DNA of 64,000 nt from positions 1 to 64,000 of the forward strand of contig LQBH01000068.1 in the NCBI GenBank assembly GCA_002030015.1, given 5' to 3'. Each line of letters opens with the position of its first letter. Position 1 is the stretch's first letter. Origin of the DNA: a delta proteobacterium MLS_D. Its GTDB lineage: Bacteria > Desulfobacterota > Syntrophia > Syntrophales > UBA2210. The position numbers were made by a program, and so were the translations under genes. The notes below the pieces were generated by a model. That model did not search any database. It was not told the DNA's origin and was given only the letters and a program-made list of their open reading frames with translations. Shown here in pieces: positions 1 to 64,000 of the stretch.

Positions 1-561
1 GTCCTGCCGGCAGTGCTTTATCCGAAAGAATATGAAACCTGGTTTACGGACAAGAAAGGAGAACAGATTTTTTTCAGGCCCGTCAGGGCGACGGACGAAC
101 GGGCCATTCAGGATCTTATTTACTCGTTACCGGAGCAGGATGTGTATACCAGGTTTTTCCAGCACCTGAAATCATTTTCACACAAGGTGGCCATGCCTAT
201 GGCGGCCATAGACTACAACGATAAAATGGCCCTTGCCGCGGTCATCGGACGTGAAGAACCTGAAGGAAAAGAGAATATGATCGCCGTGGGGCGCTATATG
301 AGGGACCCCGTGACGAACTACGCCGAAGTCGCCTTCACCGTGCATGACGAATGGCAGGACCGGGGCGTCGGGACCTTCCTGCTTCAATATCTTATCAGAA
401 TAGCACAGGAAAAAAACATAGAGGGGTTCACCGCCGACGTACTGGCGCGGAACGACGCCATGATAGCCGTATTTCACAAGGCCGGCTACCCGCTTCAGAT
501 CAAGCGCGACTTCGGCACCTACGAACTTAAATTTTCCTTTAAAGAAGAGGGGCGTTCTTGA
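1..561 (+). CDS. GNAT acetyltransferase domain, probable C-terminal end of an acyl-CoA hydrolase/transferase fusion (5' partial)
   Basis: The frame is open to the left edge, so the N-terminus is missing. The visible part is a GNAT fold: it opens with a FFRPVRATDE segment (about residues 21-30 from the first GTG at 13) and carries the acetyl-CoA-binding RGVGTFLL loop near residues 116-123, then a NDAMIAVFHKAGY motif. This kind of GNAT domain, beginning with 'LYPKEYE', is known as the C-terminal module of proteobacterial acetyl-CoA hydrolase/transferase fusions; the LPAVLYP residues running in from the edge fit a continuing polypeptide. The next gene, a crotonase, starts 26 bases downstream on the same strand. 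It could also be a free GNAT starting at GTG 13, but no ribosome binding site is visible there. Confidence 0.65.
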   Translation, partial: VLPAVLYPKEYETWFTDKKGEQIFFRPVRATDERAIQDLIYSLPEQDVYTRFFQHLKSFSHKVAMPMAAIDYNDKMALAAVIGREEPEGKENMIAVGRYMRDPVTNYAEVAFTVHDEWQDRGVGTFLLQYLIRIAQEKNIEGFTADVLARNDAMIAVFHKAGYPLQIKRDFGTYELKFSFKEEGRS

Positions 562-587
562 CGTGAACACGGTCCCGGAGGGCAGTA

Positions 588-1355
588 ATGGAATTTAAGA
601 CAATTCGATACGAGATGATCGAGGACATGGCGGTCATAGGGTTCAACCGACCCGAGAAAAAAAACGCCATATCACTGGAAGTGTCGGAAGAGGTGGGGAA
701 GGCGGTTGACCGGGCCAATGAGAACGAGGGCGTGCGTTTTATTGTTTTAACCGGCGCGGGGGAGGTGTTTTCATCCGGAGCGGACTTCAGTGATCCCGAA
801 CGGGCCGTGGAAATGATCCGGAGGGAGTTCGACGTGAAGTCGGGGGAATCTCCGGTTCTTAAGCTTGTCCATTCACCTAAACCCACCATTGCCGCGGTTA
901 ACGGATACGCGCTCGGGCATGGTGCTGAATACGCCCTGATGTGCGACATTATCATAGCCTCCGAGCAGGCCGAATTCGGTTTTATCGGTCCTGTCAGGGG
1001 CGCGGTTTGCCCCTACGCGATGATACGTCTCGCCGACGAGATCGGGCGAGCCCGTGCCAAAGAGCTGATTATCACGTGTGAGCGTATTTCGGCCCTCGAG
1101 GCGTTCCGTATCGGTCTTGTCAACAAGGTGGTGCCGGCGGATAAGCTGATGAACGAGGTATCGGCCCTGGCCGGTAAAATGCGCAGGGCGGCACCCCTGG
1201 CGACGCGCTACACGAAAGAGGTTATCAACCGCGGTCTCGGCGGGTATGAACTGAGCGCGCGAATCTTCGAAGAAATTTTAAAAAGCGATGAATCGGTTGA
1301 GGGAGCCGTGGCGTTTCTCGAGAAAAGAAATCCCCGGTGGTATGATGAAACATGA
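588..1355 (+). CDS. Enoyl-CoA hydratase/isomerase (crotonase) family protein
   Basis: A 255-residue crotonase-superfamily protein, normal in length. The oxyanion-hole elements are visible: FSSGADF at 61-67 and NGYALGHGAEYALMCD at 105-120. The first catalytic glutamate of true hydratases is kept (E114). The second, normally in a QPEILLG-like segment, is replaced: the sequence reads FGFIGPVRG and the position is G134. It therefore binds acyl-CoA but may be an isomerase, hydrolase or decarboxylase rather than a hydratase. It starts at ATG 588 behind GGAGG and follows the GNAT-containing gene closely, which suggests one operon. It converges on the MFS gene 33 bases downstream. Confidence 0.85.
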   Translation: MEFKTIRYEMIEDMAVIGFNRPEKKNAISLEVSEEVGKAVDRANENEGVRFIVLTGAGEVFSSGADFSDPERAVEMIRREFDVKSGESPVLKLVHSPKPTIAAVNGYALGHGAEYALMCDIIIASEQAEFGFIGPVRGAVCPYAMIRLADEIGRARAKELIITCERISALEAFRIGLVNKVVPADKLMNEVSALAGKMRRAAPLATRYTKEVINRGLGGYELSARIFEEILKSDESVEGAVAFLEKRNPRWYDET

Positions 1356-1388
1356 TGATTTATCATGCCCGGCTGACGTCGCCGTGTA

Positions 1389-2696
1389 TCACCTGCCGGT
1401 CTGCCCCGGGCTTTTCCCCGGTCCTGCCGAAGACGCCCGTATGAAAAGAACTATCGACAGTATAATGGCGACTATGGCGACGAGGAACGCAATGGTGTAA
1501 TTGTTTGTAATGTCAAATATTTTTCCACTCAGCAGCACGCCGAAGGCCCCCCCGGTACCGCCGGCAATGGCAATCATGCCGAAAATTTTTCCGAAGTGGG
1601 GTCCCAAAAAGAGATCGGCGGCCCGGGCGGGCATGATTGGCGCGATCGACCCGTATCCCAGGCCGAAAAGTACCCCGTAGGCATAGAGAAGAAAACCCAG
1701 CCCTTCCTGGAGCAGGAGCAGGCTTATCACACCGGTGGCCGCGCAGCTCATGCCCAGGGCGAAAGCAGGTTCGCGACCAATCCTGTCTGAAAGCCATCCA
1801 AAGATGATTTTGCCTGCCGATCCGAAAATGCCCGCCATGCCGAAAAAGAAAGCCGCCTGAACGGGGGCGAATCCTTTGTCCGTCACACTTGCGACCTGGT
1901 GAATGAGCGTTCCCTGGATTGCGAGGGACATGAAGAAAAAGCTGCCGGTAAGAAACCAGAATGATCTGGTCCGCAGTGCACCACGCAGAGTAAGCGCGTT
2001 GGGATGGCGTCCCGCTTCGGTATCCCTGTTGATCCTCTCTTCTGATTCAGGTTCGGTGGCCGCCGTAACATTATCGATGCTCCGCGAGCCCCACCCGTCG
2101 GGGACGTCGCCGATTTCTTCGGGGCCGTTTCTTTGAAGAAACAGGTTCAGTGGGAAAAGCGTGAGAAGTATCGTTGCCGCCATGAGCAGATACGCGGAGC
2201 GCCATCCGTACAGCTCAATGAGATACTGCGCGGCGGGCACGAAAATCTGCATACCGACGCCGATGCCGGCCGTGGCGATGCCGATCGCGAGGCCACGCTT
2301 CCGCTCAAACCATCTTGGCAGGATCATGCTGTGGGCGATGAATCCGACGGCGCAGACACCCGCCGCCGTTACCATGCCGTACCAGAAGTACAGTTGCCAC
2401 AGTTCCTGAATGCGGCTCGAAGCAACGAGGCCGGCCGCAACAAGACAGACCGCGGCGGGTATCACGCGGCGGGGTCCGAATCGGTCGAGTGCGGAGCCCA
2501 CCAGAATAGCGGAAAACGAATGAACCATAATGAAGCAGGAAAAAACGCCCGACGTAGCGGCCCGACTCCACTGGAATTCCTCGATGATCGCCACGAAAAA
2601 AACCGAGAAGGAATACCAGAGGCCGAATATAACCGCCAGGTTGATGCAGGAGACCGCCACGATGATCCAGCCGTAGAAAAAGCGATGTTGCCTCAT
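1389..2696 (-). CDS. MFS transporter, oxalate/formate or monocarboxylate antiporter-like
   Basis: A 12-helix major facilitator protein beginning MRQHRFFYGWIIVAVSC, a start typical of the OFA (oxalate:formate) and monocarboxylate transporter groups. A central hydrophilic loop rich in E, R and D lies at roughly residues 195-225 between the two six-helix halves. I chose ATG 2696 because an AGAGG lies six bases upstream; an ATG nine codons earlier (2723) has no ribosome binding site. The neighbours are acyl-CoA enzymes and a second carrier of the same kind at 5544, so uptake of a small carboxylate is likely. The substrate cannot be read from the sequence. Confidence 0.85.
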   Translation of the reverse strand: MRQHRFFYGWIIVAVSCINLAVIFGLWYSFSVFFVAIIEEFQWSRAATSGVFSCFIMVHSFSAILVGSALDRFGPRRVIPAAVCLVAAGLVASSRIQELWQLYFWYGMVTAAGVCAVGFIAHSMILPRWFERKRGLAIGIATAGIGVGMQIFVPAAQYLIELYGWRSAYLLMAATILLTLFPLNLFLQRNGPEEIGDVPDGWGSRSIDNVTAATEPESEERINRDTEAGRHPNALTLRGALRTRSFWFLTGSFFFMSLAIQGTLIHQVASVTDKGFAPVQAAFFFGMAGIFGSAGKIIFGWLSDRIGREPAFALGMSCAATGVISLLLLQEGLGFLLYAYGVLFGLGYGSIAPIMPARAADLFLGPHFGKIFGMIAIAGGTGGAFGVLLSGKIFDITNNYTIAFLVAIVAIILSIVLFIRASSAGPGKSPGQTGR

Positions 2697-2890
2697 GTTC
2701 AGCCTCTGTGGTATTCGACGCATGTCGGAAAAGGGTGCGGACCGATGAATAAAAGATGCACAACATCCGATAAATCATTCAGATTGTCAAGGGGAAACCG
2801 GAGGCGGCGGAAGGTGTCCGGCGAGAGCGTCGTATTTTTGCGTGGGATCGTCGACACGGTCTTGCAGCCTGTCAAAGCATTGTAAGTCTT

Positions 2891-2914
2891 ATTAATAATT
2901 ATATAATTATTAAT
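2891..2914. promoter_or_regulatory. 24-bp AT-only perfect palindrome between divergent genes
   Basis: A perfect 24-bp inverted repeat made only of A and T lies between the divergent MFS gene (2696) and SDR gene (3126). The rest of the 429-base gap holds a promoter for the SDR and nothing else I recognise. The palindrome could be an operator or simply an AT-rich cruciform; no protein can be assigned to it. Confidence 0.4.
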
Positions 2915-3014
2915 TATTATAAGAAACTGCTTTCATGGCCGTACCGGAAAACCATGGCCGACGTGCGCAGGACCTTTCTGAAATGAACGGATCAGGAGTG
3001 CTGAAAAGAAGTTC

Positions 3015-3043
3015 TTGACAGGCACTCCGGTGGTTACTATGAG
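3015..3043 (+). promoter_or_regulatory. Sigma-70-type promoter for the SDR gene
   Basis: TTGACA at 3015-3020 and TATGAG at 3038-3043 are 17 bases apart, 83 bases before the SDR start codon. The -35 is perfect and the -10 matches four of six positions. Confidence 0.5.
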
Positions 3044-3125
3044 ATAGCATGCGGTATCCATGGATCAGCGACGTTTATGAACGCGTGAATAGAGTGATGG
3101 TGCTGACCCGGAAAGCGAGGGTTTT

Positions 3126-3926
3126 ATGGATTTGAAAATAGGCGGCAAGACGGCTGTCGTGACGGGAGCGGGAAACGGAATAGGCCGGGCGGTCGCCGTG
3201 CGACTGGCGGATGAAGGGGCCTCAGTGGTTGTGGCCGATATTCGGGGATCGGATGCCCGGCGGACCGCTGACGAGATTTCCGATCGGGGCGGAACAGCGC
3301 TGTCCGTCGAGGCGGATGGAACACGGGAAGCCGATGTTGACGTGATGGTAGCCGCAGCCTTGCAATCCTTCGAATCTCTTGACATCCTGGTGAACAACGT
3401 GGGAGGAGGCTTCGGATCATCGCCCGTTGTGAAACAGCCGGTCGACGAGTGGGACAGGACCATTGAAATAAATCTCAAAAGCACCTTTCTTGCCTGTCAC
3501 GCCGCGGCACCCCACATGATCGGACACAAACAGGGACGCATCATCAATATATCGTCCATATCAGGGAAAGTTGGCGAGGCGCTGGTCGGTGCCTACAGCG
3601 CGTCGAAATTCGGCGTTATCGGCTTGACGCAGGTACTGGCAAAGGAGCTGGGACGGTATTCGATCACGGTGAACGCCGTTTGCCCCGGCTATGTGTGGAC
3701 GCCGGGCTGGGAACAACTCGCATCGTGGTTGAAAGAACGGTACACGTCAATGGCAGGCAGGACAATAGAGGAGATATTTGACAAACGGGCGGGACCATCC
3801 ACGGCGCTCGGACGCCCCCAGACGGTGGAAGACGTGGCGAGTCTCGTCGCGTACCTGGCGTCGGAAGACGCCCGTAATATTACGGGCCAGGCGATTAACG
3901 TGGACGGCGGCGCCGTGATGTGCTGA
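3126..3926 (+). CDS. Short-chain dehydrogenase/reductase (SDR family)
   Basis: A 266-residue classical SDR that oxidises or reduces a hydroxyl/keto substrate with NAD(P). The cofactor motif TGAGNGIG is at 13-20 and NNVGG at 90-94. The catalytic residues are a serine in NISSISG (about 143-146), Tyr157 and Lys161 in YSASK. It ends with the family's usual NVDGGAVM. An acidic residue (D38, in VADIR) after the second strand suggests NAD preference. It is followed 62 bases later by an acyl-CoA synthetase half and then an MFS carrier, so a role in hydroxyacyl or hydroxyacid breakdown is likely. The ribosome binding site is weak (GCGAGGG). Confidence 0.85.
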   Translation: MDLKIGGKTAVVTGAGNGIGRAVAVRLADEGASVVVADIRGSDARRTADEISDRGGTALSVEADGTREADVDVMVAAALQSFESLDILVNNVGGGFGSSPVVKQPVDEWDRTIEINLKSTFLACHAAAPHMIGHKQGRIINISSISGKVGEALVGAYSASKFGVIGLTQVLAKELGRYSITVNAVCPGYVWTPGWEQLASWLKERYTSMAGRTIEEIFDKRAGPSTALGRPQTVEDVASLVAYLASEDARNITGQAINVDGGAVMC

Positions 3927-3988
3927 TACGAAGGTCCTGTGAACAGTTTCTGAACAAAATTTTCTGATCCCAATACGGTGAGGAGAGA

Positions 3989-5482
3989 ATGACGATGGTC
4001 ATGATGGCGGAGGAGCGGCGATATGACGAGATGATGGACCGGATTTTTCACCCCCGGCATATCGCGGTGATCGGTGTATCGTCGCAGGGCGCCGGTTTCG
4101 GAAGCGGCATCGTTCGGGCGCTTGTGAACATAGGGTTCGAGGGTTCCATTCATTGTGTGAACGCCCGTGGAGGAGAATTTCTCGGTATGCAGCTTTACCG
4201 CAGCGTCGACGAGATTCCTCACGCAATTGATTTCGCTGTTATTACTACTCCCGCCGAAACCGTTCCGGCCGTCCTGGAAGAATGTCTCCACAAAGGCGTT
4301 GCCGGTGTCGAGGTGCTTTCGGCGGGTTTCAGCGAACTGGGCACGCCCGAGGGAGTCGCCCTGGAGGAAGAGGTCAGGCGTATAGCCCGCCGGGGCGTCA
4401 GGGTCGTGGGACCCAACTGTTTCGGCATTTACTGTCCCAGGTCCGGCCTGACCCTGCTTCCCGGGCCGGATCTGTCACGGAAACCCGGTTCAGTGGCTTT
4501 TCTTTCCCAGAGTGGAGGTATGGCGATTGACCTGGGGCACCTGGGAAAATGGATGGGCGTCGGGTTCAGCAAGGTGGTAAGTTTCGGCAACGGCGCTGAT
4601 CTGAGAGAAACGGAACTTCTCGATTATCTTGCCGGGGACGGCGAGACGGGTACTATAGCGATGTATACGGAAGGCGTGGAAGACGGGCCCTCTTTCCTGG
4701 AGGCGCTGAAGCGGGCGGTCGCAGTGAAACCGGTCATAGTGTACAAGGGAGGTCTCTCCGATGCGGGAAGCAGGGCCGTGACCAGTCACACGGCATCTAT
4801 GAGCGGCAGCCGGGTAATATGGGAATCTCTCGTGCGCCAGGCGAACGCCGTTCAGGTTACCAGCCTGCCCGAGCTGGCCCAGTCATGCCTTGCTTTTTCA
4901 ATGATACCCCATCGCGAGTATCACGGTATTTCAGTCGTCGGTGGAGGCGGGGCGCTCGGTATAACCGCCTGTGACGCGGCGGAACGGTACGGTCTTGCCA
5001 TTCCGCCCCTGGATGAGGCGATAAGCCGATCGATACTGGATGTACTGCCGAAGCCGGGATCAAGCGCGAAAAATCCCGTTGACGCGGCCAATCCCCACGT
5101 GCCGCCGCCGGTCCTGAAGAAAGCGCTTATGGAAGCCGCGCGCGATCCCGCCATCGACCTGCAGATCCTTATACAACTCCTGTACCACTATGCCTACTCG
5201 GCCGGTTTCTTCGGTATGTCCGTAGAGGAAGCCACGCCCTTCGAGGAACTTGCCGAAGCCGTGGGCGACGTGGTACAAAAGACGGGAAAACCCGTGCTGC
5301 TTGTCATACCAAACAACAAGCAGGGTCTCGACGCCCTGGATGTCGAGGAGACGCGGCGAAAGACCCGGCAGGCATTTCTCGAGCAGGGCATACCCGTTTT
5401 TGACGAGATGGAAGACGCCCTTCGCGCCGTACGACACGTATCAAGATACAGCGCGAGAAAAAATAAAATCGGACGGAAATAG
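3989..5482 (+). CDS. ADP-forming acyl-CoA synthetase, alpha (CoA-binding/CoA-ligase) part only
   Basis: A 497-residue protein of the acetyl-CoA synthetase (ADP-forming) family, which makes ATP from acyl-CoA or the reverse. It has a Rossmann CoA-binding domain (about 20-145, ending GPNCFG at 141-146), then succinyl-CoA-ligase-like domains with SQSGG at 173-177. The phosphohistidine loop is SHTASMSGS with His267. The ATP-grasp beta part found in the one-chain form (about 700 residues) is absent here and in neighbouring genes, so a separate beta subunit would be needed. It starts at ATG 3989 after AGGAGAGA. It sits between the SDR and the second MFS carrier in one direction, so these three are probably one transcript. 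Confidence 0.82.
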   Translation: MTMVMMAEERRYDEMMDRIFHPRHIAVIGVSSQGAGFGSGIVRALVNIGFEGSIHCVNARGGEFLGMQLYRSVDEIPHAIDFAVITTPAETVPAVLEECLHKGVAGVEVLSAGFSELGTPEGVALEEEVRRIARRGVRVVGPNCFGIYCPRSGLTLLPGPDLSRKPGSVAFLSQSGGMAIDLGHLGKWMGVGFSKVVSFGNGADLRETELLDYLAGDGETGTIAMYTEGVEDGPSFLEALKRAVAVKPVIVYKGGLSDAGSRAVTSHTASMSGSRVIWESLVRQANAVQVTSLPELAQSCLAFSMIPHREYHGISVVGGGGALGITACDAAERYGLAIPPLDEAISRSILDVLPKPGSSAKNPVDAANPHVPPPVLKKALMEAARDPAIDLQILIQLLYHYAYSAGFFGMSVEEATPFEELAEAVGDVVQKTGKPVLLVIPNNKQGLDALDVEETRRKTRQAFLEQGIPVFDEMEDALRAVRHVSRYSARKNKIGRK

Positions 5483-5543
5483 CGAGTTTCCTTCGAACAG
5501 CTCCGGTTACATCGTCGGTAAAGAAAGAATTGGGGTGGCAGTA

Positions 5544-6836
5544 ATGCCGTCACGGGATGACACAATCTATTACGGGTGGTACGTTGTCGCGGCGGCTTTC
5601 GTTGCCAACTTCGTGTGCGTGGGAATTACTTTTTACCTTATGAACGCCTTCATGGAACCGCTCACGGAGGTCAACGGATGGACAAGGACAGAGGTTAACC
5701 TGGCACTCGTCTACGGTATTTTTGCCCATGCCACGAGCCAGCTTCTCTGGGGAACGATCGTCATGAGAACGGGACCGCGTTTCCTCATGCTGCTGGGACC
5801 TCTCTTCGCGGGAGTGTTCTTTATCTGTCTCGGTTGTACCGATAACCTTTTCCTGTTTTATTTTTATTTTATTCTGGTCAACGTGGGGAGCGGTGCTTTC
5901 GGCGGAGTCGTGGCGGGAACAGCCGTCAACAACTGGTTTATTCAGAAGAAGGGAAACGCCATGGGCGCGGCGAGTGCCGGGATCTCAATGTCGGGCGCGA
6001 TGCTCCCGCTGGCGGCCATGATACTGATCATCAATCTTGACCTCGCGGGGGCGTTCCTCTGGATCGGTCTCGGGACGATGGCACTGGGTCCCGTTTTCTG
6101 GATAGTTGTCAGGAACTGGCCTGAAGAATACGGTCTCGCGCCGGACGGCGTTGTTCCGGAATATGCCCTGGGAGACCATGCGGCGAAAAACACTCCCGCC
6201 GCCAACCCGCCGGGTATCTTACGGCGGTTTGCACCGATGCCGGCCGGGAGTATGTGGAACCTGGGTCAGATCGTGAAGAACGGAACATTCTGGAAGGTCG
6301 GGATTTCTTTTTCCTTTATTCTCATCGCGGTCAGCTCGGTCATGTCACAGTTGAAACCGCGGTTTTCGGATCTCGGTTTCGAGGATATGTCGGCCATGCT
6401 CATGATGTCGGCGACGGCACTCATCGGAGCGGCAGGCAAATATGTGTGGGGAATGCTTTGTGACCGCTACGATTCACGGCGCGTAACGGCGACGCTCATG
6501 TCGTTCCTGGTGCTGGGACTCATGCTCGCGCTTCTGCCCGTTCATCCCGTATCAATGGGTCTCTTTATCATTGTTTTCGGTTTTTCCATGGGAGGCGTCA
6601 TGTCCACCTTTCCCATCATCGTGGCGGATCTGTTCGGCAGGGAATCCTTTCCCGCCGTGTTTCGCGTCATTTCTCTCTTTTTCATCGTGGAACTGGCTGG
6701 TTTTGTCATAGCGGGCCAGAGCTACGACAGGACAGGTTCGTACAACCTTGCCTACCTGATATACATCGTGTTGGGAGCTGCCGCCGTTTGCCTGATGCTG
6801 ACGGTCAAAAGGCCGGTTTATCCGGGAAATTCTTGA
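5544..6836 (+). CDS. MFS transporter, monocarboxylate/OFA-like
   Basis: A 430-residue 12-helix carrier beginning MPSRDDTIYYGWYVVAAAFVA, with the same 'YGW' opening as the carrier at 1389-2696, so the two are related. The reading frame extends upstream to 5250 inside the synthetase gene, but that part is a shadow: the true start is ATG 5544 behind GGGGTGG. It lies 61 bases after the acyl-CoA synthetase alpha gene and probably imports the acid handled by the upstream enzymes. The substrate is unknown. Confidence 0.85.
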   Translation: MPSRDDTIYYGWYVVAAAFVANFVCVGITFYLMNAFMEPLTEVNGWTRTEVNLALVYGIFAHATSQLLWGTIVMRTGPRFLMLLGPLFAGVFFICLGCTDNLFLFYFYFILVNVGSGAFGGVVAGTAVNNWFIQKKGNAMGAASAGISMSGAMLPLAAMILIINLDLAGAFLWIGLGTMALGPVFWIVVRNWPEEYGLAPDGVVPEYALGDHAAKNTPAANPPGILRRFAPMPAGSMWNLGQIVKNGTFWKVGISFSFILIAVSSVMSQLKPRFSDLGFEDMSAMLMMSATALIGAAGKYVWGMLCDRYDSRRVTATLMSFLVLGLMLALLPVHPVSMGLFIIVFGFSMGGVMSTFPIIVADLFGRESFPAVFRVISLFFIVELAGFVIAGQSYDRTGSYNLAYLIYIVLGAAAVCLMLTVKRPVYPGNS

Positions 6837-7010
6837 GAAAAGGCGGGCGGACGATTATCACCTGCGCCGTCGCGTGGTCAGGATGTTCCGGTTTCATCGC
6901 TGAGGAATAAAAGAAGAACTTCCGATAAGCTCTGCACACGCGGGTGTCTGCCGGGAAAAGCGGGCGGGGCGGTGGAAACAACGTTGCGAAAGGGGCGGGA
7001 CGCTCTTTTT

Positions 7011-8162
7011 TCAGGACTGGACGGCGGAACAGAGCAGGTCGTTCATGTGCCCGATTTCCCGCACCTGGTTGATGCGGTCGCCCCGTCTGAGAAACACCCA
7101 CCGTATAGCGACGTGACTGAATGCACCCAGCAGCATGTTGCGGAACACAGCCGCGTTGACGTCTGTCCTGATGCTTCCTTCCGCCTGTCCCTCGGCGATG
7201 ATGTCCTCGATAATCTTGAAATAGGAACGAAAACTCTTGAATGCTTTCGAGGTATAAAAATTTGCGTTCAATTGTATTTGAAGCAGAAAGGTTTGCAGAA
7301 ATTCCGGTTCGGTGAGAAACAGGGATGAATGGTAGTTGATGAAGGCTCTCAGCTTTCTCAACGCGCCGGTGACCCTGATGGTTCCGGCGAATTCATCTAT
7401 GAAATAATCGAAACGCTTGAGAGGAATGGATAACAACAGGTCTTCCTTACTTTCGAAATATTCGTATACCGTTCCCTCCGAAACGTTTGCCGACCGTGCG
7501 ATATCTGATATAGTCGCCTTGGTGAATCCCTTTGCGGCGAATATCTGCTCGGCCGCCGCAAGTATTCGTTCAGCCTTTCCCGGCGTCGTTTGGTCTTTTA
7601 CCATAAGCATGGGTCTGATGAGGGACATAACGGCGTCGAACTCAGATGAATTGCTCTCGATTTCTCCTATGATTACGGAGCTTATCGCTATGGAGTCAAT
7701 GCTGCCCAGGATGATGTCGCGCAGCATGGCCACTTCAAGATCCTGCCTGAATTGCCCCGACTCGACGCCGCACCGGAGGATGTCTTTGAAGAGAGAGGCG
7801 TCTCTTCTCGCCAGCTCATAGGCGCGGCTGGTATAAAAATTCTTCGTGGCGCGGCATTCGAAAATCATGCGGACGTAGCCGGGAGTTTCATCGTTGTAGA
7901 TCAGGTGGTAATAAATAAGCCGGCGGAGTTGTTCCCATGCATCGGCCGCGCCGGCAAGGCGTTCTTCGATTCCCGCGAGAAACACGGTGAAATGGCGGGA
8001 GACCAGGGTGAAGAGAATTTCCTCTTTTCCCCTGAAATATTTATATATTTCCGCGTCTGATATGCGAGCGCCACGGGCGATCTCGTTGATTTTCAGGTCG
8101 CTCAGTCCTCTGAGGCGGGCCAGCTCGTCGGCGGCGTCAAGGATTCGTTGTTTTTTGTTCAT
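7011..8162 (-). CDS. Tandem (double) TetR-family transcriptional regulator
   Basis: At 383 residues this is twice the usual TetR length. It contains two complete TetR units. The first helix-turn-helix is at about 5-50 (INEIARGARISDAEIYKYF) and its ligand domain runs to about 190. A second helix-turn-helix is at 196-245 (ISDIARSANVSEGTVYEYF) with its own ligand domain. The ligand domains resemble each other: NFYTSRAYE at 109-117 recurs as NFYTSKAFK in the second half. A paralogue with the same layout lies at 25948-27129. It converges on the MFS gene at 6836 and follows lexA and a small gene on the same strand. It probably senses an acyl-CoA or similar ligand, but that is inference. Confidence 0.85.
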   Translation of the reverse strand: MNKKQRILDAADELARLRGLSDLKINEIARGARISDAEIYKYFRGKEEILFTLVSRHFTVFLAGIEERLAGAADAWEQLRRLIYYHLIYNDETPGYVRMIFECRATKNFYTSRAYELARRDASLFKDILRCGVESGQFRQDLEVAMLRDIILGSIDSIAISSVIIGEIESNSSEFDAVMSLIRPMLMVKDQTTPGKAERILAAAEQIFAAKGFTKATISDIARSANVSEGTVYEYFESKEDLLLSIPLKRFDYFIDEFAGTIRVTGALRKLRAFINYHSSLFLTEPEFLQTFLLQIQLNANFYTSKAFKSFRSYFKIIEDIIAEGQAEGSIRTDVNAAVFRNMLLGAFSHVAIRWVFLRRGDRINQVREIGHMNDLLCSAVQS

Positions 8163-8275
8163 GGAAGTCGTGTGTCACGGCCTGGCTTATGACCGGACAT
8201 AGAATGGTTTCATAAAAAAGGGGATGAAGTCAAGAACGATCATTTTTACCACGCAGTCCATATCAGTAAGGGTGG

Positions 8276-8506
8276 TCAGCCCTGGAAAAACCGTACAAAA
8301 AGGGGGACAAGAAACGCTGTCGCCGACAGGAGGACGCAAAGGCAGGCGCCGTCGAACCATGATTGTCTGTCCAGGATTTTTTCATCCCAGTCAGTGTTTT
8401 CCACGATTTCACTGAATCGATCCGAAAGAAGCCGGGCCGCCGGTGTTGTTTCTGTCGGCGCTTTCATCATTCCGGCCGCGTTTTCGAAGATACTATTTTT
8501 TACCAT
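8276..8506 (-). CDS. Small single-span membrane protein downstream of lexA
   Basis: A 76-residue protein of no family I recognise. The first 50 residues are hydrophilic (SDRFSEIVENTDWDEKILDR); one membrane helix (about 52-73, ACLCVLLSATAFLVPLFV) follows and the protein ends in FQG, so it would be C-tail anchored. It starts 30 bases after the lexA stop on the same strand, behind GGCGGA, with no terminator between, so it is probably transcribed from the LexA-controlled promoter. Small membrane proteins next to lexA are often SOS cell-division inhibitors (YneA, SidA, DidA are known cases), but there is no sequence similarity I can point to. Confidence 0.55.
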   Translation of the reverse strand: MVKNSIFENAAGMMKAPTETTPAARLLSDRFSEIVENTDWDEKILDRQSWFDGACLCVLLSATAFLVPLFVRFFQG

Positions 8507-8536
8507 TCTATCCGCCGTTGTTTTTCAAAGGATTCG

Positions 8537-9124
8537 TCACCGGTTATATTTTCGAATCACCGCGGTGACAATGCCGGCGATCCGCAATTCCGATTGGGGG
8601 AGAATTCTGCGGTAGCGGGGGTTTGCCGCCTGAAGGGAGACCTCGCTGCCCTTCCTGAGAAAATATTTCATGGTCCATTCGCCGTCAACCTCGGCCAGGA
8701 CGATATCGCCGTTGTTCGGGTTCCTGCCTCGTTCCACTATGACGAGATCACCTTCCATGATACCCGCTTCGATCATGGAGTCGCCTGAGACCCTGAGCAG
8801 AAATGACATCTCGGGTCTGGCGACGAGATATTCGTCGAGAGACAGGATGTCGCAGAGTTCCTCTTCGGCGGGTGACGGAAACCCGGCCTGGATGGAGCCG
8901 AGTAGGGGAAGGGCGGTGGATCGGCTGCGGAGCCTCAGAAAACCGCGGTCATCCTTGTCCAGCAGTCCCTGCCGAATCAGTTTCTGAACCCAGAAATGGA
9001 CCACGCTCTTTGAACGGACACCCAGGAGCGTTTCCATCTCGCTGTAAGTGGGCATTCGTCGATGTTCCCTGAAAAAGGAAGCGATGGTCTTCGCGACGCC
9101 GTCTATGGTACGCTTCGTCTTCAT
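8537..9124 (-). CDS. lexA: LexA SOS repressor (S24 self-cleaving)
   Basis: A 195-residue LexA with a winged helix-turn-helix N-terminus (MPTYSEMETLLGVRSKSVVHF, about 24-44) and a C-terminal S24 peptidase domain. The self-cleavage site is Ala80-Gly81 (SIQAGF), the nucleophile Ser116 (GDSM) and the general base Lys153 (TMKYF). RecA filaments on damaged DNA would trigger cleavage and derepress SOS genes. The frame runs open far upstream to 10132, but that stretch overlaps cca and is a shadow; the ATG at 9124 gives the normal LexA N-terminus. A Gram-positive-type LexA operator lies 13 bases upstream, so it is autoregulated. Confidence 0.92.
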   Translation of the reverse strand: MKTKRTIDGVAKTIASFFREHRRMPTYSEMETLLGVRSKSVVHFWVQKLIRQGLLDKDDRGFLRLRSRSTALPLLGSIQAGFPSPAEEELCDILSLDEYLVARPEMSFLLRVSGDSMIEAGIMEGDLVIVERGRNPNNGDIVLAEVDGEWTMKYFLRKGSEVSLQAANPRYRRILPQSELRIAGIVTAVIRKYNR

Positions 9125-9136
9125 GAATGTCACGCT

Positions 9137-9154
9137 ATAGAACAATCGTTCTAT
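9137..9154. promoter_or_regulatory. LexA operator (SOS box) inside the lexA promoter
   Basis: ATAGAACAATCGTTCTAT is a perfect 18-bp palindrome containing GAAC-N4-GTTC, the LexA box known from Bacillus and several non-gamma proteobacteria. On the minus strand a TTGACA (-35, 9155-9160) flanks it and a TATAGC-like -10 overlaps its downstream end about 16 bases away. Bound LexA would block polymerase. Confidence 0.85.
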
Positions 9155-9197
9155 TGTCAAGAAAAAATTGCAAGTTGTTTCCACCACGCTGTTTCCG

Positions 9198-9227
9198 TTG
9201 GATAAGGACAGGACAAGCTGGTACAAT
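9198..9227 (+). promoter_or_regulatory. Possible promoter for cca
   Basis: TTGGAT (9198-9203) and TACAAT (9222-9227) are spaced 18 bases apart, 54 bases before the cca start. The -10 is good and the -35 mediocre. Confidence 0.4.
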
Positions 9228-9280
9228 TTCTTTCCGTTATAGAAGGTGCTCAGGATGGAAAAAGAAATGTAAGGATTTGC

Positions 9281-10279
9281 ATGAACACCATTGTACAGAA
9301 GGTCGAAAAAATAGTTTCCCCTCTTTACGAAGTCGGAGGATCCCTGCGGGATGAACTGCTGGGTGTCGAACCGGTGGATTACGATTTCGCCACGCCCCAC
9401 TGGCCCGAATATATCGAGGAACAGATACGTGGGGCGGGTAGACGGCCTTTCCTGACAGGAAAACGATTCGGGACCATCGGGGTCCGTATCGACGGCCGCC
9501 TCGTTGAGATTACCACCTTTCGCACCGAGCGGTATCGTGAAGGCAGCCGGAGTCCCGAGGTTGCCTTTGTCGAAGGTATAACGGAAGACCTGGCCCGTCG
9601 CGATTTCACGATCAACGCCATCGCTCGCAGGGGCGAAAGAATAATTGATCCTTTCGACGGCCGGAAGGATCTTGGCCGGCGGATTATTCGCGCCGTTGGC
9701 AGCCCGACGAGACGTTTCAGCGAAGATCCTCTCCGGATGCTCCGAGCCGTCCGATTCGCCGCGCAACTTGGCTTCGACGTGGAAGAAAAGACCTTTCGGT
9801 CTGTCCTTCAGTCTTCTCATCGCATCCTCCAGGTCAGCAAGGAACGATGGGTGATGGAAATGGACAAGCTTCTCCTGGCGCCTTTTCTGAAGGAAGGACT
9901 CTACCGTTTTATGGATTCCGGACTCTGCCGGTTTATGATTCCTGAACTGTCGCTTCAGAAGGGGTACGACCAGAATTGCCTTCACCATGCCCACAATCTC
10001 TGGGAACATACGGTTCGCGTCGTGGACGGATCGCCGCCGGACCTGGACATGCGTTGGGCGGCTCTGCTTCACGATGTGGCAAAGCCTTTCGTGCGAGTCG
10101 AAAAAAACGACCGAAGTACCTACGCCAGGCACGATCTTCTGGGATACGATATGGTTCGCCGATTAGGTGTGCACCTGCGCTGGTCAAAAGAACGAATTGA
10201 AAAAGTAAGCCGGCTTGTCAGAGATCATCGCGCGCCCAATAGTCCTCTCAAGCAGGCCGACGATGCCGCGAAACAGTGA
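9281..10279 (+). CDS. cca: CCA tRNA nucleotidyltransferase / poly(A) polymerase family protein with HD domain
   Basis: A 332-residue class II nucleotidyltransferase that adds or repairs the 3' CCA of tRNA. The GG of VGGSLRDELLG is at 19-20 and the metal-binding aspartates are D33 and D35 (VDYDFAT). The family's RRDFTINAIA motif is near 110 and RFSEDPLRMLRAVRFAAQLGF follows. The second half has an HD phosphohydrolase-like region (AALLHDVAKP). It is shorter than the usual 400 or more residues because it ends just after the HD domain. The start is ATG 9281 with AAGGA six bases upstream. It could equally be the poly(A) polymerase branch, which short sequences cannot separate. Confidence 0.85.
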   Translation: MNTIVQKVEKIVSPLYEVGGSLRDELLGVEPVDYDFATPHWPEYIEEQIRGAGRRPFLTGKRFGTIGVRIDGRLVEITTFRTERYREGSRSPEVAFVEGITEDLARRDFTINAIARRGERIIDPFDGRKDLGRRIIRAVGSPTRRFSEDPLRMLRAVRFAAQLGFDVEEKTFRSVLQSSHRILQVSKERWVMEMDKLLLAPFLKEGLYRFMDSGLCRFMIPELSLQKGYDQNCLHHAHNLWEHTVRVVDGSPPDLDMRWAALLHDVAKPFVRVEKNDRSTYARHDLLGYDMVRRLGVHLRWSKERIEKVSRLVRDHRAPNSPLKQADDAAKQ

Positions 10280-10348
10280 GCTGCCGCTGTAAAATATTAC
10301 CGGGCGGAAGGGCGGCCGGGATTACGGCCTGATGGGATGGAAGAATAA

Positions 10349-11050
10349 TCAGATCATCGGGGACGTGCCTGGACCACTGTGAGAAGCACATCCATTCCCT
10401 GCAGGCGATTCGCTGAAGGCTGAACGGCCCGTACCGTTTTCAGGCGCCGACACGATGAGTCGATACTCGCCGTTGAACCATTCTCGTTTCAGGAGCCGAT
10501 CTTCGGTGACGGTCATATCTTTTTTGCTGAGCAGGGCGTAAAAAGTATCCTCGTACGTGACGCGGCCGAAGTCGATGGTCGTGATATACTTGAGTCGTGG
10601 TTTGACTACATCCAGGAAGAACGAGTGGTTTTTGAACATGGTTTGGAAGAAAACCACCTCGCCGCCCGGTTTCAACCAGGGCCTGATCCGCTCCAGCACA
10701 TAATGCTGGTCGTCAAAAAGCATGAAACTCATGCTGAAAAGCACGAAATCGAAGTATTCATTTCCCGGGGGAATATAGGATTCCACCGCTGTGTTATGAA
10801 TGTGGACAGAGTCTTCGAGACCGTGCCGATGTATCATTTTTTGACAGTGCTTCAGATAGTGGCGGTTAACGTCTATTCCGGTGATGTCGAGGTTTTTCAA
10901 CTTGATGAGTCGGTGATAGGTCTCCAGCATAATGCCGTTGCCGATGCCCACATCCAGAATGCGTGAATTCCGTGGGAAAAAATCAAGGCAGTTTCCGTAG
11001 CAGATGTCGGTAACGTCGTCGATAATCAGTTTATATAGATAATTCAGCAT
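10349..11050 (-). CDS. Class I SAM-dependent methyltransferase
   Basis: A 233-residue Rossmann methyltransferase. The SAM-binding motif I is ILDVGIGNG (about 31-39) and an acidic motif II residue follows in ITGIDVNRHY. Motif IV-like FDFVLFSMSFML and motif V-like LKPGGEVVFFQ are also present. The last 30 residues are low-complexity and probably a flexible tail. The substrate is not apparent. It converges on cca and lies downstream of nagB's promoter region on the opposite strand to cca, with no obvious operon partner. Confidence 0.75.
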   Translation of the reverse strand: MLNYLYKLIIDDVTDICYGNCLDFFPRNSRILDVGIGNGIMLETYHRLIKLKNLDITGIDVNRHYLKHCQKMIHRHGLEDSVHIHNTAVESYIPPGNEYFDFVLFSMSFMLFDDQHYVLERIRPWLKPGGEVVFFQTMFKNHSFFLDVVKPRLKYITTIDFGRVTYEDTFYALLSKKDMTVTEDRLLKREWFNGEYRLIVSAPENGTGRSAFSESPAGNGCASHSGPGTSPMI

Positions 11051-11241
11051 GTTGTCCCCGTGGCCCGATGTTTCCGTCGGTTTTGTACCCTTGAAAATCG
11101 GTTTCCGACAGCGGTTTCATCGGTCAACTCAGTAAAATATTATTATAAATAATTATTTTAACGTACCTGCTTCCGATTTTCAACTGTGACCCAGCGGTAC
11201 GCGGGGATGTATGCCCCGGGTGAATAATACCCGGATCAGTG

Positions 11242-12036
11242 TCAGAATAATTGTACGCCGACCTGTTTTTCCGCTTCCTGAATAAAGCGGTACCGGGAGG
11301 CGTTGTGCAGAAGCGAAGCAGCAGCTTCATCGAGAATGATCGTGACGCGCGGGTGCAACTGCAAGGAGGAAGAGGGAAACTGGGTCGTGACAGGACCCTC
11401 GACTGCGGCCGCCACCGCCCGCGCCTTTTGCTCGCCTGTGGCCAGAAGCAGAATTTCGCGGGCCTCCAGTATCGTTCCGATGCCCATTGACAGGGCGAAA
11501 CGGGGCACCTCGTCTTCGCTGGAGTAGAAACGGGCGTTGTCTTTGATAGTCCTTTCATCCAGGGCTACGAGGCGCGTTCGTGACGCCATGGACGATCCAG
11601 GCTCGTTAAAGGCGATGTGTCCGTTGCCGCCGATGCCGAGCACCTGCAAATCTATTCCGCCCGCCCGGCGGATCGCCGCTTCGTATTCAATGCACATTTT
11701 TTCCGCGTTTCCGTCGGGCGGGGAACCATCGGGGACGTGGGTCTGTTCTTTCCTGATGTTTATATGATCAAAGAGATTTTCGTCCATGAAACGGCGGTAA
11801 CTTTGGGTATGGTCGCCGGTGAGGCCCAGGTATTCGTCGAGGTTGAACGTGGTGACATCTGAAAAATCCAGTCCCTCGTCACGGTGGATTCGCACCAGTT
11901 CTTCGTAAAGACCGAGAGGTGTGCTGCCCGTGGCAAGCCCCAGCACGGCGCCGGGTTTTTGTCGCAAGGTTGTCGTAACCATCGAGCCCGCTTCGACGGA
12001 TACGTCCCGGTAGTTATCTTTGATCAAAACCCGCAT
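11242..12036 (-). CDS. nagB: Glucosamine-6-phosphate deaminase
   Basis: A 264-residue NagB, which converts glucosamine-6-phosphate to fructose-6-phosphate and ammonia. The phosphate loop LATGSTPLGLYEEL is at about 34-47. Catalytic Asp is in FNLDEYLGL (about 67), and GIGGNGHIAFNEPG (about 135-148) supplies the active-site Asp/His/Glu set. The start has GGGAGG eight bases upstream. It is a single gene here, with no nagA or transporter beside it, so it may serve amino-sugar recycling rather than uptake. Confidence 0.93.
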   Translation of the reverse strand: MRVLIKDNYRDVSVEAGSMVTTTLRQKPGAVLGLATGSTPLGLYEELVRIHRDEGLDFSDVTTFNLDEYLGLTGDHTQSYRRFMDENLFDHINIRKEQTHVPDGSPPDGNAEKMCIEYEAAIRRAGGIDLQVLGIGGNGHIAFNEPGSSMASRTRLVALDERTIKDNARFYSSEDEVPRFALSMGIGTILEAREILLLATGEQKARAVAAAVEGPVTTQFPSSSLQLHPRVTIILDEAAASLLHNASRYRFIQEAEKQVGVQLF

Positions 12037-12184
12037 CGTGTTTTCCTCCCTTTTTTTCGTTGTTCGAACCGGGACTTTATACGGTCATCGATTCAAGGCG
12101 TCAATCGATTTTTTTGAACAGGCTGACGTGAATAAGCGTTTCTTCGACACTTGTTCGATAAACGGCATTTCTCATGGTACACAC

Positions 12185-12230
12185 AAAAAAAGACCGACCG
12201 TGGCCGACTGAGCCGGGAACACGGCCGGTC
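12185..12230 (-). terminator. Rho-independent terminator after dodecin
   Basis: On the minus strand an 11-bp stem (12220-12230 with 12192-12202, one G-U pair) is followed by seven T (12191-12185). It ends the dodecin transcript. Confidence 0.8.
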
Positions 12231-12261
12231 TGTGACCGGAACTCCCTGAGGAGGAAAAACT

Positions 12262-12465
12262 CTAATCAAGATATTTGAACGATACGCTGATCTTGGCGCG
12301 GTACAGGAACTTTCCGTCTTCCACCTTGATGTCAAGTTCCTTGACCTCGGCCACCCGTAAATCCTTTAATGATTTTGAAGCTTTTTCGATTGCCCCTTTT
12401 GCGGCCTCTTCCCAGGATTGATCGCTGGTTCCAACAAGTTCGATGACTTTGTATACGCTTTCCAT
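12262..12465 (-). CDS. Dodecin (flavin-storage protein)
   Basis: A 67-residue dodecin, a small protein known to form a hollow dodecamer that binds flavins. The family signature is clear: VYKVIELVGTS at the start, WEEAAKGAIEKASKSLKDLR in the helix, and the closing strands AEVKELDIKVEDG and YRAKISVSFKY. I chose ATG 12465 over the ATG six codons upstream because GGAGAGGG sits directly before it. It is a single gene with its own terminator. Confidence 0.93.
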   Translation of the reverse strand: MESVYKVIELVGTSDQSWEEAAKGAIEKASKSLKDLRVAEVKELDIKVEDGKFLYRAKISVSFKYLD

Positions 12466-12639
12466 GATACCCTCTCCTTTCATGTCACAGCGTTAAAAAA
12501 ACCGGCCCCCTCAGTAAATTATATTTTAATCAATTCCGGCAGGCAAGTCAAAGCATATCAGCGGCAGGATGTGCCGTTGCGGGGGAGTGAAAAACTGAGA
12601 AATGAAACGGAATCGGTTGCCTTTCTGAATTCATAAGGT

Positions 12640-14712
12640 ATGCTGTCCGGAGCGACATCGCACGGGGTAAAAGCGGACATAATGACGGAACGATACGATA
12701 GAACCGGCGGGCGATTCGACGTCATTCGACGGCTCCTCGAAGAAATCATAAAACGGCCGCCGACGGCCCGGGCCGATCCACTTGAACAATTAAACGCTGT
12801 CTTTCTTGATGCCCTTTGCAGCCGGAACGGGCAAACATTTCAGCGGTCGGTTCGAACTCTCGCGCAGTACGCCGAAGCGGGAGGAAAGAATGGCGTCGCG
12901 GCGGAATTTTTTCTTCAGGCCCTTCATGAGATTCCGAACGAAATCGAACAGTACGCCGGGAGTTCGGCGACGTTCGCCGAAACGCTGGCACGGGCCGGCG
13001 ACATGCTGGCGGAGGATAAGTCGCCGTCTGAGGAAAGACGTGCCGATATCTGCTGGAGTATTTTCTTTCCCGAGGGACGGCGAATACGGGGGAGGGAAGA
13101 GGAAGCAGCCGCAGATCTTCGCATGAAAAGAACCGTTAAGGTGACAAAATTTTCGAGCCGTCCCATAAAGGATCCCTTCACGGAGATACTGTTCACCGCC
13201 AATGTCCTCCTGACGATTCCATTGCATGAAAAACACCTGGAAAACATTCCCTTACCGATCCGCGAAACCGTCGAACAAGCGGAGGGTGAACGGCAACTTT
13301 TCTGGTACGATCACCCCGTGCCCATAGGTGTCCCCGCGGAAAACAACGAGATCGTCTATGGGCTGCGCGGTCTCGACGATGCCCTCGATTTCGAGATGAG
13401 GCGGGGTAATCTCGACGAAAGCGTCCGCGTTTCCTGCCTTTTATCCGTTTCGGTTACTCACGAAAAGCTTCGAGAAGCGGCGAAAGACTGGATCGGACAC
13501 GAATTGTCCCGGCATCACCTGAAACACCTGGCGGTGTATGTTTTTACCGAAACCGATACAAAACGGCTGGTCGACGAGGTGCTTGTTCCCGCCGGCAGGC
13601 GGTTCGTCACATCGCCGCCGGTCGATGATCTTCGGGGTATTTTCGGCGTGGATGGAGAATACGGACGGCACTACAGTTTTCTCAAGGCAGTCGCGGCGCT
13701 CATGTCGGTCATGGTTGACCGGAGAATAGGCGCCACCTTCAAGATCGACCTTGACCAGGTTTTTCCCCAGGAACAACTGGTCCATGAAACGGGACGTTCG
13801 GCATTCGAACACCTTGCTTCCTCATTGTGGGGCGCTGTGGGACGGGACGCGTGGGGGAGGGAAGTGGAACTGGGCATGATCGCGGGGGCGCTGGTGAACG
13901 AACGGGACATCTCCCGGTCGCTTTTTACTCCTGACGTAACCTTTCCCGACGAGCCGCCCCGATTCGATGAGATGGTCTTTTTCAGTCGCCTTCCCCAGGC
14001 GCTTTCAACCGAGGCCGAGATGATGACCCGTTACGACGGGGCACCGCTTGACGGCGAGACGACTTGTCTGCAGCGAATTCACGTTACCGGGGGTGTCACC
14101 GGTATACTGCTGGAAAGCCTGCGGAAACACCGTCCCTTTACACCGACCTTCATCGGGCGGGCTGAAGATCAGGCATGGCTGCTGTCGGTTCTATTTTCCG
14201 GTGAGAGGCCTCTCCGCTATGTTCACCAGGACGGTCTCTTTATGCGCCACGATAAGGAATCCTTTGCCGCCGACGCCGTCAGGACCGCTGCCATGGGCAA
14301 GCTGGTCGGCGATTACGCCCGCATTCTGAATTTTTCGAGATATGCCCGGGCGCTTCCCTGGCAGGTGGAAGACATTAAGGAGGAGGTGGACCCGTTCACG
14401 GGGTGTTTTATCTCGCCCATTCCCGTCACCCTGACTGTTCTCCGACTGTCCCTGCGGGCGGAGCGGCTATTCAGGGAAGGGGCCGTCGCGGAAGCCGTTG
14501 AGTTGCTTCGCCTCGGAAGCGCCCGCCTCCATCCCCTGATCGACGAATCGGCGGAAAATAATGTTATAAAGCTGTACGAGCGGGAGCGGACGGCCTGGGA
14601 TTACTACTACGACGTGCTGGACAGGCTTGAAAAAGCCATCGACGCAGGGGATGCGGCAGCGATCCGCCTGAAGGAAAAAACCGAACAGGTGTTCAGATCC
14701 TGCCGGGTATGA
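12640..14712 (+). CDS. Large protein of unknown function (690 residues)
   Basis: I do not recognise this protein. It is soluble, with no signal peptide or membrane helix. The first 120 residues are helical (FLDALCSRNG, RTLAQYAEAGG, FLQALHEIPNEIEQ). The middle has mixed strands, and residues about 367-374 read FKIDLDQV, which reminded me of a DxD sugar-nucleotide site, though that is only an impression. The C-terminus is helical (ERLFREGAVAEAVELLRLG), like a tetratricopeptide segment. Codon use matches neighbours. The start is uncertain: ATG 12640 has no good ribosome binding site and ATG 12682 is an alternative. It is followed by the Cys-pair protein, which has its own promoter. Confidence 0.7.
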   Translation: MLSGATSHGVKADIMTERYDRTGGRFDVIRRLLEEIIKRPPTARADPLEQLNAVFLDALCSRNGQTFQRSVRTLAQYAEAGGKNGVAAEFFLQALHEIPNEIEQYAGSSATFAETLARAGDMLAEDKSPSEERRADICWSIFFPEGRRIRGREEEAAADLRMKRTVKVTKFSSRPIKDPFTEILFTANVLLTIPLHEKHLENIPLPIRETVEQAEGERQLFWYDHPVPIGVPAENNEIVYGLRGLDDALDFEMRRGNLDESVRVSCLLSVSVTHEKLREAAKDWIGHELSRHHLKHLAVYVFTETDTKRLVDEVLVPAGRRFVTSPPVDDLRGIFGVDGEYGRHYSFLKAVAALMSVMVDRRIGATFKIDLDQVFPQEQLVHETGRSAFEHLASSLWGAVGRDAWGREVELGMIAGALVNERDISRSLFTPDVTFPDEPPRFDEMVFFSRLPQALSTEAEMMTRYDGAPLDGETTCLQRIHVTGGVTGILLESLRKHRPFTPTFIGRAEDQAWLLSVLFSGERPLRYVHQDGLFMRHDKESFAADAVRTAAMGKLVGDYARILNFSRYARALPWQVEDIKEEVDPFTGCFISPIPVTLTVLRLSLRAERLFREGAVAEAVELLRLGSARLHPLIDESAENNVIKLYERERTAWDYYYDVLDRLEKAIDAGDAAAIRLKEKTEQVFRSCRV

Positions 14713-14760
14713 CGATACGGGGAATATAGTGAAAAGAGTGAACGATCCCTCGAAAAAGAC

Positions 14761-14788
14761 TTGAAATTACGCAGGGACTTTCTATAGT
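14761..14788 (+). promoter_or_regulatory. Sigma-70-type promoter for the Cys-pair protein
   Basis: TTGAAA (14761-14766), a 16-base spacer and TATAGT (14783-14788) lie 23 bases before the start codon at 14812. Confidence 0.55.
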
Positions 14789-14811
14789 TCGGCAACCGTA
14801 GAGGAGCCGCA

Positions 14812-15537
14812 ATGGAGCCTGAATGCCAATGTAAAGAATTGATGCCGAATGTAAGTGAGATTAATTACATATGGTATTACATGCAAACGGCCAGCATCAT
14901 GGCGCCGGATGTCCGCAGACGACTCCGGGCGGCCTGGGGATTTTGCGAGCGTCATGCCTGGATGCTGCTCATGGTAGAGTCATCCATGCGCCATTCTTTC
15001 CTGATGGGGCCGGCGGTGTTGTACGGTGACCTGCTGGGCCGGGCGTCTTCGGTCCTGCGAATCAGGGGGCCCATGCGCGACGCGCGCATCGCCAGGGGGC
15101 TTCGCGACAGGCGTGCCTGCCTCATGTGTTCCATGGATTTGAACCCGGTCAGGGGGAAATACGCCGGCGAGGAGACCATCAGGCGGAGCCGTGATCCCGG
15201 TGAATTCATACGTCTCGTTGAAGCGACGAGGAAATACTGGGAAGACGGAGTGTGCGGCATCTGCCGTGGGGACGGCACACCCGGGAGGTGCCGAAGACAC
15301 CTTATTGAGGATCTGAAGCGTGGAATGACGCCGGAGGGACTCGACCGTCACCGAGACGAACTGGAAAATGTGCGGCGGCGACTCGACGCCTACGGTCGTT
15401 CCTGTCGCTGGGAACATCGCGGCACCGCGGACCTTGAAGATAAGGCGGGACTCATCCGTGCCGTGGGCTGGTGCAGCGGCTGGCAGCCGCTTCTCCGCCT
15501 GGCGGAAGAAGTCCGGGAGGCCGCCGTCGGTTTGTAA
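14812..15537 (+). CDS. Cysteine-pair protein of unknown function, putative metal binder
   Basis: A 241-residue soluble, Arg-rich protein with spaced metal-ligand pairs: C5/C7, C45-x-x-H48, C103-x-x-C106, C148-x-x-C151 and C160-x-x-H163. The CxxC plus CxxH pattern suggests one or two zinc or iron-sulfur sites. The region EDLKRGMTPEGLDRHRDELENVRRRLDAY (about 166-194) is likely a coiled coil. The start has AGAGGAG and an own promoter. A strong bidirectional terminator follows. I cannot name a family with confidence; DUF6062-like proteins have a similar look. Confidence 0.7.
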   Translation: MEPECQCKELMPNVSEINYIWYYMQTASIMAPDVRRRLRAAWGFCERHAWMLLMVESSMRHSFLMGPAVLYGDLLGRASSVLRIRGPMRDARIARGLRDRRACLMCSMDLNPVRGKYAGEETIRRSRDPGEFIRLVEATRKYWEDGVCGICRGDGTPGRCRRHLIEDLKRGMTPEGLDRHRDELENVRRRLDAYGRSCRWEHRGTADLEDKAGLIRAVGWCSGWQPLLRLAEEVREAAVGL

Positions 15538-15600
15538 AAATTATATCCGGCATGAGGTCCGACGAAGTGAAAGAATCCGCGCAGGGGTGCTGGAAAGAGA

Positions 15601-15636
15601 AAAACGCCCGTTTTCGTGAAAACGGGCGTTTTGTCA
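15601..15636. terminator. Bidirectional terminator between convergent genes
   Basis: A perfect 15-bp inverted repeat (15601-15615 with 15618-15632) has an A run on one side and a T run on the other. It can end both the Cys-pair gene (+) and the aminotransferase gene (-). Confidence 0.85.
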
Positions 15637-15671
15637 ACTGCGGCGTAATCCGACTGAAAGTTTTTCAAACA

Positions 15672-16787
15672 TCAGGAAAGAACGGCCTTCATCGACGAAA
15701 GGATATGCCGCACGATTTCCTCGCGGCAGGATAGTCCCATTATGCCGATGCGCCATATTTTTCCCTTCAGGGGTCCCAGGCCGCTGGCGATTTCCGTGTT
15801 GAACTCGTCGAGCAGCCGCTTTCTGACGGTGTCGTCGTCGACACCGTCCGGAACGAGTACGGACAGCACCATTGGTGTCCGGAAGCGCTCTTCCACGAGC
15901 ATATTCAACCCCATCTCCTCGAGTCCTTTCACCAGCTTCCGGTTATATTCCGAGTGCCGTTTCCAGCGTTCCTCCAGTCCCTCTTCCAGGACGATACGCA
16001 GTGCTTCACGCAGCGCGTATATCATGCTGATCGGCGCCGTGTGATGATAGACGCGGTCAGACCCCCAGTATTTCTGAACCATTGACATGTCCAGGTACCA
16101 TGAGCGGACCGGCGTTGACCGGTTATCCAGTTTTTCCACCGCCCGGGGACTGAAGGTTATGGGCGCCAGACCCGGAGGACAGTTCAGGCACTTCTGGCTG
16201 CCGCTGTAACATATGTCGATATTCCATTCGTCCACTTTCACGGGTGAACCTGACAGGGATGTGACGGTATCGACCAGGAACAGGGCGTCCTTTTCATGAA
16301 CGATGGAGGACAATTCCTTCAGAGGCTGAAGGACGCCGGTTGATGTTTCGGCGTGGACGACGGCCACGACCCGGGCGTCGAAGTCCTTCAGGGCTTCGCG
16401 TACCTGCAGGGGATCAATCGGTTGGCCCCATTCGGCCTCGACTTTTCGTAGAACGCCGCCGCAACGTTGCACTATGTCGCACATGCGGGTTCCGAAGACG
16501 CCGTTCACGCAGACCAGAACAGGGTCGCCCGGCTCAATCGAGTTTACCAGGGCGGCCTCCATGCCCGCGCTTCCTGTTCCAGAAACGGGAAGCGTGAGAC
16601 GGTTTTCCGTCATAAAGACTTCCCGCAGCATGTCCTGAACCTCTTCCATGATGGCAAGAAAGACGGGATCGAGGTGCCCGATGACGGGACTGGTCATTGC
16701 CTTCGTTACCCTGTCGGGCACGTTGCTGGGCCCTGGTCCGAGAAGCAGGCGTGCCGGTATGGAAAGATCTTCGTAATGCTTTTTCAT
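15672..16787 (-). CDS. Class V aminotransferase (alanine-glyoxylate / serine-pyruvate type)
   Basis: A 371-residue PLP enzyme. The fold opens with LLLGPGPSNVP (15-25); SGTGSAGMEAAL (69-80) contacts the cofactor phosphate; Asp173 (LVDTVTS) holds the ring nitrogen, and Lys199 in SGSQKCLNCPPGL is the Schiff-base lysine. I chose ATG 16787 because GGGAGG lies seven bases upstream; the ATG at 16805 has none. The next gene upstream on the strand is a hydroxyacid dehydrogenase. That pair could make serine or glycine (3-phosphohydroxypyruvate or hydroxypyruvate route, as proposed for organisms lacking SerC) or run glyoxylate metabolism. Confidence 0.88.
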   Translation of the reverse strand: MKKHYEDLSIPARLLLGPGPSNVPDRVTKAMTSPVIGHLDPVFLAIMEEVQDMLREVFMTENRLTLPVSGTGSAGMEAALVNSIEPGDPVLVCVNGVFGTRMCDIVQRCGGVLRKVEAEWGQPIDPLQVREALKDFDARVVAVVHAETSTGVLQPLKELSSIVHEKDALFLVDTVTSLSGSPVKVDEWNIDICYSGSQKCLNCPPGLAPITFSPRAVEKLDNRSTPVRSWYLDMSMVQKYWGSDRVYHHTAPISMIYALREALRIVLEEGLEERWKRHSEYNRKLVKGLEEMGLNMLVEERFRTPMVLSVLVPDGVDDDTVRKRLLDEFNTEIASGLGPLKGKIWRIGIMGLSCREEIVRHILSSMKAVLS

Positions 16788-16858
16788 GTCGGTACCTCCC
16801 ATCACAAGAGATCGTCGCGGCGGGGTTTACGGGCAATCCCGTCGGGCTCTTGCCGTGA

Positions 16859-17851
16859 TTACCGTTGTTTCAAAACTTCCGGATTGACCAGGTGTCCGGG
16901 AACACCGCCGACAGCACCGGCGACGAGGTTCTCCGCCGCCAGCACCGCCATTCTCGTCCTGGTTTCGACCGACGCGCTGCCCACGTGAGGCACGATCAGG
17001 CAGTTCGGCAGTTCAAGCAACTTGTGGTCTGCCGGCAGCGGTTCCGGATCAGTGACATCAAGTGCGGCGTAGGCGATTTTCCCCGACCGCAGGGCGTCAT
17101 AGAGCGCGTCGGTGTCGACCACGGGTCCCCGCGAGGCGTTGACAAGAATGGCCGTCTTTTTCATTGTGCCGAGTGCTTCGGCGTTTATGAGGCCCCGTGT
17201 TGCATCCGTCAAGGGCGCGTGGATGGTTATAAAGTCGGATCTGGACAGCAGTTCGTCAAAACTGTCGCACATGACGGCTCCCACCGGTCGTCCCAGCTCG
17301 GCACGCATGCGGTGATCGTAGTAGATGACGTCCATGTCGAACCCCCGCGCCCGCTTTGCCACTTCCAGACCGATGCTTCCCAGGCCGATGATTCCCAGCG
17401 TGGCGTGATGAACATCCTTTCCCAGGAGCTCCATGGGCTTGAAGGCAATCCAGCGCCCGTCTCTGATGTAGTCGATTCCTTCGCCTATGCGACGCGCGGC
17501 GGCGAGCAGAAGGGCAAATGTCAAATCGGCCGTCGATTCAGTCACTGTTCCCGGCGTGTTCGCCACGAGGATGCCCCGCTCCGTCGCGGCGGCGACGTCG
17601 ATATTGTCGAAGCCGACGGCATAATTACTGATGACGGCGAGCTGTTTTCCCGCGGCGTCCATGATCTCGCCGTCGATCCTGTCGCTGAGAAGAGCCAGGA
17701 TGCCGTTCATGCCCCGCGCCAGCTCGAGCAGTTCATCTCGGGAAGGGGGAAGGTCGTCCTTCCTGATAACCGCGTCACAGCTTTCGGATACAATCCTGAG
17801 GCCGTCTTCTGGAATGACCCTGGTTACCAGTACTTTCGGTTTGGTTTCCAT
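16859..17851 (-). CDS. D-2-hydroxyacid dehydrogenase (glyoxylate/hydroxypyruvate reductase or 3-phosphoglycerate dehydrogenase type)
   Basis: A 330-residue NAD-dependent D-isomer dehydrogenase. The nucleotide motif GLGSIG is at 156-161, with acidic D179 at the end of the second strand (YYDHR) pointing to NAD. The catalytic set is Arg241 (NASRGP), Glu270 (DPEP) and His289 (VPHVGS). No C-terminal ACT domain is present, so it is the short form. It begins three bases after the ketopantoate reductase stop and precedes the aminotransferase, so the three genes are likely cotranscribed. Confidence 0.88.
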   Translation of the reverse strand: METKPKVLVTRVIPEDGLRIVSESCDAVIRKDDLPPSRDELLELARGMNGILALLSDRIDGEIMDAAGKQLAVISNYAVGFDNIDVAAATERGILVANTPGTVTESTADLTFALLLAAARRIGEGIDYIRDGRWIAFKPMELLGKDVHHATLGIIGLGSIGLEVAKRARGFDMDVIYYDHRMRAELGRPVGAVMCDSFDELLSRSDFITIHAPLTDATRGLINAEALGTMKKTAILVNASRGPVVDTDALYDALRSGKIAYAALDVTDPEPLPADHKLLELPNCLIVPHVGSASVETRTRMAVLAAENLVAGAVGGVPGHLVNPEVLKQR

Positions 17852-17854
17852 AAT

Positions 17855-18784
17855 TCAGCGTCCTTTTTCCGCGGTCAGCTCGCGATAGACCCGTTCATGC
17901 AGGGGCGCATCGATACCTAAATCCCGGGCAGCTTTGACAAGAAACCCGACAAAAGTATCAAGTTCCGTGCGGTTTCCTTTTTCAAAGTCAAGCTGTATGG
18001 AGGTTTTCGTTTCATAGGGAAAATTCGAGGCCGTTTCTATTGAATTCTTTACGATGTCTTCGGGAAGGACGATATCGCGCGCGCGGGCCACGGCACTCAC
18101 TTCCTCCATCATTCCCGCCAGCAGGGATCGGAGCTCCTCGTTCTCGATGACGCCTCCCAGGGATTTTCCCGATAGCGACGTGACGCCGCCGAGGGGACCC
18201 ACAAAAATATATTTCGACCACAGGGCGGAAGCGATATCGTCCGTCAGGGTGGCCTTGACGCCCGCGTCCTTGAGGAATTGTTCAATGGGGCGGTAGGGCT
18301 CTACCGGGTCTTCCTCTGGTCCGAAGATAAGGGTGCAGGGTCCTCCCACCTGCGTGATTGAGCCGGGGGCCGCCAGGAAGGCGCTGATATAGACGCAGCC
18401 GTTGAGAATATGTCCCCTGTCGATAACGGCCGACAGGCGCTCGGCGTTGTCGATGCCGTTGAGCAGAGAAATTAACGCGGTGCCTTCATGAATGCACGGT
18501 TTTACCAGCTCGGCGGCCTGTTCGAGATCGTATCCCTTGACACTGAACAGGACGATGTCGACCTGCCCGGCATCAGCCGGCCGGTCGGTTGCCAGGTCCG
18601 GACGAGCGATCCAGCTTCCCTCGTCTTTCGTGGAAACGGCCAGGCCTTGCTCCCTTATCTTTTGCAGGTGTTCACCCCGGGCGACGAACGTCACCGAGTG
18701 ATCCGGTGAAGAAGAGTAGGCCTTTGCCAGTTTACCGCCGAAATATCCTCCAACGCCCCCGATTCCCACAACCAGTGCTTTCAT
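17855..18784 (-). CDS. Ketopantoate reductase (PanE/ApbA family)
   Basis: A 309-residue family member; PanE reduces 2-dehydropantoate to pantoate with NADPH for CoA synthesis. The N-terminal Rossmann motif is VVGIGGVGGYFGGKLA (5-20). The catalytic lysine region is ASALWSKYIFVGPLGGVTSL and the C-terminal helical domain ends with DAPLHERVYREL. It is followed at three bases by the hydroxyacid dehydrogenase. Many PanE paralogues act on other 2-keto acids, so the exact substrate is open, especially as no panB or panC is nearby. Confidence 0.85.
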   Translation of the reverse strand: MKALVVGIGGVGGYFGGKLAKAYSSSPDHSVTFVARGEHLQKIREQGLAVSTKDEGSWIARPDLATDRPADAGQVDIVLFSVKGYDLEQAAELVKPCIHEGTALISLLNGIDNAERLSAVIDRGHILNGCVYISAFLAAPGSITQVGGPCTLIFGPEEDPVEPYRPIEQFLKDAGVKATLTDDIASALWSKYIFVGPLGGVTSLSGKSLGGVIENEELRSLLAGMMEEVSAVARARDIVLPEDIVKNSIETASNFPYETKTSIQLDFEKGNRTELDTFVGFLVKAARDLGIDAPLHERVYRELTAEKGR

Positions 18785-18799
18785 TTTCTCTGCCTTTCT

Positions 18800-19492
18800 T
18801 CACGATTTCTTGTCGTTCCGGAGACGGGTCTCTTTCTTGAGCCCTTCCACCAGCCACCGGTAGAGAGGCGCGAAGGATTCCTCGACCTTGCCGGGGCGGG
18901 GAATCATGAAAACAAAACACCTCTTTTCCCCCGGGACGAGGGCCACATGCCTGACGACGCCGGGATCAGGCAGGGTGTCCATGAGGGATGAGAGAAAGTT
19001 CCGTGTTATCGTGGAATCATAATACATCTCGATGTTTTGTTTTCCCCACGGCCGGTTTTCGATTTGCAGCCTGCCCCGGTTTGTTATTTTCGGTCCGCGG
19101 AAGCCGGCGTATCCCTTTTCTATTATGTGTCCTTCGCCGGGAATCGGCGCTCTGCAATGAAATGTAATAAAAAGCCTGTCAAAACGCCTGATGGCGAACG
19201 ATATGGGAAAATACAGCCACGAATGGCGGGGCAGCAGGGTGATAGTGGCGTCAATCTGTGAGATCGGCTGCTGCTTCGCCATGACAAGGTTGGCATGGTA
19301 GCCCACGGTCCCCCCGATGACGGTAAAGGTCTGATCCTGCGGTTTGACCGTGTCGACGAGTGCCTTAAAAGCCGCCCGGTAGATTTTCTCGTTCTTTCGT
19401 TTTCCCCTGAAATAGCCGAAACTGAGCAGAAAACTGAACGCGATAAACAGGAAAAAAACAGGAGATGTAATAATAGTGTCATTCATAATCAC
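18800..19492 (-). CDS. Membrane-anchored protein of unknown function in the ArsA-like operon
   Basis: A 230-residue protein with one N-terminal membrane helix (about 9-29, SPVFFLFIAFSFLLSFGYF) and a basic stop-transfer segment (RGKRKNEK). The rest is a soluble domain rich in strands and aromatic residues. I recognise no family. Its ATG overlaps the stop of the ArsA-like ATPase by four bases (ATGA), which implies translational coupling and a shared job. It lies 15 bases before panE on the same strand. Confidence 0.72.
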   Translation of the reverse strand: MIMNDTIITSPVFFLFIAFSFLLSFGYFRGKRKNEKIYRAAFKALVDTVKPQDQTFTVIGGTVGYHANLVMAKQQPISQIDATITLLPRHSWLYFPISFAIRRFDRLFITFHCRAPIPGEGHIIEKGYAGFRGPKITNRGRLQIENRPWGKQNIEMYYDSTITRNFLSSLMDTLPDPGVVRHVALVPGEKRCFVFMIPRPGKVEESFAPLYRWLVEGLKKETRLRNDKKS

Positions 19493-20457
19493 CGTCCGTC
19501 ATTGTTGAATGTAGACAGAATGGCGGATGCGATGTCTTCGTTGATATTGTACAGGGCGGCGCCTGAACCGGCATCCTGGAACTCGCGAAGCAACGAGATA
19601 CGCATCAGGGGAAGAGACGACATCTCGCCCGAACGCAGGGTTTTTTCGACAGTGTCGGCCATGGCGGTATTCTCCGAAGTTACCTTGTTGTCAAACAAAA
19701 GACGGAGCGGCAGGTTCAGATCGCCGAGTCCGTCCACAAGGCGCTGCGATTCCCGCAAAGACAGAAGATCGGGATTGAAGACCATGAAAATGGAACAATC
19801 CGGTCCCTCCAGGAGACTTGTGAGGTTTTCGTAGTTCATTTTCAACTGCTTCAATCGTTTAAGAACACCATCGTCACTTTCATTGTAGGCGAGAACAACA
19901 CCGGATTCTTCTTGTCCCGTTTCCGCATTCCCCCTGATCTTCTGAATAGTATGACGTTTTTCGATAATCTTTTTACGTATCTGGATCAGGCGGTCGACCC
20001 AGGTGATAGTGATCCGGGGAAGCGCGAGAAACCGCAACGTCAGGCCGGTCGGGGGCGTGTCGAAAATGACGATGTCAAAATCTTTTTCATGCTGAATAGT
20101 TTTTTCGATACTGGTGAGCAGCGCGTATTCCTCGATACCGGGGGAATACTGGAGAACGGAAAAATAATTATCAAGGTTCAGTACCTGGAGGTACTTGTAG
20201 GTATCCGTCAGGACGCCTATTTCCCGGTTGAGATAATCCCTCGACAGTTTTTTCAGGTCAACTTCATCAAGGTGCAGGTTACTTGAAAAGGCTTTTCTTT
20301 TCCCGTTGAGGGACACGCCGAATATATCGCCCAGGTTGTGGGCCGGGTCGAGGGAGGTGATGAGCACCCGGTGCTGTTGAGATAATTGCCACGCCGCCGC
20401 TGCGGCAAGCGTGGATTTGCCAACGCCGCCCTTGCCGGTGGAAAAAATAATTTTCAT
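19489..20457 (-). CDS. ArsA/GET3-family P-loop ATPase
   Basis: A 322-residue ATPase with the deviant Walker A GKGGVGKST at 8-16 and FDTPPTG as the switch II/Walker B region (about 132-138). SLDPAHNLGDIFG supplies the switch I-like motif, and YSPGIEEYALL resembles GET3. In arsenite pumps ArsA powers ArsB; in eukaryotes GET3 delivers tail-anchored membrane proteins. No arsB, arsD or arsR is nearby, and the conserved arsenite cysteines are not evident. It is coupled to a small helical protein upstream and a membrane-anchored one downstream, so a membrane-protein handling role is more likely than arsenic export. Confidence 0.85.
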   Translation of the reverse strand: MKIIFSTGKGGVGKSTLAAAAAWQLSQQHRVLITSLDPAHNLGDIFGVSLNGKRKAFSSNLHLDEVDLKKLSRDYLNREIGVLTDTYKYLQVLNLDNYFSVLQYSPGIEEYALLTSIEKTIQHEKDFDIVIFDTPPTGLTLRFLALPRITITWVDRLIQIRKKIIEKRHTIQKIRGNAETGQEESGVVLAYNESDDGVLKRLKQLKMNYENLTSLLEGPDCSIFMVFNPDLLSLRESQRLVDGLGDLNLPLRLLFDNKVTSENTAMADTVEKTLRSGEMSSLPLMRISLLREFQDAGSGAALYNINEDIASAILSTFNNDGR

Positions 20458-20726
20458 CAGTCAATCCCCAGTGTTCCGCACATTTCAGCCAGCATGTCGC
20501 CCTGGTCCTCGGCACGACGGTTCAGCATCGTAAGCTCTTTCTGCAGAAAGGGCAACAGTTCCACGGCGAGGAACGTCGGTGGTGAGGGAAATCCGACGAA
20601 GGAGCCCAGAAGAAGCAGGGCGAAAATATTTTCCAGTTCCTCGACCTCGACGATCGTGAGGGCGACGGCATGCTCCTGGTGCATGATGTTCATGCTTTGC
20701 AGGATTCGTTTAATATATGAAAGCAT
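20457..20726 (-). CDS. Small hydrophobic helical protein, first gene of the ArsA-like operon
   Basis: An 89-residue protein starting MLSYIKRILQSMNIM, with a long helical middle (VEVEELENIFALLLLGSFVGF) and PPTFLAVELLPFLQKELTML. The hydrophobic stretch at about 33-45 is borderline for a membrane helix. The frame extends 24 codons upstream, but GGGGG before ATG 20726 makes this start the better one. Its TGA shares one base with the ATPase start (TGATG). I recognise no family. Confidence 0.65.
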   Translation of the reverse strand: MLSYIKRILQSMNIMHQEHAVALTIVEVEELENIFALLLLGSFVGFPSPPTFLAVELLPFLQKELTMLNRRAEDQGDMLAEMCGTLGID

Positions 20727-20828
20727 CGGGTCCGTCCCCCTGCAGGAGTGAAACCGGCGCGTGGCGACATGAGCCGCCGCGCGCCGGCGGTGTGGCATGA
20801 AAGAACTTCCGTCGTGTCTAGTATCGTT

Positions 20829-22559
20829 TTATTCTTTCCGCTTGTAACCCTTCGCAAAGTCGATAATGAATATAATGTTCATTATGAACATGATGATCAG
20901 GATCACCAGGAGCACCCAGCCGGTCAGCGGAGTTTTCTGGATGGACTGCGGAATGGCGACGAGCGTGAACCAGATCAGTGCCGCCGTCACGGTGATCCAG
21001 AGGAGCCATGCTGGGATAACCGCCACGTTCGAATATTTCGAACCGAGTTTCTTGCTCACGTAAGCCGCACCCGTCATGAGGGCAATGGAGGCGATCAACT
21101 GGTTCGCCGCGCCGAAGGACGGCCAGAGTATCGTGAAGTTCTTGCTCCATGCCAGATAAATACCGATGGTCGCGGGAATAATCGAGGCGATCCAGCGGTT
21201 TGTCAGGAAGCCGTACAGACCTTGAGCGCTTTCCTTCAACGGCTCGGCCATTTCCGTTATGCAGTACCGGCCCAGACGGTTCGTCGTATCCAGGGTTGTC
21301 ATGGCGAAGGCCGCCACCCACATGCCGGCGATGACTTTCACATACTGCGTCGGTATGAAGCTCATCCAGGTGGCGTTGACCATGTCGGCGTAGGATTGAA
21401 CGAAGAGGTTCGCCGCCGAGAGGCCCAGCTTCGAGGACACCGGCGTGAACTGAGCGCCCCAGGTTGCCGCCGTGAGCGTGAACTCGATTTCCTTCGCCGC
21501 CGCGGCGTTCTGCAGGGCCGTGTATCCGAACCCGGCTATCGCGACGATAACGGTGGTGGACAGGAATCCTTCCGTGAACATGGCGCCGTAGCCGATGAAG
21601 AGCCCGTCCGATTCCTTTTCAATCTGCTTCGACGTGGTTCCCGAGGCCACCAGGGAATGGAATCCTGAAAGAGAACCGCAGGCGATAATCAGCGGGATCA
21701 CGGGCCAGAACGGCGTCGGCTTGCCCGCCGTCAGGATCGGCGCAAAGGTGCTGAACGCCGGCACTTCAAAACCCCTGAAAGCGAAGACCGCGCCGAGAAG
21801 ACCGAGAATCAAACCTGCGTAGAGCAGAAAGGAATTCAGGTAGTCCCTTGGCTGGAGCAGGACGTTTACCGGAATGGATGCGGCAATGATGATATAGAAG
21901 AACATGATCACCATCCAGGTGTTGTACGAGGCCTTGATGGGGAACTGGACGCCCAGCCAGATCGATATGGCCAGCATAATGACGCCGATAGTGGTGGCAA
22001 GGGAGAAATTCATCTTCATTCGGTACATCAGTACTCCCAGGATCAGAGCGGCCACGATCGCCCAGATATAGGCGGAGGCGATGGCGGGAGTCTTGACGAA
22101 CATGCCGCCGAGAACGGCGCCGAATGCCGCCACGACGAGAACAAGCAGGAAGAACACGAGCCAGTAAAAGGCGCGTCCCGTTCGCTTGCCCAGCAGGTCC
22201 CCGGCGACAAACTGAATCGACTTGCCGTCGTAGCGCACCGATGCCATCACCGCCAGGTAGTCGTGAACCGCACCGATGAAGATGTTGCCCAACCAGACCC
22301 ACAGCAGGGCGGGCGCCCAGCCCCAGGCGATGGCGAGCGCCGGGCCGATGATAGGCGCCGCCCCGGCGATCGAGGCGAAGTGATGCCCGAACAAAACCTC
22401 TCGCCGGGCGGGAATGTAATCCACCCCGTCAAAGAGACGTTTCGCTGGTGTTTCCTGCGTGTCCGAAGCGACAACGACCTTGCTCTCTAGCGTCTTGCCG
22501 TAGGTAAAATACAGCAAGAGATAGATTCCCAAACCAACCAGAATAATAAGGCTTGTCAT
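20829..22559 (-). CDS. cstA: Carbon starvation protein CstA (pyruvate/peptide uptake carrier)
   Basis: A 576-residue polytopic membrane protein with about 16 predicted helices, slightly short of E. coli CstA (701) as usual for this branch. The family signatures FGHHFASIAGAAPIIGPALA (about 56-75) and SGFHSLVASGTTSKQI (about 279-294) are intact. CstA proteins are known to import pyruvate or peptides when carbon is scarce. The start has a strong AAAGGAGG. It has its own promoter about 250 bases upstream, giving a leader of roughly 220 bases in which I see no recognised riboswitch. Confidence 0.92.
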   Translation of the reverse strand: MTSLIILVGLGIYLLLYFTYGKTLESKVVVASDTQETPAKRLFDGVDYIPARREVLFGHHFASIAGAAPIIGPALAIAWGWAPALLWVWLGNIFIGAVHDYLAVMASVRYDGKSIQFVAGDLLGKRTGRAFYWLVFFLLVLVVAAFGAVLGGMFVKTPAIASAYIWAIVAALILGVLMYRMKMNFSLATTIGVIMLAISIWLGVQFPIKASYNTWMVIMFFYIIIAASIPVNVLLQPRDYLNSFLLYAGLILGLLGAVFAFRGFEVPAFSTFAPILTAGKPTPFWPVIPLIIACGSLSGFHSLVASGTTSKQIEKESDGLFIGYGAMFTEGFLSTTVIVAIAGFGYTALQNAAAAKEIEFTLTAATWGAQFTPVSSKLGLSAANLFVQSYADMVNATWMSFIPTQYVKVIAGMWVAAFAMTTLDTTNRLGRYCITEMAEPLKESAQGLYGFLTNRWIASIIPATIGIYLAWSKNFTILWPSFGAANQLIASIALMTGAAYVSKKLGSKYSNVAVIPAWLLWITVTAALIWFTLVAIPQSIQKTPLTGWVLLVILIIMFIMNIIFIIDFAKGYKRKE

Positions 22560-22786
22560 TAAGCACCTCCTTTGAATGGTTTGTTACATGCGGGGTGAAC
22601 CCGAAACTCATTGTCCGTTGTTTGGAGTGTGATGGTTGCTTCGTCAGGCGGGTACAAGAAAACGGTGCAGTACACGATGTAGCGGAAAAGGCTGCCTGCC
22701 GAATCCATGATGATACCGTCCTTGCTGTGCGTCCGGTGTTCCCGTGAATTGTAATTGAATACCGGCTGTGATGAACATTTTGTGAA

Positions 22787-22815
22787 AAAATACCTTCATG
22801 ATCTGTCAAAGTCAA
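22787..22815 (-). promoter_or_regulatory. Promoter for cstA
   Basis: On the minus strand TTGACT (22815-22810), a 17-base spacer and TATTTT (22792-22787) form a good sigma-70-type promoter pointing at cstA. Confidence 0.6.
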
Positions 22816-23385
22816 ACTATTATTTACGGTATTTATAGAAAAAAGTGAGAAACGGGGTGCTTGAATACCGCCGGGTCGGCGCTGCCGCACGCAGCTTAAC
22901 CGCGTGCGGTGACAAAAAAACGGTCAACGCCGGTGCGCAATATCTCCGCTGACAAGAGAAAATCGGGGTACGTAAGTGTATTTTTCAGAAAGATTCTTGC
23001 ACGTGCCGGAAAAATCGTGTATAAGGTCACTGAAGTCAATCAGCTTCGATTCCGCATGCCGATTGCCGCCGTATCAGCCTCCGACTTTCGCCATGGGATT
23101 TGCAATGCCGCGGTTACCGGGCAACCCTGCCAACAGCCGCTTGGCGTTTCCGGAAAAAGCGAAGAGAAGAGCATAAACATGGCCACTATAATTATTTATG
23201 AACGGTTCATGTGGTCTCACAACCAGGTCCGGGCCAGTTTCACTCCTTCGCCGCGATGCTTGCCGGAAGATTCAAAATATCAGGTAGAACAGCCCATGTG
23301 ACATCCAGTTCATGAGAGGCAGTGTCGGCGCTGCTCGCACAGACAGCCACGCCGAACGGAAATACATTTAAAAAAGGGGGGATCA
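22816..23385. other. Intergenic region without a gene I can support
   Basis: The region lies between the divergent cstA promoter and the GGDEF-EAL gene. It has one notable hairpin (8-bp stem 22885-22892 with 22902-22909, followed by seven A on the plus strand). I looked for a cyclic-di-GMP riboswitch in front of the GGDEF-EAL gene and did not find the conserved core. Open frames here overlap each other and lack ribosome binding sites. Confidence 0.5.
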
Positions 23386-25578
23386 ATGGTGAAGAGGTCA
23401 CAACCGGCTTCCGTCGAAGGTACGTTCAAAAAACAGCCTGATACGATTTCGGACGAGAAGGAGTATGCGCTGCTGCTGGATCAGATCATCAACAACGTCG
23501 GAGTGGGTATTTATATCGTCCAGCGAGGGCGCTTCGCCTATGTGAGTCCGCTCTTTGTCAAACTGAGCGGCTATGGCGAAGAGGAACTCATAGGCCGTGA
23601 AACAGCGGGGTTCATTTATGACGAAGACAGGGAGCGTGTCAAGGAGATCGCCGTCAGGACGTTGAAAAATAAAAACGGCGAAGCCTATGAATACCGTTTT
23701 GTAAAGAAAAACGGCGAAGTCATATGGATTCTCGAAAAGATCTGTTCCATCGTGTACCGGGGGAAAAAGGCCACACTGGGAAGCTTCATGGATATTACCG
23801 GGCGAAAGAAAGCCGAGACCCTGCGCGAAGAAGCGGTGGAAGCCCTGCGTCGCAGCGAGGAACGATACCGCACTATCATCGAACAGATGGAGGACGGCTA
23901 TTTCGAGACTGATCTCGCCGGAAGAATTACCTTTGTCAACGAGGCGGAATGCCGGAATATCGGGTATGCGAAGGACGAGATAGTAGGACATGATCACAGT
24001 CTTTTTTCTGATGAAGAAACCTGCAGGGAACTGTTCCGCCTGTTCTCCGACATTTACAAAACGGGCCGACCCGTCAGGGCCTACGACGTGAAGCTGATCA
24101 AGAAAGACGGATCGCGGTCCTGCAACGAAATATCAGCCACGCTGATACGGGACGAACAGGGTGAGCCGGTGGGCTTCCGCGGTATTGCCCGTGACGTGAC
24201 GGAACGAAAGAAACAGGAAGAACGTATCAGGTATCTCGCCACGCATGATTCTCTCACCGGCCTGCCCAACCGCGTCATGTTCAGCCAGTTGCTGGGCCAC
24301 GCCGTCGAAGCGGCACGGCGATACGAGCGGCAGGTCGCCGTTTTTTTTATCGATCTGGATCGTTTTAAGATCATCAACGATTCCCTCGGGCACGAAGCGG
24401 GAGATCAGTTGCTCCGCGAGATCACGACGCGCTTCAGGCAGACGTTGCGTTCGATGGACGTGATCGCCCGGCTCGGCGGCGATGAATTTGTTGTCATGAT
24501 AGAACCGGTAGCCGATGAAAATCAGGCCGCCGTCGTGGCGCGTAAACTGCTGGCCCTTTCCATGGAACCCTTTACCATCATGGGTGAGGAATGCCGGGTC
24601 ACGGCGAGCATCGGTATCAGTATCTATCCCAGGGACGGGGAAGACGAGCAAACCCTGATAAGGCACGCTGACATGGCAATGTACCTGGCTAAAGAAGAGG
24701 GGAAAAATAATTTTCAGTTCTATTCCGGCGATACGGCGCCCCTTATGGTCGAACGACTTTCAATGGAAACGAGACTGCGCTATGCCCTCGAGCAGAAAAC
24801 CCTGTCGCTCCGCTACCAGGCCAAGCTCGATTTCAGAACCGGCTCCATCACAGGCGTCGAGGCTTTACTTCGATGGGACGACCCGGTTCTCGGCCCCGTT
24901 ACGCCGACGCAGTTTATTCCCGTCGCTGAAGAAACCGGCCTGATTGTGCCCATAGGCTTCTGGGTACTGAAAACAGCCTGTGCCCAGAACATGGAATGGC
25001 AGCGGGCGGGTCTTCCATCTCTCTGTATGGCGGTCAACCTGTCTCTGCGGCAGCTGCTTGACGACAAGCTGATCGACAAAATAGGGGAAGCACTCTCCGA
25101 ATCGGGTATGCCGCCGGGTCTTCTGGAGCTTGAGATTACCGAGAGCATGGTCATGTATAATCCCGACCGCATACTGGCGATACTGCAGAAAATCAAGGGA
25201 ATGGGTGTCCGTCTTGCCATCGATGATTTCGGTACCGGCTACTCGTCGCTGGCCCAGATCAAGAGTTTTCCCGTTGACACACTGAAAGTGGACCGTTCGT
25301 TTATACGCAACATTCCCTATGGTGAAAAGGACAAGGCGATTACTGAAACCATCCTCGCAATGGGCAGAACCCTGAATCTGACAATCGTAGCGGAAGGCGT
25401 TGAAACAAAAGAACAAATGAGCTATCTCGAACAACAGAGCTGTGATTTAATGCAGGGGTTCTACTTCAGCAGGCCGATACCGCCGAATAAGTTCGTCGCA
25501 CTCCTTCGAAAGCACGGCAAAAACATAAAAACAAAAAATATGCCGGGTGACGAGACACCGACAGCCAGCCAACCATGA
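23386..25578 (+). CDS. PAS-PAS-GGDEF-EAL cyclic-di-GMP turnover protein
   Basis: A 730-residue cytoplasmic signalling protein. Two PAS sensor domains (about 27-145 and 158-278) precede a diguanylate cyclase domain with an intact GGDEF at 364-368 and an inhibitory I-site RSMD at 355-358. A phosphodiesterase domain follows with EAL at 492-494. Both enzymatic motifs are intact, so either synthesis or hydrolysis of cyclic di-GMP is possible, switched by the PAS input. There is no membrane helix. The start is ATG 23386 after GGGGGG. It stands alone between intergenic regions. Confidence 0.92.
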   Translation: MVKRSQPASVEGTFKKQPDTISDEKEYALLLDQIINNVGVGIYIVQRGRFAYVSPLFVKLSGYGEEELIGRETAGFIYDEDRERVKEIAVRTLKNKNGEAYEYRFVKKNGEVIWILEKICSIVYRGKKATLGSFMDITGRKKAETLREEAVEALRRSEERYRTIIEQMEDGYFETDLAGRITFVNEAECRNIGYAKDEIVGHDHSLFSDEETCRELFRLFSDIYKTGRPVRAYDVKLIKKDGSRSCNEISATLIRDEQGEPVGFRGIARDVTERKKQEERIRYLATHDSLTGLPNRVMFSQLLGHAVEAARRYERQVAVFFIDLDRFKIINDSLGHEAGDQLLREITTRFRQTLRSMDVIARLGGDEFVVMIEPVADENQAAVVARKLLALSMEPFTIMGEECRVTASIGISIYPRDGEDEQTLIRHADMAMYLAKEEGKNNFQFYSGDTAPLMVERLSMETRLRYALEQKTLSLRYQAKLDFRTGSITGVEALLRWDDPVLGPVTPTQFIPVAEETGLIVPIGFWVLKTACAQNMEWQRAGLPSLCMAVNLSLRQLLDDKLIDKIGEALSESGMPPGLLELEITESMVMYNPDRILAILQKIKGMGVRLAIDDFGTGYSSLAQIKSFPVDTLKVDRSFIRNIPYGEKDKAITETILAMGRTLNLTIVAEGVETKEQMSYLEQQSCDLMQGFYFSRPIPPNKFVALLRKHGKNIKTKNMPGDETPTASQP

Positions 25579-25947
25579 GAGAGTTATCAGGCGCAGTCCC
25601 GTTTTAAAACGTGAAGTCACAGCTATGTTCACCGCAGGTTACTTCGGCAAACAACAGCAGAGGCGGGCTGTTGCATGACCATGATTCCGGAGCAATTTCC
25701 CTCTTATGATTGCCCGGTACCCGTCCTGACAATTCGATCCATCATTTTCGTCAATAATAATTTTGAGTTGGTATTCCAATATTGATAAAAAGCTGCTACG
25801 TTTCGTGCGACATGATACGTTGATATGCAGGAACATACCCATGAGGTGGTCACGGCGTTGCAGTGAACGTCTCCTTATTAAGTCGCCTTCACCGACACTG
25901 AGTGTTCGAGAATTCTGGTGACGACAGACATTCGAGTGGGTAGATCC
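25579..25947. other. Intergenic region, one hairpin, no gene seen
   Basis: The region holds a 7-bp hairpin (25652-25658 with 25667-25673) that may end the GGDEF-EAL transcript, though no T run follows. Just before the TetR gene a short inverted repeat ACACT-G-AGTGT occurs, which might be an operator. Nothing else is visible. Confidence 0.4.
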
Positions 25948-27129
25948 ATGAAATTGCCGAAAAAGAAGCAGGATATAGTCGACGCTGCTTTTTCAGTACT
26001 TTCCCGAAAAGGGAAAAGGGCGACTATTGCTGAAATTGCCGGGGCCGCCGAAGTCAACGAATCCGCCATTTATTATTATTTCAAGGACAAAAGAGAACTT
26101 CTGTTTTATGCCGCCGGTGAATCGCTTCGGCGCAGAACCATCGACCTTCAACGCGAGCTCGAGGGCATCAGCGATCCAATAAGTCGCCTGAGTGCGTTGA
26201 TATGGTTTCAGCTTACCTATCACGACGACGAGCCCGGCTATGCCCGGTACAGTATTCTCGACTGCCGGGCCGACAGGGAATTTTTCCATCACGAAGCCTC
26301 AATCCACTTCATCAACTGGACACGCATAGTAAACACGATCCTCCTGGACGGCATTAACGAAGGAAGCTTTGTCCCGGAAATACCGTTCTCCGTCGTCAAC
26401 TCCATGATAATGGGTCTTATCGACATGGAGAATATTCAGGTGTTCACCGGACGCTGGAAGGGGAGCGCCAGGGATGATTTCGACGCAATTCTGTACCTGT
26501 TGCTTCCGGTGCTTACGGAGCCTTACAGTAAAAAGGACGGGGAACTGCAGGACGAACGGGAGCTGATTCTTCAGGCGGGAGAACGGGTATTCGCCGCGAG
26601 GGGTGTCGACCAGGTAAAAATCTCGGACATAGTGAAAGAATCGGGCTTGAACCAGGAAACGGTTCACAGCTGTTTCGGCAGTCCGGAAAATATCCTGTTG
26701 TCGGTTCTTCGCAGTCGATTCGCCGAAAACAGGTTCCGTATGCCGATTGCGGTGGAAAGCACGTCGCCATCGGAAAAACTGGTACGTTTCATTCGGGAAC
26801 ACTTTCTCTTTTTTCTGGGTGAGCCCTCTTTCGTCACCATTTTTCTTGCGGGGGGCATGTACAACGAAGATTTTTATTGTTCCAGTGACTATGAAGAATA
26901 CGAGGCCTATCTGGGTACGCTTGACGACATCCTGAATGAGGGAAAAGAGAAGGAATTGTTCCGTTCCGGCGTGGAAAACCGGGTGTTCATAAACCTGTTC
27001 AACGGCTGTTTCAGTCACCTCATGATACGCTGGCTGAACATGCCGCCGAGAAGTCATTTTGAAACGACCCGCATTATGCAGTGGGCAGTAAAGTTGCTGC
27101 TGCGGGCCGTGGAGGCGCCGAACGGGTGA
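25948..27129 (+). CDS. Tandem (double) TetR-family transcriptional regulator, paralogue of the one at 7011
   Basis: A 393-residue protein with two TetR units. The first helix-turn-helix (IAEIAGAAEVNESAIYYYF) lies near residues 25-45 and is canonical. The second unit starts around 200 (RELILQAGERVFAARGVDQV) and its recognition helix (LNQETVHSCF) is less canonical. The end GCFSHLMIRW matches GAFSHVAIRW of the 7011-8162 protein, so the two are paralogues. I prefer ATG 25948; GTG 25918 lacks a ribosome binding site. It converges on a membrane protein gene 16 bases away. The ligand is unknown. Confidence 0.82.
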   Translation: MKLPKKKQDIVDAAFSVLSRKGKRATIAEIAGAAEVNESAIYYYFKDKRELLFYAAGESLRRRTIDLQRELEGISDPISRLSALIWFQLTYHDDEPGYARYSILDCRADREFFHHEASIHFINWTRIVNTILLDGINEGSFVPEIPFSVVNSMIMGLIDMENIQVFTGRWKGSARDDFDAILYLLLPVLTEPYSKKDGELQDERELILQAGERVFAARGVDQVKISDIVKESGLNQETVHSCFGSPENILLSVLRSRFAENRFRMPIAVESTSPSEKLVRFIREHFLFFLGEPSFVTIFLAGGMYNEDFYCSSDYEEYEAYLGTLDDILNEGKEKELFRSGVENRVFINLFNGCFSHLMIRWLNMPPRSHFETTRIMQWAVKLLLRAVEAPNG

Positions 27130-27145
27130 AACGACGTCCAGCGTG

Positions 27146-27823
27146 CTATTTCTTCGCGGTTCCGGCCGGGCGCGTTTCACAACGGGAAGGGCCGGTTCTT
27201 CCGGTGAGTGACACCGCGATGATTACGAACGCCGCCACGGCGCCGGCAGCCATCGCGGCGATGTCCCGGGGATCGAAAATGCCGCGGCGGAAAAAGGCTT
27301 CCGTGTTCTCGAGGTAGGGGATACCTTCGAACCATCCCGGGACCAGTTTTGCGGCAATATCCTTGTATTTCTGTCCCAGCTCAAAAAGGGCATTCAGGCA
27401 GAACCAGAAAAAACAGATTGCCGCCGCCCCGCGCCTGGTCGGTCCAGCAAGTCCCGCGGTGATGAGCGAAAAAGAAAAGGAATGAATAAACCCGGGAAGA
27501 ACATGGCCGAACGTCCCGAAGAGCGCCGGCACGTCCCCGTGCAGGCTGAGCCATTCCAGGGATCGTTGAACGAAATACGTGTCATCAGGTGCACGGTCGA
27601 CAAGATACAACAAGACTCCGACGAACAGAGCGGCTATGCCGATCAGTGCCAGGCATGTCCTTGCTGTAACCGAGATTCTTTGTTCCACCGTTTCTTTTCT
27701 CCTGTTCACTTTTTCACACAAGAGCCTGTAATCGAATATCGTGGAGTCGGTGTTTTCAGGGACGGCGATCATGTTGTCGAAATGACGTTGAAAATACTCT
27801 GTTCCTTCAGGTCTTGTCAACAT
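27146..27823 (-). CDS. Multi-span membrane protein of unknown function
   Basis: A 225-residue protein with a 45-residue hydrophilic N-terminus and about four membrane helices (near 54-74, 105-122, 130-150, 184-206). HVLPGFIHSFSFSLITAGL and FFWFCLNALFELGQKY recall VanZ-like or teicoplanin-resistance-type membrane domains in layout only. Its start region faces the aroF promoter, so the two are divergent. I do not recognise a family. Confidence 0.65.
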   Translation of the reverse strand: MLTRPEGTEYFQRHFDNMIAVPENTDSTIFDYRLLCEKVNRRKETVEQRISVTARTCLALIGIAALFVGVLLYLVDRAPDDTYFVQRSLEWLSLHGDVPALFGTFGHVLPGFIHSFSFSLITAGLAGPTRRGAAAICFFWFCLNALFELGQKYKDIAAKLVPGWFEGIPYLENTEAFFRRGIFDPRDIAAMAAGAVAAFVIIAVSLTGRTGPSRCETRPAGTAKK

Positions 27824-27845
27824 TTACGAAATAGTAAAAATAATC

Positions 27846-27876
27846 TTGACTTTAATTTTGGTTTATGGTTTGTAAT
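27846..27876 (+). promoter_or_regulatory. Promoter for the aroF attenuator leader and ar operon
   Basis: TTGACT at 27846-27851 lies 17 to 19 bases before TTTGTA/TGTAAT (27869-27876). Transcription would start about 30 bases before the leader peptide ATG. Confidence 0.55.
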
Positions 27877-27914
27877 CACACGTAAATGAATGAAGACAGG
27901 TGAAGGATATCGCC

Positions 27915-28007
27915 ATGGGCGACCGTAACAGGGTAAACAGCATCTCTTTGTATTTCTGGTATTTTTATTTTACCTTACCGGTCTGCCCAGCCGCCAAGAG
28001 GATGTGA
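27915..28007 (+). CDS. aroF leader peptide with seven consecutive aromatic codons
   Basis: A 30-codon frame starting at ATG 27915 behind GAAGGA and ending at TGA 28005-28007. Codons 13-19 (27951-27971) read Tyr-Phe-Trp-Tyr-Phe-Tyr-Phe, so all three aromatic amino acids are represented, none of the seven being anything else. Downstream are two terminator hairpins and then aroF, the first enzyme of aromatic synthesis. This is the layout of classical amino acid attenuation: a ribosome stalling at the aromatic run when any charged aromatic tRNA is short would change folding of the leader. The peptide itself probably has no function. See the terminator entries for the RNA structures. Confidence 0.85.
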   Translation: MGDRNRVNSISLYFWYFYFTLPVCPAAKRM

Positions 28008-28052
28008 CACAGTTCATTTCATAAGCAAGTAAACGGCCATGGGGGAGATCGG
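27917..28052 (+). promoter_or_regulatory. aroF attenuator: candidate alternative pairings of the leader RNA
   Basis: Bases 27917-27925 (GGGCGACCG) can pair with 27979-27988 (CGGTCTGCCC, one bulged T), enclosing the aromatic codons. Bases 27978-27988 can instead pair with 28042-28052, 10 of 11 positions, which reaches into the first terminator and its loop. A ribosome stalled on the aromatic run would cover the first partner and free the second. This was done by eye, without folding energies. Confidence 0.5.
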
Positions 28053-28080
28053 GAGGATCGTCGCCATGGCCGTTTTTTTT
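28031..28080 (+). terminator. aroF attenuator terminator 1
   Basis: A perfect 12-bp stem (28031-28042 with 28064-28075) with a 21-base loop is followed by eight T (28073-28080). It lies 23 bases after the leader peptide stop and before aroF. Confidence 0.85.
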
Positions 28081-28082
28081 GG

Positions 28083-28123
28083 GGCCGTGACGCTGAGACG
28101 AGTATCTCGCACGGCCTTTTTTT
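28083..28123 (+). terminator. aroF attenuator terminator 2
   Basis: GGCCGTG (28083-28089) pairs with CACGGCC (28110-28116), with an inner GAGA/TCTC stem, followed by seven T. Its arms repeat those of terminator 1 (ACGGCC and GGCCGT), so cross-pairing between the two hairpins is possible. It ends 25 bases before the aroF start. Confidence 0.8.
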
Positions 28124-28148
28124 ATTACGGAAAAGGAGGAATTAGACC

Positions 28149-29177
28149 GTGATCATTGTCATGAAAAAAAACGCCACGCAGGAACAGATTGCACGAACCG
28201 TGGAATGGATTGAGTCCGTTGGGTACCGGCCGCATCCATCACACGGCGTTGAGCGGACTATCATCGGAGCGGTGGGAGATGCCCGTGTTCCCGAGCACAT
28301 CAAGGTTATCGAACAGCTCTCGGGTGTCGAGAAGGCCATTCCCATTCTCAAGCCTTACAAGCTGGCAAGCCGTGAATTTTGTGGCGACGACACGGTGATA
28401 CAGGTGGAAAACGTCGAAATCGGTGGCCCGCGCTTCGTCGTTATTACCGGTCCCTGCTCGATTGAAGGAGAAGAGCAGATCATGGAAAGTGCCTATATCG
28501 CAAAAAAGGGAGGGGCCGATATTCTCAGGGGAGGGGCCTTCAAGCCGAGGACGTCGCCCTATAGTTTCCAGGGTATGGGAGAAGAGGGACTGAAGCTGTT
28601 GCGCAAGGCCGGTGACAGCGTGGGTCTTCCTGTCATCACGGAAGTGCTCAACACGGAAGAGGCTGATATCGTAGCCGAGTACGCCGATATTCTTCAAATA
28701 GGCGCACGGAATGTACAGAATTTCGCGTTGTTGAAAAGGGTAGGCAAGAGCAAAAAGCCAGTGCTTCTCAAGCGGGGCATGATGACCACCATCGAAGAAC
28801 TGCTCATGTCGGCGGAATACATTCTGTCGTCGGGCAATGACAATGTCATTCTCTGCGAGCGGGGGATACGCACATTCGAGACGGCGACCAGAAACACGCT
28901 CGACATAAGCGCCGTTCCCGTGTTGAAGGAATTGACCCACCTGCCGGTCATGGTCGATCCCAGCCATGCCGCGGGTGCCTGGAAACTCGTTCTGCCCCTC
29001 TCCAGGGGGGCACTGGCCGTGGGTGCCGACGGCATCATGATAGAAATGCATCCCCGGCCGGAACAGGCGGTTTCTGACGGTATGCAGTCTTTGAAACCGG
29101 AGCGTTACTACGCGTTTATGGACGAGATACGAAGGATAGAGAGTCTTATTCGACCGCTGTCAGAGGTGGGACGATGA
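28149..29177 (+). CDS. aroF: 3-deoxy-7-phosphoheptulonate (DAHP) synthase
   Basis: A 342-residue type I-beta DAHP synthase with an N-terminal ferredoxin-like regulatory domain (about 1-70, MIIVMKKNATQEQI) as in Thermotoga, then the KDPG/DAHP barrel. It joins phosphoenolpyruvate and erythrose-4-phosphate, the entry step of the shikimate pathway. Visible barrel motifs are GPCSIEGEEQ, GGAFKPRTSPYSFQG, KRGMMTTIEE, CERGIRTFE and DPSHAAG. The N-terminal domain in known homologues binds aromatic end products, so allosteric control may add to attenuation. It starts at GTG 28149 with AGGAGG upstream, and overlaps aroB by four bases. It heads the aromatic supercluster. Confidence 0.95.
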   Translation: MIIVMKKNATQEQIARTVEWIESVGYRPHPSHGVERTIIGAVGDARVPEHIKVIEQLSGVEKAIPILKPYKLASREFCGDDTVIQVENVEIGGPRFVVITGPCSIEGEEQIMESAYIAKKGGADILRGGAFKPRTSPYSFQGMGEEGLKLLRKAGDSVGLPVITEVLNTEEADIVAEYADILQIGARNVQNFALLKRVGKSKKPVLLKRGMMTTIEELLMSAEYILSSGNDNVILCERGIRTFETATRNTLDISAVPVLKELTHLPVMVDPSHAAGAWKLVLPLSRGALAVGADGIMIEMHPRPEQAVSDGMQSLKPERYYAFMDEIRRIESLIRPLSEVGR

Positions 29178-30268
29178 AACGGATCAAGGTGGCGCTTACG
29201 AGACGAACCAACAGTTCGTACGAGATAATCATCGGGCGAGACATTATTGATCGTGCCGGCATGATTTTCGCGAAGAAGGCGTTCGCGCGGCGGATGATCG
29301 TGATTGCCGATTCGAACGTGTCTGCCCGGTATGGTGGAAGTCTTGTGAATCTTCTGAACGAGTTGTCCGTGCCCGCCGAGCTCGTTGAATTCCCCGCCGG
29401 CGAAGAGTCCAAGACCATGGAGACGGCTCTTCGAATCGCGGCCGATCTTGTGGAACGGAGAGCGGACAGGACAACGGGTCTTGTCGCGCTGGGCGGAGGC
29501 GTGACGGGGGATCTGGCGGGATTTGTCGCGTCGATTTACATGAGGTCGGTGCCGCTTGTCCAGATTCCGACGACGCTTATCGCCCAGGTGGATAGCAGTG
29601 TCGGCGGAAAAACCGGCGTCGATTTTGCGGGAGGCAAAAATTTGCTCGGTGTTTTTCACCAGCCGAAAATGGTAATTGTCGATCTTGCCTGCCTGGACAC
29701 GCTGCCCGATGCGGAATTCAAGAACGGCCTGGCTGAGGTCGTTAAATACGGCGTTATCGACGACGCAGAGCTCTTCAGTGACCTTGAACAAGAAAGCGAC
29801 GAGGTCGCGGCCCGTTCGCCCGAGGTGATGTTGAATGTTATCGAGCGCTGTCTCACCATCAAGAAAAAAATCGTCGAGATCGACGAATATGATGTGGGAC
29901 TGCGTCGCATTTTGAATTACGGTCACACGATCGGGCACGCCATCGAGGCCGCCTCGGATTACCGTATAAGTCACGGCACCGCGGTGGCAACAGGCATGGC
30001 CGCAGAAGCACGCATATCGGAGAAAAAGGGATACCTGGCGGCGGGTGACCGCGAAAGGATAGAAGGCCTGCTTGACAGACTGGGGCTGGAATGGCGATTC
30101 CCCGCAGAAATAGACGTTCGCGACGTGGTGGGCAAAGTCGGCGTGGACAAAAAACGTCAGGGTGAAACCATTCCCTTCGTGCTCGTTAAGCGAATCGGCG
30201 TTCCGTTCATCAACGGTTCCGTAGACGAGGGAATGATCGCGGAAACCATCGAGGAGATGAAAGCATGA
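29174..30268 (+). CDS. aroB: 3-dehydroquinate synthase
   Basis: A 364-residue AroB, converting DAHP to 3-dehydroquinate with NAD and a divalent metal. The NAD-binding GGGVTGDLAGFVASIYMRS (about 107-126) and the VDSSVGGKTGVDFAGGKNLLG segment are diagnostic. Metal ligands sit in NGLAEVVKYG and in NYGHTIGHAIE. Its ATG overlaps the aroF stop (ATGA) and its own stop overlaps pheA the same way, so expression is coupled. Confidence 0.96.
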   Translation: MKRIKVALTRRTNSSYEIIIGRDIIDRAGMIFAKKAFARRMIVIADSNVSARYGGSLVNLLNELSVPAELVEFPAGEESKTMETALRIAADLVERRADRTTGLVALGGGVTGDLAGFVASIYMRSVPLVQIPTTLIAQVDSSVGGKTGVDFAGGKNLLGVFHQPKMVIVDLACLDTLPDAEFKNGLAEVVKYGVIDDAELFSDLEQESDEVAARSPEVMLNVIERCLTIKKKIVEIDEYDVGLRRILNYGHTIGHAIEAASDYRISHGTAVATGMAAEARISEKKGYLAAGDRERIEGLLDRLGLEWRFPAEIDVRDVVGKVGVDKKRQGETIPFVLVKRIGVPFINGSVDEGMIAETIEEMKA

Positions 30269-31347
30269 CGGATCAATCGTTGGATGAACTGCGGTCACGC
30301 CTCCATGAAATGGACCGGCGCGTCGTCGAACTGCTCAACGAGCGGGCCCGTCTGTCGATCGCCGTGGGTGAATACAAACGTTCTGAAAGCATCGGCATCT
30401 ATGACCCCGCCCGCGAAGAACGGATCATCGCATGTATCGAGGAAATGAACGGGGGGCCTCTTCCGAACGACGCTCTGAAAGCTATTTATCGTGAAATATT
30501 CTCAGCCTCGCGGAACCTGCAGAAGCCCTTTTCCGTGGCATATCTCGGTCCCGAGGCGTCCTTTACGCACCAGGCTGCGCGGCGTCGTTTCGGAACGAAC
30601 ACCGCTATGATTTCCCAGCCGACGGTATTCGACGTCTTTGAGGCGCTTCAGCGCGGCGAGGCGTCCTGCGGTGTTGTTCCGGTGGAAAATTCACTGGAAG
30701 GATCGGTCAAGATGACGCTGGACAACCTTATATCCACGACCCTGAGCATCGTAGGTGAGATTTTCCTTCCCGTCAGTCACTGCCTGCTTTCCCGTGCGGG
30801 CCGGCTCGACGAGATACGGACCGTTTACTCTCATCCTCAGGCGCTCGCCCAGTGCCGGCGATGGCTCAGGGAAAACCTGCCGAACTGCGTGCTTCGCGAG
30901 GAGGAAAGCACTGCCTGTGCGGCCCGGCACGCGTTCGAAGAACCGTCGGCCGCCGCCGTCGCCTCACGTGAGGCCGCCGACGCGTATGGTCTTTCAGTTC
31001 TCGCGTCGGCCGTGGAGGATCACCGGTCGAACGTGACCAGGTTTCTCGTCATAAGCAACACGAAAACGGAGGCGACCGGACGAGACAAAACTTCGGTCCT
31101 GTTCGCAAGCCGCCATGAACCGGGATCCTTGCTTGGATCCTTAAAACCCTTTGCCGACCAGGGGATTAATCTCACCAGGATCGTGTCGCACCCGATGCGG
31201 GAACGTGCCTGGGAATATCTCTTCTTCGTCGATTTTATCGGGCATGCTGACGAAAAGCGTGTATCATCCTGCCTGGAAGAGCTGAAACGGGAATGTACCT
31301 GGGTGAAGGTGCTCGGTTCCTATCCTGCTGAGGAGACTTTGCCGTGA
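30265..31347 (+). CDS. pheA: Bifunctional chorismate mutase / prephenate dehydratase
   Basis: A 360-residue P-protein. The AroQ chorismate mutase domain is at 1-85 (DELRSRLHEMDRRVVELLNERARL), the prephenate dehydratase domain at about 90-265 with the catalytic NVTRF at 256-260, and a C-terminal ACT domain at 275-355. The ACT domain's Phe-binding motifs are altered: GALx becomes GSLLGSL, and ESRP reads VSHP at 307-310. It makes phenylpyruvate for Phe. Finding it inside a shikimate operon, between aroB and aroD, fits supply of the Phe branch together with chorismate. Confidence 0.94.
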   Translation: MTDQSLDELRSRLHEMDRRVVELLNERARLSIAVGEYKRSESIGIYDPAREERIIACIEEMNGGPLPNDALKAIYREIFSASRNLQKPFSVAYLGPEASFTHQAARRRFGTNTAMISQPTVFDVFEALQRGEASCGVVPVENSLEGSVKMTLDNLISTTLSIVGEIFLPVSHCLLSRAGRLDEIRTVYSHPQALAQCRRWLRENLPNCVLREEESTACAARHAFEEPSAAAVASREAADAYGLSVLASAVEDHRSNVTRFLVISNTKTEATGRDKTSVLFASRHEPGSLLGSLKPFADQGINLTRIVSHPMRERAWEYLFFVDFIGHADEKRVSSCLEELKRECTWVKVLGSYPAEETLP

Positions 31348-31363
31348 TCTGCCTGTCTCGCTC

Positions 31364-31990
31364 ATGAAGCGGTCCTTTACCGAGGCCGACCTGGTGGAGT
31401 TGCGGATCGACGGCGCGGCCGAAGTGGACCTTCCGATGCTTCTGGCGGCCAGAACGGGACCCGTTCTTGTTACAAACAGGAGCCGTTCCGAGGGAGGATT
31501 GTTCTCGGGAAGCGACGGGGAACGATGCGTTCCGCTCCTTGCGGCAGTCGACTTGGGCGCCGAGTACGTGGACGTTGAAATGAATACCCGTCGCGATTGT
31601 GTGCGTAGAATCGTTCAGCGGGCGTCGGAGCGGGGCGGACGGACGAAGGTTGTGCTGTCATATCACGATTTCGCGGGAACGCCTTCAGACAGTCGCCTTC
31701 GGGACGTGGTCGACGAAGCGTTCTCCCTGGAATGTCACATGGTGAAGATTGCGACGACGGCGGCGACGGAAGAGGACAATCTCCGCATTCTCCGGCTGGT
31801 AGCTGAAACGACGCGACAAAACAGGCTCATAACGGCATTCTGCATGGGAAAGTTGGGGAAAATAAGCCGGATTGCGGCACCGTTCTTCGGTTCCGCAATC
31901 AGCTTCGCCTGCCTCGAGAAGGGCGCTGAGACGGCACCCGGGCAGTTTACCGCGGCGGAACTGAAAACACTGTCAGGAATGATTACATGA
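31364..31990 (+). CDS. aroD: 3-dehydroquinate dehydratase, type I, with short N-terminus
   Basis: A 208-residue AroD, shorter than the usual 220-250. The catalytic and binding residues are present: the ELR of ADLVELRID (10-18), VDVEMN, the histidine in LSYHDF, the Schiff-base lysine in MVKIATT and MGKLGKISR. The first beta strand (IICVSLM-like) is missing from the ATG 31364 form. A GTG at 31344 overlapping the pheA stop encodes MICLS in another frame, so either a one-base error or a real frameshift separates the true start from the body. The neighbours all overlap by four bases, which supports that earlier start. Confidence 0.85.
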   Translation: MKRSFTEADLVELRIDGAAEVDLPMLLAARTGPVLVTNRSRSEGGLFSGSDGERCVPLLAAVDLGAEYVDVEMNTRRDCVRRIVQRASERGGRTKVVLSYHDFAGTPSDSRLRDVVDEAFSLECHMVKIATTAATEEDNLRILRLVAETTRQNRLITAFCMGKLGKISRIAAPFFGSAISFACLEKGAETAPGQFTAAELKTLSGMIT

Positions 31991-32796
31991 AAACGTACGC
32001 CCTGTTTGGAAGTCCCATCGGCCACAGCCTTTCTCCCGCCATGCACGGAGCGGCATTCGCCGCAGCGGGTGTCGACGCGTGTTTCAGGACCTTCGAGACG
32101 GACCGGGCGTTCGAGGTGCGTCACATCGTCGAGGAGGAGGACGTGGCAGGCGCCTGTGTCACGATTCCGCTCAAGGTATCTCTTCTCGAGGTTCTGGACG
32201 AAGTCGGCGACGCGGCGCGTCGCATCGGTGCGGTGAACACGATCATCAGGCGGGGGAATCGTCTGCGCGGTGAGAACACGGACTGGATCGGCATCGCCCG
32301 GTCACTCGAAAAACTGATGGGACCCATAGCGGGAAAGCGCTTCCTGGTTCTGGGGGCCGGCGGAACGGCCCGGGCGGCATTGCACGCCGTGCTCAGCGGC
32401 GATGGAAACGCCGTGATTTCGAGTCGCAGGTACGACCCTGCCCGCCTGCTGGCGGAGGAGTTTTCCTGCGAGGTCCTGCCGCACGAACAGCTTGATATGA
32501 TTCGAGCGGATTGCTGTATTAACACGACTCCTGTTGGAATGAGAAATTACGACGAGGGAATACCGATCGACAGGACCATGCTTCACCGTTTCCGGTGGGT
32601 ATTCGACGTCATATACACTCCCCGTGTGACAAGGCTGGTTCGGGAGGCGCGGGAAGAGGGATGCACCGCCGCGGGAGGTCTCGACATGTTTGTCTACCAG
32701 GGCGCGGAACAGTTCCGCCTCTGGACGGGCCTGGAGCCGCCCGTCGAAGTTATGGCGGACGCCGCCGGGAGGATGCTCGACTGTGAAGGAAATTAA
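31987..32796 (+). CDS. aroE: Shikimate dehydrogenase
   Basis: A 269-residue NADP-dependent enzyme reducing 3-dehydroshikimate to shikimate. The shikimate-binding start ALFGSPIGHSLSPAMH (about 4-19), the catalytic lysine in TIPLKVSLLE, the NTD of RGENTDWIG and the nucleotide motif LVLGAGGTARAAL (about 118-130) are all present. Its ATG overlaps the aroD stop by four bases. Confidence 0.95.
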   Translation: MKTYALFGSPIGHSLSPAMHGAAFAAAGVDACFRTFETDRAFEVRHIVEEEDVAGACVTIPLKVSLLEVLDEVGDAARRIGAVNTIIRRGNRLRGENTDWIGIARSLEKLMGPIAGKRFLVLGAGGTARAALHAVLSGDGNAVISSRRYDPARLLAEEFSCEVLPHEQLDMIRADCCINTTPVGMRNYDEGIPIDRTMLHRFRWVFDVIYTPRVTRLVREAREEGCTAAGGLDMFVYQGAEQFRLWTGLEPPVEVMADAAGRMLDCEGN

Positions 32797-34048
32797 AAAA
32801 ATACATTTGCTGGATGCCGTTGTTTCCGTGCCGGGATCGAAAAGCTATACCCAGCGGGCGCTCGTGGCGGCGGCCCTCGCCGAAGGAACGTCCCGTCTTC
32901 GCAACTGCCTCGATTCGGAGGACACGAACCTGCTGGCCCGGGCCTTGCGCATTCTGGGCGCGGATATCAGCCCCCTGGCAGGCGAGACCCTCGTTCGGGG
33001 AACAGGGGGACGGTTGCAGATGTCAGTGGAACCACTCTACCTCGGAAACAACGGTACGGGATTCAGGTTTCTTACGGCAGTAACATCCCTGTGCGATGGA
33101 CCCGCCGTTATCGACGGAGATTCACGGCTCCGCGAACGGCCGGTGGGGATTCTGGTCGACGCGGTCAACGCCGCCGGGGGAAACTGCGCCAGTCTCCGCC
33201 GCAGCGGTTACCCGCCGGTCAGGAACAGTGGCGGAGGTCTCAGGGGTGGCAGGGTCCGTTTCGGCGACAGCGACAGCAGCCAGTACATATCGGCCCTTCT
33301 CCTGACGGCGCCCTACGCATCGGAAGACCTGATCGTCGAACTGGAGGGCCGGGTGCCGTCGCTGCCTTATGTCGATATGACGCTCGAGGTTATGCGCCGT
33401 TTCGGCGTCGACGTGAAGACGCTGGAAAACCGCCGCTTTCTCGTTCCGGCTTCCGGCGGATACCGGGCTTCGGAATTCCTCGTTGAGGGAGATGCTTCCA
33501 GTGCTTCCTATTTTTTTCTCGCCGCCGCTATCTGTGGAGGACGGGTTCGGGTGAAAAATATTGATGGGAACGGCGGCCAGGGAGACCTTGGTATACTGAA
33601 TATCCTGGTTGAACTGGGGTGCTCGGTCAGGCGGGATAACGAGGGCATTGAGGTGGAAGGCGGTCCCCTGGCTGAGGGCGAGCGGCGGTACGACCTGTCA
33701 GCCATGCCCGACATGGTTCCTGGTCTCGCCGTACTCATGGCGTTCAGGCGGGGACGGACGACCATAGGCAATGTTTCCCACCTGCGGATCAAGGAAAGCG
33801 ATCGGCTGGCGGCCCTGACGACGGAATTAAACCGGGTCGGAATCGACGCGCGTGAAACGGAAGACGGTCTTGTCATCGAAGGAGGGACGCCCCGCGGAGC
33901 GGAAATACAAACTTACGGCGATCACAGGATCGCCATGAGTTTCGCCGTTGCGGGCTTGCGGACCGGGGACATGAAAGTTGTCGGAGAAGGATGCGTGGTG
34001 AAGTCTTTTCCGACTTTCTGGACAGTGCTGGAGGAACTGTCGCCATGA
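32783..34048 (+). CDS. aroA: 3-phosphoshikimate 1-carboxyvinyltransferase (EPSP synthase)
   Basis: A 421-residue EPSP synthase. The diagnostic motifs are VPGSKSYTQRALVAAAL (about 14-30), the YLGNNGTGFRFLTA segment (usually LGNAGTAMR), GDSRLRERPVG and RIKESDRLAAL near the C-terminus. I chose GTG 32783 since GGGAGGA lies upstream and the product then starts at the normal family position; the frame is open further back inside aroE. It overlaps aroE by 14 bases and aroK by four. Whether it is glyphosate-tolerant cannot be judged, but the GNNGTG variant of the usual GNAGTA motif sits in the inhibitor pocket. Confidence 0.94.
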   Translation: MKEIKKIHLLDAVVSVPGSKSYTQRALVAAALAEGTSRLRNCLDSEDTNLLARALRILGADISPLAGETLVRGTGGRLQMSVEPLYLGNNGTGFRFLTAVTSLCDGPAVIDGDSRLRERPVGILVDAVNAAGGNCASLRRSGYPPVRNSGGGLRGGRVRFGDSDSSQYISALLLTAPYASEDLIVELEGRVPSLPYVDMTLEVMRRFGVDVKTLENRRFLVPASGGYRASEFLVEGDASSASYFFLAAAICGGRVRVKNIDGNGGQGDLGILNILVELGCSVRRDNEGIEVEGGPLAEGERRYDLSAMPDMVPGLAVLMAFRRGRTTIGNVSHLRIKESDRLAALTTELNRVGIDARETEDGLVIEGGTPRGAEIQTYGDHRIAMSFAVAGLRTGDMKVVGEGCVVKSFPTFWTVLEELSP

Positions 34049-34557
34049 AGGGATTCGTTCTGATCGGATATCGCTGTACGGGGAAGACGACAGTGGGGAG
34101 AATACTCGCCCGACGGCGCGACATGCCGTTCGCCGACACGGACGAGATTATCGAAGAACGGACGGGGAAGACCGTCACACAACTTGTGGGGGAAGGGGGA
34201 TGGCCCTTTTTCAGGGAAAAGGAGTGTGAGGCGCTCGAGGCCGTCGCGTCGCAGGGACCGCTTGTGCTTGCCACCGGAGGCGGCATCGTGGAGTCGGAAC
34301 GAAACCGGAAAAGTCTGAAGCTGATCGGGTTCGTGATTTGGCTCACGGCGTCACTGGACGAAATCGAGCGCCGGATGTTCGCAGATCCCGGAACATCGCG
34401 CGGAAGGCCCCCGCTTTCGGGAAAAGACCGCCGAGCGGAGATAGAAGAGACCCTGGTCCGCCGGGAACAGTTCTACGCTGCGACGGCGGACCTGGTCGTC
34501 GACACGACGGATCGATCCATCGTGTCAATCGTCGAAGAAATTCTTTATGAAACGTAA
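34045..34557 (+). CDS. aroK: Shikimate kinase
   Basis: A 170-residue kinase phosphorylating shikimate. The P-loop is GYRCTGKTTVG (about 7-17), the shikimate-binding FADTDEIIEERTG follows, and LATGGGIV is also diagnostic. The ATG at 34045 overlaps the aroA stop (ATGA); the longer frame beginning at 33991 lies within aroA and is not used. Confidence 0.94.
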   Translation: MKGFVLIGYRCTGKTTVGRILARRRDMPFADTDEIIEERTGKTVTQLVGEGGWPFFREKECEALEAVASQGPLVLATGGGIVESERNRKSLKLIGFVIWLTASLDEIERRMFADPGTSRGRPPLSGKDRRAEIEETLVRREQFYAATADLVVDTTDRSIVSIVEEILYET

Positions 34558-34574
34558 ACAAGGGGGAGGGGATC

Positions 34575-35627
34575 ATGTCTGGAAACAGCATCGGGAAAAT
34601 CTTCGTCCTGACAACCTGGGGTGAGTCGCACGGAGCGGCTATCGGCGCCGTCGTGGATGGATGCCCGCCCGGCCTCGATCTTGAAGAGCGGGACATTCAA
34701 CGTGAGCTTGACCGCCGGCGTCCGGGACGGGGAGATGTCGCATCGCCGCGACTGGAAGAAGATCGCGTGGAGATCCTTTCGGGAGTGTTCGAGGGACGGA
34801 CAACGGGAACGCCCGTTTCTCTCGTTATCAGGAATCGGGATCGACGAAGCGGCGATTATTCAGCCCTGAAGGATATTTACCGTCCCGGACATGGCGATTA
34901 CACCTATGACCGAAAATACGGCCTGCGTGACCATCGGGGCGGAGGACGCGCTTCGGGACGGGAAACGGCGGCGCGTGTCGCCGGCGGTGCCGTGGCGAAA
35001 AAACTGCTGGGGCGTGAAAACATATCCATTCTCGCGTACACCGTTGAATTGGGAGGAGTGGGTATAAAGGATTTTGACGAAGAGGCGATAAGGGCCACAT
35101 CAATGTGCTGCCCCGACCGTGAGGCGGCGGAAAAGATGGAGACGGTCATTGGAGATGCCCGGGAAAAAGGCGACACGATCGGAGGCGTCGTGGAGATCGT
35201 TGTGAAAGGATGCCCGGCAGGCCTGGGAGAGCCCGTCTTCGATAAGATTGACGGCGATATCGCCGGGGCCCTCATGAGTATCGGGACCGTGAAGGGCGTG
35301 GAAATCGGCGCCGGGTTCCATGCCGCCCGCATGACAGGTGCCGTCTGCAACGATTCGCTTGGAGCGGAAGGATTTCGGACGAACAACGCCGGGGGCATTC
35401 TTGCGGGAATAACCACCGGTGCCGATATAGTTGTGCGCGTGGCCTGCAAGCCGATTTCGTCAATACCGACACCCCAGGAAACCCTGGACAGAAGGGGGAA
35501 CCCGACGACGATTAGAATAGGTGGAAGGCATGATCTATCCGTCATTCCCCGTATCATTCCAGTATGTGAGGCAATGACGGCGCTGGTGCTTGCAGATCAC
35601 ATGCTAAGGCAGAAAACCATCGCCTGA
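34575..35627 (+). CDS. aroC: Chorismate synthase
   Basis: A 350-residue AroC, the last step to chorismate using reduced FMN. The family signatures TTWGESHG (about 13-20), RRPGRG and RASGRETAARVAGGAVAKKLL are clear, as is the closing GRHDLSVIPRIIPVCEAM. It is preceded by AAGGGGGAGGGG and 17 bases after aroK. It is the last gene of the ar half; the trp promoter begins about 70 bases beyond its stop. Confidence 0.96.
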   Translation: MSGNSIGKIFVLTTWGESHGAAIGAVVDGCPPGLDLEERDIQRELDRRRPGRGDVASPRLEEDRVEILSGVFEGRTTGTPVSLVIRNRDRRSGDYSALKDIYRPGHGDYTYDRKYGLRDHRGGGRASGRETAARVAGGAVAKKLLGRENISILAYTVELGGVGIKDFDEEAIRATSMCCPDREAAEKMETVIGDAREKGDTIGGVVEIVVKGCPAGLGEPVFDKIDGDIAGALMSIGTVKGVEIGAGFHAARMTGAVCNDSLGAEGFRTNNAGGILAGITTGADIVVRVACKPISSIPTPQETLDRRGNPTTIRIGGRHDLSVIPRIIPVCEAMTALVLADHMLRQKTIA

Positions 35628-35699
35628 CACGGGAAAGGATTGAACCCGGCCTATAGTCCGGGTCGGCTCAGAAAAAATTTATTTTAACGAACGTTTCTA

Positions 35700-35728
35700 T
35701 TGACAGAAACAACCGAGGTCTGTTATTA
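35700..35728 (+). promoter_or_regulatory. Promoter for the trp leader and trpE
   Basis: TTGACA (35700-35705), a 17-base spacer and TTATTA (35723-35728) form a good sigma-70-type promoter 37 bases before the trp leader ATG. Confidence 0.7.
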
Positions 35729-35765
35729 CGCGGATCATGTAGAAAAACAGGAAGGGAAGGACGTG

Positions 35766-35876
35766 ATGATGACAACGTTTGCCGCGTACGGCTGGTGGTG
35801 GCGAAAATCCATGACCGCGGCTTTTTTATTTCGGACAGGAAAGGCCGTGAAGAAATCGCGGCCTTTTTTCGATTGA
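35766..35876 (+). CDS. trpL: trp leader peptide with three consecutive Trp codons
   Basis: ATG 35766 (or 35769) follows GGAAGGGAAGG. The peptide reads MMTTFAAYGWWWRKS, with Trp codons at 35793-35801, close in pattern to the E. coli trpL end GWWRTS. Unlike that peptide the frame does not stop after RKS; it continues through the terminator to TGA 35874-35876 (36 residues). A +1-frame TGA lies at 35812-35814, exactly where a classical stop would be. Scarce Trp would stall the ribosome on the WWW codons. Confidence 0.88.
   Translation: MMTTFAAYGWWWRKSMTAAFLFRTGKAVKKSRPFFD
35781..35869 (+). promoter_or_regulatory. trp attenuator: protector, antiterminator and terminator pairings
   Basis: Three mutually exclusive pairings can be drawn by eye. 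Region 1:2 is 35781-35786 (GCCGCG) with 35816-35821, enclosing the Trp codons. Region 2:3 is 35816-35825 with 35840-35849, ten pairs including two G-U, the antiterminator. Region 3:4 is 35841-35849 with 35857-35865, a nine-pair stem followed by six T, the terminator. A ribosome on the Trp codons covers region 1 and favours 2:3, so transcription continues into trpE. Confidence 0.75.
35841..35869 (+). terminator. trp attenuator terminator hairpin
   Basis: AAGGCCG (35841-35847) pairs with CGGCCTT (35859-35865), extended by two inner pairs, followed by a T run to 35869. It lies 32 bases before trpE. Confidence 0.85.
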
Positions 35877-35900
35877 TAAACGTAACCGCTGGGGGATGCC

Positions 35901-37430
35901 ATGCAGTATGAACCGTCTTTTGAAACATTCAAAAAAATCGCCGCTCTAGGAACACTGATTCCTGTGAGCCGGGAGATTCTAGCTGACACGGAAACACCTG
36001 TTTCGACAGTAATGAAACTGAGCGCCTGCCCGGAAGTGTTTCTGCTTGAAAGCGTCGAAGGGGGTGAAAAATGGGGTCGCTATTCCTTCCTGGGATGCGA
36101 TCCGCGTGCCTTGTACGCCGTTCGGGGTGAGTCGGTCGAGATACGGGAAAACGGCATCACCCGGTCCTTTGAACACGGCGGCGACCCGTTGAAGCCGCTT
36201 CAGGATTTGTTGAAGAAGTATCGTCTCGTGACGCCCACCGGCGGTCTTCCCCGTTTTTTCGGCGGCGCCGTGGGGTATCTCGGCTATGACATGGTCCGTT
36301 TTTTCGAGAAACTGCCCCGCGAGACGGAGGACGACCTTCACATGGCGGACGCGCTTTTTCTTGTTGCCGACGATGTGATTATTTTCGATAACCTGCGGCA
36401 TACCATCACCGTGTCGGCCTGTGCCTGCGTGGACGACGGGGCGGACCTGCGCGACCTCTACGAACAATGCCGCGAACGGATCGACGGGACAATCGCCCTG
36501 ATCAACGCACCCCCGAAGGGGCGCCGCGGTAAATCCAGAAATGCCGACGACGACGGCTTTATACAAGGCATGTCGAAGGATGCCTTTATTTCAATGGTGG
36601 ACAAGGCCGTGGAGTATATCAGGGCCGGCGACGCGATCCAGGTGGTGCTTTCCCAGCGGTTTGAAAAAAAGAACGACATTGACACGGTGAGCCTTTACCG
36701 GGCGCTCCGTTTCATTAACCCTTCGCCGTATCTTTTTTATTTCAAGTCGAAGGAGGGGACGCTCATAGGTTCATCGCCCGAAGTCATGGTGCGCCTCGAA
36801 TCGGGTATCGCCGAGCTTCGTCCGATTGCCGGGACCCGTAAACGGGGAGCTTCGGAACAGGAGGACCGTCGTCTCGCCGACGAACTGTTGAATGATCCGA
36901 AGGAACGGGCCGAGCACGTGATGCTCGTCGACCTGGGACGAAACGACCTGGGCCGCATAGCGAGAACGGGCAGTGTTCAGGTGACGCAGCTCATGGCGGT
37001 GGAGCGCTATTCACACGTCATGCATCTCGTTTCAACGATCACGGCACAGCTGGAAGAAGAGAAAAACTGGCTCGACTTACTGGCGGCGACTTTTCCCGCG
37101 GGTACCCTTGCCGGTGCGCCGAAAATCCGCGCCATGGAAATCATCGAGGAACTGGAGCGGGTCCGCCGTGGTCCCTACGGTGGCGCCGTGGGATATGTTT
37201 CCTTTGAAGGCTCCATGGACCTGTGCATAACCATACGGACAATCCTGGTGAAGGACGAAAAACTGTACATACAGACAGGGGCCGGCATCGTCGCGGATTC
37301 CGATTCTTTTCTTGAATATGAAGAAACCCTGAACAAGGCCGCCGCCATGATGGAAGCGGTGCGGCTGGCCGACAGGGAATTCAGCCCGGCGGGGGAGAGG
37401 GTGAAACGGCATGATACTCCTGATCGATAA
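35901..37430 (+). CDS. trpE: Anthranilate synthase component I
   Basis: A 509-residue TrpE, which with TrpG makes anthranilate from chorismate. The Trp feedback motif LLES is at 48-51, and the chorismate-binding core contains IAGTRKRGAS, LIGSSPEVMVR, LMAVERYSHVMHLVS and GAPKIRAMEIIEELE. The retained LLES motif suggests Trp inhibits the enzyme in addition to attenuation. The start is ATG 35901 after GGGGG. It overlaps trpG by 20 bases. Confidence 0.96.
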   Translation: MQYEPSFETFKKIAALGTLIPVSREILADTETPVSTVMKLSACPEVFLLESVEGGEKWGRYSFLGCDPRALYAVRGESVEIRENGITRSFEHGGDPLKPLQDLLKKYRLVTPTGGLPRFFGGAVGYLGYDMVRFFEKLPRETEDDLHMADALFLVADDVIIFDNLRHTITVSACACVDDGADLRDLYEQCRERIDGTIALINAPPKGRRGKSRNADDDGFIQGMSKDAFISMVDKAVEYIRAGDAIQVVLSQRFEKKNDIDTVSLYRALRFINPSPYLFYFKSKEGTLIGSSPEVMVRLESGIAELRPIAGTRKRGASEQEDRRLADELLNDPKERAEHVMLVDLGRNDLGRIARTGSVQVTQLMAVERYSHVMHLVSTITAQLEEEKNWLDLLAATFPAGTLAGAPKIRAMEIIEELERVRRGPYGGAVGYVSFEGSMDLCITIRTILVKDEKLYIQTGAGIVADSDSFLEYEETLNKAAAMMEAVRLADREFSPAGERVKRHDTPDR

Positions 37431-38022
37431 CTACGACTCGTTTACTTACAACCTCGTACAGTACCTGAGACAGCTCGGCGAAGAAGTGACGGTGTGCCGT
37501 AACGACCGGGTGTCGGTCGATGAAATGGAGGATATGCGCCCGGACGCCCTGGTGCTCTCACCCGGTCCGCGAACACCGCGGGAAGCGGGTGTGACCGTGG
37601 AGGCGGTCCGCCGTTTTTACCGGCACATACCCATCATGGGCGTCTGCCTGGGGCACCAGGCCATCGGCTGCGCCTTCGGCGGAAAGGTCGTGCAGGCCGG
37701 GATGATCATGCACGGCAAAACGTCCACGGTACAAAGCGACGGCAGGACTATTTTTTCAGGCATGCCGGGAACCTTCACGGCGGGACGGTACCATTCTCTT
37801 ATTCTTGAGCGGTCGTCATTGCCTCCCTGCCTGGAAATCACCGCCGAAACCGACGCGGGTGAGGTGATGGGGCTCCGGCACCGGGAGTTTCCCACCGAGG
37901 GCGTCCAGTTTCATCCCGAGTCGATTCTTACGCCTCTCGGCAAGAAAATAATAAAAAATTTTATTTCGCTGTTTCTGCGGAAAGGCGAAAACGCGAAGCA
38001 AGCACAGGAGGAATGTCGATGA
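37411..38022 (+). CDS. trpG: Anthranilate synthase component II (glutamine amidotransferase)
   Basis: A 203-residue class I glutamine amidotransferase. The nucleophile cysteine is in MGVCLGHQAIG (about 77), with the His/Glu pair in VQFHPESIL near the end. LSPGPRTPREAG is the usual oxyanion region. It starts 20 bases before the trpE stop and overlaps trpD by four. The same subunit could also serve 4-amino-4-deoxychorismate synthase, as in Bacillus. Confidence 0.95.
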   Translation: MILLIDNYDSFTYNLVQYLRQLGEEVTVCRNDRVSVDEMEDMRPDALVLSPGPRTPREAGVTVEAVRRFYRHIPIMGVCLGHQAIGCAFGGKVVQAGMIMHGKTSTVQSDGRTIFSGMPGTFTAGRYHSLILERSSLPPCLEITAETDAGEVMGLRHREFPTEGVQFHPESILTPLGKKIIKNFISLFLRKGENAKQAQEECR

Positions 38023-39029
38023 TAAGAAACGCGATTGCGAAAATGGTCGAGGGACGCGACCTGCAGGAGGCCGAGATGACGGCGGTCATGGGTAAAATCA
38101 TGGATGGCGAGGGAACCGACGCCCAGATAGGCGCCTTCATGACGGCACTCAGGATGAAGGGTGAGACGATCGACGAGGTGACCGGGGCGGCCCGCGCCAT
38201 GCGCCGGCGCGCGGTCCGGGTGGATGCCCGGTCGTTACTGATCGTCGATACCTGCGGGACCGGGGGCGACGGGCGCGGAACCTTCAATATTTCCACGACG
38301 ACCGCCTTCGTTGTCGCCGCGGCCGGGATCGTGGTGGCGAAACACGGCAACCGCGCCGTTTCGAGCGGGTGCGGCAGCGCCGACCTGCTCGAGGCACTGG
38401 GCGTTAACATAGATGCGGGTATCGAAACGGTAGAGGCGTGCCTGCAGGAGATCGGCATCGGCTTTCTTTTCGCGCCCCGTCTTCACCCGGCCATGAAATA
38501 CGCCGCCGGACCGCGTCGGGAGCTGGGAATCAGGTCGATTTTCAACATGCTGGGGCCGCTCACCAACCCGGCGGGCGCGACGGTGCAGCTCCTGGGCGTG
38601 TACGATTCGCGTCTCACTGAAGTATTCGCTGCCGTGCTGGAGCGGCTTGGATCGAAGCGGGCCTTCGTGGTCTGTGGTTCCGATGGCATTGACGAGGCGA
38701 CCGTTACCGGAGAAACACGTGTTTCCGAACTCGATGACGGTCTTATTGTAACGTATAATATCGATCCATCGCCCTATTTCGGTGGTTATCACGACATCTC
38801 GTCTCTTGCGGGAGGCGACGCGGAAGGGAACGCACAAATCACGAAAGCGGTGCTTTCGGGCGAAGAAGGACCTCACCGGGACGTGGTGCTGCTCAACGCG
38901 GGCCTGGCCATTACGGCGGCGTCCATTTCCCCCGATCTCTCCGCTGGAATCGAAACGGCACGGCAATGCATCGACGACGGGTCGGCAATGAAGGTACTGC
39001 AGTCCCTCATCGAGATGACAAACGCGTGA
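38019..39029 (+). CDS. trpD: Anthranilate phosphoribosyltransferase
   Basis: A 336-residue TrpD joining anthranilate to phosphoribosyl pyrophosphate. The PRPP loop DTCGTGGDGRGTFNIST (about 78-94), KHGNRAVSSGCGSADLLEALG and GPLTNPAG are diagnostic. I chose ATG 38019 because AGGAGG is seven bases upstream and it gives a four-base ATGA overlap with trpG; ATG 38013 is only one base from that AGGAGG. Confidence 0.95.
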   Translation: MIRNAIAKMVEGRDLQEAEMTAVMGKIMDGEGTDAQIGAFMTALRMKGETIDEVTGAARAMRRRAVRVDARSLLIVDTCGTGGDGRGTFNISTTTAFVVAAAGIVVAKHGNRAVSSGCGSADLLEALGVNIDAGIETVEACLQEIGIGFLFAPRLHPAMKYAAGPRRELGIRSIFNMLGPLTNPAGATVQLLGVYDSRLTEVFAAVLERLGSKRAFVVCGSDGIDEATVTGETRVSELDDGLIVTYNIDPSPYFGGYHDISSLAGGDAEGNAQITKAVLSGEEGPHRDVVLLNAGLAITAASISPDLSAGIETARQCIDDGSAMKVLQSLIEMTNA

Positions 39030-39037
39030 GGTGAACC

Positions 39038-39832
39038 ATGATTGTCGACCGAATCGTGGAATCAGTGAAAGAGCGACTGGAAAACCGCAAGCGTGTCATT
39101 CCGTTGCCGCTGCTCAGGGCGGCCGCGGAAGAACGGGACGATATCCGCGATTTCAAGGGTTCGCTCGAAACCGGCGACTGTGCCGTCATCGCCGAGATCA
39201 AGCGCGCTTCGCCGTCAGCGGGGCGGATCATCGATGATTTCGATCCCGCCGGCCGTGCGGCGGCTTGCGAGCGGGGAGGGGCGGCGGCACTGTCGGTGCT
39301 TACCGAGGAGGATTATTTCGAGGGGAGTCTCGCCCATCTGGTCGAGACGCGGGAGGCCGTGTCGCTACCGGTACTTCGCAAGGATTTTATCATCGACGCG
39401 TACCAGGTGTATGAAACGCGGGCTGCCGGCGGCGACGCGCTCCTGCTGCTTGCCGGCCTCCTCGGGCGCAGTGAGCTCGCAGATTTCCTGGTTCTCGCCG
39501 GGTCGCTCGGAATGGAAGCGCTTGTTGAAATACGGAATGAAAGGGAACTGGAGGAGGCGATCATCGTTGGGGCGGGCGTCGTCGGCATCAACAACCGGGA
39601 CCTGAAAACCTTCCGCGTCGATATCGCGACAAGCGAATACCTCGCGCCGCTGGTTCCTCCCGCGGTTTGCGTCGTCGCGGAGAGCGGCATCCGGGACAGG
39701 GCTGACATGGAAAGGCTGCGGGCGACCGGAATCAAGGCGTTTCTGATAGGCGAGGCACTGTCCCGGTCGAAAGATCCGGGCGCGGAGCTGCAACGCCTGA
39801 TGGCCGGAAAGGACGGGGAAGGATGCAGATAA
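39038..39832 (+). CDS. trpC: Indole-3-glycerol phosphate synthase
   Basis: A 264-residue TrpC barrel enzyme. The catalytic lysine of VIAEIKRASPSAG (about 49-61), VLTEEDYFEGS, VLRKDFIIDAYQVYE, the phosphate-binding GINNRDLKTF and ESGI are all present. The start has GAGGTG upstream, eight bases after trpD. It overlaps trpF by ten bases. Confidence 0.95.
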   Translation: MIVDRIVESVKERLENRKRVIPLPLLRAAAEERDDIRDFKGSLETGDCAVIAEIKRASPSAGRIIDDFDPAGRAAACERGGAAALSVLTEEDYFEGSLAHLVETREAVSLPVLRKDFIIDAYQVYETRAAGGDALLLLAGLLGRSELADFLVLAGSLGMEALVEIRNERELEEAIIVGAGVVGINNRDLKTFRVDIATSEYLAPLVPPAVCVVAESGIRDRADMERLRATGIKAFLIGEALSRSKDPGAELQRLMAGKDGEGCR

Positions 39833-40491
39833 AAATCTGCGGCATAACGCGGCCTGAGGACGCGCTGGCGGCCTCGGACATGGGAGCGGACGCCCTGGGA
39901 TTTATTTTTTTTCGTAAAAGTCCGCGGTGCATATCCGTGGACAAGGCGGTAAGCATTATCGGGCGACTGCCGTCGAATGTGGTCAGGGTCGGAGTTTTCG
40001 TGAATGAAGACCCGGCTGTCGTCACGTACGTCATCGAGAACTGCCGCCTCGACATGGTGCAGCTTCACGGAGACGAGTCGCCGGAATACGCCCGTTCGCT
40101 TTCAGCATCCATCGTCATCAAGGCCGTGGACATTCGTAACGACGCGGCACTCGAAGTCGCCCTGGACTATCCGGCCGCAGCCCTTCTCGTGGACGCGAGG
40201 GCCGGCGATTCTTACGGCGGAACGGGCAGGAGATCGAACTGGACTGCGGCGCAAACGATCGGGACGCGAAGGCCGGTCATTCTCGCGGGGGGGCTCGACC
40301 CGGGCAATATCGGCGAAGCGCTGACGAAGGTCCGCCCCACGGCTGTTGATTTCAACAGCGGGGTCGAATCGGCGCCCGGAATCAAAGACCACGAAAAGAT
40401 GGCACTGGCAATAGAAAGATCACGGAAAGGCGGCGCCGGACTTCGCGACGGCAGCCCGTTCAGGAAACGGAGAGTCGGCGAGGCCTGGTGA
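39823..40491 (+). CDS. trpF: Phosphoribosylanthranilate isomerase
   Basis: A 222-residue TrpF. It begins with the family's KICGITRPEDALAA (3-16, catalytic Cys5). GFIFFRKSPRC, VGVFVNE, VQLHGDES and the phosphate loop LAGGLDPGNI follow, with the catalytic aspartate in VDFNSGVESAPGIKD. The C-terminal 15 residues are a basic extension. trpB and trpA, which normally come next, do not follow; the next gene is tyrA. Confidence 0.94.
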   Translation: MQIKICGITRPEDALAASDMGADALGFIFFRKSPRCISVDKAVSIIGRLPSNVVRVGVFVNEDPAVVTYVIENCRLDMVQLHGDESPEYARSLSASIVIKAVDIRNDAALEVALDYPAAALLVDARAGDSYGGTGRRSNWTAAQTIGTRRPVILAGGLDPGNIGEALTKVRPTAVDFNSGVESAPGIKDHEKMALAIERSRKGGAGLRDGSPFRKRRVGEAW

Positions 40492-40596
40492 ATTATTCGG
40501 GCGCCTCCGCCTATGCATGTCCGTCTGCTCTGTGGTATAGAAAACAGTCGGTTCGCGAAGGGGCCGGGTAAAAAATTGTTTTTGGGGGTCGGCGGC

Positions 40597-41394
40597 GTGA
40601 AAGAAGGGAGTTTTGAAATAGGCATTATCGGCGGTGCCGGGGGAATGGGGAGCTGGTGCTCCGATATACTGCGCGGCCAGGGCTACCGGGTTCACGCGGC
40701 TGGTCGAAACAGCGGCATGGCCGTCGAGGAAATGGCCCGCCGCTGTTCCGTGGTGATCGTAAGTGTTCCCATCGAGGCGACGCTGTCCGTCATCGACCGG
40801 GTTGGGCCGCTCCTTTCCGGCGATTCGCTTCTTATGGACCTTACCTCGGTCAAGGAAGCGCCCGTTCGGGCCATGCTTTCATCGACCGGGGCGGAAGTAA
40901 TGGGTTGTCATCCGCTCTTCGGTCCCCGGCCGGACAGCGTGGACGATCTCAGCATTGTCCTGTGTCCCGCTCGTGTTGACCGGTGGGCGTCATGGCCGTC
41001 CGGCATTTTCGCCGCCGCCGGGATAAAGATTATAGAAACGACACCGGAGGAACATGACCGCGTGATGGCGGTCGTGCAGGGCCTGAACCACCTGGATACG
41101 ATTCTTCTGGCTCTCACGCTGGGGCATTGCGGCATTGAACGTTCAGACCTGGAACGCTTTGCCACGCCCTTGTTCCGATCACGACTCGCCGCCCTAGACA
41201 GAGTCATGGCAGGCAATCACCGTATGTATGCCGAAATAATCTGTTCCAATCCCCGGGTTGCCTCGCTGATAGAGGAATTCGAAAAAATACTCGGTGAATT
41301 AAGGGGATACATTGAGAAGGGGGATGGAGCGGGATTCGCGGCACGAACGGCGACAGCACGGCCTGCAAAAGTAATACCACCTGTTGAAGATTAA
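40597..41394 (+). CDS. tyrA: Prephenate dehydrogenase family protein
   Basis: A 265-residue protein if it starts at GTG 40597 (VKEGSFEIGIIGGAGGMG). An ATG at 40513 would add 28 non-conserved residues. The NAD loop is IGGAGGMG. The prephenate-site histidine is in GCHPLFGPRPDSV, and EEHDRVMAVVQGLNHL is the conserved dimer helix region. It oxidises prephenate to hydroxyphenylpyruvate for Tyr and completes the Tyr branch within the cluster. No chorismate mutase domain is attached, so prephenate must come from PheA. GGGGGTC lies upstream as a possible ribosome binding site. Confidence 0.85.
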   Translation: MKEGSFEIGIIGGAGGMGSWCSDILRGQGYRVHAAGRNSGMAVEEMARRCSVVIVSVPIEATLSVIDRVGPLLSGDSLLMDLTSVKEAPVRAMLSSTGAEVMGCHPLFGPRPDSVDDLSIVLCPARVDRWASWPSGIFAAAGIKIIETTPEEHDRVMAVVQGLNHLDTILLALTLGHCGIERSDLERFATPLFRSRLAALDRVMAGNHRMYAEIICSNPRVASLIEEFEKILGELRGYIEKGDGAGFAARTATARPAKVIPPVED

Positions 41395-41625
41395 TCAAAA
41401 AAATTAAACCATCGACGACTATACAGGTATATTTTAGTAAGTATATGATATTATTAATAAAATAACATGATTAAACTTTAATCACGGGGCAAAACCACTT
41501 GATTTACAGCCTCCTTACAATTTTCATCAACAGGTTTTTCCACAGGGTTATGAACAAAACTGTTGATTAAAACGAAAAACACGACGACAAATTCCTTTTT
41601 TCACTGTCCGCAGGGTCTGAAGCCG
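41395..41625. other. AT-rich intergenic region with one DnaA-box-like site
   Basis: The gap is AT-rich. TTTTCCACA at 41536-41544 fits the relaxed DnaA box consensus, and an 8-bp inverted repeat (ATCAACAG 41526-41533 with CTGTTGAT 41560-41567) surrounds it. One site is too little to call an origin. No gene is present, and no obvious terminator for the trp operon is visible. Confidence 0.35.
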
Positions 41626-42216
41626 TTACTTGTTTTTATGGCTGAACTTCAGAAAATGTATGAAGGAATTTCCGGAAGGCGGAAATATTCCTTCACGGGC
41701 CCTGCGGACGTCTTCAATGGAGAAGAAGGCTCTCGGGTTGAACTGTTTTACCAGGGCGATGACCTTCTCCATTTCTTTTCGCTCGACGACGGTGAAAATC
41801 AGGCGCACGGGGCCGGTTGATCCTTCAGCATTCGCTACCGTTACACCGTAACCTGATTTTCTTAATTTTTCCACGAGAACCGTGGCGTCTATCTGTGTTA
41901 TGATGCGGATAACGATGCGGCCCATGGCCAGGCGCTCCTCGATAATGATTCCCACGAAATTTCCCGCGGAAAACCCAAGAGCGTAGGCAAGGTAATACAC
42001 GATATTGGTAAGGTTCTGCATAATCTGGCCGATGGCGAGAAGCCAGATCATGATTTCGAAAAATCCGAAAATCGGGGAAAGAACTTTCATTCCTCGGGAT
42101 ATATAGATGATCCGGACAGTCCCCAAGGAAACGTCGACGATCCTGGCGATAAAAATAAAAAGGGGTATAATGACCCAGCCGAAAAAAGCCGAATCCAGGA
42201 ATGACATCTCACTCAT
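41626..42216 (-). CDS. UPF0316/DUF2179 membrane protein
   Basis: A 196-residue protein with three membrane helices in the first 95 residues and a cytoplasmic DUF2179 domain (about 110-175, VEKLRKSGYGVTVANAEGSTGPVRLIFTVVERKEM). This matches the UPF0316 (YebE-like) family, whose function is unknown. A second start nine bases downstream (MSFLDSAFF) is possible. It is a single gene facing away from the Hsp20 pair's terminator. Confidence 0.8.
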   Translation of the reverse strand: MSEMSFLDSAFFGWVIIPLFIFIARIVDVSLGTVRIIYISRGMKVLSPIFGFFEIMIWLLAIGQIMQNLTNIVYYLAYALGFSAGNFVGIIIEERLAMGRIVIRIITQIDATVLVEKLRKSGYGVTVANAEGSTGPVRLIFTVVERKEMEKVIALVKQFNPRAFFSIEDVRRAREGIFPPSGNSFIHFLKFSHKNK

Positions 42217-42387
42217 TGCGTCACGTTGTTCTCCTCGTTGATAATAACTGTAAAAACAGCGATTTTTTATGCCACCCGCCGTTTTTCACAGTTGTGTCCG
42301 ACCTATCCCGAAAGACGCCTCGTGTCAAATTATTTAACCATGCCCGTAACTCTTCTTTGAGCCCAGAAATGAAGAGGCGTTCACCGA

Positions 42388-42419
42388 TGAAAAACCCGCC
42401 TCCGGTGCTGGAGGCGGGT
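42388..42419 (-). terminator. Terminator after the Hsp20 pair
   Basis: On the minus strand a perfect 10-bp stem (42410-42419 with 42394-42403, loop of six) is followed by four T. It ends the Hsp20 transcript. Confidence 0.85.
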
Positions 42420-42449
42420 CAACGCCATGTCTGTCGGTCGAAAAAGCCG

Positions 42450-42854
42450 TCACACTGTTTTGACCGAGATTTTTTTAGGCCGTGCCCGTTCGCCCTTGGG
42501 AAGAACCAGTTTCAGAACACCGTTTTTCATGGTTGCCTCGATCCTGTCATGATCGATGGCGTCGGTTACCGTGAAGGAACGACGGAAATCACCCGTTCCG
42601 TATTCCGCGTATGCCATGCGGTAATTTTCGTGATATTCGGGTTCCACGGTCCCGTTAATGGTAAGTACGTCTTTTTCGAGCACAATATCGATGTTTCCTT
42701 CGTCGACGCCCGGCATGTCGGCCAGAAGAATTATGGCATCGTTGTTTTCGACGATATCAACCGGCGGAACGTAAACAGGCCGGTTCCTGATAGTTTCCCG
42801 GGTCACGGGAGCCTGTTCCTTGCGTGTTTCAATCTCTTTGCCCGCTTCCATCAT
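42450..42854 (-). CDS. Small heat-shock protein, Hsp20/alpha-crystallin family (second of pair)
   Basis: A 134-residue Hsp20 chaperone. The alpha-crystallin domain is at about 35-125 (PPVDIVENNDAIILLADMPG) and the C-terminal GVLKLVLPKGE strand is present. The tail ends KKISVKTV, close to the IxI/V anchor of the family. I chose ATG 42854 because an upstream GTG frame overlaps the ribosome binding site AAGGAGG. It follows the other hsp20 by 18 bases. Confidence 0.92.
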   Translation of the reverse strand: MMEAGKEIETRKEQAPVTRETIRNRPVYVPPVDIVENNDAIILLADMPGVDEGNIDIVLEKDVLTINGTVEPEYHENYRMAYAEYGTGDFRRSFTVTDAIDHDRIEATMKNGVLKLVLPKGERARPKKISVKTV

Positions 42855-42872
42855 GATCGTCACCTCCTTTTC

Positions 42873-43316
42873 TCACTCACTCTTGATGCTGATTTTTCTC
42901 GGCTTGTCTTCTTCAAGTCTCGGCAGTCTAATAGTCAGTACTCCCTTGTCGTAACGGGCTTCTACCTTTCCGCCGTCCGCACGGTAAGGCAGACGTATCT
43001 TTCTTCGAAAGCCGCCCTGAGGACGTTCCTGCCGATGGAATTTTGCCCCCTCGCCGCCGTTTTCCGGTAGACGAGACCCATTGAAAATCAGCATTTCACC
43101 CTCGACGGAAATATCCATGTCAGCCGGATCAATGCCGGGAACTTCCGCGGTTATGATCATGTCATGTTCGTTCATCCACAGGTTGATCGCCGGAAAGTTC
43201 CGGCCGGACACCGCGCCGGTACCGGAAAGAAAATAGCCCGCTTCCTGCTGCATCCGATCGATTTCAGACCAGAGATCGGGCATCCAATCGAAACCTCTCA
43301 ATCCTGACAGCCACAT
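42873..43316 (-). CDS. Small heat-shock protein, Hsp20/alpha-crystallin family (first of pair)
   Basis: A 147-residue Hsp20. The domain includes NLWMNEHDMIITAEVPGIDP and the family's GGFRRKIRLPYRADGGKVEARYDKGVLTIRLPR, with a tail KPRKISIKSE. It is about 30% like its neighbour by eye, the usual relation in such tandem pairs. The ribosome binding site is GAAAGGAGG. A sigma-70-type promoter lies upstream; I found neither a CIRCE element nor a sigma-32 motif. Confidence 0.92.
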   Translation of the reverse strand: MWLSGLRGFDWMPDLWSEIDRMQQEAGYFLSGTGAVSGRNFPAINLWMNEHDMIITAEVPGIDPADMDISVEGEMLIFNGSRLPENGGEGAKFHRQERPQGGFRRKIRLPYRADGGKVEARYDKGVLTIRLPRLEEDKPRKISIKSE

Positions 43317-43380
43317 AGAAATCGACCTCCTTTCTTCTATTTAACGAACCGGAATAGTTGAGTAATACCTTTTTACTGAA

Positions 43381-43408
43381 TTAATAATCACGATTTCGCG
43401 CTTGTCAA
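43381..43408 (-). promoter_or_regulatory. Promoter for the Hsp20 pair
   Basis: On the minus strand TTGACA (43408-43403), a 16-base spacer and TATTAA (43386-43381) lie 65 bases upstream of the first hsp20. Confidence 0.65.
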
Positions 43409-43585
43409 TATACCGCCGGCGATACAAACGCGTTTTTCGGGACGGTGTTACAGGCGCCTCTTTGTGAGCAGACGAATATAAACGCCTGCAATGTCGGGAA
43501 GGCGCATCATGTTGTGAAAGATCGCTGTACCGAAGGCTCTCTTTGCTTTATAACGGGTAAAACGGCAAACACAAAAGGAGGGTTG

Positions 43586-44722
43586 ATGATGACGTCAGGC
43601 GGTGTAGTGATACAGCCGGTCAGGAGCCCGGCGGATCTGAAAACGTTCGTACTCCTCCCCTGGACCACCGGTATTTATGACAACGATCATGCCTGGGTTC
43701 CGCCGGTCATAGGGGACCAGATGAAAATGCTGGACCGGAAGCACGGTTCCTTTTACGAGATCGGCGACGCGGAGCTGTTTCTTGCGTATCGCGGCAACCG
43801 GCCGGTGGGCAGGATTACAGCCCACGTGAACCATCTGTACGAGCAACGTTATGACAACCGGACAGGATTTTTCGGATTTTTCGAATCTATAAATGATCAG
43901 GCAGTGGCGGACGCGCTGTTCGACGCGGCGGCATCCTGGCTCAAACGGCAGGGCAAGGAGGTCATTCAAGGTCCACAGAGTTTCTCGATTTACGAGTCCG
44001 TCGGATTCGAGACGTCGGGCGGGGACATATTACCCACGTCGGGGCTCTTTCATTTCGCCTCCTACTATCCCGTACTGGCGGAAGCGAAGGGATTTCAAAA
44101 ATGTGTTGACTGGCACTGTTTTCTCGTTCGCGACATAGAGGACTACAGGCCTTACCTCTCACAGGTTAAAGAATCATTCATGAAGGATCAGAATATTACC
44201 TATCGCACCCTGAAACGACGCGAGATATCGCAACGGGCCAGGGAAGTCATGGAAATATTCAATGTCGCCTGGGCGGAAAACTGGGGGCATCTTTCCCTGA
44301 CGGAGAAACAGTTCAAAGCATTCTTTAAGGAACTCAGGCTGATAGTGATTCCTGAACTTGCGATATTCGCGGAAGACAAGGGTAAAACGATCGGTTTCTG
44401 CATCACCGTCGCCGATGCCAGTCCCGCGCTTCGCGTTCTGAACGGCCGGTTGTATCCCTGGCGGTTCCTGAGAGCCTGGAGGGCGATGAAGCGAAGCAAA
44501 CGGGTCAGGACTATCGTCATGGGCGTGCTGCCCGAGTACCGGGGACGGCACATAGACGACGTGTTCTACCTGAAGACCATCGAAAAGGGAACCTCGATGG
44601 GATATAACGCGTCGGACTGTTCCATGGTGGTGGAAACGAACCGGAAAATGATCGACGCGCTCAACGTTCTCAGGGCTGACTGCTACAAGACCTACCGTAT
44701 CTACGAGCGCGACCTCTGGTAG
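43586..44722 (+). CDS. GNAT-superfamily acyltransferase-like protein
   Basis: A 378-residue protein with two GNAT-like lobes. IQPVRSPADLKTFVLLPWTTGIYDND opens it, ELFLAYRGNRPVGRITAHVN is the first lobe's core, and TIVMGVLPEYRGRHIDDVFY (about 330) is the acetyl-CoA loop of the second lobe. It resembles the YghO-type uncharacterised acyltransferases. I chose ATG 43586 after AGGAGGG; the longer frame from 43445 is not needed. It ends overlapping the convergent PAP2 gene by 22 bases. The substrate is unknown. Confidence 0.75.
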   Translation: MMTSGGVVIQPVRSPADLKTFVLLPWTTGIYDNDHAWVPPVIGDQMKMLDRKHGSFYEIGDAELFLAYRGNRPVGRITAHVNHLYEQRYDNRTGFFGFFESINDQAVADALFDAAASWLKRQGKEVIQGPQSFSIYESVGFETSGGDILPTSGLFHFASYYPVLAEAKGFQKCVDWHCFLVRDIEDYRPYLSQVKESFMKDQNITYRTLKRREISQRAREVMEIFNVAWAENWGHLSLTEKQFKAFFKELRLIVIPELAIFAEDKGKTIGFCITVADASPALRVLNGRLYPWRFLRAWRAMKRSKRVRTIVMGVLPEYRGRHIDDVFYLKTIEKGTSMGYNASDCSMVVETNRKMIDALNVLRADCYKTYRIYERDLW

Positions 44723-45690
44723 GACATGCTGCGCTCAACGGCAGCTTCGACGCGCGGCAGAAAGTGGAAGAGAACCAGCGCCAGTATAGCGCCGACGGCG
44801 AGATCCCAGACATAGTGATACCTGAGATACACCGTGGAACATATGAGAAGCAACGCCCACAGGAGGGCCGGGGTAAAGAAGGATTTTTTGAAACGGTGGG
44901 CCAGCATTATTGTGAGCAGACTGATCATCGTGTGTCCACTGGGACAGCAGTCGCGGAAGGGAGTATTCGACACGTCCAGAAGCGCCCGGAGGTAGTCAAA
45001 GAAGAAGGTTCCCAGAAGCGGGACCGACTGAAGGTGATCCAGTGTGAACCGGGGACCAACGGCGGGCGTGATATAGTACCCGATATAGGAAATGTAGAAT
45101 CCCAGGACGATGAGGGCAGCCGCGGTGTGGAATTCCCTGCGACTGTCGCGCCGGTACAGCAGGACGCACAGGATGAGCGGCAGAAGATAAAAACTCGCGT
45201 AGACGATTTGGAACAGTTCGGTAAGAACCGGATGAATAAACCGTTCCACCAGAACGGTGGGATCGTGTCCGAAAAAAAAGAAACGGTCGATGCGAATAAT
45301 GAAGGAATCCACGTCATGGGGATTCACAAGGGGAACGAGGCGGCCGCTTTGCAGGTAGAGGAAAATCAGGAATGCCAGGATATACCAGTCGCGGATGAAA
45401 GACAGGATGCCGTTCCGGTCGGAAGCATCCGATGGAACAAAGGAGAACGCGACGATGGCGGCGACGGCTGCGAGATTAAGGATAAAGAGGCCGACGGTAG
45501 AGGATATATCGGTGAAGAGAAGCATTGCCGTATTCAACAGAAGGAGCATCAACACGGTGGCTGTTTCTTCCGGATAAAACCTGTTGCATCCCTGCGCGCT
45601 CATATCCACAACCGTCCTGGGAATATCCGTTCCGTTTTTTCTGTCGGGATGTTCCCGATCGATGTACATTATAATGAAAAAAAATGCCAA
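44701..45690 (-). CDS. PAP2-superfamily membrane phosphatase
   Basis: A 329-residue membrane protein with seven to eight helices. The phosphatase motifs are visible: PSGH at 250-253 with His253, and RYHYVWD at 290-296 with His292 and the downstream Asp. PAP2 enzymes remove phosphate from lipids or inositol phosphates at the outer membrane face of the inner membrane. The first motif (KxxxxxxRP) is weak, so activity is not certain. The start is unclear: TTG 45690 or ATG 45669. It converges on the GNAT-like gene. Confidence 0.75.
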   Translation of the reverse strand: MAFFFIIMYIDREHPDRKNGTDIPRTVVDMSAQGCNRFYPEETATVLMLLLLNTAMLLFTDISSTVGLFILNLAAVAAIVAFSFVPSDASDRNGILSFIRDWYILAFLIFLYLQSGRLVPLVNPHDVDSFIIRIDRFFFFGHDPTVLVERFIHPVLTELFQIVYASFYLLPLILCVLLYRRDSRREFHTAAALIVLGFYISYIGYYITPAVGPRFTLDHLQSVPLLGTFFFDYLRALLDVSNTPFRDCCPSGHTMISLLTIMLAHRFKKSFFTPALLWALLLICSTVYLRYHYVWDLAVGAILALVLFHFLPRVEAAVERSMSYQRSRS

Positions 45691-45767
45691 TACCGGCGTA
45701 ACGTGATTGATTTGAAACGGTGCCGGGGAAAGGGACGGCGGGTTTAAATTTATATGGTTATTTTATA

Positions 45768-45796
45768 TTGACAAAACCGCCGGTAATCGACAGTAT
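45768..45796 (+). promoter_or_regulatory. Possible promoter for hisF
   Basis: TTGACA (45768-45773) is followed after 17 bases by CAGTAT (45791-45796), a weak -10, 46 bases before the hisF start. Confidence 0.4.
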
Positions 45797-45841
45797 GCGC
45801 CTGTGCGCGGGACGGCAGATTCCGCGCCTTTGGAGGAGACG

Positions 45842-46609
45842 ATGAACAGAATAACTATTATGCCCTGCCTTGACATGAAGGACGGCAGGGTCGTCAAGGG
45901 AATACACTTTACCGACTTGCAGGATGCGGGTGATCCTGTTGTGAACGCCTCTTTTTACCAGGAAGAAGGGGCCGACGAACTGGCCATGCTCGACATTGCC
46001 GCCACACTTGAAAGTCGCCGGACGCGCCTGGAATGGGTAAAAAATGTTTCAGCGGTCATCAGTATTCATTTGACCGTCGGCGGCGGCATCACGACGCCGG
46101 AGGACATGGAACAGCTGTTCGAAGCCGGGGCGAGCCGTGTTTCCGTGAACAGCGCGGCCGTAAAGCGGCCGGAACTGGTCGACGAAGCGGCCCGGAGGTT
46201 TGGGTCGGAGCGTATCACTGTGGCGGTCGACGCCCGAAGAAACACCGCCGTTATGTCGGGTTTCGAACTGGTGGTATCAGGTGGAACGAAAGCGGTGGGC
46301 ATAGACGCCGTCGAATGGGCTCGGCAGTGCCAGGACCGCGGCGCGGGTGTCATACTTCCCACCAGCATGGACGGCGACGGAACGCGGGCCGGTTACGACA
46401 TACCGTTCACCCGCGCGGTGTCGAACGCCGTGACAATTCCCGTTGTCGCTTCAGGCGGCGCGGGAAAGCTTGAAGATTTCTACGAAGCCGTGCGGGACGG
46501 AGGCGCCAGCATTCTGCTCGCCGCGTCGGTTTTCCATTACCGGATTCTTCGTATCAGCGAAGTCAAGGCATATCTGAAGGAACGCGGAATAGAGGTTTCG
46601 ACACGGTAA
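45842..46609 (+). CDS. hisF: Imidazole glycerol phosphate synthase cyclase subunit, HisF family
   Basis: A 255-residue barrel protein. HisF cyclises PRFAR with ammonia from HisH. The catalytic aspartate positions are present: CLDMKDGRVVKG at the start (Asp11 in family numbering) and VAVDARR (Asp130). LTVGGGI, SVNSAAVKRP and VVASGGAG are the phosphate-binding parts. The start is ATG 45842 with GGAGGAGA. No hisH or other his gene is nearby. It may be the genuine histidine enzyme with scattered partners, or a HisF-like paralogue used in surface-sugar amidation. Confidence 0.85.
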   Translation: MNRITIMPCLDMKDGRVVKGIHFTDLQDAGDPVVNASFYQEEGADELAMLDIAATLESRRTRLEWVKNVSAVISIHLTVGGGITTPEDMEQLFEAGASRVSVNSAAVKRPELVDEAARRFGSERITVAVDARRNTAVMSGFELVVSGGTKAVGIDAVEWARQCQDRGAGVILPTSMDGDGTRAGYDIPFTRAVSNAVTIPVVASGGAGKLEDFYEAVRDGGASILLAASVFHYRILRISEVKAYLKERGIEVSTR

Positions 46610-46616
46610 TACGGGT

Positions 46617-46928
46617 TCATTGGGGCTGGTCTTTGTCACCACTTTTCGCCAAGTAAAAGCGCCCGTCGGCGGTCTGTTCCACCAGGCCCCGGGCGAGCAG
46701 GAATTTCAGTCCTTCCACCCTGAAATCACGCGCGCCCGGCCACAGCATGTTCCTTTTTGCGTAAGAAAGATTGACGGCCGACGATTCGTCACGAGCGTCT
46801 CGCTTTTTCAGGTCTTCCAGTATAGGCTCGATTGTCCGTTCCGCCCTCCACAATGCGATTTTCCGCGTCAGAATAAAGACGGCAACGAGAACGATTATCA
46901 GCAGTACCAGTTCGACTCCTTCGGACAT
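46617..46928 (-). CDS. Small membrane-anchored protein of unknown function
   Basis: A 103-residue protein with an N-terminal membrane helix (about 6-24, ELVLLIIVLVAVFILTRKIAL), an acidic/basic coiled stretch (ERTIEPILEDLKKRDARDES), and a compact C-terminal part (VEGLKFLLARGLVEQTADGRFYL) that looks like a small winged helix. The start has AAAGGAGT. It converges on hisF seven bases away. It may be cotranscribed with the TRAP genes downstream on the other side, but the repeat at 46961 lies between. Confidence 0.65.
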   Translation of the reverse strand: MSEGVELVLLIIVLVAVFILTRKIALWRAERTIEPILEDLKKRDARDESSAVNLSYAKRNMLWPGARDFRVEGLKFLLARGLVEQTADGRFYLAKSGDKDQPQ

Positions 46929-46960
46929 GAAAGGACTCCTTTTAGCATACCATCAAACCG

Positions 46961-46987
46961 GTCATCCTGAGCCCTTCGACGAAGGAT
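46961..46987. repeat. Short dispersed palindromic repeat
   Basis: GTCATCCTGAGCCCTTCGA and the following CGAAGGAT form an imperfect inverted repeat. Versions of this element (CATCCTGAGCCC TTCGACGAAGG) are common in many bacterial chromosomes as dispersed intergenic repeats. Confidence 0.6.
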
Positions 46988-47084
46988 AGACTGGTCACAT
47001 TTTTGATCCCCGCTTCTATACATCAAGTTGTTCCGCGAGACAATGGATATCGCGATTCTCGACGACACCCGGCGCTTTCACCCG

Positions 47085-48398
47085 TCAATCGAAAAACAGG
47101 TCGGGAAGCCACAGGGCTATTTCGGGGAAAATCATAACGAGGGCCATACCCACCAGTTGCACAATGACGAACGGTATGATGGAGCGGTACACGTCGCCCA
47201 TTGTTATGGACGGTGGAACAATTGCTTTCATGTAAAACAGGTTGAACCCGAAAGGCGGTGTCATGTAGCCGATTTCCATGTTGATGATGAAAAGAATGCC
47301 GAACCAGACGGGATCGAACCCGTACGAGAGCACGACGGGGAGAAAAACAGGGACGCAGATCATCATGATGCCCATGGGATCCAGAACCATGGCCAGCAGA
47401 AAAACGACCACCTGGATAAAAACGATGGTACCCCATGGACCGCCGGGCACATACTGCATCAGGCTCTCGATAAGCCGCGAGGCCCCCATGCCCTGGTAGG
47501 CCGCGGTGAAACAATAGGCCCCGAAAAGAATCCACATGATCATTCCCGTGAGCCTGAAGGTTCGAATACCCGCTTCCACGATCAGGGACCGAGTGAGTTG
47601 ACGGTAGACAAGGCCCGAAATAATGGCGCCCAGCACGCCCATGCCGGCCGCTTCCGTCGGTGTTGCGATGCCCATGACGATGGAGCCCATCACCATGATC
47701 ACGATCATGACCGGCAGTATCACGGCTTTCAGTGAGCGGAATTTACGCAACCAGTCACCCCGCTCTTCAACGGGCAGTGGTGGTCCCAGTTCCGGCTGAA
47801 AATAACAGCGGACGGCGATGTAAACGGATACCAGAACAAGCATGAGGAGTCCCGGAAAAACGCCGCCGGCGAAGAGCCTCCCCACCGATTCTCCCGTAAT
47901 GAGAGAATAGAGGATCATGATAATGCTGGGAGGTATGAGAATTCCCCAGCCGCCGCCCGCGTTAATACATCCCACGGCGATAAGCTTGTCGTAATCACGT
48001 TTCAGCATTGAAGGAAGAGCGATGGTCCCCATACTGACCACGGCCGCGCCGGATATGCCGCACATGGCCGCGAAAATGGCGCATATCACCACGGTGCCGA
48101 TGGCGAGACCGCCCCGCAGTCGTCCGAACCACAGGTACATCATGTCGTAGAGATCGTTGGCGGTTCCCGAGCGTTCGAGAATCATGGCCATGAAGACGAA
48201 CAGCGGAATAGCTACAAGCGTGAACTTGTTCATGACTCCCCAGGACTGGAGAACCACCATGTAAAACGCTTCCGGTCCCCAGGTGAAATAAAGAAACACC
48301 ACCGAGACGCCGCCGAGAACGAATGCGAGGGGAAGCCCGAGCAGCAGAAAGATGATAAGCGTTGAAAAAAAGAGAATCGTCAACAGTTCGATGCTCAT
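47085..48398 (-). CDS. TRAP transporter large permease, DctM family
   Basis: A 437-residue channel subunit with about 12 helices. Typical TRAP-M features include the start MSIELLTILFFSTLIIFLLL, the ISGAAVVSMGTIALPSMLKR region (about 120-139), and PPSIIMILY near 160. I chose ATG 48398 behind GGAGGGG; the longer frame overlaps dctQ and is wrong. It overlaps dctQ by four bases. With DctQ and DctP it imports an organic acid using the sodium or proton gradient. Confidence 0.93.
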   Translation of the reverse strand: MSIELLTILFFSTLIIFLLLGLPLAFVLGGVSVVFLYFTWGPEAFYMVVLQSWGVMNKFTLVAIPLFVFMAMILERSGTANDLYDMMYLWFGRLRGGLAIGTVVICAIFAAMCGISGAAVVSMGTIALPSMLKRDYDKLIAVGCINAGGGWGILIPPSIIMILYSLITGESVGRLFAGGVFPGLLMLVLVSVYIAVRCYFQPELGPPLPVEERGDWLRKFRSLKAVILPVMIVIMVMGSIVMGIATPTEAAGMGVLGAIISGLVYRQLTRSLIVEAGIRTFRLTGMIMWILFGAYCFTAAYQGMGASRLIESLMQYVPGGPWGTIVFIQVVVFLLAMVLDPMGIMMICVPVFLPVVLSYGFDPVWFGILFIINMEIGYMTPPFGFNLFYMKAIVPPSITMGDVYRSIIPFVIVQLVGMALVMIFPEIALWLPDLFFD

Positions 48399-48913
48399 GA
48401 CCCCTCCTTCACATCGGCGCCGGCGAGCGTCAGTATATCCCGGATCAGTTTGGCAACACCCTGCAGCAGCAAAAGAAAGGCGCCGAAGGGAATCATGAGC
48501 TTTACCGGCCACAGGGGAGGTCCCCAGGCGGAGACGGAATGTTCCCAGATGGCGATGGAATTTTTGGCCAGGATGCTGCCGTAGATCAGCATCATCCCGC
48601 AGAACAGAAAGAAAAGAACCGAGGTAAGAATATCGATGAAGGCTTTGGTCCGCGTACTGAAGCGGTTGTAGAGAATATCCACGTTGACGTGGCCGCCCCA
48701 GCGGAGCAGGTAGCCGCCGGCGAGAATAGAATAGACGCCGAAGGTGAGCTGGGTCAGTTCCGTGCCCCAGACGGTGGGGGCGTTGAATACATAACGACGA
48801 ATGACCTCGCTGAGTACCACAAGAAACATGAGCAGGACGGCGTAGGACAGTATTCTTCCCAGCCGGTCGTTGAACGCATCAATACATGCGATCACTTTCA
48901 GCAGAACACGCAT
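48395..48913 (-). CDS. TRAP transporter small permease, DctQ family
   Basis: A 172-residue protein with four membrane helices and the family's VLLMFLVVLSEVIRRYVFNAPTVWGTELTQ segment (about 27-56). The ASVHWGGH-like LRWGGHVNVDILYNRF (about 72-87) is the known TRAP-Q signature. It starts ahead of dctM with a four-base overlap. The gap of 117 bases to dctP contains a strong hairpin. Confidence 0.9.
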   Translation of the reverse strand: MRVLLKVIACIDAFNDRLGRILSYAVLLMFLVVLSEVIRRYVFNAPTVWGTELTQLTFGVYSILAGGYLLRWGGHVNVDILYNRFSTRTKAFIDILTSVLFFLFCGMMLIYGSILAKNSIAIWEHSVSAWGPPLWPVKLMIPFGAFLLLLQGVAKLIRDILTLAGADVKEGS

Positions 48914-48935
48914 AGCGGAACACCCCCCGGGATTC

Positions 48936-48965
48936 GTCCCGATCCGCCGCGCGGCGGATCGGGAC
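48936..48965. repeat. Perfect 15-bp inverted repeat between dctP and dctQ
   Basis: Two adjacent 15-base arms (48936-48950 and 48951-48965) are exact complements with no loop bases. In RNA this gives a very stable hairpin in the TRAP operon, useful for stabilising dctP mRNA or reducing read-through to the permeases. Confidence 0.75.
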
Positions 48966-49030
48966 GCTGAATCGGAACCGTGAATGGTAACAGAATATTT
49001 TTTATTACTGGCGATGCGTCACGGAGTTAA

Positions 49031-50074
49031 TCAATCGATGCGACCCATTTTCCTGTTAAACTCTTTCACCATTTCCACGGCCTCTTCGCATTCCGGCGAC
49101 AGCGCCGCGACATCGTCCCAGATTTTGAGAGCCGCTTTCTGCATTTTAGCGTATTCCTCGGGAGGAAGCGTGATAAGCGTGACATTGTCTTCTCTCTGAA
49201 TTTTCGAAAGAACCAGGCTTTCCAGGTAAATATACTGGTTGGTGCGAAGCCAGAAGTGTTCTTCCAGTGTGCTGACCAGAATCTCCTGCAGGTCCTCGGG
49301 CAGCTTGTCGAAGGCCTTTTTGTTCACCAGCCAGATGTCCGTAGCCGCGACGTTCAGGGCCGGCCTGAGGTGATACTTGCTGATCTCGTAAAACTTCATG
49401 CTGTAGCTTCCCTGGACGGCGCCCCAATGTGCGCCGTCCATCATTCCCGACGCCAGCGCGGCGTAAATATCACCGCCGGGAATCATGGAAGCCGCGGCCC
49501 CGATGGAGGTGAGATATTTCTGAAGAATACCGGACGAGCGGAGTTTTAGACCTTTGAAGTCCTCGAAGGTTCGTACCGGCTTTTTCAGCGACAGTTCCGT
49601 GGTGTAAATTTTGTCGGTAAAGAAGAGCATGTCGTGATTTTCCAGCATGTAATCCTTCACCATCTGTTCGAATCCCATCCACTGGTGAAAATAGACGCCT
49701 TCCCATTCGGCGGCGAAATTAAGGGGCAGTCCCGCCACCACGTTGAAAATGGGAACCTCGGCCAGGTCATAGGCGGATGATGTTACGCCGATGGGAAGCA
49801 TTCCCTGCTTGACGGCCGTGAAAACCTGGGGACCGGGAACAAGCGCCCCTCCAGGGTGGGGTTCGATGACAAGCCTTCCGTTCGTCCGTTCCTTGATACG
49901 TTCGGCGACCGCCACCAGGCTGTCCCGGTAGGACGAGCTCGCCATGGGCCAGTGAGACTGGCTTTTCCAGGTGATGACTTTCTGGGATTCCGCCGCTTCG
50001 ACGTTTGCAACGGGGCCGAAGACGAAGGCGGAAAGAAACAGCACCAGAACTCCGAATAGTATTGTTCTCCTCAT
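49031..50074 (-). CDS. TRAP transporter substrate-binding protein, DctP family
   Basis: A 347-residue periplasmic protein with a signal peptide (MRRTILFGVLVLFLSAFVFG, cleaved near 28). TRAP-P hallmarks include WPMASSSYRDSLVAVAERIKERTNGRLVIEPHPGGALVP, FKGLKLRSSG with the substrate-carboxylate arginine (about 178), and GGDIYAALASGMMDGAHW. The start has AAAAGGAGGG. It binds a carboxylate; the CoA ligase gene just upstream on the same strand suggests an acid that is then activated. Confidence 0.93.
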   Translation of the reverse strand: MRRTILFGVLVLFLSAFVFGPVANVEAAESQKVITWKSQSHWPMASSSYRDSLVAVAERIKERTNGRLVIEPHPGGALVPGPQVFTAVKQGMLPIGVTSSAYDLAEVPIFNVVAGLPLNFAAEWEGVYFHQWMGFEQMVKDYMLENHDMLFFTDKIYTTELSLKKPVRTFEDFKGLKLRSSGILQKYLTSIGAAASMIPGGDIYAALASGMMDGAHWGAVQGSYSMKFYEISKYHLRPALNVAATDIWLVNKKAFDKLPEDLQEILVSTLEEHFWLRTNQYIYLESLVLSKIQREDNVTLITLPPEEYAKMQKAALKIWDDVAALSPECEEAVEMVKEFNRKMGRID

Positions 50075-50312
50075 AACGTCCCTCCTTTTCCTCTGGATGC
50101 TTTGTTCGTGGTTTCTCAGTTAAGAATTACGGGGCGCCGGTAACTCACCTGTCTTTCCCCCGTTTCAAACCGACACGCCCCGAAAACAAAAAAAACCTGT
50201 AATTCTTTTCAAGAAAAACAGGTTATTCGTATCACGAACCCACGCTTACTTCCCCCCATGGTGTGCCTGGTCATGATAATCCGGACAGATCGTATGTAAA
50301 TAATATTATTAT

Positions 50313-50341
50313 TCAGTAAAGAGAGGGGGCGACGATGTCAA
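50313..50341 (-). promoter_or_regulatory. Possible promoter for the TRAP operon
   Basis: On the minus strand TTGACA (50341-50336) is followed after 17 bases by TACTGA (50318-50313). The -10 is weak. The rest of the 383-base gap between dctP and the CoA ligase gene contains the ligase terminator and nothing else I recognise. Confidence 0.35.
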
Positions 50342-50408
50342 GAAAAAACAACGCGCCGGTATAGCTGAATAATAAGGGGATACTATGGGGATAATACCGT
50401 GGTCGGGA

Positions 50409-50431
50409 GAAAAACGGGGGACTGAACCCCC
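50409..50431 (-). terminator. Terminator after the CoA ligase gene
   Basis: On the minus strand GGGGG (50431-50427), a six-base loop and CCCCC (50420-50416) are followed by GTTTTTC. This ends the acyl-CoA ligase transcript. Confidence 0.7.
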
Positions 50432-50457
50432 TTCCCCGACAATCAGTATGTTATGTA

Positions 50458-52068
50458 TCAGTTGATTTTTCGTAATTCCCTTCGCAGAATTTTTCCGAGG
50501 GCGCTTTTCGGCAGCTGGTCCATGAATTGAACCGATGACGGTCGCTTGTATGAAGGAAGCCGTTCTTTGCAGAACGCCAGCAAATCCGCTTCAGTGATAC
50601 TTCCCGGTATTTTCAGGGCAACGAAGGCCTTGACCGTTTCACCGTACACCGGATCGGGAGCACCGACAACGCCTGCCTCGAGAACGGCCGGATGACCGTA
50701 GATGACGCTTTCCACTTCCCGTGGATAGATATTTTCGCCGCCCCGTATGATCAGGTCTTTTTTTCTGTCCGTTATATAAAAATAACCGTCTTCATCGGCG
50801 TATCCGACATCGCCGGTATGGAGCCAGCCGTCTCGAACGGTCTCCGCCGTCGCCTCGGGCTTGTTCCAGTATCCTTTCATGACGCAGGGGCCCTTGATGA
50901 CGATCTCCCCCGTTTCTCCCGTCGGAAGTTCACGACTATTCTCATCGAATATTTTCATCATGTTGCATTTCTGATAGCACTTCCCGATCGACCCATACCT
51001 GGGTGGTCTTCTGCCGGCGATGTTGCCGCTGTTGACCGTGGTGGCCTCGCTGAGGCCGTATCCTTCCCAGATGTGAATACCGTAGCGTTCGCGCCATGCC
51101 TCGGCGATTTCCAGCGGCATGGGCGCCGAACCGCAGATGCAGGTCTTCAGGGAACCCAGGTCATAGTCTCCCGCCCGCGGGTGGTTGAGTACCTGGATGT
51201 ACATGGTGGGAACGCCCCTGAATTCGGTTATTTTGAACCGATCGATGAGCCGCATGGCCTCTTCAGCGTCCCAGCGTTGCAAGAGGACGAGTTTGCCGCC
51301 TGTCAGAAATTCAAGGTTCAGAGCGAAAACGCCGTACCCGTGAAAGAGGGGCAAGGTAATGAGAGAAACACGGTTTCGGCTGACGCCGAAGATCGCATCA
51401 TCCTGCCGTTCATTAAAACCTGCCGGGTCGATGGTGTGTTCCCGCGCGGTTCCCCGCGCCTCGACCCCCCAGCTGTCGAGAAGCACCTGTTCATAATAGC
51501 CCGTCACGTGCGTGTACCAGTTGTAGTGGGTGAGCATGACGCCCTTGGGATCACCCGTGGTGCCGGCGGTATAGATTATAACAGCCGTGTCGTCGTTGTC
51601 CCGTTCCTCCGTACGCAGTTCATCCGGTCCACCCTCGATCAGGGCGTTGAAGGACAGGGTGCCCTCGGGGGGGTCACTGTTTCCCGTGAGTATGACATGA
51701 CGCAGTTCGGGAGCCTGCGACCGTGCGTTTGTGACGGCGTCAAGACAATCGGGACTCGTGATGAGCGCCGACATGCCCGCGTCCCGGTAGCGGTAGGCAA
51801 GGTCGTCCGGCCGCAACGCGGGATTCAGTGGAACGAGGATGCCCCCGATTTTAAAGACGGCAAAAAAGGACTGCATCAACTCCGCACAGTTAAGCAGTTG
51901 AACCCCGATGCGGTCGTCCCTGCCGAGTCCCAGCTCCTGCAGGGAATGCCCCAGCCTGTTGGCCGTCCTGATCATCTCGATGTTGCTGTACCAGCGGCCA
52001 TTACCGTAGACAAAAGGATATTCCCCGAATCTCAGTATGTTGTCATCCGCCAATCTTCCGATATTCAT
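50458..52068 (-). CDS. AMP-forming acyl-CoA ligase
   Basis: A 536-residue adenylate-forming enzyme. The ATP loop YTAGTTGDPKG is at 166-176, the later core motifs WEGYGLSEA and WLHTGDVGYADEDGYFYITDRKKD lie in the second half, and the catalytic lysine is in KSALGKILRREL at the end. It activates a carboxylic acid to its CoA ester with ATP. An extra segment of about 30 residues after the ATP loop (SWGVEARGTAREHTIDPAGF) is uncommon. I chose ATG 52068 behind GGGGGGAGGAAG. The TRAP genes next door suggest that its substrate is the imported acid. Confidence 0.92.
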   Translation of the reverse strand: MNIGRLADDNILRFGEYPFVYGNGRWYSNIEMIRTANRLGHSLQELGLGRDDRIGVQLLNCAELMQSFFAVFKIGGILVPLNPALRPDDLAYRYRDAGMSALITSPDCLDAVTNARSQAPELRHVILTGNSDPPEGTLSFNALIEGGPDELRTEERDNDDTAVIIYTAGTTGDPKGVMLTHYNWYTHVTGYYEQVLLDSWGVEARGTAREHTIDPAGFNERQDDAIFGVSRNRVSLITLPLFHGYGVFALNLEFLTGGKLVLLQRWDAEEAMRLIDRFKITEFRGVPTMYIQVLNHPRAGDYDLGSLKTCICGSAPMPLEIAEAWRERYGIHIWEGYGLSEATTVNSGNIAGRRPPRYGSIGKCYQKCNMMKIFDENSRELPTGETGEIVIKGPCVMKGYWNKPEATAETVRDGWLHTGDVGYADEDGYFYITDRKKDLIIRGGENIYPREVESVIYGHPAVLEAGVVGAPDPVYGETVKAFVALKIPGSITEADLLAFCKERLPSYKRPSSVQFMDQLPKSALGKILRRELRKIN

Positions 52069-52467
52069 ATTCTTCCTCCCCCCGTTGAGACATACGATAT
52101 GAACGCGGCCACGCGAACAGGATGCGCGCGCAGCTTCTTGTCGACGAAGAAACAGAACGTTACAATCCCGATTTATCATGGCTGAATGAAACGAGGAAAT
52201 CAAAAACAGGTAACGACATGATTAAAAATATTATTGTCACATGTCAAGAAAAATGAAGCGGACGAAAGTTTCGCAATGGAAACGGTAAGGAAGAGCCCGT
52301 GGCGGCTTTTTCGAAAATGAATGATAGTTGCCATTGGCAAATACATGAATATATATGTATACTTTTTTAATCAATCAGCTCATCATGATTGTTCGAATCA
52401 GCTGTTTTATTAACGCGGGTGCGGGGAAGCTCCGCCGTTCCGCAATTAACACGGGGAGGTCAGGGCC
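52069..52467. other. Intergenic region between divergent genes, no gene seen
   Basis: The region separates the CoA ligase (-) and the secreted protein gene (+). It is AT-rich around 52200-52370. I see no convincing operator or promoter, though both genes must start here. Confidence 0.4.
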
Positions 52468-53022
52468 ATGAAAAAGATTATAATGACAGGCGTAGTAAGC
52501 ACACTGCTGTGCGGTTTTTTTGTGTGTGCGATCATCGCTTCCGCTCAGCCGCCGGGATTGGAAAAGCAGGGGAAAACGCCTCCGGGATTCAGTGAAGGGC
52601 AGAAAGCGGGCTGGGAGGGTCGCTATCCTCCCGGATGGGAACACAAAAGCTCGCAGGAGCAGGAGATGTGGCGCGACCGTGTCCGCGAGGGCAGGGAGCG
52701 GGTATCACGATCGGCCCGCAACCAGGGGTTCTCGAATGAAGAGGCCGAATCGGCGGCCGATGACTACGAACGGGCAATCCGCAAAGGGATCGATCCCGAC
52801 GAAGGCGAATCCATGGTTAAAGAAGAACTCGGCCGTGGCAAACGGGGGCGTGGCCTCTCCGATGCAGTGGATGAAAAAGCCGCGGGGAGACTGCCTGAAA
52901 AAAACCGGTCTGAACAGGTGAGGCCTGAACGCGAAGAAGATGCGGGAGTACAACCTTCGGGAAGAAAAACGGATAGCGGAACAGAGGGAGGACGGGGCGC
53001 CGGCAAAGGTGGAGCCAGGTAA
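52468..53022 (+). CDS. Secreted, highly charged protein of unknown function
   Basis: A 184-residue protein with a clear signal peptide (MKKIIMTGVVSTLLCGFFVC, cleaved near ASA26). The mature part is hydrophilic and mostly disordered or helical: PPGFSEGQKAGWEGRYPPGWE, then charged helices (AESAADDYERAIRKGIDPDEG) and a Gly/Arg/Glu tail. PPG repeats (PPGLE, PPGFS, PPGWE) at 28-57 are distinctive. It has AGGAG-type signal GGGGAGG before the start. It lies 121 bases before an acyl-CoA dehydrogenase, with no sign of shared function. Confidence 0.7.
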   Translation: MKKIIMTGVVSTLLCGFFVCAIIASAQPPGLEKQGKTPPGFSEGQKAGWEGRYPPGWEHKSSQEQEMWRDRVREGRERVSRSARNQGFSNEEAESAADDYERAIRKGIDPDEGESMVKEELGRGKRGRGLSDAVDEKAAGRLPEKNRSEQVRPEREEDAGVQPSGRKTDSGTEGGRGAGKGGAR

Positions 53023-53143
53023 GACATGTGTGGTTCCGCCGCCTGATGTGGCGCGGCCTGGCGTCGGCAGTGCGAAGAAGTGTCGAATGCCCGATCTTTC
53101 TTAAAAAGGAGTTGCAACATTAACAGTGGAGGGGGTGCAATAG

Positions 53144-54349
53144 ATGGAGAGATATGGAACATTTCTGCCGGAAGAGAGCAAGGCTTTGCTTACCAGCGTC
53201 CGGAACTTCGTCGACAGGGAGATCATGCCCGTCAGGATGCAACTCGACGAGAGTCGCGAAGCCTGCGAGGAGGTGATCGGCAAGCTGGTAAAGCTTGGCA
53301 TGCAGCGTTACGGATTGTCGCCGAAATACGGCGGAACGCCGATCGGTTCAACCGTCGAATACACGGCGGTGTGCGAGGAACTCGCCCGCGGCGACAGTGG
53401 CATCGCGACGGAGATGACCTGCCCCGAGTGGCTGTTCGGGCCCGCCATGCGGGCGCGTAACAAGACCGTTCTTGAAAAATTCATGCAACCCTTCTGTTCC
53501 GACGAGCGTCACACGGCCTGCCTTGCCCTGAGCGAACCGGCGGGCGGCTGCAACGGCGAAGACCCGACACAGCATGGTTCAGCCCTTCGGACAATAGCCC
53601 GGCTTGAAGGGGATGAGTGGGTGATCAACGGAACCAAGCGGTGGCCCGGAGGAGCGAGCGTCGCCGAGATATACGGCGTTCTCTGCACCACCGATCCATC
53701 ACAGGGAGACGAGGGAGTCGCGCTGATTTACGTGCCCGACGGGACGCCGGGGCTTACCTTCGGCAAACCGGAAAACAAGATGGGTATGCGATACAGTGAC
53801 GTCAACGCGGATATTTATCTGGACAACGTGCGTGTGCCGAAAGAGTACAGGGCTTCGGGACCGGGCGAGGACTGGAAGCTTTTCAGGGCCGCCCTTTCAT
53901 TCGGCCGTCTCTGCAGCGCCGCTTTTGCCATCGGGAACGCCCAGGCCGTTCTTGAAATCGTAATCGATTACACGGCGAACCGTTTCTATAAAGGAAAGGC
54001 CGTGCGGGAACACTCCCTCCAGGCTGCCATGATAGCCGATATGGCGATCGGTATCGAGAGCGCCCGCGCCTACTACCTGAGCGTTGCCTCGATGTTCGAC
54101 GCGAAAGGCGCCTTCGGCGACCCCGGTGGTCACTACCTGTCGGGAAAAGCGACAGGCGCAAAGGTTTACGCCTGCGACGTGACGGAAATGGTGTGCAACC
54201 GGGCCATGGAACTGATGGGAGCCTATGGATACTGCAAGGAATACCACGTGGAAAAATACATGCGCGACTTCAAGATCATACAGCTTTGGGAAGGCGGGGG
54301 ACAACTCGGGCGGCTTGAAGCGGCCATGAGCTACTATCCTGTTCCCTGA
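53144..54349 (+). CDS. Acyl-CoA dehydrogenase
   Basis: A 401-residue flavoprotein oxidising an acyl-CoA at the alpha-beta bond and passing electrons to ETF. The FAD/substrate signature LALSEPAGGCNGEDPTQ (about 126-142) is altered from the usual ALTEP(D/A)AGSD by an added Cys/Asn, and VEKYMRDFKIIQLWEGGGQL (about 365-384) has the glutamate at the usual catalytic position. GAYGYCKEYHVEK is the conserved C-terminal helix. The start has GGAGGGGG. No etfAB is adjacent. Confidence 0.9.
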   Translation: MERYGTFLPEESKALLTSVRNFVDREIMPVRMQLDESREACEEVIGKLVKLGMQRYGLSPKYGGTPIGSTVEYTAVCEELARGDSGIATEMTCPEWLFGPAMRARNKTVLEKFMQPFCSDERHTACLALSEPAGGCNGEDPTQHGSALRTIARLEGDEWVINGTKRWPGGASVAEIYGVLCTTDPSQGDEGVALIYVPDGTPGLTFGKPENKMGMRYSDVNADIYLDNVRVPKEYRASGPGEDWKLFRAALSFGRLCSAAFAIGNAQAVLEIVIDYTANRFYKGKAVREHSLQAAMIADMAIGIESARAYYLSVASMFDAKGAFGDPGGHYLSGKATGAKVYACDVTEMVCNRAMELMGAYGYCKEYHVEKYMRDFKIIQLWEGGGQLGRLEAAMSYYPVP

Positions 54350-54676
54350 GCAATCCCGCCGTCGGGTCAAAGGGGGCTCGCCGCCATGACGGAAAACGCC
54401 AGGGAGGAATTATAATAAAAATATTTTGCGATCGCGGCAGGTTGCGACGGGAGGAAATACGGGGCGTGCGGCCACGGAAAGAACATCGGGAGAATCATTG
54501 CAGCGAAAGGCAGGCGGCTTCGCGGCGCGGCCGGTGAGAGGGAAAACTGAAAATAATTAATAACGTAACGTTTCAGATGAACGCCTCTTGTTACCGCAGC
54601 GGGCGATCAAAGCACTGTTAGCGACACATTCCTTGTCAGTATAGCGACATTTATTTATTTTATTTCCTTTTTCCTG
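54350..54676. other. Intergenic region that includes a possible out-of-frame start of the ccsB-like gene
   Basis: The region contains an ATG (54577) followed by a frame that is closed at 54621, while the frame of the ccsB-like gene is open from 54581 onward and encodes a hydrophobic first helix (SIATFIYFISFFLMLLCVAF). No other gene is visible. Confidence 0.5.
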
Positions 54677-55435
54677 ATGCTTCTGTGCGTCGCCTTCAAA
54701 AAGGAATCTCTTGAAAAAGGCACCCTGTCGCTCGCGGTGATTGGATTGGCGGTCCACACGGTTTCGATTGCCTGGCGCTGGATTCTTTCATACCGGATGG
54801 GCGTGGGACACGCGCCACTGGCGAACTTCTATGAGTCGCTGGTGTTTTTTTCATGGTCGATCATGTTTGTTTACCTGATAGCGAGAAGGCGTTATGCAAA
54901 CGTTTTCATCGGCATCATTTCGGTTTTCTTCGCGTTTATCATACTGGCGTACGCGTCGCTCTCGGGCGGCGTTGACGCGGCCATCAAGCCGCTCATCCCC
55001 GCCCTCAAGAGCAACTGGCTGATCAGTCACGTCGTCAGTTCCTTCCTCGCTTACGCATGTTTTACCCTGGCTTTCGGATCGAGTATTCTTTATCTCGTGA
55101 AAATCAGGTTCCGGCCGGTGATCCTTCCGGATGCGGCGATGCTGGATGATATAACCTACAGGATGATATCGGTAGGTTTCATAATGCTGACGCTGGGAAT
55201 CATCACCGGGGCGGTATGGGCCGACACGGCCTGGGGAAGGTACTGGGGATGGGACCCGAAAGAAACATGGTCCTTTATCACGTGGCTCATCTACGGCGCG
55301 TTTCTGCATGTTCACCTGGCAAGAGGGTGGCGGGGAACAAAATTGTCCCTCATCTCGATCATCGGATTCACCGCCGTGCTGTTCACCTATCTCGGCGTCA
55401 ACTACCTGCTTGCCGGCCTGCACAGCTATCTGTGA
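54677..55435 (+). CDS. CcsB/ResC-type cytochrome c biogenesis protein
   Basis: A 252-residue haem-handling membrane protein of the system II cytochrome c assembly pathway. The WWD-family motif WGWDPKETWSFITW is near 189-202, and the family's VGHAPLANFYES, LISHVVSSFLAYA and FLHVHLARGWRG surround it. Six or more membrane helices. The first helix is cut by the ATG 54677 start; the frame is open upstream to 54581 with no ATG, GTG or TTG. The partner ResB/CcsA is absent from both sides. Confidence 0.85.
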   Translation: MLLCVAFKKESLEKGTLSLAVIGLAVHTVSIAWRWILSYRMGVGHAPLANFYESLVFFSWSIMFVYLIARRRYANVFIGIISVFFAFIILAYASLSGGVDAAIKPLIPALKSNWLISHVVSSFLAYACFTLAFGSSILYLVKIRFRPVILPDAAMLDDITYRMISVGFIMLTLGIITGAVWADTAWGRYWGWDPKETWSFITWLIYGAFLHVHLARGWRGTKLSLISIIGFTAVLFTYLGVNYLLAGLHSYL

Positions 55436-55732
55436 CACTATATAAAGAAATCGATGCCGGGATCCGCTGATTATGCCGGCTGTTTTACAGACGGTATTTA
55501 AAAATGGTTTCACTAAGCCGTATCCGTTGTTTGTGCGTGCTTTTCCTTCATGCTTGTGGCCAAGCAAATGGTCGGCCAGCCGTTTACTATAGACTTCGTT
55601 AAGGATAATGATTAAAATATTTGTAATACGAAGTTAATTTCATGGTTCGCACGGCTTCTGGTCTGTTGGTCATCCGGCCGGTAGAAGAGGAAAATATCGA
55701 ACGGACCGCGGCAATCCGCGAAGGAGGTTGCA

Positions 55733-58700
55733 ATGCGGGGAAAACTGAAAGACGCTGTTTTGTGGATCGCCGGCAGCAGAAAAACGGTTGCGGCGATCGT
55801 TGTGCTCGCACTGTACACTCTGGGCGGGTTTTTCGTCGTACCCCTGTCGATCGAACATTTCGTTCCGCCGGCGCTGGAAGAACGGCTCGACAGCGACGTC
55901 ACGCTGGGGAATGTGCGGATCAATCCCTTCTCGCTGACGTTCGAGGTTACTGATTTCGGTATCGCGGAACCGGATGGCGCCCCGATGGTCGGATTCGAGA
56001 GGCTTTTCGTCAATTTTCAGCTGAGCAGCCTTTTCCGCTGGGCGCTCACGTTCAAAGAAGCCATCCTGGAAGCTCCCTCGATCAATATAGTCGTTGAAGA
56101 GGACGGAAGTCTCAACCTTGCGCGGCTGGCGGGCGAAAGCGGGGACGATGGTACCGTACCGGCGGAGGACGAGGAACAATCCCCTGAAGAATCCCGGCCT
56201 TTACGGATGCTCATACACAATATCGCCGTTACCGGGGGAAAAATCGAGGTGACGGACAACCGCCAGGACGAGCCTGCAGCAACGTCGCTTCATCCCCTGG
56301 ATATTCAATTGTCGGGCATTTCCACCCTGCCCGAGCGTGAGGGCGATTATTTCTTGACGGCGAGGTGCCTGGACGGTGCACTTATTGAATGGGTGGGTCG
56401 TCTTTCGCTCCATCCTGTCCGCTCGACGGGAACCCTGGCTTTAAAGGGGTTGCACCTGGCGACGCCCTGGGAATTCTTCAAGCCTCGGCTGAACATAGTA
56501 TCCCCGGAGGGTGAGCTTGGCTTGACCACGGGGTATGCCGTCGATCTGAGTCTGGAGCGGCCGACCGCGGAGCTCTTCGGTTCGCGGCTCGAGGTAACGG
56601 GTCTCAATCTGCGGCTGGACGACGGGGATGAGTCTTTTCTGGACCTGCCCGGAGTAGTGCTTGAAGCGGGCACAAGCGATCTGGTCGAGCGCGTTATAAG
56701 TGGTGTCCGCTTTGCCGTTAACGGTGGACAGGTCGACCTGGCGATAAACGACGAAGGTGTGTTGAACATCAGCCGTATCGTTGCAGCGACCGGTGGCCCG
56801 GCCCATGAATCGGAACCAGCGAACCCGGAACCCGCCGCAAGCGGGCAGGTGGATAAAAATACTCCGCCGTTGACTGCGGACATTTCGGAAGTCATCCTGA
56901 ACGGTACGGCGCTTCGGTTCACCGACCGAAGCAGAGCTTCCGACCTTTCTTTTTCCAGCGAAGGTATCGGCCTTTTATTCAGCGCAAACGTCGAATCCGG
57001 TCCCGCGGGACTCCAGGTGCGGGCGGACGACCTCGGCCTTAATGTCCGTGAAATTGCTCTGGGATTCGAGGAGGCGGAAAAGCCCGCCGTTAAGATCGGT
57101 TCGCTTATGCTGGCCGGCGGAGCTTTCAACCTGGCGGATCGGAGTATTTCTCTATCGAGACTGGAGCTGGCGAACGGTGGAATAGATGTAATCCGCGACA
57201 AGAAAGGCACAATAAATCTACTCGGTCTGCTGGAGGCAGGCGCGAAAGGTAAAAACGATGCGGACGCCGCGGCACCCCCAACCGACGAGAAACCATGGTT
57301 GTATTTCGTAGAAAAAATTGTCCTGTCGGAATTCAAAACGGCCTTTACTGACGAGACGGTACGTGCCGGAAGGCCCGTTGTTGAGTTGGAATCTATTTCG
57401 GCGGAGGTCTCCCGGTTCGACGGGACAGCGAACAGTCCCTTTGAAGCCGGTCTGAAGATCATACAGGGCGGCGAGATCGATGTGTCGGGGAGTATCGATC
57501 CCGCCGGGGGGGCTGTGCAGGCAAAAGTGAAAGTGCGTAACCTGGCGCTGGCCATAGCGCAACCCTATCTCGCCGCCGCAGCCGACCTGACTCTGGATTC
57601 CGGTAAGTTTTCAACAGACGGCGATTTCACGCGTTCGGCGGGAGGAACAATGTCGTACCGGGGTCCGCTTCACGTAACCGGCCTGCGGGTAGTCGAGAAT
57701 AGCACCAGGGAGACCCTGGTGGGGTGGAAAAATATGAATACGGACGACTTTCATCTCCGGCTCGAACCGAACGGCCTCGACGTAAAAGCCATCAGGCTGA
57801 CCGGCCTCGAAGGTAAATTAATAATTTCCGAGAAGGGGAAAGTTAATGTGGTTGAGGCCTTCAGACAAAATCAGGATAAAGATGAAGAAGAGGAGAAGGC
57901 CGCTGCCGGGGGAAAAGCGTCCGCGTCGAAACAGGCGGGCGCCGCGTTCCCGATTGCGATAGACACGGTGGAACTTAAGGAGAGTATGCTGCACTTCGCC
58001 GATTTCAGCCTGATGCCTCGGTTCGCCACCAATATTCACAGCCTGAATGGAACGATCAGAAACGTGGCGTCGTCGCCCGGTGCACGGACGAGCATAGACC
58101 TCGAAGGGCGCGTGAATAAATACGGGAGCAACAGCATAACGGGCGGAATCAACAGTTTCGATCCGAAAGAATTCACGGATATCGTCATGGTGTTCAAAAA
58201 CCTCAACATGAGTAATTTTACTCCGTATTCGGGGAAATTCGCCGGACGGGAGATAGACGACGGCAGGCTGAACCTCGAACTGGAATACAAGATCAAAAAC
58301 AGCAATCTGCAGAGCAATAACAAAATCGTCATCGAATCTCTGAAGCTCGGCGACCGCGTGGAAAGCCCCGAAGCGGTCAGTCTTCCCCTGGATCTCGCCG
58401 TTGCCCTGCTCAAGGACAAAAACGGCGTGATCGATATCGGCCTGCCGATCACGGGCACTCTCGACGATCCGGAGTTCCGGTACGGCGCGCTGGTCTGGAA
58501 GGCCCTGCGCACGCTGCTCGGCAAGATTGTTTCATCCCCATTCAGGGCGCTCGGGGCGCTGTTCGGAGGCGGCGATGAAACCCTCGACAAAGTTGACTTT
58601 GAACCGGGGTCAGGGAACGTGCCGCCGCCGGAGGAGGAGAAGCTCGCGAAACTGGTGGAGGCGCTGCTTCAGCGGCCGCAGCTGAAACTTATCATCACCG

Positions 58701-59242
58701 GCAGGTATAATGAGGAGATAGACGGTCGTGTCCTCCGTGAACTCCGGATCAGGCGGGCACTGGCGGGCGAGGATGAAGAAAAGGGAAAAGAGACGGTGGA
58801 TTCAGGCCCGCTCGAATTCAGCGATTCAGCAACAGCGAAAAAAGTGCAGAAGCTGTTCATCGAACGGCAGGGCGAGGAGGCTTTCAAAGCCCTGCTGGAG
58901 GAGATGAAGCCGCCCGCAACTGAAGAAGAAGGCGAGGAAGAATTGGAACACGACGAAGAGAAAGAGCGCGCCGTGATTACGGAGCGGCTCTTCAAAGAAC
59001 TCGTAAAAAAAGCGGAAATCGAGCCCGGAGCGCTGGAACGGCTGGCGGACGAGAGGGCGCGTTCTGTCGAGGCGCTGATGACGGGTCCCGAAAGTCTGCC
59101 GGCGGAACGGGTCGAGGTGAGGCCGCCGAAAGGGGCCGAGGAACCGGAGGAATCTCCGTCCTGCGATTTCGGCCTGGAACCGCTTGAGCAGGTTGACACG
59201 GGGCCGGACGATGAACGTGAACCCGTAAAGCAGGGTTCCTGA
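55733..59242 (+). CDS. DUF748/AsmA-like giant envelope protein
   Basis: A 1169-residue protein with an N-terminal membrane helix (about 18-36) and a very long periplasmic part. Repeating segments such as VTLGNVRINPFSLTFEVTDFGI, SINIVVEEDGSLNLARL and GRLNLELEYKIKNSNL match the DUF748/AsmA type, which builds long beta-groove proteins linked to lipid transport between membranes. The last 170 residues are acidic and helical with RLADERARSVEALM, as in DUF748. The start has GAAGGAGG. It stands alone, before a perfect hairpin. Confidence 0.85.
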   Translation: MRGKLKDAVLWIAGSRKTVAAIVVLALYTLGGFFVVPLSIEHFVPPALEERLDSDVTLGNVRINPFSLTFEVTDFGIAEPDGAPMVGFERLFVNFQLSSLFRWALTFKEAILEAPSINIVVEEDGSLNLARLAGESGDDGTVPAEDEEQSPEESRPLRMLIHNIAVTGGKIEVTDNRQDEPAATSLHPLDIQLSGISTLPEREGDYFLTARCLDGALIEWVGRLSLHPVRSTGTLALKGLHLATPWEFFKPRLNIVSPEGELGLTTGYAVDLSLERPTAELFGSRLEVTGLNLRLDDGDESFLDLPGVVLEAGTSDLVERVISGVRFAVNGGQVDLAINDEGVLNISRIVAATGGPAHESEPANPEPAASGQVDKNTPPLTADISEVILNGTALRFTDRSRASDLSFSSEGIGLLFSANVESGPAGLQVRADDLGLNVREIALGFEEAEKPAVKIGSLMLAGGAFNLADRSISLSRLELANGGIDVIRDKKGTINLLGLLEAGAKGKNDADAAAPPTDEKPWLYFVEKIVLSEFKTAFTDETVRAGRPVVELESISAEVSRFDGTANSPFEAGLKIIQGGEIDVSGSIDPAGGAVQAKVKVRNLALAIAQPYLAAAADLTLDSGKFSTDGDFTRSAGGTMSYRGPLHVTGLRVVENSTRETLVGWKNMNTDDFHLRLEPNGLDVKAIRLTGLEGKLIISEKGKVNVVEAFRQNQDKDEEEEKAAAGGKASASKQAGAAFPIAIDTVELKESMLHFADFSLMPRFATNIHSLNGTIRNVASSPGARTSIDLEGRVNKYGSNSITGGINSFDPKEFTDIVMVFKNLNMSNFTPYSGKFAGREIDDGRLNLELEYKIKNSNLQSNNKIVIESLKLGDRVESPEAVSLPLDLAVALLKDKNGVIDIGLPITGTLDDPEFRYGALVWKALRTLLGKIVSSPFRALGALFGGGDETLDKVDFEPGSGNVPPPEEEKLAKLVEALLQRPQLKLIITGRYNEEIDGRVLRELRIRRALAGEDEEKGKETVDSGPLEFSDSATAKKVQKLFIERQGEEAFKALLEEMKPPATEEEGEEELEHDEEKERAVITERLFKELVKKAEIEPGALERLADERARSVEALMTGPESLPAERVEVRPPKGAEEPEESPSCDFGLEPLEQVDTGPDDEREPVKQGS

Positions 59243-59274
59243 AAGGCAGCCTGACGGATTGATTCCGGCATTTT

Positions 59275-59324
59275 CTTTACCAGAGAGGGCCCGCCCGGTT
59301 ATGGGCGGGCCCTCTCTGGTAAAG
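59275..59324. repeat. Perfect 22-bp inverted repeat after the DUF748 gene
   Basis: Bases 59275-59296 are the exact complement of 59303-59324, with a six-base loop. No T run follows on the plus strand, so it is either a factor-assisted terminator or a dispersed palindrome. Confidence 0.8.
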
Positions 59325-59492
59325 CATCTATGTTGACCGCCCGGTTAATGTGATATGGCTACGATGCCCAATGCATGCAGGCAGAGGAAACACCGGCAGG
59401 TACTACTAATTCATAATATATTGATATTATGTTTAAATATATTATTTTGGAAATTATTGCTTTTTTGGCTTGCATGAATGATAGAAAATGTA

Positions 59493-59512
59493 TTAACTGG
59501 TCAAGTGGTTAA
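59493..59512. promoter_or_regulatory. Possible TetR operator
   Basis: TTAAC and GTTAA, separated by ten bases, flank TGGTCAAGTG just before the TetR gene at 59537. It is an imperfect short palindrome and only a candidate. Confidence 0.3.
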
Positions 59513-59536
59513 AAGTTGCCCGTCAGGAGTCTATCC

Positions 59537-60127
59537 ATGGAGGCTCGAGAAAAAATATTCCAGGCGGCGGACCGACTCTTCAGCGTTAACGGGTTCGACG
59601 CCACGACCACCAGGGAAATAGCCGAAGCCTCCAACACGAACAAGGCACTGATTCACTACCACTTCACGTCTAAAAGAGGCCTTTATCAGGCCATTCTCGA
59701 CAGGTACTTCGACAACCTTTCCGAAACATTGCAGGGGGTGCTCGTGAAAAACGGAGCGACCGGCGACAGGCTCGCGGCCGTCATCGAGGCCTATGTCAAC
59801 TTTCTCGCGAATAACAGGAGCTACGCGCTCATTGTTCAGCGCGAGATAACGGGAGGCGCCGGCAGGGAAAGAATCATCGAGCACATGATCCATAATTTCC
59901 AGATGATCATAACGGCGCTGCGCGACGCCTACCCGGAATCGGACTACCGGAATATCGACGCCGAGCAACTGCTTATCAGTTTCTACGGCATGATCATAAC
60001 CTATTTTACCTACAGCGATGTTATAGAACGCCTGCTGAAATCCGATCCCCTGTCCCGCGCAAACCTGGCGAAGCGAAAAGAGCATGTGCTGATGATGGCT
60101 GATGCCGTCCTGAAGGCGGCGGGGTGA
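59537..60127 (+). CDS. TetR-family transcriptional regulator
   Basis: A 196-residue single TetR. The helix-turn-helix is TTTREIAEASNTNKALIHYHF (about 24-44), followed by the usual ligand-binding helical domain. I chose ATG 59537 behind CAGGAG; the frame opens earlier at TTG 59516. It lies 34 bases before a CoA transferase on the same strand, so it probably controls that gene and perhaps thiolase and carboxylase genes further on. Confidence 0.9.
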   Translation: MEAREKIFQAADRLFSVNGFDATTTREIAEASNTNKALIHYHFTSKRGLYQAILDRYFDNLSETLQGVLVKNGATGDRLAAVIEAYVNFLANNRSYALIVQREITGGAGRERIIEHMIHNFQMIITALRDAYPESDYRNIDAEQLLISFYGMIITYFTYSDVIERLLKSDPLSRANLAKRKEHVLMMADAVLKAAG

Positions 60128-60161
60128 AGGGGTTCACTGTAATCACAGGAGGGGGATTGCA

Positions 60162-61382
60162 ATGAAATTGGATTATCCACTGGAAGGTGTCAAAGTGCTC
60201 GCCCTGGAACAGTACATCGCGGGACCGGACTGTACCATGTGGCTGGCGGACAACGGCGCCGAGGTAATCAAGATCGAACGGCCGAAAGTGGGCGAGCCGC
60301 GAAGAAACTACCTGCCTATCGTGGAGGACGAAGCGGGGAACAAGGCCTACGGCGGTTTCAAGATCTATAACAGGAACAAAAAGAGTGTAACGCTGGATCT
60401 GCAGAAAGAAGAGGGCAGGGAGATATATCGTGAACTGATAGGGCGCGCCGATGTGGTGGTCGAGAACCTGGGTCCCGGGACCATCAAGAAACTCGGGTTG
60501 GAATACGAAACCCTGGAGAAGATAAATCCCCGCCTGATTTATGCAGCCATAAGCGGATTCGGCAGGCTCGAAGAATACCGGGGCGTCTATTCGGACCGGC
60601 CGGCTTTTGATCCCGTGATTCAGGCGATGGCGGGCATTCTCGATCATATCGGTGAAGAAGACGGCCCGCCCCTGTGGGGGCTCCCGGGCATGGCGGACCT
60701 CTTTACCAGCGTCGTCACCGGGTACGCGATACTGCTGGCCCTGTTTATGCGGGAAAAGACGGGGCGGGGTCAATTTATCGACTCGAGCATGTACGACAGC
60801 CTGGTGTCGCTGAACGCGATGGGGATCATGATTTATTCATTCGCCGGGCTGGTGGTGCGCAGGGGAACGGCGGGAAAATTCCAGTATCCCATGGGAACCT
60901 TCCAGGTCGGTGACGGCAGCTACGTGGCCCTTCTTGTGGCCAACGAATTTATATGGGAACGGTTCTGTCGGGCTATCGGGCGCGAGGATCTTATAAAAGA
61001 CCCGAGGACGGAGAACGGGCTCCTGCGGGTACAGAACAGGGACTTTCTCGATCCCGTCGTGCATGAATGGATGCAGGCGCGGACAAACGACCAGGTGGTG
61101 CACGAGCTGATAAAGGAAGGCGTTCCCGTCGGTCCCGTCCAGAGCACGGAAGACCTGGTGAACTGCCCCCACCTCAAGGCGAGAAAAATGCTTCTGGAAA
61201 TCGACGATCCCATAGCGGGAAAACGAATCTTCGCGAAAACGCCCTTCAGAATGACCGGGGTCAAGGAACCGCCGGCAAAAACGGCGCCCGATCTTGGTGA
61301 GCATACCGACGCCATCCTGCGGGACTGGCTGAAATACGACGAGAGTAAAATATCCGGGTTACGGCGGAACGGGATTGTTTAG
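60162..61382 (+). CDS. Family III CoA transferase (CaiB/BaiF type)
   Basis: A 406-residue class III CoA transferase, which moves CoA between carboxylic acids. The catalytic aspartate is Asp179 in GMADLFTSVVTGYA; PAFDPVIQAMAG and ADVVVENLGPGT are typical. The N-terminal Rossmann loop is VLALEQYIAGPDCTMWLADNGAEVIKIE. The start has AGGAGGGGG. It is the only enzyme gene before a 600-base gap, so its substrate is not indicated. Confidence 0.92.
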   Translation: MKLDYPLEGVKVLALEQYIAGPDCTMWLADNGAEVIKIERPKVGEPRRNYLPIVEDEAGNKAYGGFKIYNRNKKSVTLDLQKEEGREIYRELIGRADVVVENLGPGTIKKLGLEYETLEKINPRLIYAAISGFGRLEEYRGVYSDRPAFDPVIQAMAGILDHIGEEDGPPLWGLPGMADLFTSVVTGYAILLALFMREKTGRGQFIDSSMYDSLVSLNAMGIMIYSFAGLVVRRGTAGKFQYPMGTFQVGDGSYVALLVANEFIWERFCRAIGREDLIKDPRTENGLLRVQNRDFLDPVVHEWMQARTNDQVVHELIKEGVPVGPVQSTEDLVNCPHLKARKMLLEIDDPIAGKRIFAKTPFRMTGVKEPPAKTAPDLGEHTDAILRDWLKYDESKISGLRRNGIV

Positions 61383-61990
61383 ATCGAAGCAGCAACTCTC
61401 ACTCCATCCATAGGGTGAGAGTGACTGGCCAGGCTGGTCCCGCATGGGTATGACCTCCAAGGTCGTGGATTAGTTCCAGGGAGCGATATGGCGCCGTTAT
61501 CATCATTGCAGGACCACATATCAACGACGGGGCATGCTTGACGTATAGCCCGCTATGCGTTGTATCCGGACTATCAGGAAAGACTGGATTCCGGCTTTCG
61601 CCGGAATGACGAAAAAGGGTGTTTGTCGACTATACGAAGTCATCAGTATTGCGTCCGGAATGTGTCCCCGGGGGGGAATGAGGCCCGCATTCTGCGTGTG
61701 GGGATATTCAGCTTTTAAGGGAATCACGTTTCTGCCGCTCCCCTGCGGGGCGGAAGACAGAATAAAATATTCTTTAACCATTTCCAACAGGTTCGACTCG
61801 GCTTGCGTTACGAAGTTTACGGCTGGAAACGACGCGATCGAAGAAGAAACTGCGTCTGAGAAGATAATCCATATTCAGGTTTGTCGAACGGGCTTACCGG
61901 CGGCAGAGGTGACAGTGCGATACGTGTCTCCGCCGGCGGAAGGTTCGTCGTTCGATGTGCATCATGAACAGTAGAACAAGGAGGGAACCG
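61383..61990. other. Intergenic region of about 600 bases with hairpin and dispersed repeat
   Basis: It contains an 8-bp hairpin (61395-61402 with 61415-61422) just after the CoA transferase, possibly its terminator, and one copy of the IPAFAGM-type palindromic repeat. An open frame on the plus strand translates this repeat and is not a gene. Confidence 0.55.
61581..61613. repeat. IPAFAGM-type dispersed palindromic repeat
   Basis: ATTCCGGC-TTTC-GCCGGAAT (61588-61607) is a perfect 8-bp palindrome. It is the core of the widely dispersed intergenic repeat whose translation reads WIPAFAGM or, on the other strand, VIPAKAGIQ. Confidence 0.85.
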
Positions 61991-63184
61991 ATGCGTGAAA
62001 TGGTAGTCGTCGGCGCCGTCAGGACGCCCTTTGGAAAGTTCGGGGGCCTGCTCAGGGATTTTTCAGCCGTTGACCTGGGCACACGGGCGGTTAAAAGCGT
62101 AATGGAGAAGATCGATCTCGATCCCCGGGAGGTGGATGAACTGTTCATGGGCGTCGCCGTGCTGTCAGGAACCGCCTCGGTACCGGCCCGCCAGATACTC
62201 TTCACCGCCGGGTTGCCCCCGGAAACGCCTTCGCTCACTATAGATCGCGCCTGTTGCTCGTCCATGACCGCGGCTGCGCTTGCCATGAGAAACATCGCGG
62301 CCGGTGATATCGACTGCGCCATCGCGGCGGGCATGGAGGCCATGAGTCAGACCCCTCTCGTGGCCAGGAACGTGCGCTGGGGTGTACGTCTCGGCGGGGT
62401 TTTGCTTGAGGAACCGCTGTTCATGCGCAATCCCATCGCCGACATACCGATAGCGGTTGGAGTCGGCGACGTGTCGATCGAGTACGGTTTCGGAAGGGAA
62501 GCCCAGGATGAATGGGCGCTTCAGAGTCACCAGAGGTACTTTCGGGCGTTTGAAACAGGCAAGTTCGCCGACGAGATTCAGCCCGTCGAAATTCCCGCAA
62601 AAAAAGGTCCCGCCATAGTCATGGACCGTGATGAATCTCCCCGCGCCGATACCTCCCTGGAGAAATTAAGTTTACTCACTCCCGTTTACGGCGGGAAAAC
62701 GGTGACAGCGGGGAATGCTCCCGGTCTGAACGACGGGGCCTCGGCACTCGCGCTCATGTCGCGCGAAAAACAGGAGGCGATGGGTCTGGAGGCGCTGGCA
62801 ACGGTTGTGTCTCACGCGAACATGGCGGGCGACCCCCTTTCCTCACCGTACATGCCGGCACTTTCCATGGTGAAGGCGCTGGACAAGGCCGGCGTTGCCC
62901 TGAAAGAACTGAAAAGAATAGAAATAAACGAAGCTTTCGCCGCGACACCGCTGGTCAGCATGAAGGTGTTGAGCGACGGCGACGACAGGTTCATGGAACA
63001 TCTGCGTTCCATTACAAACATCAACGGCGGCGCGGTGGCCATCGGACATCCGACGGGCGCCAGCGGCGCCCGGCTGATGATGACCCTTATCTATGAATTA
63101 CGAAGGATCGGCGGGGGGTATGGCGCGGCGGCGATATGCGGCGGCTACGGCCAAAGCGACGCCGTCATAGTGAAAGTTGATTGA
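61991..63184 (+). CDS. Thiolase (acetyl-CoA acetyltransferase family)
   Basis: A 397-residue thiolase joining or splitting acyl-CoAs. The first active-site cysteine is Cys89 (DRACCSSM). The later motifs NEAFAATPLVSM, GHPTGASGARL (His) and AICGGYGQSDA (second Cys) are present, the last slightly changed from CGGGGQG. I chose ATG 61991 behind AAGGAGGG. It is followed by the carrier protein and carboxyltransferase genes, making a small acyl-CoA cluster with the CoA transferase upstream. Confidence 0.93.
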   Translation: MREMVVVGAVRTPFGKFGGLLRDFSAVDLGTRAVKSVMEKIDLDPREVDELFMGVAVLSGTASVPARQILFTAGLPPETPSLTIDRACCSSMTAAALAMRNIAAGDIDCAIAAGMEAMSQTPLVARNVRWGVRLGGVLLEEPLFMRNPIADIPIAVGVGDVSIEYGFGREAQDEWALQSHQRYFRAFETGKFADEIQPVEIPAKKGPAIVMDRDESPRADTSLEKLSLLTPVYGGKTVTAGNAPGLNDGASALALMSREKQEAMGLEALATVVSHANMAGDPLSSPYMPALSMVKALDKAGVALKELKRIEINEAFAATPLVSMKVLSDGDDRFMEHLRSITNINGGAVAIGHPTGASGARLMMTLIYELRRIGGGYGAAAICGGYGQSDAVIVKVD

Positions 63185-63230
63185 AAGGGTGCGTCCGGCA
63201 AGGACGGGGCCATTAAAAGGAGGGGACGCC

Positions 63231-63779
63231 ATGCAAGAGGAAGAAACAAAACTTACCTACGACCTGACCTATAAAGACGTAATCGACATTCTGAAGATAA
63301 TCGACGATTCGACGTGCCGGGAACTTCACCTGGAACTGGGTGACCTGAAACTCGACCTTGTCAAGGGACCACCGGACGGATCGGCACCCGTGACCGATCC
63401 GCCGGCCCCGGTTCCAACCGCCGCTGTCGAGACGCCTGCGCCGGAAACTGTTCCTGAGAAGACCGCGGGCACGCCGCCCGCGGCCGAGCCTTCAGGCATT
63501 CCCGTTCGCACTCCTCTGAGCGGTACGTTTTACCGGGCTCCCGCGCCGGGCGCGAAACCTTTCGTCGAGGTGGGGAGCAGGGTCAAAGAAGGCGAACAGG
63601 TTGCGATCGTGGAAGTGATGAAACTGATGAATTCCATCAAGGCGCCCGAAAACGGCACAATCCGGGAGATACGTGTGGAAAACGAGACCAGGGTGGAAAT
63701 GGGCCAGGTCCTGATGACGATGGACCCGCCGTCCGAGAGAAAAAAGGCCGGCAAGTCGGCGGGAAGAAAAAAGGGCTGA
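63231..63779 (+). CDS. Biotin carboxyl carrier protein
   Basis: A 182-residue biotin carrier. The C-terminal domain (about 93-170) has the biotinylation site VEVMKLM with Lys131, and a Pro/Ala-rich linker (about 48-90) separates it from an N-terminal helical part resembling AccB. The start is ATG 63231 after AAGGAGGGG. Placed before a carboxyltransferase, it probably serves a biotin-dependent carboxylase such as pyruvate or acyl-CoA carboxylase. The linker is repetitive (PAPVPTAAVETPAPETVPEK). Confidence 0.92.
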   Translation: MQEEETKLTYDLTYKDVIDILKIIDDSTCRELHLELGDLKLDLVKGPPDGSAPVTDPPAPVPTAAVETPAPETVPEKTAGTPPAAEPSGIPVRTPLSGTFYRAPAPGAKPFVEVGSRVKEGEQVAIVEVMKLMNSIKAPENGTIREIRVENETRVEMGQVLMTMDPPSERKKAGKSAGRKKG

Positions 63780-63857
63780 GGCCTGAGCAACGCTGCACCT
63801 GGTAGTATCGAATTCGATCTCGAAAACCATGAACGATCTTCCAAGGGGGTAATTGCC

Positions 63858-64000
63858 GTGAAGAGATTACAGCTCAATGAAGAGACGTTTCGCGACGGGC
63901 AGCAATCGCTGTGGGCGAACCGGATGAAGACGGGTCCCATGCTGGACGCCGCGCCCATGCTTGACGAAGCTGGTTTCGACAGCATCAATATCATGAGCGG
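63858..64000 (+). CDS. Biotin-dependent carboxyltransferase, pyruvate carboxylase subunit B/oxaloacetate decarboxylase alpha type (3' partial)
   Basis: The first 47 codons are visible. They start at GTG 63858 after AAGGGGG and read VKRLQLNEETFRDGQQSLWA; TFRDGQQSL is the N-terminal motif of the HMG-CoA lyase-like barrel in carboxyltransferase subunits (usually LRDGHQSL). It is cut by the right edge. The gene lies 78 bases after the biotin carrier protein. The exact acceptor cannot be told from this fragment. Confidence 0.85.
   Translation, partial: MKRLQLNEETFRDGQQSLWANRMKTGPMLDAAPMLDEAGFDSINIMS

Follow-up and report, generated by a model that had tools for sequence, protein, structure and literature searches.

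What governs the entry step of aromatic amino acid biosynthesis when the gene for DAHP synthase is preceded by a short, aromatic-rich leader? Attenuation through translation of a leader peptide is a classical mode of control, and multivalent versions of it precede ilvGMEDA and thrABC in Escherichia coli, where the leaders carry codons for several amino acids sharing a pathway. The locus described here raises the question of whether one leader can read tyrosine, phenylalanine, and tryptophan together. It lies in a 64,000 nt stretch of DNA from delta proteobacterium MLS_D (GCA_002030015.1, LQBH01000068.1, positions 1-64,000, forward strand), which was analyzed as a whole and is referred to below as the window. 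As judged from its sequence, the aroF leader is very likely a classical ribosome-mediated transcription attenuator with sensor codons covering all three aromatic amino acids, and the aro pathway is probably switched on when any of Tyr, Phe, and Trp runs short.

Organization of the aroF leader

The leader and its surroundings comprise the following features, all on the forward (+) strand of the window:

27846-27880 (+): likely promoter, read from the sequence, with a -35 element TTGACT at 27846-27851 and a -10 candidate TGTAAT at 27871
27903-27907 (+): AAGGA, the ribosome binding site of the leader, 7 nt before its ATG
27915-28007 (+): leader peptide ORF MGDRNRVNSISLYFWYFYFTLPVCPAAKRM, 30 codons and a TGA stop
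27915-27928 (+): segment 1, which holds the leader start codon and is the partner of segment 2 (minimum free energy (MFE) fold; 1:2 covariation)
27951-27971 (+): sensor codons TAT TTC TGG TAT TTT TAT TTT, encoding Y F W Y F Y F (codons 13-19)
27977-27993 (+): segment 2, core GGTCTGCCC at 27980 (alignment; 2:3 pairing)
28033-28053 (+): segment 3, the 5' arm of terminator 1 and alternative partner for segment 2 (MFE fold; 2:3 conservation)
28033-28080 (+): terminator 1, 3:4 hairpin and U-tract (MFE fold; covariation)
28083-28123 (+): terminator 2, 5:6 hairpin and U-tract (MFE fold; covariation; in 59 of 60 order sequences)
28133-28139 (+): aroF ribosome binding site AAGGAGG, from sequence
28149-29177 (+): aroF, DAHP synthase, GTG start, with ferredoxin-like and DAHP_synth_1 domains
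29174-35627 (+): operon 3' of aroF, with aroB, chorismate mutase/prephenate dehydratase, aroD, aroE, aroA, aroK, and aroC
35763-35876 (+): second leader ORF, Trp-only (...AAYGWWWRKS...), before trpE, with a terminator-like hairpin
35901-41394 (+): trpE, trpG, trpD, trpC, trpF, and prephenate dehydrogenase

The TTGAC element of the promoter is also present in three genus relatives. In the downstream operon, pheA was assigned via NCBIfam and the remaining genes were read from ORFs. Terminator 1 consists of a hairpin at 28033-28074 and a U-tract at 28073-28080, and terminator 2 of a hairpin at 28083-28116 and a U-tract at 28117-28123. Both form in the MFE fold of the leader (-79.3 kcal/mol, z -3.4), together with 1:2, in which the start-codon region pairs with GGTCTGCCC. 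A simple terminator scan detected neither terminator, their loops and bulges probably lying beyond the limits of the scan. The earlier note, made from the letters of the window, had described a leader frame of 30 codons with a ribosome binding site, seven consecutive aromatic codons, and two terminator hairpins followed by aroF; each of these elements is found at the positions above, and the domains of the aroF product are those of a DAHP synthase.

The adjacent trp genes have a separate WWW leader within the same aro-trp supercluster. Among trpE leaders of the family, at least two Trp codons are present in 11 of 11 readable cases, in a search that itself required two.

Conservation of the aromatic run

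Relatives of aroF were located in 149 genomes of the host's order, and 90 upstream regions were read. The earlier note had suggested looking for the same leader in related genomes, and had named a lack of conservation of the aromatic run as a ground for refuting its reading. The run proves to be conserved: an aromatic-rich leader precedes aroF in 88 of these 90 regions, and outside the order, a run of this kind lies before 31 of the 60 aroF genes that were sampled from the phylum, both counts ignoring kinship, with many rows being relatives. In one of the two leader-less cases (G143, locus L125), the run GYWFYTYF is present and a standard start was not found. Phe and Tyr codons occur in all 88 order leaders and Trp codons in 82, and in 82 of the 88 all three residues fall within a 10-codon core. 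An upstream ORF with at least 6 aromatic codons out of 9 is present in 85 of 89 order aroF regions versus 3 of 445 dinucleotide shuffles; when the leader must in addition contain each of the three residues, the numbers are 81 of 89 and 2 of 445.

The run is conserved at the amino acid level, with TTT and TTC, and likewise TAT and TAC, used in mixture and with varying residue order. TGG lies 21 nt upstream of segment 2 in 44 of 88 order leaders. Trp codons tend to be placed ahead of Tyr codons (medians of 21 and 15 nt before segment 2, respectively), and a response graded by amino acid is therefore predicted.

Competing RNA helices

An alignment of 60 order sequences resolves three competing strands. 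Segment 1 (ATGGGCAGA or ATGGACAGA) coincides with the start of the leader; segment 2, TCGGTCTGCCCAT, comes immediately 3' of the aromatic run; and segment 3, ATGGGTAGACCGA, lies within the 5' arm of terminator 1. For helices 1:2, 3:4, and 5:6 taken together, two-sided changes occur in 21 of 31 pairs, compared with 11.6 in shuffles and above all 500 of them, and 90.6% of cells are paired versus 29-49% when the strands are slid. The antiterminator 2:3 is paired in 88.7% of cells versus 28-46% when slid, and shows two-sided changes in 6 of 13 pairs, an excess over shuffles that is modest, as would be expected if segment 3 has to satisfy 3:4 as well. At least 75% of the pairs can form for 2:3 in 56 of the 60 rows, for 3:4 in 60, for 5:6 in 59, and for 1:2 in 45.

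The antiterminator uses the 5' arm of terminator 1, and the two structures are mutually exclusive. The locus combines several defining features of an attenuator: a short leader frame that can be translated, with its ribosome binding site, a run of codons for the end products, an intrinsic terminator before the structural gene, and an alternative helix that competes with this terminator. The attenuator in front of aroF proposed in the earlier note is thereby strengthened, helices 1:2, 2:3, and 3:4 being both present and conserved.

Ribosome position and the proposed switch

The spacing between codons and helices is tightly kept. In 73 of 81 leaders, the last aromatic codon lies 6 or 9 nt from segment 2, and in 73 of 81, the leader stop lies 27 or 30 nt from the start of segment 2. 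We folded the RNA, cut just before segment 4, with the bases under a ribosome masked (its footprint assumed to span -18 to +11 relative to the A site). On average, the expected number of 2:3 pairs is 10.5 with the ribosome at the first aromatic codon, 5.4 at the last, and 3.0 at the stop codon. When a queued ribosome over the start codon is added, 2:3 prevails over 1:2 in 81 of 81 leaders. The masked folds thus favor the ribosome's position as what selects between the two structures, but in the same folding model, ribosome-free truncated RNA also prefers 2:3 over 1:2 in 69 of 81 (8.3 pairs), and thermodynamics therefore does not predict termination without translation.

The ORF, its aromatic run, and the alternative helices with their conservation and spacing are observed; that the ribosome stalls, that each amino acid elicits a response, what 1:2 does over the start codon, and how terminator 2 is passed are inferred in the following switch. 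When charged tRNA-Tyr, tRNA-Phe, and tRNA-Trp are plentiful, the leader ribosome would reach the stop codon and cover part of segment 2, so that terminator 1 (3:4) would form and transcription would end before aroF. Shortage of any one of the three charged tRNAs would stall the ribosome in YFWYFYF, just 5' of segment 2, which would then pair with segment 3 as the antiterminator and permit readthrough into the aro operon. Terminator 2 would either require separate antitermination or be leaky.

The 3' ends of the leaders show a further regularity. In 39 of 88 leaders (for example, L085), an AGGAGG lies no more than 20 nt from the leader stop, and Arg codons are AGG in 102 of 118 cases at leader 3' ends versus 10 of 86 elsewhere in the leaders; because of this bias, the nucleotides themselves look selected. 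Possibly, the AGGAGG induces a pause of the Shine-Dalgarno type, with the ribosome kept over segment 2.

Related scaffolds before other genes

An unbiased motif scan of GTDB genomes matched 37 stretches, 32 of which are an aromatic leader followed by aroF. A covariance model built on the antiterminator region has matches in 134 of 149 order genomes and in 126 of 297 sampled phylum genomes; second-tier matches are moderate (E 1e-4 to 1e-8, roughly calibrated). For each match, the most aromatic ORF was picked and the model was trained on aromatic runs, so the aromatic content of the classes described below is biased, while the identity of the aromatic residue is unbiased, apart from the training set being mixed. 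Downstream genes were classified by the first ORF and by family matches of one example per class, and here, too, many of the rows are relatives.

Beyond aroF, the matches fall before four kinds of neighbor. Phe-only runs (FFSFFSFF) precede a LivJ-like substrate-binding protein, with an ABC ATPase next in most cases. The window's own genome has such a locus (L235, contig C69:73616-73732, minus strand), in which a run FFSFYFF precedes a LivJ-like protein and an ABC ATPase, and the same arrangement was read in 12 other genomes; by its leader, the transporter is likely an importer of Phe (aromatic). Tyr-only runs (NYYGYYYY; L236, L241) precede a LivK-like substrate-binding protein and a permease. 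In these two leaders, the segment 2 core is in another reading frame, giving RSA instead of VCP, so what is conserved is the RNA and not the peptide. Trp-only runs (GWWWW) precede a Phenol_MetA_deg-like protein in L238 and L248. In genomes with the alternative entry to the pathway, mixed runs precede 2-amino-3,7-dideoxy-D-threo-hept-6-ulosonate (ADTH) synthase and 3-dehydroquinate (DHQ) synthase II.

Codon content differs between these classes. Among 38 aroF leaders outside the order, 36 contain Phe, 28 Trp, and 38 Tyr codons; for 17 ADTH leaders, the numbers are 17, 10, and 17, and for 13 Phe-type transporter leaders, 13, 0, and 3. Such matching of codon sets to downstream genes on related scaffolds supports the proposed sensing logic, and all the scaffolds are likely of common descent. 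We consider it reasonably probable that they form one Desulfobacterota-wide attenuator family and an RNA-controlled aromatic regulon, in which an GGUCUGCC antiterminator and terminator scaffold carries interchangeable codon cassettes: F, Y, and W before the shikimate-entry enzyme (DAHP synthase, or else ADTH synthase together with DHQ synthase II), and F, Y, or W singly before transporters or other genes, so that the codons would predict substrate and function.

A few matches have other neighbors. A further Trp-only run on this scaffold stands before a gene in a Desulfomonile MAG (L116); across L238, L248, and L116, the Trp-only runs read WWWW or WWW. In three genomes (L100, L103, L260), a mixed aromatic leader stands before an uncharacterized GNAT-domain protein of ~500-527 residues, which apparently belongs to the aromatic regulon, and in L269, the leader SYFYFFYFYF stands before an aminotransferase-like gene, which may encode an aromatic aminotransferase.

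Alternative explanations

The attenuator could be real and yet respond to one or two amino acids only, most likely Tyr and Phe, with the single TGG along for the ride. The composition of the core points in this direction, with a mean of about one Trp versus 2.6 Phe and 3.75 Tyr, as do 17 aro-entry leaders, out of 55 examined beyond the aroF set of the order, whose core lacks Trp. There is also a precedent in Corynebacterium glutamicum, where the aroR leader, with its Phe-Tyr-Phe codons, acts upon Phe limitation alone despite the Tyr codon (PMC11802643), and codon content is therefore no proof of three-way sensing. Against this stand the retention of Trp in 82 of 88 order cores and the recurrent placement of TGG at 21 nt, in a portion of the run at which stalling frees segment 2. 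Moreover, the Trp-only and Phe-only scaffolds indicate that Trp can be dropped, or used alone, according to the gene. We judge the narrower response to be unlikely and favor three-way sensing. A further proposal, compatible with three-way sensing, concerns the second terminator: formation of 2:3 would free segment 4, which would pair with segment 5 and open terminator 2 in the manner of dominoes. The 4:5 helix can form in 59 of 60 rows, with 96% of cells able to pair; the two terminators occur in tandem in 59 of the 60, and aroF expression requires terminator 2 to be passed. However, 4:5 covariation is not above that of shuffles, and the complementarity follows from a near-palindrome, GCCATGGC, common to both hairpins, and we entertain this proposal only tentatively, as somewhat doubtful.

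Quite different would be a leader ORF that is incidental, with control exerted by direct binding of a protein, a small molecule, or a tRNA, as in a riboswitch or T-box. We found no evidence in support of direct binding, and the window contains no Rfam covariance-model match above the gathering score (Trp_leader, T-box, and others). The run is conserved as amino acids through mixed synonymous codons and a changing residue order, the codon sets vary with the downstream gene, and the distances from run to segment 2 to stop are fixed, all of which makes direct binding highly improbable. Finally, Phe and Tyr codons are rich in T and A, as would suit a chance or T-rich low-complexity run, but this origin is to all intents ruled out by the excess over shuffles (85 of 89 versus 3 of 445), the retention of TGG, and the covariation.

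Discussion

In much of a phylum, an RNA switch that reads all three end products together appears to be the point at which aromatic synthesis is controlled. With codon sets that track the downstream gene, the leaders can also be used to annotate genes of unknown specificity, the LivJ-like importer being an example. Since codon cassettes have been exchanged naturally on a single scaffold, the sensing rule is open to direct test.

In the open-access literature, we found no leader combining Phe, Tyr, and Trp codons, nothing on aromatic leaders from Deltaproteobacteria, Geobacter, or Desulfovibrio, and no scaffold on which codon sets can be exchanged; subscription surveys, of which those of Lopatovskaya (2010; cited in PMC4833913) and Vitreschak (2004; cited in PMC1262725) are probably the most relevant, may contain an earlier prediction. 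The remark in the earlier note that it knew of no described shikimate-operon leader mixing all three aromatic amino acids in one run stands as far as open-access papers go, and is tempered by the existence of leaders with mixed aromatic codons, such as aroR.

The multivalent ilvGMEDA and thrABC leaders resemble the present one in serving several amino acids, theirs being branched-chain or Thr and Ile rather than aromatic. The E. coli trpL, pheL, and pheST leaders, which act by ribosome-mediated attenuation (PMC11802643), share with it a leader peptide, alternative hairpins, and a rho-independent terminator. They each respond to one amino acid, however, and control terminal branches or a tRNA synthetase instead of the common entry step; in the present leader, the start codon is part of segment 1, and the sensor codons are placed between this segment and segment 2. 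For the entry step itself, E. coli has a quite different solution, with repression of its DAHP synthase isozymes by TyrR and TrpR (PMC11802643) in place of an RNA switch. In Acholeplasma, an upstream ORF with at least one Phe codon has been predicted before aroF (motif uORFC-13-1; PMC8632094). Like the present leader, it combines an upstream ORF and a terminator before aroF; it belongs to another phylum, and a mixed run was not reported. The C. glutamicum aroR leader also precedes aroF (PMC4046766, PMC11802643) and resembles the leader described here in its mix of aromatic codons and in having an attenuator in front of a gene for DAHP synthase. It differs in having no Trp codon and in coming from another phylum, and the likeness, which we draw from its description, is one of function only.
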